Positions 1 through 64,000 of a stretch of DNA of 64,000 bases are shown in pieces; positions within the stretch are counted from its first letter, which is position 1, and the number at the start of each line of letters is the position of its first letter. Below the pieces are notes generated by a model. The model did not search any database, was not told the DNA's origin, and saw only the letters and a list, made by a program, of their open reading frames with translations. Origin of the DNA: Phytoseiulus persimilis (Eukaryota; Arthropoda; Arachnida; Mesostigmata; Phytoseiidae); assembly GCA_037576195.1 (NCBI GenBank), contig CM075103.1, positions 2,790,001 through 2,854,000 on the forward strand, written 5' to 3'. The translations under genes and the position numbers were made by a program.

Positions 1-3000
1 AGTGCACGACCGGATCCGGTTCACTCTGTTTCCTCGTTGTTCCCTCGTTTGCCGTTCTCCCGACTCGGACCTTGAAAGCGGTGTCCATCAGAGGAAGCAG
101 CTGTTCAGCTGCCAAGAGTCATTCATCATAATTACAGCCGAAGAAGTGCCGAACCGCGAACTTGGATCCGCTGCGATCCAAACTCTGACCGGCCAGCCGT
201 TCCGATGCGGTGCGCCGGGACTGCCCGATGTTCCGGGAAACGTTTTCGAGGATGACGTATCCCGTTTTCCGAGCTCATCCTCATTTGTCTTCCCCACTCC
301 GTACGGCAATACATCTTCCTCCGCAACGATCTTCCGGAGCACTGATCATCACTCTTTCATCGGTCCGGCTACACTTTTCGCTCCGCGCCGAATCCCTATT
401 CCCGTGTTTCCCTTCCTGTTTTGAGCCGCACCCAATATTTCCAACAGAATCCGCTCCGTGCGGATTCCGTGTCCGCGAATCGGATCGCGTTCGGAGTTCT
501 TACCCGCGTGCGAGATCCAGGCATCGGGTCTCCCGCACGCGGGAACTTGACCGCGAGGTTCCCCACCGTTGGGGGCATCGGCGAACGCGGGTCAGGGTCG
601 CCGCCTGTTTCCCGATTTCGTCCACTTGCTCAACTGATTTTCGGTTCCTTCGTCCGACCGTTGGTTTCGCGACAATCGGCCGGGCCGGCGCGGACTCGTA
701 TCGCACTGCCAAATGAAAGCCTCGTCACCACTAAGAGCGTCCGGGCTCCGAGTTCGGCCGCAGCGATACAATAGAGAGAATTAATGAAATCCGATCCTGA
801 GGCGGCCAGCGACAGCGTCGGTTAATAAAGGAAGACTTGCAAACATGACGGGCTGTAGGACGTAGTGAATTTAGATATGCGGACAGATAGATACCCGTCG
901 AATACCCAGACGTATTACCATCCGAACGGCCGGCTGGCCGGGGCTCCAGACGACCGGTCAATCAGACTTGTTGTCAAATAAATCCAAGCGATGGGCTCTA
1001 GGCAACGACCTGACCTTGATCAACAACGTGTTCGATGCGAGAAAGTTGCAAGCTCTCTTGCTTGGTGAACCCGCTTCATTGTTTTCAGTGCGCACCCAAT
1101 TAAGCAGCAGTCGCGCTTCGAAAAGAACGAAGCGCGGCACAGGAAAGCCTGTAGCTCTTTGAGACGAGCTGCTTCAATAGAACAGCCAATTGCCACGGGC
1201 TAGTTATAGACGTTAGCAACGACGGCGGCTGCAGCAACAAAGTCCGCTATTGACGCCTGAAGATAATGCGCTTTGGGGGACAGAAGTCGACGAGGAGGCG
1301 CCGTCGGGATTGTGGGCGAACCATGTGGGGCTCACCACGCAGCTAACCGAGCGACCACCGAACCAGTCAAGCAGTTGGGCAAGTGAAGGAGCCCGAGCGG
1401 CGGGCCAGTCTACCACTGCCCGCCCTGTGGCGGGAGAGAGTGAAAAGGGGTAGGGCGGCCTTCGAATGGCGGGATTGAGCCGAGTCGAGCTCCCATGTGA
1501 TGTAAATGAAGCTCGCTAATTAGAACTGCTTCTCACTGTGCGCAAGCCCGCCGGGGCGAGCGGGCGGGTAGCCGCGCGCCCTCTTGCCCGCCCTCTGCGC
1601 AGACGAGGAAAACGAGAGAGACTTTGTAGAAAGGCCTCGGCTGTTGAGACCGACTGTTGGAGTGAAGCAGTGACTGAATGACACAGACCATTGTGTGTTC
1701 GCCAGGCGTGAGTCCGACCGCCTGCCCGTCCTTTCCAGATCTCTGACAGGCCGACAGAGCGAACCGCTGCCCACCTGACAAGAGAAGTCCGAAAGGGGTT
1801 CGCGTTCGAATCGGAGGTTTTTTCGCTCAGATCTCTCGGCCGGGTGATAGATTCGACGACTGCTTCGCCAAATATTGGGCTCGATGGGGAGAGGGAGGAC
1901 TCTCTCGGCCGCCGAGGAGGTGAAGTCACTCCCTTCAGACGAGGCTTTCCACATTGAACAGTTGGTTCACTATGGTGCACGAATCTCCCTCGCAGTCCAG
2001 CCATCACGGAGCACTCGGTCTGATTCGTTCGTAGCCCAGCTCCTTGTTTTGGCAGGGCCGCATCTCGGGGTCCGGAACTCAGGAAGGGGTGCCCAGCTCG
2101 AGTTCGGGGCAACAACGAGACGCTGATGAGGAGCTCAGCTCGCGCTCGAGCGGGACATCATTCAGCTGAGCACCGCTGGACTCCGTCGTGCCGGTGGGTG
2201 TGACTGAACACGTCCCTGACCACCTTTTTGTCATTGGTGTGCTCAACATCGGGTCGGGGGAGTTGGGCTGCCTAATGTTTGTTCTGCGAGGAGACGATGC
2301 GTACGACGAATCGTGGAAAATAGCGACCCGCGCAGATTTCGAGCTCGAATGGACTCTGTGTGGGAGCACGACAGACGCACAAACTCGCGGATTCGACGGG
2401 TGGCCGACCAAACCAGGGACGGTGGTCGGCCAAACCGTCAGTCTGGCCGTCGAGTGCGGCTTGTGATAGCGATGAAGCATTGTTTCAGAAAATGGGGCGT
2501 CATCGTCGTCACTCCACAGACGCTGGGTCCAGACAGTTAGACCGCTCGCTTGCCTGTTTGTCTCTCCGTCTGGCTGGGGCTCGATTGCCCGCCCGCTCGT
2601 GCCGTCGTGTCTGTTCCGTTTGGGTCCTCGTCAGTGGTGTTGCCTCCGGGTGTCTCCGCGTCCACAGAGTCGCCTACTCGCACGCTCTGTGTGCCGATGA
2701 CAGTAGCAGCAGTTCTCTGCGGCGAACGCCTTCTCAATAAAGGCGAACCGCGTGAGCCGCGCAGGGGGGCGGCGGAGGGACATTTCGCAACGCGGAGCGT
2801 TCATGCATAAACGATACATTTGTACTAGCAAGCGAGCGAGCCAGGGGCGACGAGAGCGAGTGCGCCCGCGGGGGCTGCCGGTGCATCTGTCGGGTCCAGG
2901 GTTCCCCCTCATGCTGGCGGAGATCGCGATGACCGGGCGTCGGCTCAGCATCATTAGGTTCTCGCTCGGAGAGGAACCTCGCTCTCAAACAAACAGCCAG

Positions 3001-5265
3001 CCAGCGACAGTCCGACTTCGAGATGAGACGATGGGCAACGGTCATTGGCGCGCCAAAAGCGCTATTCACTGGACCATGACGCCGAATGTTACAAAATCGG
3101 CTGGTGGACGCATCGAGCTTGGAATTGGGCTGACTCGCGTTCCTGGTCGGGGGTCGGTTCTGGTGAATACTCGAAAGGTATCTTCATCCCGTCTGCAAAG
3201 CATCCCGCAAGCGTTTTTTTGTTCCCATTCCCAACCTCGGTATTTAGCTGTCAATTTCCCCCGTGAGAGCTTGAAGGAGCATTGGGAGTCGCCTGATTTC
3301 AGAGAGGGACGAGTTTTCAACAGCCTCGCTCTCGCATCTCTGTCAGCCTCCTTTACTAATGTATCCTTGGTCCCCTTCCTCTCCCCCGCTACTTTCGTTT
3401 CCATTAGAAGAACTCCGGTGAAGACTGGCCTTTGCCCTTGTCGAGCGGGGGAGGGGGAGGTGGTAATCCTTGCCTCCATATCGACTGTCTGTCTCTCCCC
3501 TACTCCTCCTTGCATTCCACTTTTTCCTCCTGGAGACCTTGGCCTCGTCCCACATCGGGTGACCAAGGGACAGCCGAACGGTTTCGCTACTGTTGGCGGT
3601 CACCCTCTGCCGAAATGATTCAAGGGATCGGCGATAAGCCTCGAACACGCCATCGGTGGCTCCGATTCTTCGCCTCAGCCCAGTCGCCGTTCTTGTCATT
3701 CCCGTCACAGTTTTTTTCAGACTAGCGGGATGCCGGGGGAAGGGATCCTGCAGGGGGTTCGTTGATTACGGGTCTATTGACATGGAGATAAACCCCTGCA
3801 TTGATGCGGGGTTTCCTACTGTTTGTCTGATTCAATGATGCAGAGGGCGGGTTCTGAATGCGTCGAGTACGCTTTGAGCATCCGCTTCCAGTTCAATCCC
3901 GTGTCACTCAGTTCGTCAGAGCCCCGAGCTACTCCATTCAAAAAACGGAATGGTCTCCGTCCTTCAAAAGACGTCGGGATTGGAGAGCACTATGGGGCTG
4001 CCGACGGCGGGAACATCGTCGGCTGGTTGCGCGTCAGAGGTAATTTCTTTTCCTCAAGCTCACACGTGGATGTGGGTCCGGCAGTTAGCTGAGATTTTTC
4101 GCAGCCTCCTTCCGTTGTGAAGACTCTGCACGGGTGGTGGCTTGCCTGGTGCGATGATGGTCTTCATCCCAATCCTTCTAATGGATCTTTAGGTCTCGCT
4201 TCTTCCCACGGAAGAAACGGTGCAATCGATTGCACTCAAGTCTTATCGATATCCGCTATGAGGAAAGAAGCCAGCGAGCTGGCCACGGATGCTTGCTTCT
4301 CACCATCGAGCCGGGCCACGTTTACCCCTCACTCAGACTCAAGCGAGGCGACCGAGCTGCGATCAAGACGACGGTAACTGCGTGTCCGCAGAGAAACGCG
4401 CCGCCGACCGAGCAGCGGGCTTGTGCGCGGTGGGAGTGTCACGTGACGAGGGCCACAAGAGGTGCAGCCACGAACAGAAAGCGAAGAACGAAAGCTTCGC
4501 AAGTGGTATAGTAATGGCGTCACTATCAACTGGGAACTGACACCACATCCAGCCTGCTTACAGGAAGAACGAAAAAAAGTCCTCGGGGGGATCTTACGCC
4601 TCCGCCCCCCCCTCCCGAATCTGCGCCCGGGGCATGAATATGTTGGAAGGCATGTACTACGCTACTCTCGTTCAATCAGAGACAAATTCCAGCGGAGTCC
4701 AAATGTTCATGCCGTTGGGAGAGGGAAATCTAGCGAGCGACCAAATGCGGTTCTGAGTTGGGATTGCCGAAACCTTCAACTTCAAGATCGCGAAAACCTC
4801 TCGCGGGAACGGGGAATCGTCGAAACTTTCGACGAGCTGTCTCCCGCTCGGGACATGGCGGGACACGACGGCCGGAGGGTTCTGAGGAGGTGGGGCTCTT
4901 TTCGACCTCACGAAAGCGTAACGCGATCCGTAATTTCGTTTAAATTAGCAGAGACGAGGCAGCTGACAAGCTGCGACTTTCGGCGCTTCTCCCAAGGTCC
5001 CCCTCCCCCTTGTCCCTCATCTCCAAGGTCTGTGGTCCAAAGTGCTCATGATAGAGAGCAAGGAAAGGATAGAGCGGAAGGTCGAAGAGGAGACAGGAAG
5101 AAGAGAGGCAGCAGGAGCTCCTCCACCAAGAGGAGCGAATTAGGAACAAGACGCGACTGCAAAACTCAAGTAGCGGAAGAGTTAGAAGCAGGAAGACGTT
5201 TTTGGATTTCGTCTGGGGTTTCCGCCGCTGCGATTCCGCTCGCTGTTGCTATGGTCGTCAGCCTT

Positions 5266-5289
5266 CGCCGCCGCCGCCACGGCCGCCGC
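5266..5289. repeat. CGC/GCC trinucleotide run
   Basis: A short run of CGC repeats with one interruption, in GC-rich non-coding DNA. On the minus strand it encodes the Gly-rich tail of a chance open frame. No function is implied. Confidence 0.6.
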
Positions 5290-8200
5290 AGAGACCAGGG
5301 AAGCAGACACTACTTGTCATTTTGCTGCTAGCTCTCGAGATTATGAAGATGCAGAGCAACCGAACAACGAGAGACGAGGTCTCGTTACCATTCCCGTCGG
5401 CCTGCTCGTTCACTGAGACTGAGGGGCACATGTCTTTTGCTTCCCCACAGCGGCTTCCTGAAAAGTTCCGGAGAGATGCAGGAAGGCCACGGAATGAACC
5501 GGAGGAGTGACCGGGCTTTTGACCCGCTCTTACCCCACTGAGTGTCCCCGCGTGATTGGTGTTGTGGAGTTCTCGGTGTAGATACGACCGCCGAGAAGTT
5601 TTTTTTCCCTGTCTTGGTCCGCCGTGAACCTCCGCGGAGAGCTCCGGAGCTCGCCATCGTGGACTGGAGATCGCGGACTGGAAATAGGAGTCCGAGTCGC
5701 GCTCCCGGGCACAGAAATAGTAAAGTGCTCGGGCTGTCCTGCGGACATACACTCCCGCCGCCGTGGTGGCTGACAGGAGACCGGAGTGGGGGGCGAGTGT
5801 CTTCCCGCCGTTCCGCCGTTGACGACTTGAATGCAGCTTTCCGCGTGAAAGAACTGCAAGTGCATGCCAACCGTCGCTCCGTACCTGCATTTGTCTCATC
5901 GTCGCACTCGCAGCGAAAGCAGTTGCCGTAGCGGCGAAGCGAAGAAGACGAAAACAAAGCGCGCACCGGTCCGACCCATAGAAGAAAGACGATCCAATGA
6001 AGGGATTCATCATCCATCCCCGCTCGCCCGCCGGTCTTGGTAGGGAAGTCCACGCAATGACGCAGCGTCTGGGACGGAACACAAAGCGCAACGGAGACTG
6101 GGAACGATGGCAGGAGGAGAGGAATCCGGGAGGCAGCTCCGACATCGCGGCGCGGTTCCAAAGATACGAGAGTATGCCCGAGACAGAGCGTGCAGTGGTG
6201 GGAGAACCATTCCACTCGGGAAAACCGCTGGAGCACGGGTTGACTTAGAGCTCCGTATTCGGCTAGTTTGAGAGGCTTTCCGCCGGAGTCTAACTCGTCC
6301 GTGAGGAATAGGGGGAAGGGGTCCTGAAAGTGCGCATGCTTGCGAGGCGGCGTAAGGAAGCGGGCCGCTCAAGGCCGCCACGACCACCGACAACGAAGGA
6401 CGACGATGCAGCACAAAGATGAAAAATGAAACAAGATCCCGATTAGGATGGACTGCTCTGCCAGCACTTTCACCCGACCATCTAGCCAACAGTCAGTGAA
6501 CTATTCAGTGAGCTCTCTAAATAACTGGTTGGGCAAACCTCGCCAACAAATTGTCTGATGCTCGAAAAGCGGAAATCCAGCGTGGGAGCTTCCCTGTATC
6601 CTCAGACTCCGGACAGGAGGGTTGTTTCTCTCGGGGATCCACGGCAGTGTAGAGTAGAGCAGTTCGTCTTAATCACATCGACAACTTTCAACATTCCGGA
6701 AATCTACCTGGGCCTCCACATGGACTCTGTGGACGCCCATACAGATGAACATGAGGGACATGCGGTCGGTATAACCCCACGGTTGTTTAATCACCAGACT
6801 TCTGGTGGCTCTCGCTCTAAAACTGTGGCATGAGCCGCATCGCGGATATTCCCTTCTTGCCGCACAGAGAAAGAAAGAGAGAGAGAGGGAAAAAAAAGGA
6901 TACCCAATGTACGTTGAACAGTGTGGAAAAGCACCAGTTAGAGTGTACATTAAGTCTTCCAGAATTGAGTGCCCGTCTTTGAAATTGGAACCGTGCATGA
7001 TTCCAGTTCCTACGTATGTACTTTGCAAAAACCTACTTTTGCAACACTTTGTGGCGTAGAACACCGGAAGACAGACACTACGGGCGCCCGAGCAGTGTGA
7101 GAGACGAGCGAACGGAAGCAGACGCGTATCTCCGGGAGCCCACTTTGTGATTCGGGTGGGTCCCGCCTGGCCTCGTCTTTTCCTTAGTCTTTGGGCGTGT
7201 ACGGCTTGAACAGCGCTACTGTTTCGTCCACTTAAATATGATACCGTTACGACTAATAGAGATGAACAACAGAGTATCTGACCATCGGCAGATACTTGCG
7301 ACCGGATAACTACCGCGCTTGCGACACGCACAACAAACCCGCGTAATGAACATCGCTGAAGACCGCTTCACCACACTGGTGTTCAAGTTCGTCCCCCTTC
7401 GGCCGATGGGCGGACGGTCATTGCAACGAGCGCGTCTCTCTGCACTTGTTTCTTGTCTCGTTCTTTCGCCTACTTCTTGTTGTGTCCCGTCAAGCAGCCT
7501 CTTACGCGTAGATGTAGACCCGGGTTGCCCGGTCAACTAGCTAACGCAATCAACGGCTCCCAGCCGAACCCGGATAACTTTCCTCTCACACGACAGATTC
7601 AACCGACCGAGAAACCCCTCTCCTCTGTTCTCCCTTTTCCACCAAACGTGCTGACCGTCTCAATGGCTCCTTCCAGCAAACATTTGGGGTCTGAATAGAT
7701 TTGTTTGGACTAAGCCTCCTGTTCTATATTTGAGCTGACCCATAGAACGGCCGCTTCATCCCCTTCAACATCTGCGGCAGATGTGAGCAACTCCTTTGCA
7801 CAACCGTCGGCACAACAGAAAGTCGAATCCGGCGTGAGTTATATTTAACAATGAAACCGGACTCGACCTTCAGTCCCGTACCACGCGCAGCTGGCGCAAT
7901 CGATCACTGTAGAACCCGACACGCAACTTATTCGCGGCCTTGGTACTCTAAAAGGCCGGATCTATCAGAGAACTTACTGTTGACAGATTTTTGATCCGAG
8001 AGTTCAGACAGTAGAGGATCTTCCGATAACCAGTCATAATGACCCAGTAAATGGTTCACGCAGCGCGAGCATTCGGAGTCGACGAAGTTGTTCTTGAATG
8101 GTTCCGGAGATCGAAACGACCGCTCAAATGTTGGCTTCCATCCCCTGATCTTCTACCGTGCATGAATGGACTCAGACGCCGAGCCACGAGTTTTCTGCTC

Positions 8201-8297
8201 ATGCGGACAGGAGAAATCCACAGAAGACGATTTATCTCGACGTATCCAACACATCTTCACTGCGAGGACGGAGGTAGAAAGGGCTTAGAACCGACTT

Positions 8298-8312
8298 GGT
8301 GGTGGTGGTGGT
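8298..8312. repeat. (GGT)5 microsatellite
   Basis: Five perfect GGT copies. It is read as Trp or His runs in chance frames. Confidence 0.7.
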
Positions 8313-9920
8313 CGTTCTCCGAGCGGGCTAGCAGTAACGACATCAGCAATAGAAACACTGTCGATGGCTCTGCCAACTTATAGATCATGGCACCGGGCAG
8401 AGAGGACCCCGCTCCAGTCGGTGCGTTTTTCGCCGACTCTTCCAACCACCGCCCCCTAACCATCCGGGAGCATTGACTCAACCCACCCAGTTATCCTCAG
8501 AGCGGATCTCGACTGAGCACCCGCCCATCTAGCGGATTAGCTCCCGAAGCGAGTTGTCACATCGAATCGAATGCTCCTCTCGATGTCGACCGGTCGGCGG
8601 CTGGGAAAGCCTCCACTTTCGTCTCTGGGAAGCGAGGTGGTCGGTGGGTCACTCGATCGGTCGGTCATCGTCGTTGTCCTCCCGGTCTCTTCCCTCTCTG
8701 GCCCACGTGGCCAGCAGTCGGCCTTTTTCGCTAAGCAGGCGGGCAGGCCGGCAGGCGACCGAGCTGACGACCAATATCGGGAGGAAGTTGCTGAGGATTA
8801 GAAGGGCAACTCCCCTCTCCTCCCGACCGTCCTTTCTGCTCTCCTGTTTGCTATCCTGGCTACTTGGCCTGCCGGGTGGCCGCAGGTCTGGACGGCTCCG
8901 ATCAGTAAATTCGGTCCCAGCGTGGTTAATGCCAAAATGATTGCCCTCGAAGCTCTTCGCTGTCATCTTAGGTCGTTCGCCCCTCTGATGCCTCAGAGTC
9001 GTTAGAGTTCCGGAGTTGACCTCTAACCTGTGAAGAGGTCTCAAACAGCGCTCTGCCACTCCTCCAGGGAATCGTCGCGTAACGCTCGCGTGCTGCGCGG
9101 CCCTCCTTCCACATTCACGAAATCGCGGTACGATTCGATTCAAATATCGTGACAAAAGGTTCGGACGACTGGTGTCAAGTTCAAAAATGTGTTTTCCTTC
9201 ACTTCGTATACTTCGTCGAGGGTCGCTATTGTATTGCCAGTTTTCGTCGCCTTTAGCCGGAGTGTGCTGCAGGAATTCGCCAACGACAGTTTGCTCGATA
9301 TTGCATGCTATCAGAGCGACCTGTGAGCGGTATAATAGGGTCATCCCGCCCTCCCCCTCCCCCACAAGGGCCGTCGAAATGACCGGTATCACCCACCGAG
9401 CAATCGTCAATACGATAGTTGCCGACGACTTAGTCGGTAGGCGATCCAAAGCGCAATTAATTCTCTGCGGTGAAGGCCCAACGTGCACTGCTGGTCTCTG
9501 TGCAAATACGATGATCATCCACGCATCATTCGTCTGCCCAGCCGAATATGTCGACTGCTTCCAGGCTGGCTCTCGACGACCAAGTTTGATACGTGCCATC
9601 AGTTGCATAACGAGGACGATACGGCTGGGATCACGGGCCGTCGAACGTCATATAACCCCAGCGCCGTTGCCCACGGCTCGCCTCTCCGGCGAAGAATCAT
9701 CGGGGGATGCGCTGGGCCATAAGGAGCTCAGATGGATTATCCGAACCCTCTCCGCATACCCTGTTGGGCGCTCATCCAGCACGGCTCTCCCGAGCAAGAG
9801 TCCGATCGGAAGCCAACCTCCGCGACCAAGAAGCTCCTCTCGATTCTAACGAAGTTCACAACAGTATGAAGGTTCGCCTACGGTGTCTGTACTCTTAGAT
9901 GCCAAGAAAAACGTTCGGAT

Positions 9921-9935
9921 CCCCCCCCCCCCCCC
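9921..9935. repeat. 15-base C homopolymer
   Basis: Fifteen consecutive C, placed directly before a 24-bp tandem duplication. G/C homopolymers of this length are prone to slippage and sequencing error. Confidence 0.85.
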
Positions 9936-9985
9936 GTGTCCCGGCTCAAGAGCTGTACCAGACACGCGCTCCTGCGGGAGCTTTA

Positions 9986-10033
9986 GACAGTGAGCCGGTC
10001 GATTTGAGCGACAGTGAGCCGGTCGATTTTAGC
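9986..10033. repeat. 24-bp tandem duplication
   Basis: Two adjacent 24-base copies containing GACAGTGAGCCGGTCGATTT (9986-10009 and 10010-10033) differ at one base. It is in frame with a chance plus-strand frame (repeat SEPVD), but no gene is otherwise supported. Confidence 0.8.
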
Positions 10034-13000
10034 GACCGCGAGGGTGCTCTACGACGCCTCTACATCAGTCGTCGCCATTGCGCCGCCGAAACATCGGTGG
10101 GTCAAGGCGTGACGCAAACGAAATTTCCCCCTGCCAATTCTGAAATTCCCCGAGCCATGGGATTGAGTTAACGACCGCCGGGTTGGTTATATTTCGAGCG
10201 ACGAGCGCCCTGGGAATTCCGGCGGGCTAAGCCGGATTCGGAGTCCCGACTTAACAAATGTAACCCTTTGGGAGCCTGCTATAACAGCGGCAATGTCAGT
10301 CGCTGTCCGCCGAATCTGGCAGCCGCAGCAGTCAGAGCCCCGTTTTCTCCTCGAAGCTTAGGTTCAAGTACGATTGGCCTACAGGGCTTCTGGCGGCATA
10401 TAATACGGTGGGAAACGGTTGGGATCGCATTCCTGCAAAACGTGACCCCTGAACCGAATGGGGGATCCGGCTCTTTTATGGCCGAGTCTGACCGGCGGGA
10501 CGGAGGAGGTCTTCATAGACGTCGCCCTGTGGACGACCATTTGCATCCGTATTTCTTCCTGCTCCTTCGAGATGATAGGCGTGATTTATCGCTCTGGACG
10601 AGCGTCTGCGAGGGTCGCGTTTGGAGAGCACAGGGTCCGAAAACTGTCCGAGTTTGATTTGCTCCAAGTTCGCGAAGCTCGAACCGGAGCCGCGACAAAG
10701 GCCGGCCTCTTTGCCGGACGACAAAGGCTACAGAGCGCATTCAAACGCTCAGGTGTGCGAGTTTATGACTAGCGTGGTCAGGGCTCCTCTTCCGTCGGGA
10801 CTGTGCCGAAAGCACAGCGGCGGTAACAGCAGAAGCACAAAGTTTGCTGAGATGTTGACACAGTGACTACCGCCTTTTCTGATCCTGCAAGAAAGACGCC
10901 GCCACCCCCGACGCCGCCAAGTTCTTCTCCCCAGACCGAGGACCTGCTGCCAGGGCGAACAATGGCTCTTTCTCTGCTTGCCTGCCCCGCTTCCTCCTCA
11001 TCCGCTATTCGTTGCCTTTTGCGTTCGTTCCAAAACCTTGTCGAGTCAGCCAATCATTCTCCTTCTTCTTATTGCGGCGCTTCGCGGGGAGCCACGTTGA
11101 CGAATATTGAGATGGAGGAACAGCACTGCGAGATGACTTGAGAACGGACACCATGTGCGAATCGAAACCTTAATCCGAATGGTGATCTTCCTAGTTGTCG
11201 ATTTCTCCCGAGTTCGATGGATCCGGGTATTTGTTCAAATGACATGGTTTGAGGGAGGGAGGAGAACCAGACCTGAGCTCGCTCATTAAACCCTGGCTCG
11301 GATTCAACTCTCCCCCATGGCCCGCCAGTGGCAGACATAGGATGTCGTTACTCGGTTCTCTTGAGCTTCCGGCGCTTCGCCCATGAGTTCACTGATCCAT
11401 CGTATCACGGATCTGATCCGATAGATCGAAAATCAGCTAGGTTCCGCTCTCTGGAGCCGACGAACGCACGTTGAGGCATGGAGCCGGGCCAGGTCCTCGT
11501 TTCAATCCCACGCCTGGACCTCATACGGAACATGCACATCTTCCGGTCTCCTTAGGATTCTCGTTCTTAGTTTTTAACGCAACATCAATTAAGCTGTTCA
11601 CTCGCCACGGGCTGGAGACCCTGGCTGCGCGGTTGCGATACATCCGCGAGTGCGAAGACTTCCACTATCTGGCGCTCAACGACTTCCGACAGGGCCTCGA
11701 GAGCAGAGACTGGGAGTGGAGAAAAATCCAGGAGGTGGTTTCAGGTTCCACGTCAGGTCCGTTCTGTACCGGGGCGTTCCGACGACGACGGGAATCTCTT
11801 CTCGGCTACTGCCGCTACCGGGTTCGAGAAGAGATCGTCCCACGTTCGACGCCTAAAGTTTGGTAATTTCTCGCCTTGCGGGAAGGGGAGCCGGTTCCGC
11901 GGCAAGTTTTTCACAACCGCATCTCATTTCCTTCTCTCGGATGCGAAATTAAGAATTCAGAACTTCCTGCCGGATCGGAGTGCGCCACGCTGCACGTTCG
12001 GAGGAGCCGCGCAGAAAAACGCCCTAAGGAGACTTAGAGGACACCGAGGTACGTGACTACAAAATCACAGATCAAAGCGCTCTGACAGTTGAGCTATCTG
12101 TCGAGGACTTGGTTGGATATTGATGAGAGGGAAGTTCAGCAGGACGTTCAGAGGTCAAACCTCAAATCTTTGACCTCTTCACGACTCCAAGACCTCTACT
12201 CTACGTTCTCCTCTGCTTCTGATCCTCTGCCAAACATTGCTCCTGATTTCCAGTCCCTCTCCCTCCATCTTTCGCTTCGCTTTCTCCCCCCCTCGTCCCG
12301 AACTCCGGTAGGTGTTCTCGATAGGACAGGTCGGGGCTGTTGCCAATCCGCGGTACGCAGTGTTCTCGTCATGGAGGATACGCTAGAAGACCGACTTCAC
12401 GAACCGATCCGGGGCTGGGGTCGAATCGGTTCTTGAAGGCGCAGGCCTGCCAATGTTATTGACGAGTGTCGGCCCTCGCGGAAACTTGTCCAGTGTCTCT
12501 CGACTCGCGACAGAATCCGAGGAGAGGCTGGGGCAGAAAATGAGCAACAACCTTTGCTCACGAGGAGACTTCTCCGATTCCATGGTGTAAAAGGACGCTG
12601 TGTTTGCGGGTTCTGTGGACGTTAGACGAAGCTACGTGTCACAGCTTCCTGCACCGAGGAGGGCTTTCAGCCTCGGGGCAGGGAGCCGTGACTCCGCCAG
12701 ATGAGTGAGGAGAAATAGAGGGAGAGGAAAGGAGGAACAACAGAAAAGAAGTGCCATTAAACACCAGATTTTGTCGGATATCTGCTGCAGGCTCATCCGT
12801 TGGGGTCGCAGCGATCGCATCCCTCGCTTGGATATCCAAGTGCTGATAACGTTCGGCTCATTGACTTCAACCGTACTTCGCGAGTCGAATGTCTCCGCTC
12901 GTCGGATCGATTAGAGCCCCCTCGAATTTCAGCGCATCTCGTGGCATTGGGAGAGAACATATCCTCTGGGGCTCGCCCGCCCTAACCGCATCGCGTCGCT

Positions 13001-16000
13001 CCGGCTCAGCCGAACGAAAAGGTGATCACGACTTTGGGAAGTAAAATCGATTCCGATCGGCCGTCCGGGAGTGGGGTGCATATTTGGTTTTTTTTTTTCG
13101 TCCTGAGCGATTCTCTGGCGAGCGAAACTCCTCAACAAAAAAGGAAGAGAACGAGTCCAAGCTCGCCTCGGTGTTCCGTGCCTTATACCTCTCCGTGTCC
13201 TCCCATCATCGGAAAGAGGGTCTTACGGAGCTTCATCCGTGGGGAAGGGAGGGGATGTTCTCTGAGATTTCACTGAGCCCAGAGGATGTCATCGAGCTTC
13301 TCCGCCGAGATAGGGAGCTAAGAATCTTCCTCGCGAACGAAGAGCTTGCCAAGTCGCCCGCGAGAGTGATCGCCTCGGAGGTCAAGGAAGAGCGGAGCTC
13401 AGCTGCAGGAAGCTGAGCATACATTCATGTGACCACACTCTCTCCACCGGAGACGCGCCGTCATCCGCACAGCAAGTGCTCTGGAACGATAGTGAAAGAC
13501 AGGAATAAATTGCAGCCTGGTCTTCACCATCAAAACGAGATGAAGGGGCATCGGGAAAGGAGCCTCGGGAGCAGCAGCAGCAATGTTTTAATGGCGTTGT
13601 ATGTTCATCACGAAGATTGATGGACAGCCAAGGGGCAGACCACCAGAGGGCAAAAAATGAAGGAATTGACAACTTGCTGGTGACCCCGTTCCGAGACAAG
13701 CTCTCGCGTGCCGTGGAATGTCGAGAACGATACTCCAAGGCTGAAGGAGTGGGGGGGAGAAGTCACCAGTGAGTGTTCCGCCGTCGCTCATCCATGAAGA
13801 TAAGTTTTCTGTTCCTGCATTTTGATCCTCATGCAAAAAAATCTCAGAACGTGGAATTCGAATTGCCGCCGCCGCATAGTCAGAGTGATCGGTTCGGATC
13901 GATTGATCGCCGCTCGCTTCTCGGGGATATTTTGGAAAATTGATGCCTAGGGCCATGGAGAGTCGCCCCCGCCGCAAGCTCTCAGTGAACAATCGCGAAC
14001 TGTTCTCTCTCCTGCCGCGGAATATATCCCGCGTTGGTGCCGCCGCGCTGAACGACCCCGCCGGCTGAACGACCGACCTGCTGCGAAATGTTGTACGGCA
14101 GCGAAGTTTCTCATTCAGGAATCATAATTACCTGCTCATGGTTCGAGCGTTCGTGAGTCCGGGGAGTGAGCAGAGAGACTGGCCGGCCGGCCGGCAGGAA
14201 AAGCCTGAGCGGCCATTCATGGCATAAAATGGTTTTGTCGTCATTGACTTCAGGACATCCAGACGCAGGTCAAGTGGGCGGGGAAACTAACCGCTCGAGC
14301 GACCGTCCGAGCGTACGAGCGAGGGCCCGACACAACGACCGAACGCGCTGGAGTCTAAGTGCAAGTCGTACAGGAAAAGGGCAAGAGGCTGCGAAACAAG
14401 GCTTCTGCATCGTGATTACCCGTTGTCTCTGGTGGCTCCGCAGCTGCTGCCGCTACCTCCGACTCCGTCGACGTCCTTTTTGTCCCAACTCTGAGTGGGA
14501 ACGTGTTCTAAACAATAGACACAACAATCACGCTATTCGAGAAACGCTGGACCCCGGTGGAAGTTGGAGTCGGGCGAGGAACGTAGGAGTCGGCCCAAGA
14601 AAGAAAAGTCGGGCGAGGCGTACCGAAGAAGATACGGCCGCTGCCGACGGAAGCGTGCGCACGAGCGATGACGCAGCAGAATTCGAGTAGCCTAGCCGAA
14701 AGAAATTGCGAACAATAGACTGAATCGAGATCGTCTTTCACTGACAGACGGGTTTATGCTCTCGTCGTCTTCCGAGCTTCCACCGACCGAGCCAGGCACC
14801 TTCCGCGTCGGCACGAAACAAAGGCTGAAGAGTGGAGACCAAACTCAACTCGACTGCGGAATGGAAGACAATGAGGGCGGGTTGGCGGACGTAGCAAGGG
14901 GAGGAGGCCGCAAGGACAACGTACGCAGAAGGGACAAGGGAGGGAACGATGACCCAAGGCACGGGGATCCCGACCACTCACGACATGGAATCACAGCAGT
15001 CGCATGATCGGAGCTTGCCGGGAATTCGGCCTCACATTCTCCAAAGAGAGACCCCGACCGATAAATCTTTTTTATTCTTCAAAATGGCTTGTGGAGTGCC
15101 CAGCTCGAAAGACCCCTCGACACTCAGCACCGAACACAAGAGAGCGAGCAAGCCGACTCGTTGGCGATCCGCCCCGCAACTGCGGCGGGAGTCGAAGTGA
15201 GAGCGGGAGTTTACCTAGGGCAAGCGCACGGCGGAAGTAGCGGCGGTTTCGCAGTCCGCCCGCAACTGAGCGGGCTCTCAGTACACCGGTGGGGACGGCC
15301 TCGGCGCCGACCTGCCGCATCAAACCCGCATCCGTGTAAACTCAGGGCGAGTCCGCAGAGACGGAACTTCTCTTTCCGGTGCCTCGCATCTTCGTTGCTC
15401 ACACAGTTTAATGCTTTGATTCCACGAAAAGGTTCTTCCTGTTTCGGCTTCTTCCTCAATTTTAGGCCTCAACCAGTCGTTGATCTCTCCCGAGAGCTCG
15501 GTTTGCGGCCGAGTCTGCCGCCACGGCGCCCATTACAACAGCAAGAGGGGACAGTGTTGGCACAAGCTCTGACAGGAGGAAGGAAACCTTCAGACACACC
15601 TTCCTTGGAGAAATGGAGCGGGCCTGGAGTGAGCGGTGGGGAATCGCCGGAAGAGGGACGTAGCTGAGTCCAGGCTCGCTGGTGGTCTCTGTTGCAGCAC
15701 GTAGACTATGGTAATGGCGGAGTGGAAGCTAGCACGACGCCTTCACCGAAAAACCGGGCGTCGCCCTATTTGCATAGTATTTCTTCTTTCCAGAAGACGA
15801 CGTCTAAGAGTGTTGTCAGCAGCCGACACGAGAGCATCAGTGTCTCTTCCTTCCTCGTTCTCTGTAGCTCATCCGGAGGTGAGTTATTACAGCATCCCAT
15901 CGTGCCTGTGCGACGCCATTCCGGCGCGTGCCGCCAACGCGGAGCGTGTTCTTCAGCGCGAACTCGGAGAGACTTAAATAGGTGTTCCAGTTATTTACGC

Positions 16001-18902
16001 TGGAGCCACCTTTCCTCCTCGCTCGGAAGCGGCTGCAGCGCTCGTTGCTATCAGACTTTGATGTAAAGGTCCCGTTGGAGCAGCGTGCCTAGTCCTTGAG
16101 TATGACCGGGCTTCACGCTGATAACACTGATCCAGCTGCCCCCGTAGGCGGTTTTTGCCCCCCTGCGAGAGGTTCGGATTTGGATCAGTTCCGAAATCGA
16201 ATCATGAACTGTTCCAGTTGAGTCCCATGTGATGTTCGTCGGAATCCAGTTTCCCCGGCTACACGATCCCATATCTGGCGTCGATGAGCGAATCGAACCT
16301 AACTATTTAGCGGAAGAGCAACAGCCGGATCTTGCGGTCGGCCGTGTTCCGTGCTCAATCCGGTTTGTAATAAGCTTAGCGCAAAAAAATGGAGGAACGT
16401 TCAGGCCGCCACCACCACCGTTGCTCCTGTTTGCCGCGGGGCTAAATCGCTATACGAGGCTGGAACGACCTGAGACCCGATATTTCGTGACGTGGCGGGC
16501 TTCCGTTCTTCTAAGCTTGATATTTCGGAATGCCAGCTAACGAAACGAAGATGGGGAATGATCATTTATCCCACCAATGTCGACAGCACGGTGAGAGCAT
16601 CCTGCCCCAGACTCGAGGAGACGTGGCACTAAACGCCGGGATCGCACATCCGGGAAAGACCGGGAAGCCGACGAATAATGCTCCCACTGTATGTGCGCGG
16701 GCCGGATATCGAGGGTCTGCTGAGAGTCAACTCCCGACCACCATACGATCCCACAACAATCGAATATCCTCGAAGAGTTGGCTCCTCGCTACGGGGTATA
16801 ATTACCGCAAAAACTCGATCGGTTCACCTACATTGATCCGGACAGCATCAATGGGAGAGGGAGGAGCGAGTTAACGTGATTACTTGGAATATTTCCTCGT
16901 CATCGTTCGAGGAAACCTCTCGAGGACGTCTGGTTCCGTTGCGTTTGTTCCAGGGCTCTGTTCAGAGTTCATCTCAACTTCCTTCTAGGATCTGTGCAGA
17001 CGCTATCTGACTCGCTGAGTATCCTCCCTGTTGGTGGAAACTCCCGAACACGCCGTTTCTTCCTTTCTTCAACTTGATGCTTGTGTCGGATGTCCTGGTA
17101 TCCAAGACTGCGACCAGGCGGGGGCACCAACTCGCAGTCCGCGCAGCCTGCGACTCGTTATTAGACTCAGAGCGGAACAAATTGCTGTTTTCCTCCCAGG
17201 AATTCCCAAGGGTCTTCACTTGGAAGACGGGGAGGACGCCACGAGGTAAATGGTGGAGGACGCGAAATCGAACGTCGGTCAAGGAAAAGGCTTTGATCAG
17301 AGAGGCCTCTACTCAGGAGCGTATCGGAAACTATTTCCCCCAACGTGTCGCTCAAGCCGCGTGACCGAAGGGGAGGAGGGTAACAAGCGTGGGCGAGCCG
17401 GGTAGTTGTTGGTAAATTTTGGTTTAATTTGGCTTTGGTTGTTGTGGCCATTAGTTACCAACAGACTCGTTAGTCGTGGGCTGTAAGTGCTGGCCACCAG
17501 TAATTTGTTCCACTCAAACAGCATCGAGTGGGTCGAATGTTTTCAACCGCGAGTGTCGCCAACTGAGGGAGGACACTGGCAAGCAAATGATTGCTTTGCT
17601 CGAAAAGCGAGTGCAGCTGTAGTGGGCGCCTTCCCCAACTCCTCGCCTGGCCAACCGTCCAACCGCGCCCGTCCGTTTGTCGAGAATCCGGCAATAACGT
17701 TAGCGGAAGAAGTGCCAAGTCGAAAGAGCCGGGAAACCGGGATACTCCACGCTGCCGTACTATTTTTCCTTCTCTCTTCCTCCCGCTTCGAGAGAAGACT
17801 CCTACCCGGCGGAAAAGCCGGGGCGACGTAGGATCAGGGGGAGATGCGGGAAGTCGGCAAGAAGGAGCTCAGAGCTAAATTTCGTTAGAAGCCGGGCGTC
17901 AACGATAACAGCCTCTGGCTGTCTTATGTTTGAGACCGAGCCACGGAGGAGATCGACAGACGGACGCCCAAGCAGACAGTCTTGCACTCGGTTTGCGGGT
18001 TCCACTGACAGATGGACAGAGCGACGGACCGAGCCGGATCTCCTTCCCTCCGTCTCGTTATCTCCCGAAGAAAGTGGAGCGGAGTACTTGGTCCGGACGA
18101 ACAGCCAGGGCTAGGGTTAGCAAACGAAGCAAACAGACCGACCGACTAACCCGAATCTGATCGTAAGCTTGCGCTCATTGATACGCCATCGGTGGATTGC
18201 AACAACTTCATTGCTCGAGCGAACAAACGAACGTTCGGATCGACTCCGCTCCAGAGGTCAACTCAGACCCCGGCGAGAATTCAGAGCGTTCTCCATCCGA
18301 AAATCATTTTTAAATGCACTGCCATCGACGGACTCATTCCGTTCCTGGTTCCGGAAGATACCTCTTGAGTCTTCTCATAAAATCAGCTACTTTCCCATGC
18401 CGATAAGATTGGGGACCATGGGAACGAGCCGCCATTCCCAATCATGGGCGTCGACGTCAGGGCCCGGAACACTCGACAGGAAATGTGGGACCACGGATGA
18501 ATCCGCGCGTGTGGTGCATCACACGTTCGGATTGCGTTTCCCGTTGTCGATCTCGGTCGTTGTCGGGGCGAGGAGGCTGGAAAGCTCGGTGCCGGTGTCG
18601 ACTCGGCTGGAGTGTTGAAGGCCGACTGGACAGATTGACAGACCGGCGACGGAAAACCGACCAGAAGAGGTCACGAGCCGCTTGACGGATTAATTAGAGA
18701 ACTCCAATCGGCCGCATTGCGTACACAAACCCGAAGGTTGTCGCTTGCCAATCGCCGAGCCATTAGCAACGCGGTATTCCAAGCGCCGAGGCTGCATTGG
18801 GTGGCGGTCGAGCGGCCGGAGCTCTGACCGTCAGTCCTTCGATCGGCTCCCGCTAAAGGGTCGTTCGTTTGGTTTCGAGCTCACCTGATTCAGGCCAGCG
18901 CG
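10034..18902. other. GC-rich non-coding stretch, probable neuroligin intron (continued)
   Basis: There is no supported gene and no recognisable transposon. It contains several polypyrimidine or polypurine runs and a tRNA-like 5' half on the minus strand near 12.05-12.10 kb (listed separately). It also holds short clusters of GACAGACGG-type words at 17.94-18.03 and 18.62-18.66 kb. Confidence 0.45.
12050..12104 (-). pseudogene. tRNA-like 5' half (pol III A-box remnant)
   Basis: Read on the minus strand, AGATAGCTCAACTGTCAGAG resembles a tRNA D-arm: GCTC...GAGC forms the stem and an A-box is present. An anticodon-arm-like stretch follows, ending in AGTCACG. There is no B-box (GGTTCGA) and no matching acceptor strand, so it is not an intact tRNA. 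It could be a tRNA pseudogene or SINE fragment, or chance. Confidence 0.25.
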
Positions 18903-18943
18903 TGAAATATTAACACATTAATTAGGAATAAAATCTCATTTAG
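18903..18943. promoter_or_regulatory. AT-rich island with TAATTA core in GC-rich intron
   Basis: An abrupt AT-rich patch (AAATATTAACACATTAATTA then GGAATAAAATCTCATTTA) stands out from GC-rich surroundings. TTAATTA is a classical homeodomain-type core, and another ATTAATTAG lies about 220 bases upstream near 18691. The regulatory role is inference only; a nucleosome-free or chance patch is equally possible. Confidence 0.2.
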
Positions 18944-19344
18944 GGCGGCTAGCGTACTTCGGGGCGGAGGCAGTCTCGAGCGAACCGGTGCCCCCCTCGC
19001 AGTCCACGCCCCTTTTGAGAGTTCCTCGCTCTTTGGCTAACTCGCAGCTAACAGCTCGGTCCTTCGGTAATGACTGAGACTTCGTTCCGACAGTTGCCAC
19101 TTGCACAAAGCAACTAATAGAGCTTCGTTATTTCGGTCGGCGGGCGACTTGTCTCGATTAGAGCACGCCAAAAGCTGCAGAAACCATCACCGTCGCCAGT
19201 GCTGCTCTTTCCGTGAGCGCGCGGGGGAGTCTCGACCTCAGGAGATCTCGCCGAGCTGATGCCGTAATTCGACGAGCGAACCGATTCGCAGGAACTGGAG
19301 TGAAATTCCAACTCGGTGCCGAGCAATGAGAAGACGGGGGGAGA

Positions 19345-19357
19345 GGGGGGGGGGGGG
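19345..19357. repeat. 13-base G homopolymer
   Basis: Thirteen consecutive G inside a purine-rich stretch. Confidence 0.8.
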
Positions 19358-20529
19358 CGTCGGCAGGAGAACTTTTGGAGAACGGCGAGTTCCGACCTTG
19401 GAGCGCTAACGCGAACTCGCGGCAGAATGGAGCAGCGGCAGTTCTTTGGACTCACGGAAGCTTGGGGAAGTGCTCGAAAACCTTCGAACAGCCGTGGAAG
19501 ACGCCGGGAGCCGGAGGGGCGCGGGGAAAGGGGGGAGGGAGCTGGGTGCCACGCGAGAGTAGGTCGGCGGAGCATGTTGAGAAACCAAGGAGCAGCTCCG
19601 GGCGGGAAGGAGGGCACGGGATAGAAGACCGAAAGGGAGCGTTGGCGAACTAGGTCGGACGGAGAAGACAGACGGTGAGGAGCCCTCGGACAAAGAATGA
19701 GAAAGAACGTCCCGCCGAAAGGGATGGGACGTCGACGAGAGACGAAAGTGTTGAATTCGGAGCGGGAAGCGGTCGCACCAGAAAAGCGGGAAGCGTCGGG
19801 ACCCACTCACAGACGAGTGGCTCTCGTCATCAGCGGCGAACGGCGGTGAATTGATTCAGTGGTCGCGCTGTAATCTTCACGCTCAGATAGTCAAACTCAT
19901 TAAAGTGTCGCAAATATGCACCGATACCATCTAGCTGCTTCTTCTGTCGCCACTCCTGGCGCTGCCGGTCGCGTTTACGGCGTGCCTTCCCCGACTACAG
20001 CTGGTTGAGTGGGTTTGGATCGCCGGCGATCCCACCCGAAACGGCGACTGAAGGGAGGGAGCGAGGGAAGCGGTCAGAGGAGGGTTCGAAGCACTCATTC
20101 AGATCGCCTTTCGTACCGTCTCCACGCCGAACACCCCTCGAGTTCTTCCCGGGTCCTTCCGTGCGCAGCCCGACTCCCTCACTCAGCACTCTGAGCGCTT
20201 GTTTGACGTAGGTTCATCGCCTGTCGTCGTAGCCCTTGTCGTCGACGAGAACGAGCGCGTGCCGCTCTCCACTTCTTATTCAATCGATTCTATCGTCATG
20301 TCATCGCGCGTTTCGTTCTCTCTCTACCCGCCCGGTAACTCATCCGGTCCGATCGTGCTCTCGCGCTCGGTGATCCATCGCCGGCCGGCTGGGGGTTTGA
20401 AACTCAGGCCGCGATCGCCCGCGCCCCGATACTGAAATGCTTCAACCCTCCTTTTTTTCTCGTATACACCTCCCTCTTTCCGTCGATTCCGCTGTTGTTG
20501 TTTCTGTTGTTCGGAACTTACGACGTCAG

Positions 20530-20592
20530 CAGCCACGTGGCGTGGCCGAAGCATCATGGGCTACAGCCCCGGACTCGGTGTTCGAACCCTCC
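20530..20592 (+). other. Possible pol III A/B box pair (tRNA-derived SINE head?)
   Basis: GTGGCGTGGCCGAAGC (A-box-like) is followed about 40 bases later by GTGTTCGAACCCTCC (B-box-like, with RGTTCRANNCC). The spacing suits a tRNA or tRNA-derived SINE, but no cloverleaf acceptor stem is evident and no A-tail or target duplication was found. Chance is possible. Confidence 0.25.
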
Positions 20593-22315
20593 AACAGGAA
20601 AATGATTCAGGGTTCGCTGCGAGGCTTTTTGAGCCCCTCGTTTAAGACCCGGGATTGCGGGGCTGCAACGGTCGAAACTATCACCAAGTCGGATTCGAGG
20701 AGTGCGTTGCAACAGAAAGGTTCTGGTTTCAGTTGACTGCAGGCATGCCAGCACGCACGTCGCGTGACGCGGACCTCGCGTGTGGAACCGTCTCTCGTCA
20801 GTCGGTGTCCTACGTCTCTTAGAGCCTGCTTGCCTCAGCTCGTTTCAGCATCGAAGTTCCCGCGGCGTGCAGGCACGAATTCGTCGGAACCTTCAAAGAC
20901 TTCAGCCTCGGTGTGTTGTTGAGCGGCGGGTTCAGAAACTCACTTAATTGCCCGCCAAGCTACGAGGAGCAAGTTACCAAGAGAGCGAAGAGAAAGAAAC
21001 GAACTGGCCCGGCTACTGTCTTTCCGACGCTGACATCGATTCTGGTTCCCAGTGGATGGACGAACGAACGGAGCACGGATGAGTGGGAGAAAGGTAATCA
21101 GCAAGAGCAGCTGATTGCCCCAACGATAAACACCAGGAGGAGAGACGTCATCAAAGATCTTTAATCAGTCCCGTTTGCTAGCTAGCCAACCCTGGGAATT
21201 GCTGCGCTCTTCAGAGCGCCGGCAACGCGCGAAATTCTAATCAGGGGGCCTCAATCGCTCCCAAGCGACGATCGGACAAACTATCGAACGGACTGATGGG
21301 CAAACAGCGTTTATGAGGACTGGCCGCTACAAGCAAGGGTTTGGAAAACACTTCACTGAGTTCGCTCTTCACATCGATAAGTGCTCGAGAGTGGATGCCA
21401 GATTGCTGCGACCCTGTGGAATTGAGACTCAGGCAACGGAACAACAGTGGGGTCAGTTCCCCCGAAGGTCGAAATGCACCTAGGGCCGTGTGAGAACAAG
21501 AAATATTTTGTTTCCTTATCTCCTTCAAGGCCACCCTGTGGAGCTCGCTCATGCTCCGGCTGATTTGCGCACCAGCCACGGCCCGGAGTATGGCGACTTT
21601 CGAGCTGGAAACAGTGATAGCTCGGAAGGCGGTCCCGACGGGAATCTTCCGTACTCAAATGACACTTCCTCGATTATCGAGTTCCCGTGTCGAGATGATG
21701 TCTGTCAACGCCGATGCGCGCATTCTGTCCAACGCCTGAGCTCGGACTTGAGAGCGTCGCAGTGCCAGCGATACAAACAAATAGCCAGATGTAGAAAGGA
21801 GAGGTGATCGGCCTCGGAGGGCCAATCCAGGAGGAGGAGGGGACGAGTCGCTACATCGTCAGCTAGGTAGCTTCTGCACAAGAATTGCAGGGGCAGAGGC
21901 AGTTCATTAATGAATCTCCTGGATCACACCCATAAGACCCGAGGCCAGCAGCGACGTCTGGATAAAAACAACGGGTGTTTCTTCTTGCGCTGTGCTTCGC
22001 ATTCCGCGTCCACTCGTTGTTATTCTCGTCTGCTGAGAGCGGAATTGTAACAAGCGATAAATAACTGAATTTATCGTCGGGCACCCTTGATATTTTAAAA
22101 GCTTCTGCCGCTTTTCTAAACTCCCAGGGTGAGCGGGCAGCAAAAACTTGGCTTTCCATAGGGATGGGAGAGCGCTGATCCTGATATCCTGAATGAGAGA
22201 CGTGTTCTTGTCCGATGGGCTCGGATCAGAGAGATTTCTTCGCGTCACACATCGCTTCTTTCCTACTTTCGCTCTCCCCCGACGCTTGCACGAGCACAGG
22301 AGCGGAGATGGTGCG

Positions 22316-22339
22316 CCGGTTAACCGGCAGGCAGGCAGG
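22316..22339. repeat. CCGGTTAACCGG palindrome plus (GGCA)3
   Basis: A perfect 12-bp palindrome runs directly into three GGCA copies. This is a short local structure of no known role. Confidence 0.6.
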
Positions 22340-23115
22340 CGACCAACCTGTCACCGGCAGGCCCTGACCTCGTCCCGTCCGCGCCTCTACCGATTGTGAG
22401 CTCTGGAACCAAATGAGAGCTGAAGATACGGGGACGGAATGAATTATTCGGCAAGGGAACGAAAACTCTCGATGATATTAACCCACAACATGTACGTTCC
22501 TTCGTTTGTTACGGTGCATGGTTATTTCGCCCTACAGTAACATGCACTCAATAGCGGGAACCCAGGATCGTGCGCAGGTGCATGTGTGTCGAAGGCCAGA
22601 CTTCAAAGGCCATTATGCTATCCCAGTGTTCCTCTATTCATTCGCAAACTCCACTCCAACCAGCTGACTCATCTGTCAGCCTGTCATCAACGGAATTCCC
22701 CGCATTTGCAGGAAACTACTGACAGTTTTGGTGGAGGTCTCGGCCGTTGTCTTCTCAGGTTGCAGGACGTTTTTTTTCCAGCAGGCTCCCTCAAGAATCG
22801 GTAGTACATATTCCCTTTCCTGAGTCAGGAAAAGGTGTGCGTGCAGCTTCTGCCCATGGCCCGGGCGCAAACCTCGACACCGTCGAGTCGAAAGCTCGGC
22901 AATCGCCCCTGACAACTTCCCCTATCGAGGGAATATTTGACTTCCGATTCAGGGCTTGTCGGAGATGGTATGGTCAGGCGTTCCAAAGCCACCAACGGTC
23001 ATTAACGGTCACTTCCCGGTGCCCTCTCCCACACGGATTCTAACGGGAGAATTCGTTTCTGAACAGATGAACGGTGAACACTGAAACGAATATTGAGACC
23101 GCCCGCTGAACTGAC

Positions 23116-23602
23116 CTTTTGCCGGAGTGTAGATGTTCAGGAACAGACAGTCTTCCGACTGGTTGACAAGGTGACGGGAAATTTTCTTGAGGAACTCGAC
23201 ACGAGCAAGCGGCATCTTTTGTGTTGCTTGCGCTGCTGTCTCATTGCTGTCAATGGGGATTTTCTGCGGGCACACGGGTCCGAAGTGATCCGCCTCTCGA
23301 ACGTCTTCCCAATGAGGGGAATTCATCGGCGGGAGGAACCGCAGCGTGCCGATCGGCGGCGAGACGTAAGGGATCCCTAAGAACACTTCCACAGGCTGTA
23401 GCGTGATGCCGAACTTCGATTCCGGTAAGACGACTCTGCCGCGTAATTTCCCGTAATTCGTTTTCACGATCCGCTCACTCGGACGCCAGCCTTGGAACAC
23501 TGGGTGTGGAGGAGGTGAAGACGCTCCACTGGCGCCGGGGGGTTGCGACGTCCCGGTGACCATCGCAGCTCCGACGAGTACGATGAGTATTTCCAATCTC
23601 AT
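23116..23602 (-). CDS. Neuroligin-like protein, first coding exon
   Basis: Neuroligins are postsynaptic adhesion proteins with a catalytically dead cholinesterase-like ectodomain that binds neurexin. This exon encodes 162 residues. Residues 1-17 (MRLEILIVLVGAAMVTG) form a signal peptide, and a Pro/Ser/Gly-rich linker runs to about residue 35. The esterase-fold N-terminus follows: TNYGKLRGRV, VEVFLGIPYVSPPIGTLRF, the first disulfide Cys in FGPVCPQ, and SEDCLFLNIYTPAK with the partner Cys. NET and NQS are possible N-glycosylation sites. The exon ends at AAAAG|GTCAGT, a good donor, in phase 1. The frame stays open past the donor, but that extra sequence does not look like the family. An upstream in-frame Met at 23659 is possible; I chose 23602 because it places the signal peptide at the N-terminus. 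Later exons (GxSxG-equivalent elbow, transmembrane segment) are not seen and should lie beyond position 1. Another esterase-like adhesion molecule is less likely because the IYTPAK region reads as neuroligin. Family assignment comes from memory, not from a search. Confidence 0.88.
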
Positions 23603-23659
23603 GTCGAGAGCCGTTCTGCGGTAGGTTTGGCGTTCTCGGAGGACTAGCACGCTTTCCAA

Positions 23660-26600
23660 CGCCCTATTCCCAGCATCTCAGCTTTGCTGCCAAAAGTCTT
23701 GCTGATAACGCTTGAAGCTCACTCTGACAGTCACTTTGCCCAAGCAGGGTCTCGACTCGATGAGGTAAAACAATAATCCTCGGGGATTTTCAACTGTACA
23801 CGGCACCCAACATGACGAGCAAAAACAACAGCATCCTTGATTAGCACCGGGAACAAACTGCCTAGCCACTGCCGTCTAGCTTTTCTATTCTGTGTCTTTC
23901 ACAAGCTGCCGATCGGTTGCAGGTGCTAGACGGTGTTCGAACATCGACTTAAAGAGAAACAGTTGTGACAACGGTTGGAACACGCACAGTAGACGCGAGG
24001 CACACGTCAGAGCAGGAGGCTGCGAGACGTGCAACCGGCTCGCGGAGCACGATGGAGCACACTGGCCGTGTTCGGGAGCGGGGCATGCGCGCGCTTCGGG
24101 AAAGGACGGTCGGGGAAGGACAACATTCTCCACATCCTCCTGAGAGGGTATGTCCTCTACTCCTGAGAAGAGGATGGGAACCGGCTACTAGCGGCAACAT
24201 CGAGGTTCCCACCTACACATACGCACTCCAAACCTCCGAGACGTGCGACAAGGACGCAACACGACAAATTTAATAATTGTCGGTCCTAGCTGAAGTAAGG
24301 AACCGGAGCAGTTGGGATCGCCGAGAGGTGGGAGCTTGGAATCACGCTGAGCGCAGGTGCCCTGGAAGCATTGACGCTCAATTAAAACTTTTCTCTCGTG
24401 ATAGCTTCCCAAGCCCGTCGCTCTCAAACGATTGAGCGGGGAAGGCGTGCCTGTGAGAAATATTCCTACGAGTCCTGGTTTTCGTGGACTCCCGGAACAA
24501 TGTTACAAACGAAATCCGAGCAGCAAATGTAACGCACAAATGAAGAAACGCTTTCTCTGAGTGGGAAGAGAACCAGGAACCCTCGAACAACCGGCTACCC
24601 TGATACCCCGATACGCAGGCCCTCCAACCTTCCCTCCCCGCGAGTAGGTCTTGGCTCTGACCCAAGAGAACCGAGGTGCGCGAACTCTCCAAGCTTGTTC
24701 CTTTTTCCTTTCTTTCGTCTTCCGTTTGTACGTTCGAGATACCGGTGGCGCCACTCTCTGCCGCCCGTATGGGAAGCGAGCGGCGACTTCGCGTTCGCAA
24801 CTTTTTCACTCAGTTTCCAACCCGTCGTTCGGTTGATGATCTTGATAAACCCTCTCATAAAAGAAATTCGAAAGAAACTCGTCTTGTATTTCGAGTTTGG
24901 CCAATTCTGACGGGAAGCTGGAAAGTCTATTCAATCGCTAAAAACTCGCCGTCGTGGTTCGACACTCCAGTTGCTTGTTTTCCATGATGGGGAACGAAGT
25001 TAGAGGAACCTAGAAAGAGGTCGAAGTTCGCAGTTGAGCCCCGACAGACAGATCTCGACTGCTCCGATCGTTCCTCTGGTCGCGATCCCGATGGGCCGGC
25101 CATTTGCATCCATTGAAGTCGGTAGCGGCAGGGGGAGAACTTGTCTTACTTGGGGTTCATGTCGTCAGTTCGTTTCAGAGGTCCCCGTTCGGTTTATGGC
25201 TTCCGATCGATATCCTTCAGCCAGGTTATTTCCGCTGAATCTCAAAACTTCTGGAACGTCAGTCTCTTCCGGTACAGCTGTTCCCCGGCATGGAACGTTC
25301 ATTTCCCAGCTCCATTCTCTCCTTGAGAAACGCAAGGATGACGGCCGGGCGGGTGTTTCCTGATTTCACGGCGCGACTTTGAGGACACGATGAAGGAGGA
25401 GAAGCGGGAGAAGGACACCCAGCTACTTCACCGAGCCGTTGAAAATCTGAATGCCTCTGTGTTGGCTATCCTTCCGATCTTTCTCGCTCGCTCATATTCC
25501 TTTCGACTGACGTCCTTCCCATCGTTCGGAAAACGCGATGACTGAAGTGCGCCAGCAGCAACGAGGGCAAAGGCATAAATTTGAATTTTCCGTCGCACCG
25601 CCCTGCAGGAGAACGGATGTGTGCCCGGAACAAGCGGCGGTGGCGTCTGCTCCTATTTTTTCCGCTCCTTTATTCCTTTCTCCGTTTTCAAAGATCTCGC
25701 TCCTCTCCTTCCGCTCGATTTCAATGGGATATAGAGCTGGCGGCAGACAAACTCCAGCTCGCACCAGGACGAACGAACGAGCGATGGGAGAAACGCACGG
25801 GCCAGTGGGCCGACGGACCTCCAAGACACCGCTCAAGTCTGCGTCCCGACCTACCCGCGATATTCGCAAACATCCGGAATAGTTCGATATTCCGTTAACC
25901 CGGACCCTTCATCTCGACACGACAGAATCGATTCCAGGGTATATGTTGCAATGGAATGTTGGTCCAGAATTCAGGAGGAGTTCTCCTCATGGATCGACTT
26001 CATATAAGCGAGTCAATTTCTGGATCTTAGGACTCAAGATCGACATCAGTCTTCACCAACGAAACCACGTGGGCGGTTCCGAGAGAGAAGTTCCAGCGAT
26101 GGAGAGACTCCTTGAGAACATCTACCATCAAAACGGATCCAAATTAACGAGGGATCCCGCACAAGAGGCAGAGAGTGGTGGTCAAAAGTTTGATCCGGTG
26201 AGTGCACGCCTCCAGAGGTCGACTCGCGTGGGGGAGGACGCGGGCAACAGGGAGAGGAGAACGCGGGAATCAACAGCTGAATGGTTTAAGGTTCGGGAAC
26301 CATCCTCGATCCTCCCGGGAAGAGCCGAAGTTACTCGGTCCTGGGCGGAGCGGTGAACCGGGCCGAAAAAACGAATACGAGTGGTCCAGAGTGGCAGGAC
26401 GACCGTAGGCAGGCCCAGGAAAGGAGACGGGCTTGTTGAGGGCTCAAGGCCGCAGTCTCTGGTCACAGCGGCACCGACCGGGAACTCTTAGAACGAGGTT
26501 GGAGCAATCTTGAAAGAAATTCGATTCGGTCGGTCGGTCGATCAGTCGGGTGGACGGGCGGACTGTCGGTGAAGTCTGAGTCGTCGGTTGGCTGATCGGA

Positions 26601-29600
26601 TGGCGGCTGATTCTTCGCCGACATGATGGCAGACGAGAGTTATGAAAGTAAACAAAAACATACGAGTCCCATAACCGGGCCAGAGTTGACGAGATTGAAA
26701 TCACAAAGCTGGAGCAAGAAAAACATCGGCGGACATCTCAATGCGATAAGATGTGTTTGCGGCCGTCCCGTTTGCTTGTTCGGACGCCGGTCTGCTGGAT
26801 GGCTGGTGACTTGGATGGCTTGTTGTTGCCTCGCTTGAACTTTCCCCTTGCCCCCTTCTGTGATGGGGGATTTGTGGAATCGGGGAGAGATTTCGCCTCA
26901 CTCGTTCCTGCTAGCGGCCCCGCTTCGATAGTCCTGTGACTTAGCAGAATCTCTGTCCAACGGCGAGCTGGGAGCCGGGAGATTCTTGGAAACTGTGGAC
27001 TTCACACATCCCAATGCTCAACGATCAGGAATCATTGCGCGGCTTGAGCATCGGGTTCCATGAAAATCAAACGGATGAAGATGCTGAAGAGGGAGTCCGT
27101 CCGCGGAATCGCAAGGGAGCTTGCAGCGGAACCATCTCGGAACTTGTGATTCCTGTCAACGGCTATTCACGAAGAATGCCGCCGAACTCGCTTCGGGGAG
27201 GATCCTTCGCCACATGGGTGCATCGCGCGCGTTCTGCCTTCTATCGATCGAAGGACTCCCCTCTCAACACTGGGAGAGGAAATCTCGCAAGCACAGCTTA
27301 AGGATGGAGAACAAACTCGGGAACAAGGAGCGCTTCAGAAAAATACAGAACACGCAGGAAGGAGGGAATCTCCATGTCCCGATGGCCTTTCTTTGAGAAC
27401 CTGAATCCCCTGAAGGTGTCGCGAGGAAGAAAAGAATGGCGACGACTGATGAGGGCCGAATCGATAGATTCTCGGTAATCTATTCACTCTCGCATTCGGA
27501 TCCGGAACAACCCGAAGCTGTTCGAATCCAGCCTGACCATCAGCACGCCCGGGCCCCTACGTTCCTGCGGGCTTTTGCTGGATCCGTTGGGCTCGGTTTT
27601 CATGTTCTCCGTGGAATGGGAGCCACACGTGACTCTCGAATACCACTCATGCTCGAGCTGTTGTTGAGCACAATTCGAGGTGGCGGAATTTCCCCTGGAA
27701 ACGAGAGGAGATTCGGGAGCCCGAGAAGCGGACAGCTCCGAAAAATTAAATTTCTGACCATGCAGGAAACGCTCGCAAAATACCTTTCCAGTCCAAGAAA
27801 ATTATCAGGGAGAGCTCGACAGGGGGAGACGGAGACGCTGATGGTGTTCTCTTGAGATGGGCTCCGAGTTTCCGGACTATCTCCACGTTTTGCCGACTCG
27901 GAATCGATGAAAACTCTCGATGCGAGCAGTGCGCTTGCCTGCAACTCAGCTATCTTTCGGTCGAAGCAGAGAGCAACCGCGGTGCGCTGATGTGGGGAGT
28001 CAGGCGCGCAATCGATGATCGTATCGATCCTTAAATAATAATGAACGGATATTTTCATGTGGAAGTCGAACGTAACTCAGGGCATGGAGATACGCAAAGG
28101 ATCGTTTCGAGAGGAAAGTTCGAGCAGCCCCAATCAGGGAGTCTCTCCCCTGTTTTTAGAAGAGTGTTTGTGGACAACATACAGAGGATCTCGAACAGAT
28201 GTTAAGCGTATCACTGATAGGTCGTCAGCAACGTCGGACGTCTAGATTCCTCCTACTCTACGGCGCAGATACGAGTTGAGGCTTTTATCTATCAATCCCA
28301 TCGCCGTTAATGTCCCGCGAAAGTTTCTGTATCGACGAGTTCCTCCGTTGCATGTCGAGACACACATCGAATCCACAACTTTCCATCTGTGAACAGGGAG
28401 CATTGCTACATTGAGGCGAAGAGGGTAGAACTCTGATTGGAATACCGTCGGCTGATAACGGGAGCGTTTCGTCGTGTCCGATCACAGAAACTTCCGCATT
28501 CGACGGGTTTCATCAGAAGCATATCTCTCGGAATTCCATGAGATCGCTTCCATGCCTTATCGGCAGAGCCGGGGAGGTTGGGTGATGTTTCGAAATTCTC
28601 TCATCGATCGCCGAGGATTGATCCTTGCAATGAGGGAATAATTCCGAAGAATCACCCGAACTTCCGGGCTCTAATCATGAGGTCTGCGAGCCTTCACGTC
28701 AGCACCATAACAGGATGAAATTTGCTCGCTCCGAGCAAATGGAGCACTCCTCAAGTTCGTCGGAGGCTTCTCGATCCTTCACACCAAAAATCAGTCTCGG
28801 TGGGAGCGAGGAATCCCGTCTTGGAGCAACCAGTTAGATTCACGGACTCAACGGACCGATCGCTCAAGCGATCTGATGGACAGATTCCATTTCCGGTATT
28901 TTGCGCTCCCCCGTCTGACACGCTAAAGCTCCCTTCTTCAACTCGGAATGCTTCCTCAGGCGGCCTCCTTCTCGACGGCTGTGAGTTCGTCCTTCCTCCC
29001 GTTTCCAAGGCAGTCATTGGTTTGTCTGTCTCCCGACAGAACAAACCAGCAGCCACCGCTGTCAAATGACGCGCTGCGGGTATCATTCTCGAGGACACAT
29101 TGACGTGTCTCGCCTTGCTTTCTGTCAATGTTCCGTCCTCGCCCTTGATCTCGTTGGCGTTGACTCCGCTGTAAAAGTCTTAATAAACAGGTGTCGGTTG
29201 CACATGTTGCCCCGTCAGGGCGCAAAAGTGTCAAAATCTCTACAGACATGTGCCCGGAAGAGAGAAACTCACAGGGGTTATCGGCTGTCGGAGAGGCGTG
29301 ACCTCTTTCCCAGTCGACTCCAGGACTATTCGGAGAAACGCTGAGATCGAGGACAGCTTGTTCTCTGCAGTTGTCGGGTTCTATGATCATCCAAACTCCC
29401 TTAATTGTTAGCAGACGGAATTTGGGAACTATCGCATCATACAACTCGTTCATCCAGTTGCGACCCTCCGTCAGCGGATCCAGCGAAGGAGAACTCAGAT
29501 CTGAATTGTCGAGTTATCGCGGCGTAGGTTGCAGCAGACTTCAGAGGAAATGAACAAGTCGACAGAGTATCGTTGAGGCGCGTTTTGGCAAAAACCATCT

Positions 29601-32600
29601 TCTGTCCACGCTGGTGGAGGAGATCCGTCGGAAGCCCGAGCCGCAACATCAACAGGCAACATCGGCACTCCGCACGTGACTTCCGGATCGACAAAAATCT
29701 TCGGAAACGGTCGCCGGAGAGACTGTCGATGTTCCGCGGGCCTGTCTTTGGGCGACACGGCTCAGTGACTGACTGACGGAAGGACGGACGAACTGACTGC
29801 CACCAAGTCCACAAGCTCCGTCACCGACAATGGCGGCGGCAGGCGAGCCGGCAAGCAAACGATGTGCTTTGTGAAAAGATAAAGACGGGGAGAAGCAGCC
29901 CATAAGACGGAAGAAGGCCAGCGCTTCCTACACCACCGCAACCACCACAAGCGGCCGCAAGCTAGAGAAGAGTCTGGGAAGGAAGGATAAAAATCTTTAC
30001 GAGGCCGCCGCTGCCATCGTTGTGCAGAAGGCCAAGTTCTTATTTTTTCTCTCTTCTTTTCTTCTACTTCCCTCAGACCGCGGTGGCGGTTGCCGTCCAC
30101 TTCACTTTGCATAATGGGTGGCAGAGCCGCGCCGCGCTGACGCATCACATGGCTTGACCAGTCCGGTCCGTCAACAGCAATAGCGAACCTTGCTCGGAGG
30201 GCTCCGTGGCGGAGAACGACACTGACAAGCGCGGGTGGGTTTTGGGGGATCATCGTTGACGCTCCTCGGTGCCAAATGATCGGGCGTAATCAAGAGTTGA
30301 ACGGACGATGCACGGCTTCCCGAGTCGGGCCTCACTCCAAACCGACCGAGGATCTCAGGCCCCGCAAATCCGGACGGGGTAGGTCTCGTGGCGTGGAGAG
30401 GATTCCGCGACCGGCTGAACTCCTGAACGCATACGGAACCTATCCAAACTGACTCTTGGAGCTCGAGTTGGAACCTGTCCTGTCCGAAGGAGTTCTGTCT
30501 TACATTCAAGGGGCGGAAACTACGACTTCATGACTGTTCGATCAGTGTCAAGCTGATGATGAGCCTCAACAAAACGGCACTGATGCAGTCGATTCTATTG
30601 ATAGTAGGCTGGACGTCGAGGCGAAACCAGGTTATTTATAGTCGCGAGCTCGGGATGAGCAAGAAGATCGAGCGAGAGCGGGGAATTCGGGAGTCTGGGA
30701 CCCCATCGAACAAGGCGGCTTGTACCGTCTCGTCGAATCTCGACGACAGCGGTGCGCCGTGGAGTTTCCGCTCGCAGAGACTACTTGCCGAAGGGAGCAT
30801 CCGATTCCGTTTTGTGCTCTAGCTTCTCTAGACGCAGAACTTCAAGATGAGTACCTATTCTCTTTGTTTTTCGGGACGATCCAGAGTAGAAAAATTGCGG
30901 ATGGAGAATTCTGTTTGGAGCATTCTTCACTACGGACAATAGCTCCCAAACGGAATTCCGGAGTCGCTCTCTCCCGAAGTGAGCACTGTCTGCGCGCTCA
31001 GGGACGGACTCCGGAGGAAGATTGCGCTCGAGGAACGAAATTCGAGAAATCGAGAGGTGCACTGTCTTATCAGCTCGGCGATAACAAAAATGCAGCTCAA
31101 GGGTTCCCCATCATCTACTCGAAGGTCTCGACTGAAACAAGTGGAACCCCTCTCCGGATTCTCGGATCGTTCAACAATCTCATCCGGAAGCGAGAACACT
31201 TTTCCATCCTATCGCCTCGCCACGATCGTCGTGTGGCGGGCCAGTCACCGGTTCAAGGAGGACTCTACGATGCTTTCCCATTCCTCTCAGGAGTAGTGAG
31301 AGCTTGGTTTGTCTAACCTCAGGGTGGATAACGGTAGATGGATCCGATATCGATCCCGTCCATGTCCCTTCGTAGCTTCTAGTTATTTCCCTCCAAGAGT
31401 CTCTCCTCGGAAAAGATCGAGCCACAAAAACTGCGAGTTCCTGGTGTCGTTCTGAAAGCCGCAGCTGACTAACTAGCTGCAGCTTCTAATAGCAGGAAAT
31501 TGGGTTATGAGGAAGTGATTCTCTTCGGAATCTCGGATCTGGCTTTGTTCCGCTGTCTCGGATATTGCAAAACGAAGCCAGAACCATCTCAATGAAGAGT
31601 TAGTTTTACACTCGGTCGGCAAAAGCCTTGCTCATCAAGGCGTCGAGCACGAGAGGATCCAAATCGAAACTTTTCGAGGAGTCACCATTATTGCGCTACC
31701 TCAAAATCTCCTCTCCCATTTCCTTCCGAGCTGTCCAACATCGCCCCTCCATTTCTCCGTCAGTGCAACGCATATGACTAGATATCGGAGGGAATGGCGT
31801 GATCGTTCTGTCAGCTCTCTTCCAGCCAACAAAATTACGCGCTCGTTCACCGTCTGTGGCAAGTCGTGGCACCGTGCTCGGGTGTTGACAACCGCGCCTT
31901 TGGCATCTTGGAAACAGAGGAAGGACTTTATTGTATTTGTGCAAGATCGGTTAGCTGCTTCCTTGGTCGGTTGTTGTTGGTCGACGCTTGCTTGGCTCGC
32001 TGCCTAAATGGGTGGCCTGTCCGCCTGCTCTATACGCAAGCTATCCAGCTTTCCCCCTCCATCAGCCCCGTCCCACCGACTCCTACCTGGCCGGCTGGGG
32101 TTTGTCACTGTATGCACAAGAGGCACATCCGGGAACACGACCTTGTGAGAGAAGACTATGTACATAGAGATACAATCGTTAGATGACTTGATGCCGCCGC
32201 GGCTCCCGTTCCAACGCTAGTAGCGTCCCTGTTGCAGAACAAGCGATCGCCGAGGCGTCCGACCGCTGCAATTGGAGAGGATCAGGGGACGACAACCTTG
32301 GGATGTGAGTTACTGTGTACGAAAAATCTGTCCGTAATTCTTCGTCGCTGTAGGAGGAGAAGGCCGGATTTCGACCACTGGGCGCCTCTAGATAGCGAGA
32401 ACGGCGCCCAGTAGGCTTCGCTGATGCCGCTGCGATGATGGCAGCGGAGCGACGACGATGCTGATAACGATGGTTGAGGAGAACGAACGGGACGAGGAAC
32501 AGGAAATGTCTGATGGAAAAAGGGCAATTACAACAAAGCACGATCCTTATGTCTCAGCGAGAGAATAATGCTATCGAAAAAACGTGCAGGCAGGCCAGCC

Positions 32601-33846
32601 TGCGGATGAATGATCCGCGCTCGCTGATGTTGCTCCTAGTGGCTGCATTGCCGCGGGCAGCCGGCGGGCAGGATCTGCAATATGAAACGAAACAGATCAG
32701 ACATATCTATCATCTTACTTCGAACAACTACCGCAACCGCTGCCACAGCGAGCACCTCGAGCATCGAACATCGAGAAGTACGGGAAGCGAGCTCGACCAC
32801 GTGCTGTATTAGTGGGAAGCGGGCGAGGCGGGAGAGAGGCTTCTTCCTCGATTGGGACGTTCCGGCGTTTGATAATATGCATGCAGCACACAATGCGGCT
32901 CCGTGATCTATTCGTATCACTTGCGATGACTCCAGGGTGTCTTCTCGCGCCGAGCCTCAGACAAGCAAGGGAGTATGGCAAATGCTCATCCGTCTGGGTG
33001 CGTGCGGACAGATTGTACATCAGTTTTTCTTGAACGTGTCCAGCTCTCCTCCTGAGGACACTCGATTGGCCTCACTGGCCTGTGGTGCGGATATTAGTCA
33101 CCCCGGGTCGCTCGGGCCCTGAGACCAAACACTTCAGAGATTGAGATCGAACACTGCCTCCAGCACGGGCTGGAAGAGCATCAAAACCGAAGAACCCATG
33201 GAGAATGTCATACCCTGAATCATGTTTCGCGCTTTGGAGGCCATTTGGAGCAGTCGGCCGTCTTGGTGGGCTCACATCAAACATCGGAATACGTGTTTTT
33301 TTTTATCTCAGCTGCGTGTGGATGAGAATCGATGTGGATCCGCGATCCCGTATGCAAGCGAGACTAATTTTGGGGAAAGTACACTGTGCAACATGATCGG
33401 GAACGGCTGCTTGTTTGTGTGTTCACAGCGCACCAGTCCTCCAAGCTAACATAATTTGCAGCGGAGGAGAGCATGGCGCGCGCTAATCCCGGATGCGCGA
33501 CAGAAATTATATTACTGGCGGGTGCCATTGCTTTCCGATAATTTCCGCAAGGTTTCGCAGCTCTAGGTGCTGTTCGGGCATGACCTCAGCATGTGGCTCG
33601 ATTCTGATCAGCCACAATACATGTTCATATTTGGGGTTTGAGAGCCTAACAACGACTCAGTTTGGAATGTGCTCGCTTCGCTCTCCTGTCGTGGTCCCGG
33701 GAAGCTGCTGGCTCGCCGGGACCTGACTTCTAGCGACCTTTTCCGTTTGACGCGCCGCCATGGGATCGTCGTTCTCTCCCCACTGCGGAGAGCAGTGCCA
33801 GTCCCAGCTTCCTTTTCGCCACCACGACCAGGTATACGTATTCTGC
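23660..33846. other. Stretch upstream of neuroligin; no recognised gene
   Basis: This holds the 5' flank of the neuroligin exon (untranslated exons and promoter could lie here but are not identifiable) and then mixed sequence without a recognised domain. A few open frames with a fitting donor, such as 26099-26197, could be exons of unknown genes. A CGGT-type run occurs near 26526-26545. No clear transposon was seen. Confidence 0.4.
26099..26197 (+). CDS. Candidate exon of unknown gene (weak)
   Basis: From an ATG at 26099 the frame gives MERLLENIYHQNGSKLTR... (33 codons) and ends exactly at CCG|GTGAGT, a near-consensus donor. The peptide looks protein-like (amphipathic start, polar tail), but I recognise no family. 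No partner exon with a matching phase was found downstream. It may be chance. Confidence 0.2.
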
Positions 33847-33995
33847 CCTGTGTCGTACCCAGGGAGGGGGGAGCAAGGGGCCCATAGACCCCCAAAAAGT
33901 CTGCGATGATACGGTGAAGGGAGGTTTGAATTCTACTCTGATGGACGGAATTGTTCCGCTAAAATTCTAAGTAATGAGGAGAATCTTCAACCGGA
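33847..33995 (+). mobile_element. hAT-like miniature element, truncated copy 1
   Basis: It starts with TGTCGTACCCAGGGAGGGGG. It aligns, with mismatches, to the reverse complement of the right half of the element at 42943-43202, including the shared block GATGGACGGAATTGTTCCGC near 33942. Similarity fades after about 33995, so only one end is present. The terminal CAG...ACCCAG pattern suggests the hAT superfamily. It is non-coding and probably inactive. Confidence 0.6.
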
Positions 33996-36900
33996 GCTAC
34001 TTGGCCGGGGAAATCAGGAACATTTTCTGTCCCTGAAATTGAGAATCTGACTGAGTTTTTGTCGCATTGCGGTCCCGCAGTGACGTAACCGTTTTGATTG
34101 CAATGTTAGATTCAACGAGCCGTGTATGGATGGCCTGGGGGGCGAAGAATACGTCAGAACCCTCAGAAGCTACCCCGTCGCTGCGGGGCTTGGGCATCGG
34201 GGCAAACCTGACGAGCTCTATGAAGCTCTTCGTCAGAGCTGGATAAGCCTTCGGAAACCTGAGCGATCACGATTTTCCCACGGTTCTGGCGAATTCCCCC
34301 TACGTCGGAGGGGTTCTCTCCCGAAGTTCTGGGAATGAGCGCTCATCAAGACCGACACGAGCACTCGATAGCAACTCGAGAGGAGTAAAAAAATTGACAG
34401 GGCATCCTTGAAGTGAGAATCACCACGAGATCGAGGCGACGGCGGCGTACGACTTCCGTGGCCAAGATTAATTCTCTTCCCGCAACAGCGATTGCAAGGC
34501 TCATCCCGCCGCCTCGCGATGCAGACTGCGCCGTCGTCAGCCGGAGACAGGGTGATAATTCCCGCGCAACCACGGGAACTACCCGCTCGAGGTTCTCGCA
34601 CTTCCCGGTAAGCGTCAACCCGAATATCAGACCGAGAGGCCAATAGGCCGAGAAGTCAGCTCCAACGTACCATGGAACCCACACGAACGAGCGTCTTAAT
34701 CTCTTAGTTAGTGAATATGCTGCGGAAACCGCCGGAACCTGAGCTCGGGCCGGAATGGGCAATCGACGGATCAGCGCGAACGGAAGGGAAATCCGCTGCC
34801 GGAACTCTCTGTGAAGACTAGTCTCTTCATCCGGCAATTGGCTTTGTGTCACGTTTCCACCACTTTCAGGCTCGCAACATTTGCTTATCGGCTCAGTGAA
34901 ATCCTCGAGGGCAATCGTCTTGCAGCGATCGTCAAGTGTGCGTGGCACTTGGCTGACGGCGAGCTAGCGCCCGGCAAAGAACACACGCTCCCTCGGTCAA
35001 GATCAGGAAACAACAGGTCTGCGTTGGAAGGCGCAAGCTGACCGTCGCGTGCCTCGGGAGCAGAGCTGCACCTAATTTATTCCGCGGTCATATATCTCTG
35101 TAAATGACTGTTAGAATGCAAATGTATACGATGAGATTTTCGACGATGAAGAAAAACTCCTCAGCCATTTGATACAAGCGACACGAGGGCCAAGACAAGC
35201 CTGAATGGCTGGCGGGCACGGGGTGCGTCGCCACGGGGTGAACCGCGGGAACTTGAAATGAATATGTGGCGACAGGAAAGAGAGAACATCGGTAAAGACG
35301 GATCAGTCGGGTGGGCCTTTTCGCGAAACCGGCTCCAAGCTGCCATGACACGTACACGACTTCATCGCGGTGTCATCGTCGTATACTCGGAAATACGTTT
35401 CTGGTAGCTACGTTTCAGGTCCGCCGCGAATGCCAGAAACCCACTCAGAGCAAACCGGACCGAGCTGCGCTCATTCAGTTGAAGATCACGCTCCGAGGCG
35501 TGCGCGATTCCAAGTGGATATTTGAGGAGAGCTAACATCTTGAAGCGATCGAGGCGAGGCCGTCTTCGGAGCGGATTCAGGTCTCAGGTTCCTGTACTCT
35601 TCGTCCTGTGAAGACGTTCCAAAGCGAAAAAGGAAAACTGTTTCGCCTCGCCCTGCACTCCGGATTGGTCTCGGACGCTTATCGATGAAGAGCACGGTCT
35701 CATCCCCGACCCGAGCCGAAGCATTTCGTTCGGAACTCGAATTTTCTCCCGACTCCGGCGACGGTTGGTCCGGAGACGCGAGTTCTGACCGTCATCTGGA
35801 AGGGTCGCTGACCGAGCGGGAGGGGCGTATTTTCCGGGAAAAACGAATGATTTCAGTTGTGATCGGAACTGCTGAAGAAAAGATGTGAGAGGAAGTGCCC
35901 TTATTCCCCTGCTGCTGTCCGACTGCCGAGGCGGAGAGGAAAGGGCTGAGACCGCCATCCGGGGTGTGAGTGGAGTTGATGAACCACTTAGTTGCAAAGT
36001 TTGCTTCTTCCACTTCACTGCCTAAGCCCCGTGTCCCAAAGAGGGCCAGTCCGCTTGCCTCTTCCGTAACCGCCGCTACCGACCCCACCTTCTCGTGATC
36101 ACTCCATCACACCATGACCGCACCCTGTTCCGGTGAGGAAGACGATTTCTCCTCTTGAACTTTTTCCGCTCATACTGACAACAGAGTCGGGAAGAAAACC
36201 CCGTTGAGGAATCCTTCGACCGCGTTGGTGTCGATTGTCGAGTTCAACTGTTTTTCAGTCAAGAATCAACTGATGTTCGCCTAAGACGCGTGGACTTTCC
36301 ACTCTCGATCGGCCAAATGCGCCTGGAATTTCATGAAATCGTCGATTCCCTTTTCGACTGACTCGCAGTCGCCGAGTCATACGGTTCTAGGCGATCCCGC
36401 GCATCGAACGTGAAGAAGAAATGCAGAGCAAGGAGGCACGGTTGCTCCGAGAAGAAGGGAAGCTCCCAACATGCTTCATTCCGTGTCGATTCTGCTGAAG
36501 CGGAAGCTCAGTACCCGAGGGAAGCGCTCTGGCTCGTGAACAGAGTTGCGGCTTCGACGCTCTCGAGTTCATTCCGCGAGTCGAACTCGTTGATTCCGTC
36601 CCATTTCCTAGATGCGATCGGCGAAACAGGAGGGGAGAGCTAGCGTGACGGAGAAACAACACAATTTTCCGTGTCGTCTGTGCGGATCAAAAGCTCTGCA
36701 GGTGGCATCAGCACCAGCGGCGGTGTTGGTGGTCGTTGCTGCCGCAGCCGTATTAGCAGGTGGCCTCGGGTGCCCAGCGGGTGACATGTACTACACGAAA
36801 AGCTATTATCCTCAGATCTCCATGCGATCCGGAATCAATAAGGACATACGTTGGAGGAGCGCCTAGCGGCCCGCCCGCCCGCCCGACCGACTAGGGAGAC

Positions 36901-39900
36901 CCAGGAGCACAGCGAGCCGTTTAAGGCCAGATACCCCGAGCGCTCGGTAGTCAAACAATGGCTCCCGAGCAAGCGCCGGACGGGAGTCATTTCGCAAGGT
37001 ACGACAGTGCTTTGGAGCGGCGGAATCCAGGGCACCGGAATGGATTTCCAATGAACCGAAGTGCTGAGAGAGCGACCGTCAGGTTGCGATCCCCACCCTT
37101 TCCTCTCGAGCACTAGAACCATTTTTGATCACCTGACGTGGTTCGCTGGAAGTTAATTCAGCCTCGCAAAGCAAACTTCTTGTCGAGCTTCGAAGCGTTC
37201 GTTGGTCGGGTTTCATCCGACCTGGAATGAAGAATGGAAGGTCCTCTCTGATTCGATGACCATCCACCGGGAATGGACAGAGTTTGGTGAATGTTTTCAC
37301 GCTGAAGTTCGGGAGCGCTGTTATGTGGGCGCAGACGTCTTCATCCGTCATGTTCGCGACACACAGAAGAGCGGTCTGATTCCGTTCCCGTGAATGGAAT
37401 TGTTCTGAGAGAGAAATGCTACTGGAATATTGAACAGTGTTCGAGACATGAACCTCCTGGACAGTGTTCGGAAAGCTGTAATAGTTCACAACAAATCAGA
37501 ATGTTGGCAGGTCCAGTGCGAAAACTGTCGTTTTGGGATTCGAAGGCGAGGATTCTGATCGAGGAGTCCGAATGAAGACTCGGCCCACATGAGAGCTTGA
37601 TGAAAACGACAGTGGATCAAACGAGAAGAATCTTTTAGTAATGGCGACGAGAAGATACTCGGAGGAGTGGGAATCGTCCACCGTAAACTTCCAACCAGCG
37701 GAGCTCGACTCTGCCTCCGCTTGTCGGGGAAACCAACCGTGCGACACGGGAACATTTTTGCCGAAGTTCGGCGGCACGCATCTTGAAACGGTTTGAGGAG
37801 TGCTCGCAATCGCTTCGTTTCCCCTGAAAGCCGATGGATCAATATTGAGACGTATGAGAGCGGTAATCCTCCCTCATGTTGGGAGTCCTTCGACAGTAAC
37901 GAAGTGGACTCGAATATCTGTGTGCGGGCAGATCGTTGGGGTCGACGGAGCTCCATCGATCGAGAAGGTGATTGAGGGGGCGAATTCCGCTGGAGAATTC
38001 CCGTGGTCTCTCAGTCCCCAATAGACTTCTACAAGGACGACAATGACGCGAGCAGGCTCTCTGAACCCACGGCGGGAATGGCTGCTCATCGGCACCGGCG
38101 GTTTCTCCATTGCGACAGAATGTTAACCTCAGAGTGCGGAATGCCATGAAGGCTCCATGGAGGAGAGCTCCTCAACCGGGACCACGGGGCCGCCCGAGGA
38201 ATTTACAGCTGCACCGTTTGATACTGTACAGCCGCCTGTGGTACACGCACAGCTCCCGCCCCACAGCCGGAGTGGGAAATGCGTAAACGCTCAAGAGCTT
38301 CACTCAGAGGGGAAGCAAGGAAGAGGAGATGCTGGGGAGAGGGGGGGGAGGGACATTCGTCGCGACCCGCTCATCCATCGACTCAAACAGAGTGTGACTC
38401 AACTCGAGCCACGATACCTCCGAACCCTCTTTCACCTCGACAGGATCTTCGAGTTCTATCTAAGGTTGACAAAGCTCGTTCGGAAACATACCGAGTTTCC
38501 GAATAAGTTCTCGACGATCATGCCGACGTCGGCCGCGCAGGCTCTATCGGAACAATGCTGAAACTCGGAGCTGGTGTTACCAGGAAACATGTTCTCGGAT
38601 AACGATGTTTTCGAAACCCGGAGAGCTCAGTTCCTCGGGGAGCTCGAGGGATTCTCCAAGAAGATATGCGAGTTATGTCAGGAGGAGGAGGAGGAGAATT
38701 GTGATGATGTTCCCACTTTTGCTCCTGCCGCCGTTGTCGTGTTGATGATGTTGATGGTGCCCGCCGCGGTAGGAGAGACGGTGGCTTGACACCTGAATTG
38801 GTGTGTGCTCCTGTCGGGAGATACCTCCCGCCCGTCTATGTTTCTCTCGCGTGCTGCGGCGAAGGAGCCGTCCGGAGCTTGGCGGAGTCGAGACACACGC
38901 ATCGATCTGTCTCTCTTGACATTTGACGTTGTGCTTTCGTTGTCTCGAGGAGCGTGCGCTCGTCGTTCTCCTGTCTCGACGTCATCCCCTCCTTCCTCCC
39001 GTCGGGTTCCTTGCGCTGGCCGGCTCATGATAAGGAAATGTTCAGGAGCGAGAACTGTTCGACGAGAACGAAGATTCGCCCCCAAGAGTGAAGCCTTCGT
39101 TTGCTTCGATAAAAAGTAGGGAAAGATCGAGCGGATGGAAAGAACAAACGAAGCAGCCGGGGAGGTCTATCAACGAGTTTCGAGGATTTACTCGCTCCTG
39201 GCAACAGGATAACATGAACACCATGTGTATTCTGGGCTTCGGACCCTACGATCGGTCGATGCGTCGGTCTGATGTCACGATCCAGAGAGCCATAATGGCC
39301 TTGGAGCTAACAAGTGCGTCTTTGCCACAAAATGCCTATATTCGTCAATCACAGCTAGCCGAGTCGAATCTTTCACGGAGGTTTCGGCTTGAAACCAACC
39401 AGTATCATCACTAGGAAACGTTAAGAGCCCATCATTAACGGAAGGTTTTCGACCACAGGGGTCTTTGACAAGTAAATCGATGACACAGCTCCCCGAACTC
39501 CCAGCCCGATACGCGGCTTGGTCAAGGTAGTCGATGCACAGGATGTGTACTTCAGCCTGGAACGTTTTGGTGGCCTCCATGTTTCAAGCTAGATTCCTTC
39601 CAATTTTCGAGTCCTCTGGTCGAAGAGGCGCATCCTTTCCATTTCCAATTCCAACAACCAGATCAGAATCGAGTCAACTAGCGCTCGAAAACGGACTGCC
39701 CAAGAAATCGCCGATTACCGATTGAACAGGAAGACTCCTCTTGATCCCACTAGAAAATCGGTTGCCTATTGTAGGAAGCGTATCCGATACAAGAAACATC
39801 GGAATTCATCCCCCCCCCCCCCCCCCCCGACACCTTCCCATGAACAACCGCCCTAGAACCTTCGGGAAAGCCGTTTCCGTAAAACTCACCGATGGCAAAA

Positions 39901-40058
39901 GTTTCCTGTGTTGAGTTCCACTCACTGATGATGAAGTACCCGGGTCGTACCGACAGTTTTTGTTCCACCTCAAAAGTCATCTAGCGCTCATCTCATGTTC
40001 CGGCCTGGAAACGCATCGCGAATAACAGCTCGGAAGAGTCGCGAGAGATCAAAGTTTT
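33996..40058. other. Intergenic stretch without recognised gene
   Basis: Mixed sequence. Weak protein-like patches are discussed as findings (S1 protease-like N-terminus near 37.9 kb, RNase H-like patch near 39.5 kb). A 19-base C run is at 39810-39828. A GGGTCGTACCGACAGTTTTT motif near 39944 could be the outer end of the mariner copy that follows. Confidence 0.35.
39810..39828. repeat. 19-base C homopolymer
   Basis: Nineteen consecutive C, the longest homopolymer noted in the window. Confidence 0.85.
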
Positions 40059-40325
40059 TCATTCGAACCAGACGCCGTTCGCCGCGATGACTTCCGCCAA
40101 TCTGCTGCGGAAGCTGCGACAGGCTCTTTCAAATTTTCTCTGGGAGTTGTGGCAAACGTTTCCCTCTGCTCTTCCTCGTTCCTGTGCGCTCGCTTGTTCG
40201 ACTTCATCACGATGTCGTTGTAAACGTGGAAATCCAGAGTATTCAGATCCGGGCTGTTCGGAGGTCAGAGATCCTCATCTCGAGAGAATTTTCGGATCGA
40301 CCGGCTGATGCAGATTAACGGAAAG
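40059..40325 (-). pseudogene. Broken mariner/Tc1-type transposase, C-terminal remnant
   Basis: Read on the minus strand, a patch gives PPNSPDLNTLDFHVYNDIV followed by a basic KRAHRNEEE stretch. This matches the WPPNSPDLNPLDF...W motif next to the last catalytic acidic residue of mariner-family DDD transposases. The codon before PP is TGA where the family has Trp, so the frame is broken there. After about 45 codons the frame must shift to give ACRSFRSRLAEVIAANG..., the usual transposase tail, ending in TGA at 40059-40061. The N-terminal helix-turn-helix half is not recognisable upstream. It is a dead copy on the reading given. Confidence 0.7.
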
Positions 40326-42942
40326 TTTGGCTAAAACTGAGAGACTTCTGCCTACTGTGGGTTTCTGACAGGCGGTTTTCCACGGGAGGGTTGTGGAAAA
40401 CCTGAATTCAGAGGACTCTCGTACCGCCCTTTCTCTGATTCGCAACCAATTTCAGCTCTTAAAATCCGAAGGTCCGAATCGGGGATTTTCTGATCAGTTT
40501 TTCTGGAGACGATGAATAAAATTAATGAAAACTCGAACAGAACTCGGTCCAGAGTTATGTATTCGGTCTCGGAATGCCCCGCCCTCCGTTCGAAAGACAC
40601 CGAAGTCGGTTTTCAGGCCACAATCCTGCTTCTCCGAGTACATCCCCTTTCCATGATTAGAGAACAACGACGTCACAGATCGCGTCGCGGATCGTGCCGC
40701 AAATGGTACTGGAGGTGGTTGCGCCGGCCGGCCATTAATTAATGATCTCTTCGGTTCGTCATCCATGCGTCAATCAGCCATCGATTCACTCGAGCAGTTC
40801 GCCTAGTTTTCAACGCCCACAATGCTTCAGACAGGATGCGTTGCTCAATGCTTGATGTCTGCACGGCGCGGCGCATTTCCGACTCCGTTTCCGGCGACAG
40901 TCTCCTCTCGGTTTGTGGCGGGCCGTCGACAACGAGCGAACCCGATCAACCAACCCACGCACTCACCCAACAAACGATGAAGCAACCAACGGGAGTTGGA
41001 GTGGTTGACGGGAGGGGAGATGGTGATCATCAAATGTATCGACTTTTTGATTAGCGGCGTCAGGAGGAAGGGCTCTCGCGTTTTATCTTCTCCTCTGTCA
41101 TTTATCTCACCGAGTCTTTCTTCTCTCGTGTCTTCCGACCCCCCTGCGGATCGGCCTCTCCTCCCTCCATCTCAGTCGCTTCCCCGTTTCCGCTGAAAGA
41201 GACATCTTCCAGCTAATTATCGGTATTTCCCCGCCCTCGTCGTGCATGCGCCCGGCATTCCCCGTGCGACGTCGCGAGTGGTGCCTCCGTTAACGGCCTT
41301 GTTTCGTCGCCACATCTCCTCTTGCGTTTCTCCGCCGTCTTGTTCCTCTCCTGATCACGAGAGTTTCCAAGATGCTCCCAACTCGAAACGAAACGCTTAT
41401 GTGAACGATATCTGAACAATCCCGACCTTCGATCTCTCGGGAAGGCGGCTCCGTTCCGATCACATTTGATCAGAGCCCCCCTCCGCTCAGGGATTCCGAG
41501 TTCAGAGCTGGATGTTTGGATTGCTCCCATCATTTCGAGGTGATAACTGTCAGATGAATCAGGAGTGACAAGTGATAAGGAACGCACGTGTCCGCGGCAC
41601 CGCCAGATTGATTCCTGGAGAGGCGCCCTCGGATTCATCGAGTTTCCCTTTCATTTGACCTCCGATAGCGGATCGGGAACGAGCACCGTGTGCTGCGAGC
41701 ATTCTATTGGGCCACGTATGGGCGGAGGGGAAACCGACCATATGCCGATGGCCACGCAGCGTGACGACGCATGCGTCCCTTTAAGCCAGAACGGTTTCAA
41801 CGACCACGATGGCCAGATGCTGCTTGCCAGGCTGTCAGCTCGCTCCGCTGATGAGGACGACTACGTCGACGACCACAACCGCTGGACGGCTTTGAGTGAT
41901 GGACGAGGTCGAAGACGAAAACTACGACGACAAGGAGAGCACGAAGAAGCGCAGGAGAGGTAACACAAGGCATGATGGGACACTACGTTTCCTGAGGTAT
42001 CGTCTGTGAGTTTCGTGCCGCGTGGCAAGAGTTTCGATGCCGGGAGGTTTCTGAATCCCTTGTCTCACTGAACACTTTGGAAATATTTCTTGCCTCCGCT
42101 GTCCACTCCACTGCTGGCTCGCTCCTTCGGAGGCACCCCAGCTGGAGAACGTTGCAGACCCCAGAAGCGAAGGAGAGGAAACACAGATCCTCAGGGTTTT
42201 GCTTTTATGGTTCCCAGCCGAATTCTAAACGCAGACAACGGACCGAATCTTACAAAATGTGAGGGAACCTCCGGATCGTTGTGGGAGTCAAGGAATCGAG
42301 CCGACTGGGATTGTTCTCCGGACCGACCAGTGCGTTCGCCGCTCTTGAGATTTCTTTTGAAGCCCCTTGTTCAGTGTGTCATTGTCTGGCATTTCCGCTC
42401 TACATAGAGAGCACGCCGTGTTAGATGGTTATGCACAAAGTAATTAACGATCCATCTCTGGCACCAGTCGATTTTACCACACTCTGGTCTTGCCGAGATT
42501 GATGATCCTCTATTTTTTCCCGCTCTCCATCTCTCACTTGAGCCTCGCACGGTCGCGCATCACTCGTCCGACTTCTATGTTTCGGACTCTCGCGGGTCCG
42601 ACTCCGGCCTGTCCCTTGTCCTCACTCGACGGATAGCGGAGCATCTACCTCGACGATATGGGCTCGTGAAGGTTTCGAGCCTGATATCCCTAGCCCACAT
42701 AAAGTGTGACCGGTGGTGTCTTGGGAAATAAGCATCCGACGTACCGGGGATCAGAAAACCAACCGTATCTGCGCGGCAAACGTCCTTGAAACGTGCCGTT
42801 CTATGATCGAGTCATTTCGGGAGGGATGCGCGAGCTGGGGTTGCCCTCTGAAAAACCTTCGAAGCGTCAGCGATCCTCGATAAGGTAAGGAATGTAGTGA
42901 CAACAAAAGCTTCGTTCTTCCCTCTTCGCAGGCTTCTGTGCA
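40326..42942. other. Intergenic stretch; degraded mariner flank then unassigned DNA
   Basis: The N-terminal half of the mariner transposase should lie in the first kilobase but cannot be read. Apart from scattered short frames without known domains I see nothing else. Confidence 0.35.
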
Positions 42943-43202
42943 CAGGGGCGAACCCAGCTTTTTTTGGGGGGGGGCAAGGATGTGATGACGATGATGATCA
43001 TCATCATCATCATCATCGTCGTCGCGAGTTCTCCATGACGCAATCAACATGGTTTTCAAGCCTGGGAAGATTTTCCTGATAACAAAGAATCTTCGCGGAA
43101 CAATTCCGTCCATCGAGGTGGTATTTAGTCCACCCTTCCCAATATTATCGAAGAGTTTTGGGGGAGCCATGGCCCCCTAGGCCCCCCCTGGGTACGTCGC
43201 TG
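42943..43202 (-). mobile_element. hAT-like miniature element (MITE), copy 2
   Basis: A 260-bp element. The left end reads CAGGGGCGAACCCAG; the right end, reverse-complemented, reads CAGCGACGTACCCAG, giving imperfect 15-bp terminal inverted repeats. The flanking octamers TCTGTGCA (left) and TCTGCGAA (right) agree at 6 of 8 positions, consistent with a decayed 8-bp hAT target-site duplication. Inside are a G9 run (42966-42974) and a GAT/ATC microsatellite that is itself palindromic (42983-43024). It has no transposase. The superfamily call rests on CAG ends plus the 8-bp duplication. Orientation is given relative to copy 1. Confidence 0.65.
42983..43024. repeat. Palindromic GAT/ATC microsatellite
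   Basis: GATGATGATCATCATCATCA-type sequence: GAT repeats flip into ATC repeats around a central GATC, followed by GTC repeats. It lies inside the hAT-like element. Confidence 0.8.
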
Positions 43203-43976
43203 TCTGCGAAGCCCAATGAAAAACATTTCCTCGATTTCCACGTTTCACCCGTGAAGTCTCAATCTGTGCTCTGGTATCCTGTTTCCTTCGAGATTATTTC
43301 TGTCCCGTATCTGGGTTCCCCTATTATGCGCTTCAACTGTCAACTGGATCCAGCAATGCTCATCACAGGCTCGAACGAGTACGAAACAACCTCAAAACGA
43401 AGACAGGAACTGCGATTATCAAGTTCGATGACCTCTCCGCCAAACGGTGTCAGTGATGAGTGAAACGGAGCGATATTCGGGCATATAAACTTTTAAGGAA
43501 GGGTTTCTAGAGTCGGGCATATGAATCCGGTCCTCTCGTTTCCGACGAATCTTGTCGTGACCAGTCCTCCTCTCCCTCTCGAGCCCGTTATTCAACGCAA
43601 GTTCTCTCCGGCTTGAGTCACGTTTTAAGTTATTGGGATTGCTGGAATATTCGGAAACCCTGAGAGCTACGATCAGATTTGGAGGTGAACTCCCACGGCT
43701 GAACGTTGTCGTCGATAGAGGTTCCCGAGACCGACGACCCACGCCAAAGATGCCTTGACATTTCCGACTATAATCTCTGTCGGATCCAGGGCAGACGGTG
43801 ACCTTCCCGTGAGGTGGAAGAAGTTGCCATCACATCAACGCCAGGAGAAAGCTAATATCGGACTGGATACTAGCCGAGCTCAGACCTTGAGATTCCCTAG
43901 TTATGGAGGACTGAGAAGGTCCAACTATTCCTCCAAGAGGGGGATCGTTATAATACCCAGTGCGGTACCTGTCGGA

Positions 43977-44014
43977 AAACGTGCGCCGCTCGTGCGGACG
44001 AGCGGCGCACGTTT
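43977..44014. repeat. Perfect 17-bp hairpin, 4-base loop
   Basis: AAACGTGCGCCGCTCGT (43977-43993), loop GCGG, then its exact reverse complement (43998-44014). It is far longer than expected by chance and GC-rich, so very stable as RNA or cruciform. No U-run follows, so it does not look like a terminator. It could be a foldback artefact of transposition or replication. Confidence 0.85.
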
Positions 44015-46307
44015 GAGCAGTCGTCGCCGGAATCCATAACAGAAACAAGGTTTTCAAGAGTTTTCAAGTGACCTGAACACTTGAGGATTTTTCGGATATT
44101 CGTCCGCTCTCCTCATTGATTCCGAGGTTTGGAGGGTAGGCGTCCCCAGCAAGGGAAAGGGAATTGTAGGGAAACTGTTTCACGATTGCTCAATGTTGTG
44201 ATGCGGCATCGTACACTTCCGTTTTCTATTGTTTCCCGATCTTTCCCTCGAGTCCCGTTGAGTACGCCGCGCAAGGAAGAACTTTGGAATACGTGCCGAG
44301 TTTGTTCTTGTCCGGAAAATTTTGATGTCCAGTCGCCTGGTAACAGAATAACGAGCTCGAGATAATGAAATGACAGAGTGTGACAGAAGCTCTAAGGAGA
44401 ACCTTTAATTAAATCGTACAGATTCGCGCGCTACTCAAGCTCCTCTCGCCGGGGTGCACTCGGCTGCGGTTCGAGAGAATTCAAGCTTCCCGCATTTGAC
44501 CTTGTGTTCATGATTCGAGCGTGTCAGCGAACTGTCGGGCAGGTAGATGCGGGACGGAGGAGGGGATGAGCAGCTCACAGTAAGACCACCGTGACTCGGC
44601 GCTCATCTCGACGAAAGTTTGGGCGGAAACTTGCCCGTCTGCGTGTGCCCTTGTTCAGCCGCGGCCTCGGCTGCCTGTCTGCATGCGAGCCTCGAGTTGG
44701 TGTGAGCGCAACTGTCAAGAGCTTCACTCTCGCTACAGTCGTCAGCAACCACGGCTCTGGACTCGGGAAACCCTTGCCAAGTTCCACAAGTTTCCAAGGA
44801 AGCCGGACGACCCGGATCAGGGCTCACCACAACACGGAACAAACGGAATGTTGTTACAGAGAAGTAGCAAAACCCCACAAGTGGATATGGCCTTAGTGCC
44901 TGCCGGAAAGCTCCGCCCTCTGTAGATTCAGGACTCTATTGTGGTGAGTATTGCCTCCTATCAACACAAACGCTCGGTGAAGGCTTTGGAGGAAAGAGAG
45001 ATCCGAAACCACATGCAGACCCTGCTGTCTGGGCTTCTAATTAGGGAACGTCCTGTTCTCGAGGAGCATCAGTGACATGCTGGGAGATCCTCCATTGTGA
45101 GTCGTCTGAGAGAGTACACGTCGAGCGACGATGTGAGGAACACGAATCTGGCTCCACGGCTCGAGCTGCTCCGTCAGAAGATGGAGAATCAGCTTTGGCT
45201 GGCACAGTCTGAGATCAGCAAGACATATACGAACATTACAGACGGGTCAGTTGACCGAGCGAAGGGGAGTCGATTCGGATGGGACGAAATCGCACGACTC
45301 GAACGGACGAGTGGATGAGTCTGAACTGCGAAGAGTAACACTGATTTGTTAACGAAGATTCTGAGCAAACAAAATCTCATGCACGAGACTACCGTACACC
45401 CAGAACTGTCATTCTGATTTCCAAGAATAATTTCCCCGTCGTCGACTGACATGAAATCGGAACGAAGGAATAAGACGAGCAAGCGCCGCACTTCCTGCAA
45501 GTGAATTTCCGAGAGAACGAAATCGAGGGGAATCCGGGTCTGACGTCTTGCACAATCGCTTATCCCCATAATTCCCCCTGGAAGGGGATTCTCCCGCAAG
45601 CGATGGTGACTGAGTCCAGAAAAGGTGGATTGTTCCTTATCGGACCCATGGCTACAGACTCCGAACAGAAAGTCATGCCCTCACACAATAAGCTCGACGG
45701 ATGCTCTGCCAACCGCGTGACTCGGCAGGCGTTGCGAAATTCCTATTTGTCGAAAATTCCGCAATCAGGAAACTCGGACATAGTTCTGTTGTGGAACGCT
45801 TCGCATGCAGCAAAGTCAATGCCTGCTTCTCGCCCTCCGGCCGCTCGAGAAGCTTGTCGCAGATACTCCCCTCGTGAAGAGAAGCACAAATATCTGAGTG
45901 TAACGAAAACGCGTGATAGCAGCCAATGTCGTCGGAAATATTCCCATTTGCAAACGAGCGGCACGATGAACTATGACATCGGACGGCTCCTGTTCCTGGC
46001 CGAGTCCTCGTGATCCGGTTTGTAAACTGTTTCCCGGCGCTGCTCCCGTACACTTCTAGTGGAGAACACGGTGGGTAATTTTAGCTCTATGAGTGTGAGT
46101 GCGAGCTGACCCTGGCAGAACTTTTTTCTGTCCAGTTCCTCACTATTGGAGCTTCATTCCTCGGCAGCTCAACGAACATGAGTGTGAGGAAGTGCCATAT
46201 TCTGCTAAGCGAATGCTGGTGAAGCCATCCGAGCTCCGCTCACTTGAACGGGAATTCTGCGAATGGCTGCGAGAATGGCGTCCAGTGGGTGTCGACTGAT
46301 CCAGACT

Positions 46308-46323
46308 TTTACACTTGCTAACT
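46308..46323. repeat. Left 16-bp target-site duplication
   Basis: TTTACACTTGCTAACT here is repeated exactly at 47833-47848, bracketing the retroposon between them. Confidence 0.85.
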
Positions 46324-46515
46324 TTTGTTTTCCGGCTGAACCTCTCAGCCAGCCCTCAGAAGTGTCCCGGAATCACCTTTCGGTATTGCTTCAGTGACAC
46401 TCCCTATCGCCTCGCAAATCCCATTGCGGGCGGTGGGCATGGGTCTTAAGATGGTTCAGATTTAATTCTGATATAAATTAAATCCTCTTTTTCTATATAT
46501 ATAAAAATCCAGGGT

Positions 46516-46547
46516 CTGTTTGTTTGTTTGTTTGTTTGTTTGTTTGT
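46516..46547. repeat. (GTTT)n microsatellite
   Basis: About seven uninterrupted GTTT copies, preceded by TATATATAAAAATCCAGGGT, inside the retroposon on the 3' side of the minisatellite (minus-strand sense). Confidence 0.9.
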
Positions 46548-46629
46548 CCTCAATAGGCTCCTCCGGTATTGATCGGATCGACTTGGAACAAACTGCATAA
46601 TGTAGCGCGGCTCTCCGGGAAGGACATAG

Positions 46630-47545
46630 GCTCTGGAGGGGTGATTCTGGGAGCGATCTGGCCATTACTCTCCTACTCTGGAGGGGTGATTCCGGTATCA
46701 ATCTGGCCATTACTTTCCAACTCTGGAGGGGTGATTCCGAGGCCAATCTGGCCATTACTTTCCAACTCTGGAGGGGTGATTCCGAGACCAATCTGGCCAT
46801 TACTTTCCAACTCTGGGGGAGGGGTGATTCCGGTACCAATCTGGCCATTACTTTCCAACTCTGGAGGGGTGATTCCGAGGCCAATCTGGCCATTACTTCC
46901 CAACTCTGGAGGGGTGATTCTGGGAGCGATCTGGCCATTACTCTCCTACTCTGGAGGGGTGATTCCGAGGCCAATCTGGCCATTACTTCCCAACTCTGGA
47001 GGGGTGATTCTGGGAGCGATCTGGCCATTACTCTCCTACTCTGGAGGGGTGATTCCGGTATCAATCTGGCCATTACTTTCCAACTCTGGAGGGGTGATTC
47101 CGAGGCCAATCTGGCCATTACTTTCCAACTCTGGAGGGGTGATTCCGAGACCAATCTGGCCATTACTTTCCAACTCTGGGGGGGGGGGGTGATTCCGGTA
47201 CCAATCTGGCCATTACTTTCCAACTCTGGAGGGGTGATTCCGAGGCCAATCTGGCCATTACTTCCCAACTCTGGAGGGGTGATTCTGGGAGCGATCTGGC
47301 CATTACTCTCCTACTCTGGAGGGGTGATTCCGGTATCAATCTGGCCAGTTCTTTCCAACTCTGGAGGGGTGATTCCGAGACCAATCTGGCCATTACTTTC
47401 CAACTCTGGGGGGGGGGGGTGATCCCGGGACCAATCCGGCAATTACTTTCCAACTCTGGAGGGGTGATTCCGGGACCAATCTGACCATGCTTCTCCGAAT
47501 CTAGAGGGGTGATTACGACACCAATCTGACCATTCTTCTCGAGAC
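46630..47545. repeat. 45-bp minisatellite, 20 units, with higher-order order
   Basis: The unit is roughly GGAGGGGTGATTCCGAGGCC AATCTGGCCATTACTTTCCA ACTCT. I count 20 GTGATT/GATT-bearing units. Sub-types differ at the six to eight bases after GATT. In order the variants run TGGGAGCG, GGTATCA, GAGGCC, GAGACC, GGTACC, GAGGCC; then TGGGAGC, GAGGCC; then the same six again; then TGGGAGC, GGTATC, GAGACC and degraded units. As 45 is a multiple of three and the unit has no stop in some frames, long repetitive open frames arise on both strands (repeat GGVIPRPIWPLLSNS, or ELESNGQIGLGITPP on the minus strand). I regard these as non-coding. Two G runs, near 47180 and 47410, vary the spacing. Confidence 0.92.
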
Positions 47546-47744
47546 CATGATGCTGAAAAAGTGAAGAGAGAGGAAAGTGCCTCGATTCCAGGTCGGAATC
47601 CTTCCGAGAATCGGTGGCCACTACCGAAGGTCTCATGATCTTACATGTAAGGCAATGTGTGTCTGTCAGCAGTAGACTCCCGAAGCAAGGGACGGGTCGG
47701 CCAGCGTAGTCGGCCGAAGGCCGGCTAGTACCAAATAAGAAATT

Positions 47745-47832
47745 TGTTGTCCCGGCCGGGGATCGAACCCGCGATTGCTAGCTTAGCGTGGCACCCAAGG
47801 CGTTGGTTTATGCCACACGGCCAACGAGCCGG
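47745..47832 (-). other. tRNA-derived pol III promoter (SINE head)
   Basis: On the minus strand the A-box-like GGCCGTGTGGCATAA (about 47822-47808) and B-box GGTTCGATCCC (47770-47760) sit inside a tRNA-like T-arm. Spacing fits internal pol III promoters. The mismatched acceptor stem argues against a functional tRNA. Confidence 0.65.
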
Positions 47833-47848
47833 TTTACACTTGCTAACT
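47833..47848. repeat. Right 16-bp target-site duplication
   Basis: An exact copy of 46308-46323, immediately outside the tRNA-like head of the retroposon. Confidence 0.85.
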
Positions 47849-50800
47849 AGCGGCATGTCTTTGTCCTGAATCCATCAGAAGGCGTTCTTGATGGGGAACC
47901 CATTCGGAGGCTGCCCTCACTTTGGAAAGTGGTTGATTTAGCCTCCCGGAGTTCGCGCTCATGGTACAATCGCCGCACACCGGCTGACCTCAGATTCTCA
48001 CAAGGCTCCTGGAAACCGAAATGTTGTGCGTTTATTCGGATTGGCGAGAGAAGAAAAGCAAACAACGTCGACCACCGCGATGCCTGTCAAGAGAAAACCT
48101 CGATCCTCCCCCGAAGTGTTCGGACTCGTTCAAGTTATTCAACCGAGCACATCTTGGATAGTTTCTTGACTTTCATTGGCACGCCACAGCTTGGCATTCT
48201 TCTTTTTCCGCCTGGAAATGCCTTCCCGGGACCAAGAGTCCAGAATCCGTTCGGTAGACGCCACGAATCATGCTCCAGTCAGTGCAACTATTAGTATATT
48301 TGTGAACTGGTTCAAAATTTGAATCCGATCGGGCAGTGCAACTGCCAGTCCGTTCGACGACTTTTCCGAAGTTCGAATCCAATCATGCTTCAGCCACTGC
48401 ACGCCATTGGTTGGTTCACTGCAACATGTTTTGTCCCCATTGAAACTGCTCCTGATTTCTCACAGCTTTTCGCTATCATTGCCGGGTTGACTAGAAACGC
48501 ATTGGAAGGCTCGGAGCGGCTGACGCTATAATGCTTCCCCAAGACAAAGCTACAGCCGCACCAACAGCTCCGATGCCTGCTCGCTTTGTGAACCCTGCGA
48601 CTCAGGGAGATTGTCTGGCTGCTCAACTAGGGAAGCAGCCAATCGAGAGTTTTTCTGCCTTTTCCCGACTGGAAGCAACAGAACCATGATTTTGCCTCAA
48701 GCTCGAGGAAAGCCCTCGTGGCCACAGGACAGGACCATATGCTGCTCGGGAAAGTTTGAAGATCCCACACTGCTGCGCAGCCAAAAAGAGGTGTCGTGTT
48801 ATTGTCGGCAACAATGCGGACCCTCAAGAACACAGGCCCAGAACGGCAATTCGGGAAACACATGCCTCTCTGCTCGAAGCCAAACTTTTGATCCGATCGA
48901 GCTCGCCTCTTAGGAGCGTGTAAGCCGCAGCGGGACGCGGAATCATCTGACCCCGAGTGACCACTTCCGGAAACCACACGATCGGAACTTCGGCGCCAAG
49001 AACCTCAGGATACGTTTGGGAACGCGGTGGCCCGAGGGCTGTTGTAACCTCCTGATGATATCCGTAGGTCATCGAGCTTCAATGATCTGCGCCATCACAC
49101 TCCGCAGTGACGTATCGCGAGCATTCGCTGGTCGAATATGAATGTGTCGCACAATATGAGTTGATCGGCCTCACGTAGCTTGAGCAGTGAGAGGAATATG
49201 AGCAATTCGTAACAGCCCATGTTGTCCTTTGAGCTGGAGGGCTCGCAGAGCCGGCAAGTGTTCAGGACCGATGAATGACTGATTGGCGGCCGCTTTCGGG
49301 TCTGCACGTAACAGCCTTTTTGTGGATTCTTCGAGACCGACCGACGTTACCAGGACTATTCCGCGAGATTGGAGCTCTTCCGGTTCCTTGTGGGCACTCC
49401 ATAGACTTCCCGTGGCCTGTCCCTCGCACCGCTTTCATGGATCGTTCTCACAGCCGGAGCATCAGAGAAGGTACTTCAACCAACAGAACAGAAGCGCACA
49501 GGGGAATCTACGGATCCGTGGACGGCCGGCCGCCTGCCCGCTGACCGGAGAGATCTCATTCCTCGCAGGCTCGTCAATGGCTTCTATTGAGATCCGATCA
49601 TGGCGGAGCGAGCTCTTGAATTGGACCGGGTTCATTCTTTGCAATCTTGCTATCCAATTCCAGTCAGAGGTCCGTCGGCGAGCTTGGAGGTGAGAAGGAG
49701 CATTCCGTAGAGGATTTCCACTGCATGGGAATTCGCATGAGGAATTCGATGAACGACCTGAACCTCTCTCGCAAGCTCAGAAGCCGACAAAGCTTCTCGT
49801 ACAGTTTTTGAATGGAGCACGTGATTCGAGGAGTCCATTCGAACTCAAACTCGACTTGAGGAACGGCCACGAACCTTCTGCGCATCGGGAAAACTGAGGG
49901 GAAGATCCCTTGCTCATGTCTCAAGTGCCCGCTCGTCCGGCTTTGGCTCCGCGATCTCATGATTCAACTCCGAGTTCAAGACAGGCTACGCGGGGAAGAT
50001 GTTGCGAGTAGAGTCTAACGATTCCGAGGAGCTCCTCGTTCGGAGCACAGGATGGAAGCAGAAAGGCAGAAGCATCGAGTCCGCGAGATAATACCGCAAC
50101 GCCCGTGTGACGGTTGGAGACACCTGTGCTTGGAGATCCTGAGAGCCAGGATGCTACCAGATCAGAGCAGTCTCCCTCGCAACTGTTCTCTTGTGGGGCA
50201 GATTCGTGACCGTTTCCGAATGGGAAATTGGAGCTCCCCGATTCGGGCGGGAAACGCGAACTCGGAGTTTTCTTCTTTCGGCTCCATGTCTGGGTACCAG
50301 TCCGAGGTCAATTCCTATTTGCCCAGAGTCGGAGATGGAGCTGCTTCTCCTGGAAACCATCTAGGGCCCATAGCTGCCTGCATTGCTACTCCCGCCTACA
50401 TTCCGTCTCCTCTTCCTTAGGAGGCGATGAAGGCGGAGGCTACGCTGAACGAACAGATGGACACACTGGAAAGAGTTGCGCGCAGATGAAGTAGGGAGAA
50501 AGCGGTCGGCTGTGACGACGACCATCTTAACATGTTCCTGCTGCGACAGCTGACTTCAACGAGGAAGCGACTCTCGCCGACTCGGTGCTCTCCCGCCAGC
50601 TGCCGCAACCATTTGCATCGTAACGAAGGAGTTGAAGTCAACATGTTTTGAGGTTGCGCGTCCGTTTGATTTTTTCTACCCCCGGATGGGTCGACAATCG
50701 GAAGTTTCTGTGAGGCTTCGAAAATTCCGAACGCCCTGCTGCTCCACGACCGAACATGCTCCTCGGGGCGGGGTCCCCTATCGTGTGCTCTTTCGTCTCA

Positions 50801-52015
50801 ATCAGTCAGCCCTGAAAATTTACCGAGCCCTCCAGTGGAAAGTGAGAAATGAAGGCTAGCTTGCCAAAGCTCCTTTCTGACCGTCGCAACTTCGAGATGA
50901 CGACCTTGTTTCAATGAACATCAAGTCTCGTGGTGTGCAACGAGCGGGACCTGTCAAAATTCTGCGTCGTCGCTCTTGAGAAATAGCTCATTCGAAGTCG
51001 GTGCGGCGATCGTTGGAAGCAACTCAGGAAATCACCGGGGGCTCAGTTAGTCAGAGTCGGAGGCTGTCCTGCGCCGGCGTTGCAGCGGACTCCGTTCGTT
51101 CCTGCAACCGAGCGTTGGTCTGCTCTTTGTGTCGTCGGTACGAAAGCAGCGGTTCCGCCCTGGTCATTTCTCATTTATCACGCGGAGGCTTCTTGTGGTG
51201 ATTCATTTATTCACGCTTTCTTCATTCATTATCTGTCGCCTTCTACTATGAATTGATTGTAGACCGCGGCCAGGTCTGAGTCTGCCGGGCCGAAGACTGA
51301 CCGCTTGTTCGCCAACAGGCCTGTATGCTCGGAGGAGACAACAATACCGATCTCGTTGAGCTTCTCAACAAGCAACGTCCCAGCGACAATTGGGTTGTTG
51401 TTCGTGGCAAGATTAAGAATTCCCACCCTCGTGCAGACCTTCCCTTGGATCATTCTTCAAACACTGATGTGGTCTCGGATCACACGGTGATTCAAACTCA
51501 TTCCCAGTCCCCGAAGTTATGTTGACAAAAGACCCAGGCTTATCGGCACACTTCCAGTTTAGGCAGGAGGAACCCTCTACCAACTCGAAAAATGTCGCCC
51601 CAGGATCGGATCATGTCAGAAGAACTTGGCACCGGTCGATGGACATTGTTCGGATCGCACAGAGAGTGTTTCTTCCGAGCGGCATGGTTTTTGAATGAGT
51701 TCTTCGTGTCTCGGAGACGCTCAATTGTTGTCGATCAATGGCTCAAGGAATTCACAGGTCCCTGTGAATTCGTTGCATCGAATTCGAATTCCTGTGTCCC
51801 TTCATTTCGCATAAGAGCGGCTTCCTCAACTCTTCGTTGCCACCCATCACGGTTTCTCTATAATCACGTCATCAAGCGTTCGATGCGGGTGCAGGAATAG
51901 CTGCTGAGAATTGCTGCCAGTATCGTCGAGAATCGGGATATGTGAGCGGTGAGAATGCGGAGGTATTCCAACGTGAGTCGCCAACATATTCATATCTGAG
52001 AATGGAGCAAGCACA
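47849..52015. other. Intergenic stretch without recognised gene
   Basis: A loose degenerate repeat of about 55 bases (GAATCCAATCATGCTTCAGC type) recurs two to three times at 48.26-48.40 kb. A short palindrome is at 51748-51771. Some frames look protein-like (51229-51453 minus, 49664-49960 minus) but belong to no family I recognise and lack clear splice sites. Confidence 0.35.
51748..51771. repeat. 11-bp inverted repeat
   Basis: GAATTCACAGG, two-base spacer, CCTGTGAATTC. A small perfect hairpin of no known role. Confidence 0.75.
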
Positions 52016-52983
52016 TAAAGGGCCTACCGGGATAAGCGCCCAACTAGAAAAAAAAGTTTTAGGGAAACTTAAAATGCTCATTCATCGAGAACCAGTGGAG
52101 CTACGTCGCCGATAAAGAAAATTGTTGTGGAGCTCTTTTCAAGTGCTATCGAGCGGCGTAGGCAGCGGGTCCTGGGAACCTCTTTTCCAGCTGAGAAAAT
52201 TTGAAAACTCGTTGGTTCACCCGGGAGGAAAAGGCTGACCACCTTCTCAGATATTGCTACAAGTACTCCTCTTCATCGTCTCCTCGCAGGGCAAGTTTCA
52301 TCCAGCTGCGAGTTTGCGGGGTCCAGATATCAACAGTTGAACGTCGGCGATGAAGCGGTTTTCCCCAGACCTCGTTTGAAACTAATCATTAAATTGATAG
52401 AACCCATCGAATCAAGTCATGTATCTGGAAATAATGGTCAGATCGATCCCGAAATCAACCCCCAGACTCGTTGAAGTAGGCTCAGATCGGTCCCTGACCA
52501 TACTGACTCACTGACCACACTTCTGAGGGTCGATCGGGGTGATTTCGGAAGAAATCTGAGCACACTTTTCGGAGTCTGGGAGGGTGATTCGGTCGGGATC
52601 GATCTGACCATTATTTCCAGATAGATGACTTGATTCGATGACTTCTATTCATTTTTAGGCTGGATTCCAAGCGAGTTCTGGGGAGAAACCGTTTCATCGC
52701 CCATGTTCAACCATTGATATCTCGACCCCGCAAACTCGCATCGGGATGAAACTTGCCGTGCAAGGAGACGATGAGAGGAGTACTTGTAGCGATATCTGAG
52801 AAGGTGGTCAGCCTTCTCCTTCCGGGTGGACCAACGAGTTTTCAATTGTCCTCAACTGGAAAAGAGGATTCGGGGACCCGCTTCCTCCGATATTCGATGG
52901 TCCTTGGTTATCGAGAAATGAGCATTTTAAGTTTTCCAAATTCGATTTTTGCTGTTGTGGCGCTTATCCCGGCAGGCCCTTTA
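52016..52983. mobile_element. 968-bp foldback (long inverted repeat) DNA element
   Basis: The left arm (52016 to about 52480) and right arm (about 52545 to 52983) are imperfect reverse complements over their whole length. The ends read TAAAGGGCCTACCGGGATAA and, reverse-complemented from the right, TAAAGGGCCTGCCGGGATAA. Interior matches include CTGACCACCTTCTCAGATAT and GAATCAAGTCAT. The left arm carries roughly 70 extra bases near 52.11-52.18 kb. The element is flanked by ACA on both sides, a possible 3-bp target duplication; a TAA reading shifted by a base or two, as in PIF/Harbinger, is an alternative. It has no transposase, so it is non-autonomous. The loop-proximal part resembles the 45-bp satellite unit. 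Confidence 0.88.
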
Positions 52984-55900
52984 ACATGGGCTCCCATGGG
53001 CACCTGTCGGATTTGAGGAAGCCAAGGCCGTACGAGCTCTGAAAATCGTTGTGCAAGGTTTGTGATGCCAGTCCATGCCCTCGAAATCGCGCCACGCGAC
53101 GGGCGTGCCAGCAAAGCTCTGGTTTCATTTTCATAAACAAGTTGTCTCCTCTCTGCGCGCGATCTGTTCTTTTTCTGTGGCATTAGCTGGAGATTCGGTG
53201 AGATCCTTGTTCGAAGCCAGGGAAGTCGTTGAAGCAGGCACTGTGATGCCGATCAGTCGATGCATTGCTGTCGCTGATCCAGCAACAGCTGGAGTCTTTG
53301 CCAATCGCCCCGAAAGCTCGAGAAGACGCCCGTGAAATTGAGAAGAAACTAGCGGCTGGTATTGTGTCAAGGGTGAGGAATTTCGCGAAAAAGCATTCCG
53401 CACACGTTGAGGAGCTCGGGGAATCGTACGAGTCGGACGACCGTGGCGACTGGTCGGAGCTTCCGATCGAAGACCTACACATGGGAGGACCGCAAGGACT
53501 GATCACGTTCGGGTTTGTCTGTCGGCCCCTGAACTGCATTGACACTGGAAGTTCAAATCAATACAGAACAATTACCCACGTGTACGGCAACTGAACTACA
53601 TCGCGAGGTTCAGATTCCATAGAGAAGAAATGCGAACTCTGAGGGTTCGGTTGATCAAGATATCCGAACACTGCAGGGAGATTTTCGACGTCTCGCGGGT
53701 GGATGGACCGATCATTCACCGCGAGGATGTGGGCCATTCGAAAAACACGTGAGCTAGACATGAGCGACTCCACGGCCAGTTATTTTTGGATCTCGCGCTA
53801 AACTCACAGCCCCAAGATACAGGACATCCTCCTTCCGAATGGTCACGGAGTATGTGGCTGCGCGCACAGAGTTGCATTATTGGACGTCATTCGGCGAGCA
53901 TCCGCTTGATGGATGGGTGGTCATGATGACTCGATTGAAAATGAGGCTCATCGACGATTGGTGTTGAGCAATTTGTAGCACCCTATGATCAGTGTCGAAC
54001 TTGAGATGACCTGGGAATCGAGGAACTGATGAACGAAGACGCGTAAGGAGTCGAATTTGTTACAAACCGCAGAGTTGATGTACGTTCGTATCAGTGTTCC
54101 AGAGCACAGAGAGTTTTACTCGTTCAGTCCGTCCCGCTGCGGGGGAAAAGCTGAACGAACATCCCTGGCGCTGAAGCACGGTGAGGTTTGCACACATCTC
54201 GATCCTCCTCCGCGAAACTTTATTCCTTCCTTCGACTCTGATATCCCCACGAGCGTACCCCCCGGACAGGTTTCGGTAGAGCCAGAAGAGTGAGGCCTAG
54301 TATTTGAAAGCGATTTCGGCGAATCATGTTAACGAAGAGCATGCTGCGTGATCACGAGCTGCGCGAAGAATCGGTTGACGAACTTGAGGCGAAAAGATGA
54401 AGGAAGCCGCAAACCTGTTCTCACAGGAAGTCTGAAATCTCATCGGAAGGCTCATCGGACTTGAGCCCTTTGTTTGATTGATTTTATAGAGGAATCATTG
54501 ACCATCCCAACTACGCTCATTCCATACGATGCACCGCTCCCTGGAAGTACGCTCTAGCACTCACGAAGAGATGCTCCGGGGTAAGAATCAGGGACAGAGT
54601 GCGCGAAAATTGAGAGCTTCCGAGAAAATATGAATGAAAGAGTGAAATACGGATATTCGTCATTCAAATGGGGGCTGTCAGCACGCGATTGAGTTGATAG
54701 ACGTCGTCAAACCCGCGGAGCATCGACATTCGGCAGAGGGTCCTCGTGAAAAAGCGGCAGTTCCCACTTGGTGTGGCTTCATTCCTCCTACCGAAGTATT
54801 GCGCTCATGGGCTCGGCCGGGTGAAACAGAAGTGACGTCTTGCACCTCCTTTGAGATGTTATTCCGAGTCGTCGACAGCATGTGCGCAGAATCGTACATT
54901 TCGAGCCGAGCGGATGTTGACTTCTTCGGAGGGAAGTGATGAGTCAGAACCAGCCTTAGAAGGGATGATGCTCGGCTTGACTGGGGGATCGTGTTGCAGA
55001 CCGGAAAACTGTCTCACGAGTATGTCTGATGTAAACCAGGGTTGAGCCCATATAGCTCCCAGATCGAGAACCGTTGTATAAACTGGGGCGAACCTCGATG
55101 AGGGGCGATCTTCTGAAAACAGCCCAGGTTTGCATCGCAAGAGAAAAAATGGGAAATATAAAGCATCCGATGGCGCCGTAACGCCATGCGGTTCCAGGGG
55201 CGCTCGACGATCTTGTGAGACGAGGTAGCCCTCTGACGGAGATTGGTCGGCAACTGCTGGGAAAGGCCTGAGAGGACGAGTCCGGCTCTTCCCCTTCCCA
55301 AGTAAATCCTGACCACAGGAATCGCAGCACCGCTTTGCCTCCTCCGCCTGCTGATTTAAGAGAACGGGTTTCGACCAGCCCGAGGTTTGAGGTTTGATGG
55401 AATACATTGAGCTCAACTCGGTTTCTCCATGACGGAGCTATGAGGATGCGCTAATATAAGATTCAGGATAATTCCTCCGCCCTGTATGCGTTTGCTACGT
55501 TGTTCTCAGCCGAGATAATTCATTGCGTCTCGATTAACCTTGAGTGAGCAACGTAGTCAATTTAAGTTCATACTCGAGGCTATTCGTTGAGTCCCGCAGG
55601 GAACTCGACAATATTCTCCTCGGCTCTCGGGATGAGATTCTATTTTTAAACTATCGAGGTGCGAGAGTATTCGGAGACCGATTACGTTGCCTTTCGTCCG
55701 TTGGGTTTCGCGTAATTTCTACTCGATTTGACACCAAATACTTCGAGGCTGCAGGCCTCATCCGAATGCGCATTCCGCGGGTCCTTCTTCTGAACTGGAA
55801 GACGTCCTGGAGAGATGGAATGAGCCGTTTTCAGCGAACGAATTTGTGCGTGGAATTCCAAAGCGCCTGCGTCTATTCGCAGCATGCCATGGGGGCGGGT

Positions 55901-58900
55901 TCCTAGCCGTTCCACGAATACAATAATAGGGAATCAAGGATATGAACACAGTTGCTCGCGGAGAGGTTCTTTAGCATAGCTCATTCGATTCCGGGCTCGC
56001 AGCTGGGAGGGTGGACATTTGGTACTAGCCGGCGAGAATTCCAAATGAGTTCCGCAACTGTGTGAGCTCCTCTCTCGGTTTCGGATTTCGCCCCACCCTC
56101 TGGCGGTTCCCTCTCGCACGAGGGCCGCAAACGCAGAAACTTCCAGAGCTCTCCCCGCCCTTGTGTTCCGCTGAATTCGACGAAGTCTCGAGCCCAATCG
56201 CTTCGCAGCTCATTCTCGAAAGGACAGCAGTTGACTCCGACCTCGGAGAAGCCGACTTTAGAGCCGGCGGACCCCGACGGGACAAACTCGCAAAGTTTTT
56301 CCGAGATCGAACGATCGTCTCGGTTCAGAAGAACAACTCCAAGTACAGGAATCGAGACGAAGAACACCACGGATCCTCTGACGGTAGAGCAGCAGATATC
56401 CACTGCTCGGCGTTTGACATCGAGCTCGTCGGGAGAGCTGGCAGAGTTGTCGGCGATGTCGCCGTCGCTGTTCTTCCTCATTGCGCTCCTACAGATCAAA
56501 TCCTAGCAATAGCTTAAGCCCCTCCCTGTAACAACATCGTTAGTTGAGTGAGGCCCTTACGAGGGCGGTCCGCGCGACGTGACCCATCCGAGATAAAAGC
56601 ACGGGATTTAGACAACGGAGGAGTCCTGAAAAGAGAGAAGAGTTAGCTCATCCCGACAAATCCTATGCTTTCGGAATTACCCAATTACGACGAACGACCA
56701 ACTGCAGTCTTCCCGAGACAGCGAGTTGAACGGCACTCAGTGAGCGCATCGATCGATCTGTCGCGATGCCTTTTTATGTCATTGATGGAGTCATAATCCT
56801 GTGACACTCCGCTCTGTCGAAACCGTGGCGACTCACAGGGTGGGACTCGCGCTCGAGAATCGCAGTGATGTCAACTGAGAGGAGCCTTGAGTTGTTGAGC
56901 CGCAACAACCCACCGAGACAACTCGCGAGGCTGCCGCTGCTTCACCCGGTCGTTCCGTTGTCCACGCCCTGGCATCGTTGAGGGCATTTCGAAGTCTCGA
57001 CGTCGACCGCTCTCGGGACTCTCGAGTTTCCGCCTCTGGATCCGACTATGTCTACGTGAATTCATAGAGAACCCCAGGAATTCTCGGAGCCCTTCGGATC
57101 GGGAGCAAGAGCTTCAGGCCGCTAAATCACAACTTTTTCTTGGAACATCTCACTCAATCATTCAGCTTCGTCCAAAACTCGAATGCCTCGAACTCAGAGA
57201 TAACGATTGATGGTTTCCGTGACCGGGAAAAATTCGCTACACTCGTGAGTTCCGTGAACCGTGCATTGTTCCACAGGAAATGTTCCCGATGAAAACGAAG
57301 GCAGTGGCTGCTACGCAAGCGAGAGCTTTGTGAGAAAAAAAAACGGTTCTGAACTCGAAGGCCATATCGCAACAAAGGCGCCACATTTCCATTCCCGCAT
57401 TCGTGGAGCGAGCCACTCGAGAAAGACCACATCGTCTAAGAAGCTCAAGCCTCTCAAGGGCACTCCTCCCGACGTAATCCGCGAGGAGTCGGATAGCGTG
57501 CCACGCTCCACTGCAAACTTCAGCGTGACAGAATAAATCCTCAGGCGCTCTCCTATCTGGAGCTGTCGTCCGACGTATCGCCTTCGGATGCTCGATCATG
57601 TTCCCTGAACATTTCGGTATTTCAGCCTCGCGGCCTGTGCCGATGTCATCACGCCTGCGTTGTTTGAGAAAGATTTGATCTTCACGGTTCAGGTTCCCAC
57701 AGGGAGGAACGCTCGACATCGGATTTATAAGTACGACACACGGGGTTGTCGGCTACACACACCTGAGTTCCGAGGGAGGCTCCGATTCCACGCTGACGAA
57801 TATGCCAGCGTGAACTCCTCTCCCCCGGACGGCCACTTCTCTTGATCGTTCGATACGATTCTTTCCCTGAGAATTCAGAGAAGCAGCTGACCACTGAGAG
57901 AATCCGCCGAAAAGAGACTCAACGATTCCGAACAAAGTTTCAGATAAAGTTCTCCGAATTTCGTCGAGGAGATCTACGCGCAACAACGAAGGCGAGGCGA
58001 ACCGGCTTCAATTCGTGCCTCGTGAGACGGAGGGCTAACATATGGTTTCGGTGCTCTCGCCATCGCCTGCCACAGGAGACGCATGAAGCATGCCGCAAAG
58101 AATTCTCTTACATTGCTCTTCGAATGTCATTATTAGGTCTTGATGTTCAAATAACAGTGATAGGTAATGAAGTGAGGTAGACTTGCGAATCATCTGTTCG
58201 CCAAACTGCATCTGTGTCGATCACACCGTGAGTGAAGAGCCCATGAGCCTGAAATGAGCTTGTGTTCGTCGCTCCGTGCGACGGTTTCGATACGCCTTCG
58301 GGACGATTAGAGAGCTAGAGTTGTCGTCGTACTGTGTAATTTGGCGATCCGAGGAGCGCATTTCTGACCCTGACTTGGAGTGATGAGCGTACCCTCTGAT
58401 CCGGAACAGTTCGACTGAACCAACGGCCAGCAGCCACGAATGAAGCCGAAAGAGGAAGGGAACTCCTGTTACGATTTTCCATAGCCAATCATAAATAGGG
58501 AGCACTCTGGCATAGCTCTGGTCCTCATTCCAGAATCTCATCTGGAGCTGGGCGAGGACTTTTTTGAACGTGTGGCCGTGTGAACGTGAGGGTTGAGTGG
58601 CTCTGCCAATGGTCTTATATCACAGGGGCGCCGCCGGGTTGCCTTCAAGTTCGTGGTGGGGAATGGACGATATCGGCTCCACCTTGGGGGAGCACGGAAA
58701 CATCCATGAGCCGATCATGCGATTGATATCAGTTTATCAATTGGAATGCATACTTGAATCAAATTTCACACCGAGATCAGCATCCTCAAGTTCGAGAGGA
58801 TGGACGTAGTCAACGTTCAGTCCCGAAGGTATGTACAAAACAGACTATCAGCTAGAACTGACTATCTTCCCTGACAGTGGGACGATGGAGGCGAACCGAA

Positions 58901-59229
58901 CAATCGCCAGCCTTAATACGGGGACATTCTGGTAACCCGATCGGATTGAAATTTCCGAAGAATAACTTCGAGTACGAATAGGCCTCACGAGCGCTCCCGT
59001 CATGTCCATAATTCCAGCAGGGAACAGCCATGACCATTTGCATCGGGTAGGGGGGGGAGGGCGTTCTCCTCAAAACATTCGTCACCTACCTCGCTTCAGT
59101 TCGAGGTTGCGTCTACGATACCCGTCATGATCTCAGTGTAGGCTACCAGGAGCGGTATTCGTTGTGAGAGGGAGAGATACTATCACGAACCAAGGACATC
59201 ACAACGGCTGATGAAGGGTCAATAATATA
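52984..59229. other. Intergenic stretch without recognised gene
   Basis: Several frames of 100-185 codons occur on both strands. One is 55981-56499 minus, which starts with a polar N-terminus followed by a hydrophobic segment (VVFFVSIPVLGVVLL) as in a type II membrane protein. None carries a domain I can name, and most overlap an equally long frame on the other strand. Exons of unrecognised genes may be hidden here. Confidence 0.3.
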
Positions 59230-59360
59230 TTGGGTGCTCACGAAAGTTCTGAGCGCTGGATTTCAACAGCCCATAACTCCGCTTCCAGGGGACGCAGAAA
59301 GTGTATAAGATGCTCAAAATGCATGGATTTCGGGCAGCTCAAAGATACTGCTCAATTAAT
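59228..59360 (+). mobile_element. Mariner-type terminal repeat remnant
   Basis: TA followed by TTGGGTGCTCACGAAAGTTC looks like a mariner-family terminal inverted repeat next to its TA target. The following ~130 bases contain no transposase, and no matching opposite end was found, so this is a truncated or decayed copy. It may not be the same subfamily as the transposase remnant at 40.1 kb. Confidence 0.4.
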
Positions 59361-59969
59361 GTTAATCCAACGAGCCGCCTGCCAACGATGACGGCTTTAC
59401 TCGGACGGCATCATCCAGGAGGGCCCTGTGGCTGACGACGATGATGCTGCTGACACCTCCATGAGCTCTACGTCGAAGTTGTAGTAGTCGTCCTTGGGCG
59501 GGTTAGGGACTGGACTCGTATGGTTCCGTTCAACTCCATGGCCGTATGAGGAGCCGGAGGGGACGAGGGGATCATGCGGAGCACCCTGGGAACAAGTGCG
59601 TCGACGGCTGGCCCCTTATCTGAGATTCTCTGCTAGAACCTCGAACCACCGTCTAACGCTCCATGTACGCGCGTTCAAGAGACTCCGACCCAGACAAAAG
59701 AGTGCGTCGGGTTTGAACCGCGTCTTCGCAGGCCCGTTCCAGTATGGCACTCTTGTTATTAATCCTTTCATTGCATTTTCCGCTGCTTTCCCAGGTCGCT
59801 CGGACGTCGAGCACCATTTCCAGAGCGGGAGAGAGCAAATGAGGTCACTTCGTGTGTGGCTATAGTCCACGCGATCGTGGTTTTCCATCATTATCAACTC
59901 GACTCGTCATGTGTGATCAACGATTTGCGCATGAGGACGGATGGATCGCGAACTAGAATCGTGATCAGA
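59361..59969. other. Intergenic stretch, nothing recognised
   Basis: No supported gene. Short frames occur on both strands without known domains. Confidence 0.3.
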
Positions 59970-60330
59970 ATCCCCGAAAACCCGCGACCACGTTTCAACC
60001 GCCCCAGAATCTTTGTTTTCCAGAAAGTTGGATGACGACGCAAGAATCACAATCATGAATCTGACCTCATCGACGAATTCAGCGTCAGGTTGGGAAGATC
60101 GAGTGAAACTAACACCTGTATAATGCTTGACGACCTGAAAACTCCGCCTTCGTGTCAACCGCCCCGAAAACCTTGGATCTCCAGAAAAGCACACGTCGAC
60201 GGCGAAATCGTGGTCATGAATCTGACCTCCTCAATGAATTCCGCGTCAGGTCGGAAATATCGATGCAAACTGAGACCTGCATCGCGCTCAGCGACCCCGA
60301 AAACCCCCGACTTCGTTCCGAGTATCCCGT
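59970..60330. repeat. ~160-bp tandem repeat, about 2.3 copies
   Basis: Landmarks recur at a spacing of roughly 160 bases. CCTGAAAAC/CCCCGAAAACC-type words are near 59974, 60134 and 60296. TCAACCGCCCC is near 59995 and 60157. ATCATGAATCTGACCTC and GAATTC(A/C)GCGTCAGGT occur in the first two copies. The third copy is partial and runs into an inverted repeat. Confidence 0.75.
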
Positions 60331-60365
60331 AAATCCTGTTTCTGAGAAAAATTTCATGATCACGA

Positions 60366-60439
60366 CATGATTGTGATTATGATTTTAATCCCAATTATAA
60401 TCACAGGACCGGGAGGCCATTATCATAATCACAATCATG
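60366..60439. repeat. 18-bp perfect inverted repeat, AT-rich
   Basis: CATGATTGTGATTATGAT (60366-60383) and its exact reverse complement (60422-60439) flank 38 bases. It follows directly on the ~160-bp tandem repeat and may be the end of the same element. Confidence 0.85.
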
Positions 60440-60962
60440 ATTATGATTTAGCCCAGCACTGCCTTTGTTCCTCCTAGCAGATCAGAGCTCCGTGAGTTTG
60501 CCGGTTCCAAGTCATGCGGGAGCTAAAGATTAATCACTGAATCGCGAATTTAGTTATGATGACATGCGAACATCCGAGAATGAAGTAGAGCGAATGCGGG
60601 AAACAGGAATCAGGGGAAGCGGAACTCGGACTTCACATAGAAAATTGGACTCCGACCTCGGCAAAATCACCACAGAGAAGTTGTGATCCGACCATGTAGA
60701 GACGGATAGCGAGGGAAGATGGTCCATGACTCGGAGGTTTCTACGACCCCTTCAAGCAGCACAGCCCGATCCGACCGTATTTTCTCCGGATATTCCCTAC
60801 TATTGTTGAGCGAAGAGGGGGATATGAAACTAGGATGCAGGAAATCCACCTCAGTCGACCTTGAAGTACGCGTAGAATAAGGAAAACAAACTGCGGCGCA
60901 ATTTTCGAATCCGTTACTCGACGCAAGAAGCCTGCTCTTGAGATGACGACAAGCGAAGGTTC
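60440..60962. other. 3' flank of the MINDY-4-like gene
   Basis: Lies downstream of the minus-strand stop codon and should contain the 3' untranslated region and polyadenylation site. I found no clear AATAAA close to the stop. Nothing else is recognised. Confidence 0.4.
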
Positions 60963-61196
60963 TCATGGATTCACTCGTTCATTGAATTTTTTCGAACTCC
61001 TAATTCTTGCGCCCCGCCATCGCCTCAGGATCACCGCTTGTTCGGGGTTTTTTCCATCTGACGAGAGGGACTTATCGGGATTGGTTCCTCCCGGCGAAAT
61101 GTCAGTCTCCGGGCTTTCTCCCTGTAGCGCTTCGTTTCCCTGAAGGGAGGGTGTCTCCTCTCCTGTTGAGGACAGGGTTCCTTTCGCGAAAATCAC
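60963..61196 (-). CDS. MINDY4: MINDY-4-like last exon
   Basis: Acceptor GCGAACAG| after a pyrimidine-rich tract. About 50 low-complexity residues (GEETPSLQGNEALQGESPE and similar) precede the family C-terminal signature, here ILRRWRGARI, and the stop TGA at 60963-60965. In relatives the signature is followed by a WNG-type motif; here that is replaced by a Lys/Arg/Asn-rich end. Confidence 0.8.
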   Translation of the reverse strand: MIFAKGTLSSTGEETPSLQGNEALQGESPETDISPGGTNPDKSLSSDGKNPEQAVILRRWRGARIRSSKKFNERVNP

Positions 61197-63713
61197 CTGT
61201 TCGCGTGAAAGGAGGAAAATGAATGAGATTTGGATTTCCGACGGACCTTCCGACGGATGGAGCGTGAAACTTACCTCGTATATCGTAATATAGGCGCAAC
61301 TCATGCCGGGGAAGTGGTACATTAGCCCTTCGTGTGTTCGACCGTTCCGTTTATCGTGATGAGCCGAGTACAGAACGGAGTAATGTCCTGGTGTGTAAAC
61401 GACCCAGATCGGCTCGATGGGATCGTTGTAAAACTTCCCGCAAGCCTTATCCGCTTCCCTCGTATTTATCAGAAAACCGATTTCTTGTTTCTCGTCGATG
61501 CCTGGTAGATCAGAGCGCCGCCATTTTTCTCCGATTCTCGGTCTGGTGATTCGCGGTCTCGCCTTCGATTTCCTCGCTTCGCATTGCAACAAGCTGTGAA
61601 CACTCACCTGCACCATAGAAGCTCCTTTTACTCGAATTATCATCGAAATTATTCCCGCACGCTTTCCCTGTTAGCAGAAGGTTCACTAGCTCCTGGAAGC
61701 ACTGGCCATCTTCTGCAATCAACTGGGAACCGCACTCTCTCTTGAGGTTCTCAATACCTTTGGTCAGAATCACCTGGAAACGCAGGGTGCTTTCGCGAAA
61801 AGTCAGATCGTGGAGCGTTGCGCCCCCACAAACAGCACAGACCCGCGTTGAAAGAAGTTGACACTTCTCTGTGTTTGATTCTTCCGAACCCTTGATCTCG
61901 AATCGGCAATGAGTGCGGTTGAAAAACTCACGGAGCAGAGGAAAGGAAGAGCGCCGCCTGAGACAATTTGATTGTAGTGGGTTTTTATCGTCTCGACTGT
62001 CGCTTTTTCTGTTTCAGGCTTGAAGATTTTCCAAATGCCTTTCTCGCTATCGGGCATATGGAACGAAAAATGAGTGTCATGATTGCGACCTTCGTACACA
62101 TAGGCGCACGCTTCACGGACGAAGATGTGCAAGTTGTCAGAAACCAGGATCTCCGTGAACTCTCGGCGGAACTCGCGGGCCGAGTTTCCGCGGAGCCAAC
62201 CCGGTTTTTCCAATTAGGGAATAGCTTCACTTTGAAGCGCTTGCATCGACGCTAATGGTCCGCACAATTGGTCTGTGTTTGCGCAATCGGGCTAATCCTC
62301 TGTCACTCGGAAGCTCTTTCTTTCCGGCTCTCGAGTACAATCAAGAGAACCCAGGAGAACGCCGTTAACTCGGCCTGTTGTTCCGAAGCCCAATCACCGA
62401 GAGCACCGCGAGTGGTTCTGAAGCGAGAGCGTTATCCGTCCACTATTCCTGCACACTCATAGGTCTTCAGTTGGCGAATCGAATAATGGAACTTGACTAA
62501 TTGACTCGGGTGAGGATCCCCTTCGAGCCGACCGTAGAGCACAAGGGAATCTCACAAACTGATTCAGATAATTCAAAATGCCTCAGTACGGGAGAGGCTG
62601 CACCGGTTGGAATTCGTTTGCGCTCCCGCCATATCGGTTTTTTGTGACGGTTTGTGCAGCATTCCCATTTGAAGAAGACTCGATCGATGGCCTTCATCCA
62701 TGTCAAGGGTGATTTCCATCAATCGAACAGAAATATATCGTTCCCTCTCGAGAAATGTTCAATCTCTCGAACACCCACCTGAGGAAATTGCCATGTTCTC
62801 CCTGAACAACCACTAGGGAGACTGAAGATGATTCTTTTTTGTCTTCGGTCTTGCGCCGAACTTTCCACAGTATGCTCCCAAGCGCTGCTGCGAGTGCGGA
62901 GCCACGCACCTCGTTTCGATCTTCTGCTGCTTCCATAGCTACATCGCCGTGCAGAAGATCTCTGAACATGTACGCCTGGAACGTGTTGAAAATTGAACGA
63001 AAAATTGGAGGCATCACGATGCTCCTGGTGCCTGGGTGCGCCTCCCAAGCAATATTACAAAGTTTCGGAATGACCAAGACTCTAGTTGTTCACCCCCAAC
63101 GAAGGCCCGACGAAGCCAATTTGCTCGAGGAAACCGAATTTGTATGTGGGGACCGATGTCCGTCCACATCTAACCCGCGTTCGACGACCCGTTGTGGAGG
63201 CGGAGCTCCGGTCTTGACCGCGAGCTTCAAAGATATCACCCCGGACTCCGTGTTTCCGAAGAACACATGTCAATGTACCTACATGCATCCCTTGAATCCC
63301 GTGGACCCAAGGCGATCTCGTTGGCGTGATTTGAGGGTAAACGAACAGAGCATAGGCTGGTCCTATCAAGGCATCGCAGCACCAATCATCCTCGAATTTC
63401 GACCCAGTGATCCAGGCTCTCTTAGAAACCCATCACATGGAATTTGAGGCGGATTTGCCAATCCAAAGTGTATGAGCTCACACATACTTGAACGGGCGCG
63501 AAAACGCCACATGGGCCGGCCTGGTACTGTAGAATGGCGAAAAAAATTGCGTATCTTCCGGAGTCATCGAAAACAAATGATGCGGATCTCCACGCTGTTG
63601 GAAAGTCCAATATAGACTTCCTGCGTTGCAGTATGTGGAACACTGCACTTTTTTCCGCTTCGTCGAGCTGCCTTCCCTCCATTATATCCGTCACTGCTTC
63701 GTTGTTTTGTGAG
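60963..63713 (-). CDS. MINDY4: MINDY-4-like (FAM188B) deubiquitinase, 3' part, six exons
   Basis: MINDY enzymes are cysteine proteases that trim Lys48-linked ubiquitin chains. Six minus-strand exons (63713-63488, 62975-62779, 62046-61932, 61773-61608, 61501-61275, 61196-60963) join in one frame through five GT/AG introns of 511, 732, 158, 106 and 78 bases. They give about 387 residues to a TGA stop. In order they show the catalytic motif AGPCGVFAPVQ with the active Cys, AYMFRDLLHGD, LAAALGSILWK, GGALPFLCS joined to VILTKGIENLKRE, ELVNLLLTGKACGNNFDD, IDEKQEIGFL, and PIWVVYTPGHYSVLYSA with the expected catalytic His. The C-terminal ILRRWRGARI matches the MINDY-4 end (family: RTKWKGA). MINDY-3 is the main alternative because of LTKGIEN, but the tail favours MINDY-4. 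The 5' end is outside the window. A Ser/Pro/Gly-rich insert precedes the tail. The family call is from memory. Confidence 0.88.
61275..61501 (-). CDS. MINDY4: MINDY-4-like exon 5 of those visible, catalytic His
   Basis: Acceptor CTACCAG|; the first two bases complete a Gly codon. It codes IDEKQEIGFL, a divergent segment, and PIWVVYTPGHYSVLYSA, where His aligns with the catalytic His. The exon ends at GAG|GTAAGT, a strong donor, phase 0. Confidence 0.86.
61608..61773 (-). CDS. MINDY4: MINDY-4-like exon 4 of those visible
   Basis: Acceptor TTTCCAG|. It codes VILTKGIENLKRE then ELVNLLLTGKACGNNFDD, the best-conserved stretch of the family core. The donor is GCAG|GTGAGT, phase 1. Confidence 0.88.
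61932..62046 (-). CDS. MINDY4: MINDY-4-like exon 3 of those visible
   Basis: Acceptor CCCGATAG| (AG at 62048-62047), chosen because one base then completes the phase-2 codon from the previous exon. It codes EKGIWKIFKPETEKATVE, a helix, and GGALPFLCS (family: GVLLFLYS). The donor is TCC|GTGAGT, phase 0. The acceptor is less certain than the others. Confidence 0.72.
62779..62975 (-). CDS. MINDY4: MINDY-4-like exon 2 of those visible
   Basis: Begins after acceptor GTTCCAG| with AYMFRDLLHGD, continuing the catalytic helix of the previous exon. It includes the conserved LAAALGSILWK and a Lys/Ser-rich loop, then VSLVVVQGEHGNFL. The donor is AG|GTGGGT, phase 2. Confidence 0.82.
63488..63713 (-). 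CDS. MINDY4: MINDY-4-like exon with catalytic cysteine
   Basis: The acceptor CTGCAG| lies before 63713 and the donor CAA|GTATGT after 63488. It codes an acidic helical lead (TDIMEGRQLDEAEKSAVFH), FPTAWRSASFVF (compare the family's W..QSF.F), then AGPCGVFAPVQ with the active-site Cys. It ends in phase 0 and fits the next exon exactly. The family usually has GGPCG; here the first Gly is Ala. Confidence 0.85.
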
Positions 63714-63812
63714 CTGCAGCATTCTGAGTTTCAATTCATGGTTCTGGCGGCGGCGATCTCGGAAGCCGATCTGTGCGGATCCCTCTCCTCAGTCTCTTGA
63801 AGCAGTACCTAC

Positions 63813-63970
63813 GGTAGAGATTCCTTTCTCCACTCAGAAGGGATCCGGGACGAAGTCAAGTTGAACGTCCATGAAATGTAATCCGTCGTTGGATGGATAT
63901 AGAGCTTCAAGGGCTGGTGCATGTTTGGCTCGTGCGGAACGAGCAGATCGTTTGAAGCCTTCAGCGCCGT
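63813..63970 (-). CDS. Possible upstream exon of the MINDY-4-like gene (weak)
   Basis: An open frame starts after CAATAG| and runs to CTACC|GTAGGT in phase 2, which would join correctly to the exon at 63713. The peptide (HPTTDYISWTFNLTSSRIPS part) is not recognisable because MINDY-4 N-termini are poorly conserved. Another frame over the same bases is open almost as long. The donor GTAGGT is sub-optimal. Confidence 0.25.
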
Positions 63971-64000
63971 CTATTGATCGCTAGGGAGCTTCCTCCTTGA

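Follow-up and report, generated by a model that had tools for sequence, protein, structure and literature searches.

Satellite repeats carried by rolling-circle transposons have been described in several animals. In the oyster, satellites are borne by the Helitron/Helentron element Cg_HINE (PMC7492417; also PMC8268682), DINE-1 in Drosophila and a HINE in a predatory mite are described as carrying satellite repeats (PMC4067079), and Helitron satellites are on record for C. elegans (PMC4595182). Associations between Helitrons and satellites have been reviewed (PMC12628747), and arrays bounded by a Helitron end at one edge only are likewise on record. In Fusarium, FoHeli has been reported to insert into itself and to have multiple 5′ termini (PMC5148889), and truncated plant Helitron arrays with many 5′ ends and one 3′ end were described by Xiong et al. 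(as summarized in PMC12628747).

Here, we describe a locus in the window, the whole stretch of 64,000 nucleotides of the Phytoseiulus persimilis assembly that was analyzed. We put the probability at roughly 95% that this locus arose in two nested events, with a SINE inserted first and a Helitron carrying a 45-bp satellite array entering that SINE later.

Architecture of the locus and class of the insert

The sequence TTTACACTTGCTAACT occurs exactly twice in the window (46308..46323 and 47833..47848) and forms a perfect 16-bp repeat that encloses 1509 bp and is read as the target-site duplication of the SINE. An earlier note on this DNA had claimed a 16-bp duplication around 1509 bp, and its coordinates were borne out exactly. 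Inside the two copies lie the two parts of the SINE, both on the minus strand: the 3′ part, with body and A-rich tail (46324..46491; 97.6% to the SINE of L017), and the 5′ part, with a head that contains the B-box-like sequence GGTTCGATCCC (47729..47832; 98.1% to the same SINE). The A-rich tail, which had also been noted before, is visible by eye. In L017, the SINE is unbroken and about 275 bp long; its bases 106-275 match the window at 46323-46492 and its bases 1-106 at 47729-47834. The window SINE is split at 46491/47729 by an insert with Helitron ends, and the 1509 bp comprise 272 bp of SINE (168 + 104) and 1237 bp of insert.

This insert (46492..47728, plus strand) is a non-autonomous element that lies between a T and a T of the SINE, its insertion having left no duplication beyond one ambiguous T. 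Its 5′ end (46492..46631) starts with TC at 46492 (TCTATATATATAAAAATCC) and includes a (GTTT)n run at 46517-46547, which is followed by the satellite array (46631..47534, plus strand). TRF assigned this array a 45-bp period, 19.8 copies, and 85% matches, and it reported the run at 46517-46547 as (TGTT)n, in line with the earlier description of a 45-bp array plus (GTTT)n inside the element. The 3′ subterminal region and terminus (47535..47728, plus strand) contain a predicted hairpin at 47707-47727, and the last bases are CTAG (47725-47728). The hairpin has a 9-bp stem, abuts the end, and is kept in copies; its z score of -0.90 indicates that it is not unusually stable. Judged by its TC 5′ end, 3′ hairpin, terminal CTAG, and lack of a target duplication, the insert is a Helitron. 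Elsewhere in the window, an open frame on the minus strand (23009-23659) resembles a neuroligin/carboxylesterase exon by eye. A search for the telomere repeat (TTAGG)8 gave 0 matches.

Copies at other loci have the same boundaries. For the 5′ end, the best 40 of 1397 candidates were scored. The match starts at position 46492 itself in 26 of the 39 scored loci other than the window; in the remaining ones it starts no more than 6 bases before this position, so none reaches farther into the SINE side. No match across the 3′ junction was found in the 39 other loci scored for it. One of the 39 3′-region loci (L010, C4:11.62 Mb) has part of a SINE at a distance of 25 bp and is a second Helitron-in-SINE. 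In the merged islands, the 3′ end is CTAG in 22 of 22 counted cases, and the next base is T in all 22. Four of these ends were fetched through the array (C1_41054844, C3_29061771, L089, and L090) and the other 18 for other reasons; two (L056 and L089) match the last 69 bp only. Matches that stop short of the end, at 50-58 bp or less (L009, L033, L034, L044, and L052/L086), were excluded from this count, as were the incomplete 5′ ends in L043 and L077/L078 from the 5′ count.

There are 47 near-complete 5′ ends, 29 of which lead into the array within 450 bp and 16 into another 5′ end; one meets the locus edge and one leads elsewhere. Successive 5′ ends of this kind (16/47) are found in L053, L057, L067, L071, L074, L082, and L086, where the next one lies 171-196 bp past the previous one. 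In L086, the 3′ end of the inner copy is followed by TCTATCATAAAAATC, as expected from nesting at one internal A^T site, and chains of this type are also compatible with tandem duplication. Forty-five 5′ ends start exactly at the first base, in 24 self-related and 21 non-self contexts. Within the self-related group, 13 follow ..CCTATACA of the element's own 5′ module, 8 abut its own 3′ end, 2 follow a decayed form of its own motif, and 1 lies two bases from its own 3′ end. The base before the non-self 5′ ends is A in 17 of 21 cases, T in 2, and G in 2, the window copy being among the T cases.

The flanks and termini bear on the class of the insert, which could be a Helentron or HINE instead of a canonical Helitron. 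TT is the target preference given for Helentron/DINE-1, and the hairpin of canonical Helitrons is placed about 11 bp from the 3′ end (PMC4067079); the T^T site of the window copy and the hairpin that abuts its end would both fit a Helentron, as would the microsatellites and tandem repeats that the same source describes in HINEs of the mite Metaseiulus occidentalis. However, the ends are TC...CTAG, A precedes most of the non-self 5′ ends, and no endonuclease family is among the Pfam matches at an E value of ≤0.001 in the long frame of one Rep-bearing relative, L087. The canonical termini TC and CTRR are present (CTAG in all counted 3′ ends; CTGG in L087), and the Rep and PIF1-like helicase of autonomous canonical Helitrons are seen in L087 (PF14214 and PF05970). 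On this evidence, we consider the assignment to Helentrons unlikely and refer to the insert as a Helitron.

The 45-bp array and Rep-bearing relatives

A same-strand array lies within 4 bp before each of the 22 counted Helitron 3′ ends in the merged islands. The same variant pair of terminal units, counted by eye, precedes 18 of 20 full 3′ ends, the window included; both exceptions are in C2_20271367 and represent one shared upstream sequence. The order of units in the window array is ABCDEFAFABCGEFAHGIJ. A segment of roughly 190-230 bp, present between the 5′ end and the array in most other copies, is missing from the window copy. Since the array precedes all counted 3′ ends and the terminal pair is shared, the array came with the Helitron, although part of its order may be local.

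Growth of the array at the window locus after insertion, rather than its arrival with the Helitron, would account for the unit words BCD, CDE, and AFA, which occur only in the window among the arrays compared, and for an exact repeat of a 180-bp block (46631-46810 = 46994-47173), which points to some rearrangement here or in an unsampled parent copy. Such an origin for the array as a whole is nevertheless quite improbable in the face of its presence at every counted 3′ end and of the shared terminal pair. The unit words ABC and FAB also argue against it, as they recur in four other islands (one each on C1 and C3, and two in a single region of C4), all four fetched for their likeness to the start of the window array. 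Arrival with the Helitron, followed by limited local change, is thus the reading that we retain. The array would be an old constituent of the Helitron family, Rep-bearing members included, that travels with the copies and may change in length by unequal exchange or slippage.

Pieces of the array are also present in seven loci fetched through the SINE (L008, L009, L010, L021, L033, L034, and L038). Among these loci, none of them selected for Helitron ends, L010 alone has both full ends, within 3.1 kb, while L009, L033, and L034 have no more than the 50-58 bp of the 3′ region nearest the array. L086 has a short piece of the 3′ region (positions 16-58; 5863-5905) after the array and before the Rep frame. 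The same arrangement, in which the array is followed only by up to 58 bp of the array-side 3′ region, is seen in L086, L052, L009, L033, L034, and L044. Where the array is not accompanied by full Helitron ends, the locus may represent a Rep-bearing relative, a decayed one, or a free array. These observations suggest that the short Helitron copies are internal deletions of Rep-bearing ones.

In places, the array may have expanded to tens of kilobases next to the 3′ end of a Helitron. On C3, the listed matches extend over at least about 26 kb (32.849-32.876 Mb), and on C4 over at least about 13 kb (5.784-5.797 Mb); the interiors were read in part (L044-L046). At its right edge, the C3 array meets the final 69 bp of the Helitron 3′ end (L089), and no 5′ end was matched at its left edge (L088). 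The C4 array has a full Helitron 3′ end on the left (L090), with an array piece in inverted orientation and part of the 3′ region at its right edge (L044).

The profile PF14214 has 101 matches in the genome, and three Rep loci were taken at 10 kb, L085 and L086 on account of a Helitron 5′ end nearby and L087 on account of its long frame. Both L085 and L086 have the order 5′ end, array, Rep frame, all in one orientation. The L085 5′ end lacks its first 8 bases and the Rep frame there runs into N letters; that of L086 consists of two overlapping pieces. In L087, the stretch begins inside the array, which is followed by a stop-free frame of 1951 codons and then by the same terminal hairpin as in the window, with CTGG; the 195 bp of the 3′ subterminal region do not match. 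This frame contains the domains Helitron_like_N (PF14214; 2.1e-61), PIF1 (PF05970; 4.5e-53), and Pif1_2B. No Rep-bearing element among the three loci has both ends.

Probes of 350 bp taken 3.1-3.5 kb upstream of five more Rep domains contained the array in four cases (L092 was negative, and half of the L094 probe is inverted), and it was found in neither of two probes from the lower-scoring PF14214 group, a group defined by score and not by tree. The array is therefore upstream of Rep in 7 of 8 loci, which represent 8 of the 9 best-scoring PF14214 places, with C3:38525806 left out. From the shared array and terminal hairpin, we infer that L087 may mobilize the window Helitron, as its candidate autonomous partner.

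Close to where the Rep frame begins, L085 (4634-5431), L086 (4354-4950), and L087 (2689-3767) contain tandem repeats of 69 bp, and those of L085 translate as repeats of about 23 residues. A second tandem array, with 28 units of 72 bp, lies downstream of the Rep frame in L085 (1-2021).

A tentative and rather unlikely idea is that the 45-bp array serves a function in the Rep-bearing Helitron, such as that of a long promoter or replication region placed between the 5′ end and the Rep/helicase gene. If so, selection on the transposon would favor keeping and lengthening its satellite DNA, with the seeding of satellites as a by-product.

The SINE and the order of insertion

Copies of the SINE were collected with queries from its two ends. 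The tail query gave 1162 first-look candidates and the head query 659; past the best 40 of each query these totals are unscored, and all 40 scored in each case matched, the 40 tail copies being 99-100% alike. The merged sample of 74 islands (259 kb) is non-random, as it consists of the best hits to the SINE tail and head, the array, the 3′ region, the 5′ end, and Rep. In these islands, 36 SINE copies have both ends, and 34 of them are unbroken; the two split copies are those of the window and L010. The break at SINE base 106 is found in the window copy only, and 5 of 6 further, partial SINE hits run unbroken across this base. The 34 unbroken copies thus provide empty-site evidence for the Helitron insertion. 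In L010, the SINE break lies at about 132-135, where a further member of the same Helitron family sits in an A^T site.

A script search found an exact end repeat of 11-17 bp in 33 of the 34 unbroken near-full copies, with none for L023 and a doubtful one for L008, where the repeat lies inside a tandem array and 32 bp away. The copies in L012 and L013, separated by 1.6 kb, have the same flanks and do not count as independent, reflecting a local duplication of the locus. Four of the 34 unbroken copies (L010, L034, L008, and L021) are located within the 45-bp array or immediately next to it, and in L010 and L034 the SINE duplication begins at the same (A)GATTGG of the 45-bp unit. In this small, non-random sample, the array is possibly a hot spot for SINE insertion.

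Together with the exact 16-bp repeat of the window, the repeats around other SINE copies uphold the earlier reading of the outer element as a retroposon with an intact target duplication. Its SINE features are short length, many copies, target duplications of its own, and an A-rich 3′ end. tRNA-derived SINEs are short elements with a B-box head, an A-rich tail, and target duplications. The window SINE is like them in its 272 bp, B-box-like head, A-rich tail, 11- to 17-bp duplications, and hundreds of first-look candidates and unlike them in that its head has no tRNA fold recognizable to ARAGORN or Rfam. Neither the window nor any of 31 SINE-bearing loci yielded a tRNA with ARAGORN, and cmscan on the SINE head gave no tRNA match at an E value of ≤10, the only match being mascRNA (12.1 bits; E value, 4.2). 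These searches gave no support for a tRNA identity of the head, and the tRNA-like character proposed earlier is weakly supported, by the B-box-like GGTTCGATCCC recognized by eye.

Because the Helitron lies inside the SINE, it came later. LINE-type target-primed reverse transcription is the mode of insertion that the anatomy of the locus and the other copies suggest for the 272-bp SINE, and it would have left the 16-bp duplication. The non-autonomous Helitron, presumably moved by a Rep/helicase-encoding relative, would then have entered by rolling-circle insertion between two T residues of the SINE, a mode suggested by its ends, without making a duplication.

With a pattern of 23 specified bases and as many as 3 mismatches allowed, the junction between SINE head and Helitron has a single occurrence in the 180,977,233-base assembly, the one in the window. 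This pattern replaced a shorter one with only 5 SINE-side bases, which had hit 20 places at up to 1 mismatch, 5 of them exact. The search covered the head side, and the tail side rests on the 5′ end matches of the 39 scored loci. As the head/Helitron junction is unique, nothing indicates that SINE and Helitron moved together as one composite.

The reading of the earlier note, that head, array, and tail are one long SINE that was reverse transcribed as a whole and breeds satellites, has in its favor the perfect 16-bp duplication around the entire composite but can be dismissed, because the head/insert junction is single in the assembly, 34 of 36 SINE copies have nothing between head and tail and L010 is split at another SINE position, and the insert has bounded copies of its own elsewhere. 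Where head and tail do occur together elsewhere, in the 34 unbroken copies, no array lies between them, and the array is found without SINE head or tail beside all of the counted Helitron 3′ ends, so that the locus is a nested insertion and not one element. The idea that a mobile element carries satellite DNA around the genome holds in part: a mobile element does spread this satellite, and the carrier is the Helitron, not the SINE. The proposed SINE that breeds satellites is thereby removed, and the satellite is assigned to a Helitron family.

Comparison with known satellite-bearing Helitrons

Helitron-borne satellites are already known, and the window Helitron is a new family of that kind. 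This one genome contains several stages: elements that have both Rep and the array, non-autonomous copies of short length, chains joined head to tail, and arrays that are spread over about 13 and 26 kb and have a Helitron 3′ end at one edge. The growth of a transposon into a satellite could be tested here through array length, unit order, and relative age.

As the oyster, Drosophila/mite, and C. elegans systems are described in the cited accounts, the family resembles them in having dispersed, satellite-like arrays bounded by the ends of a rolling-circle transposon, and it shares with them the lack of a target duplication and a single orientation of the array relative to the ends. The unit is 45 bp in the window versus 140-180 bp in the oyster, for which the longest array given is 29 units (PMC7492417), and the spread over about 13 and 26 kb of listed matches is unlike what those accounts give for the named systems. 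The window Helitron has TC/CTAG ends and Rep-bearing relatives with the array upstream of Rep, whereas the oyster authors state that they could not relate their elements to autonomous ones. Repeated 5′ ends and 3′-to-5′ head-to-tail junctions are shared with FoHeli and the plant arrays; unlike in those systems, as far as the cited descriptions go, 13 of the 45 exact 5′ ends follow the one internal motif, and 8 abut the element's own 3′ end.
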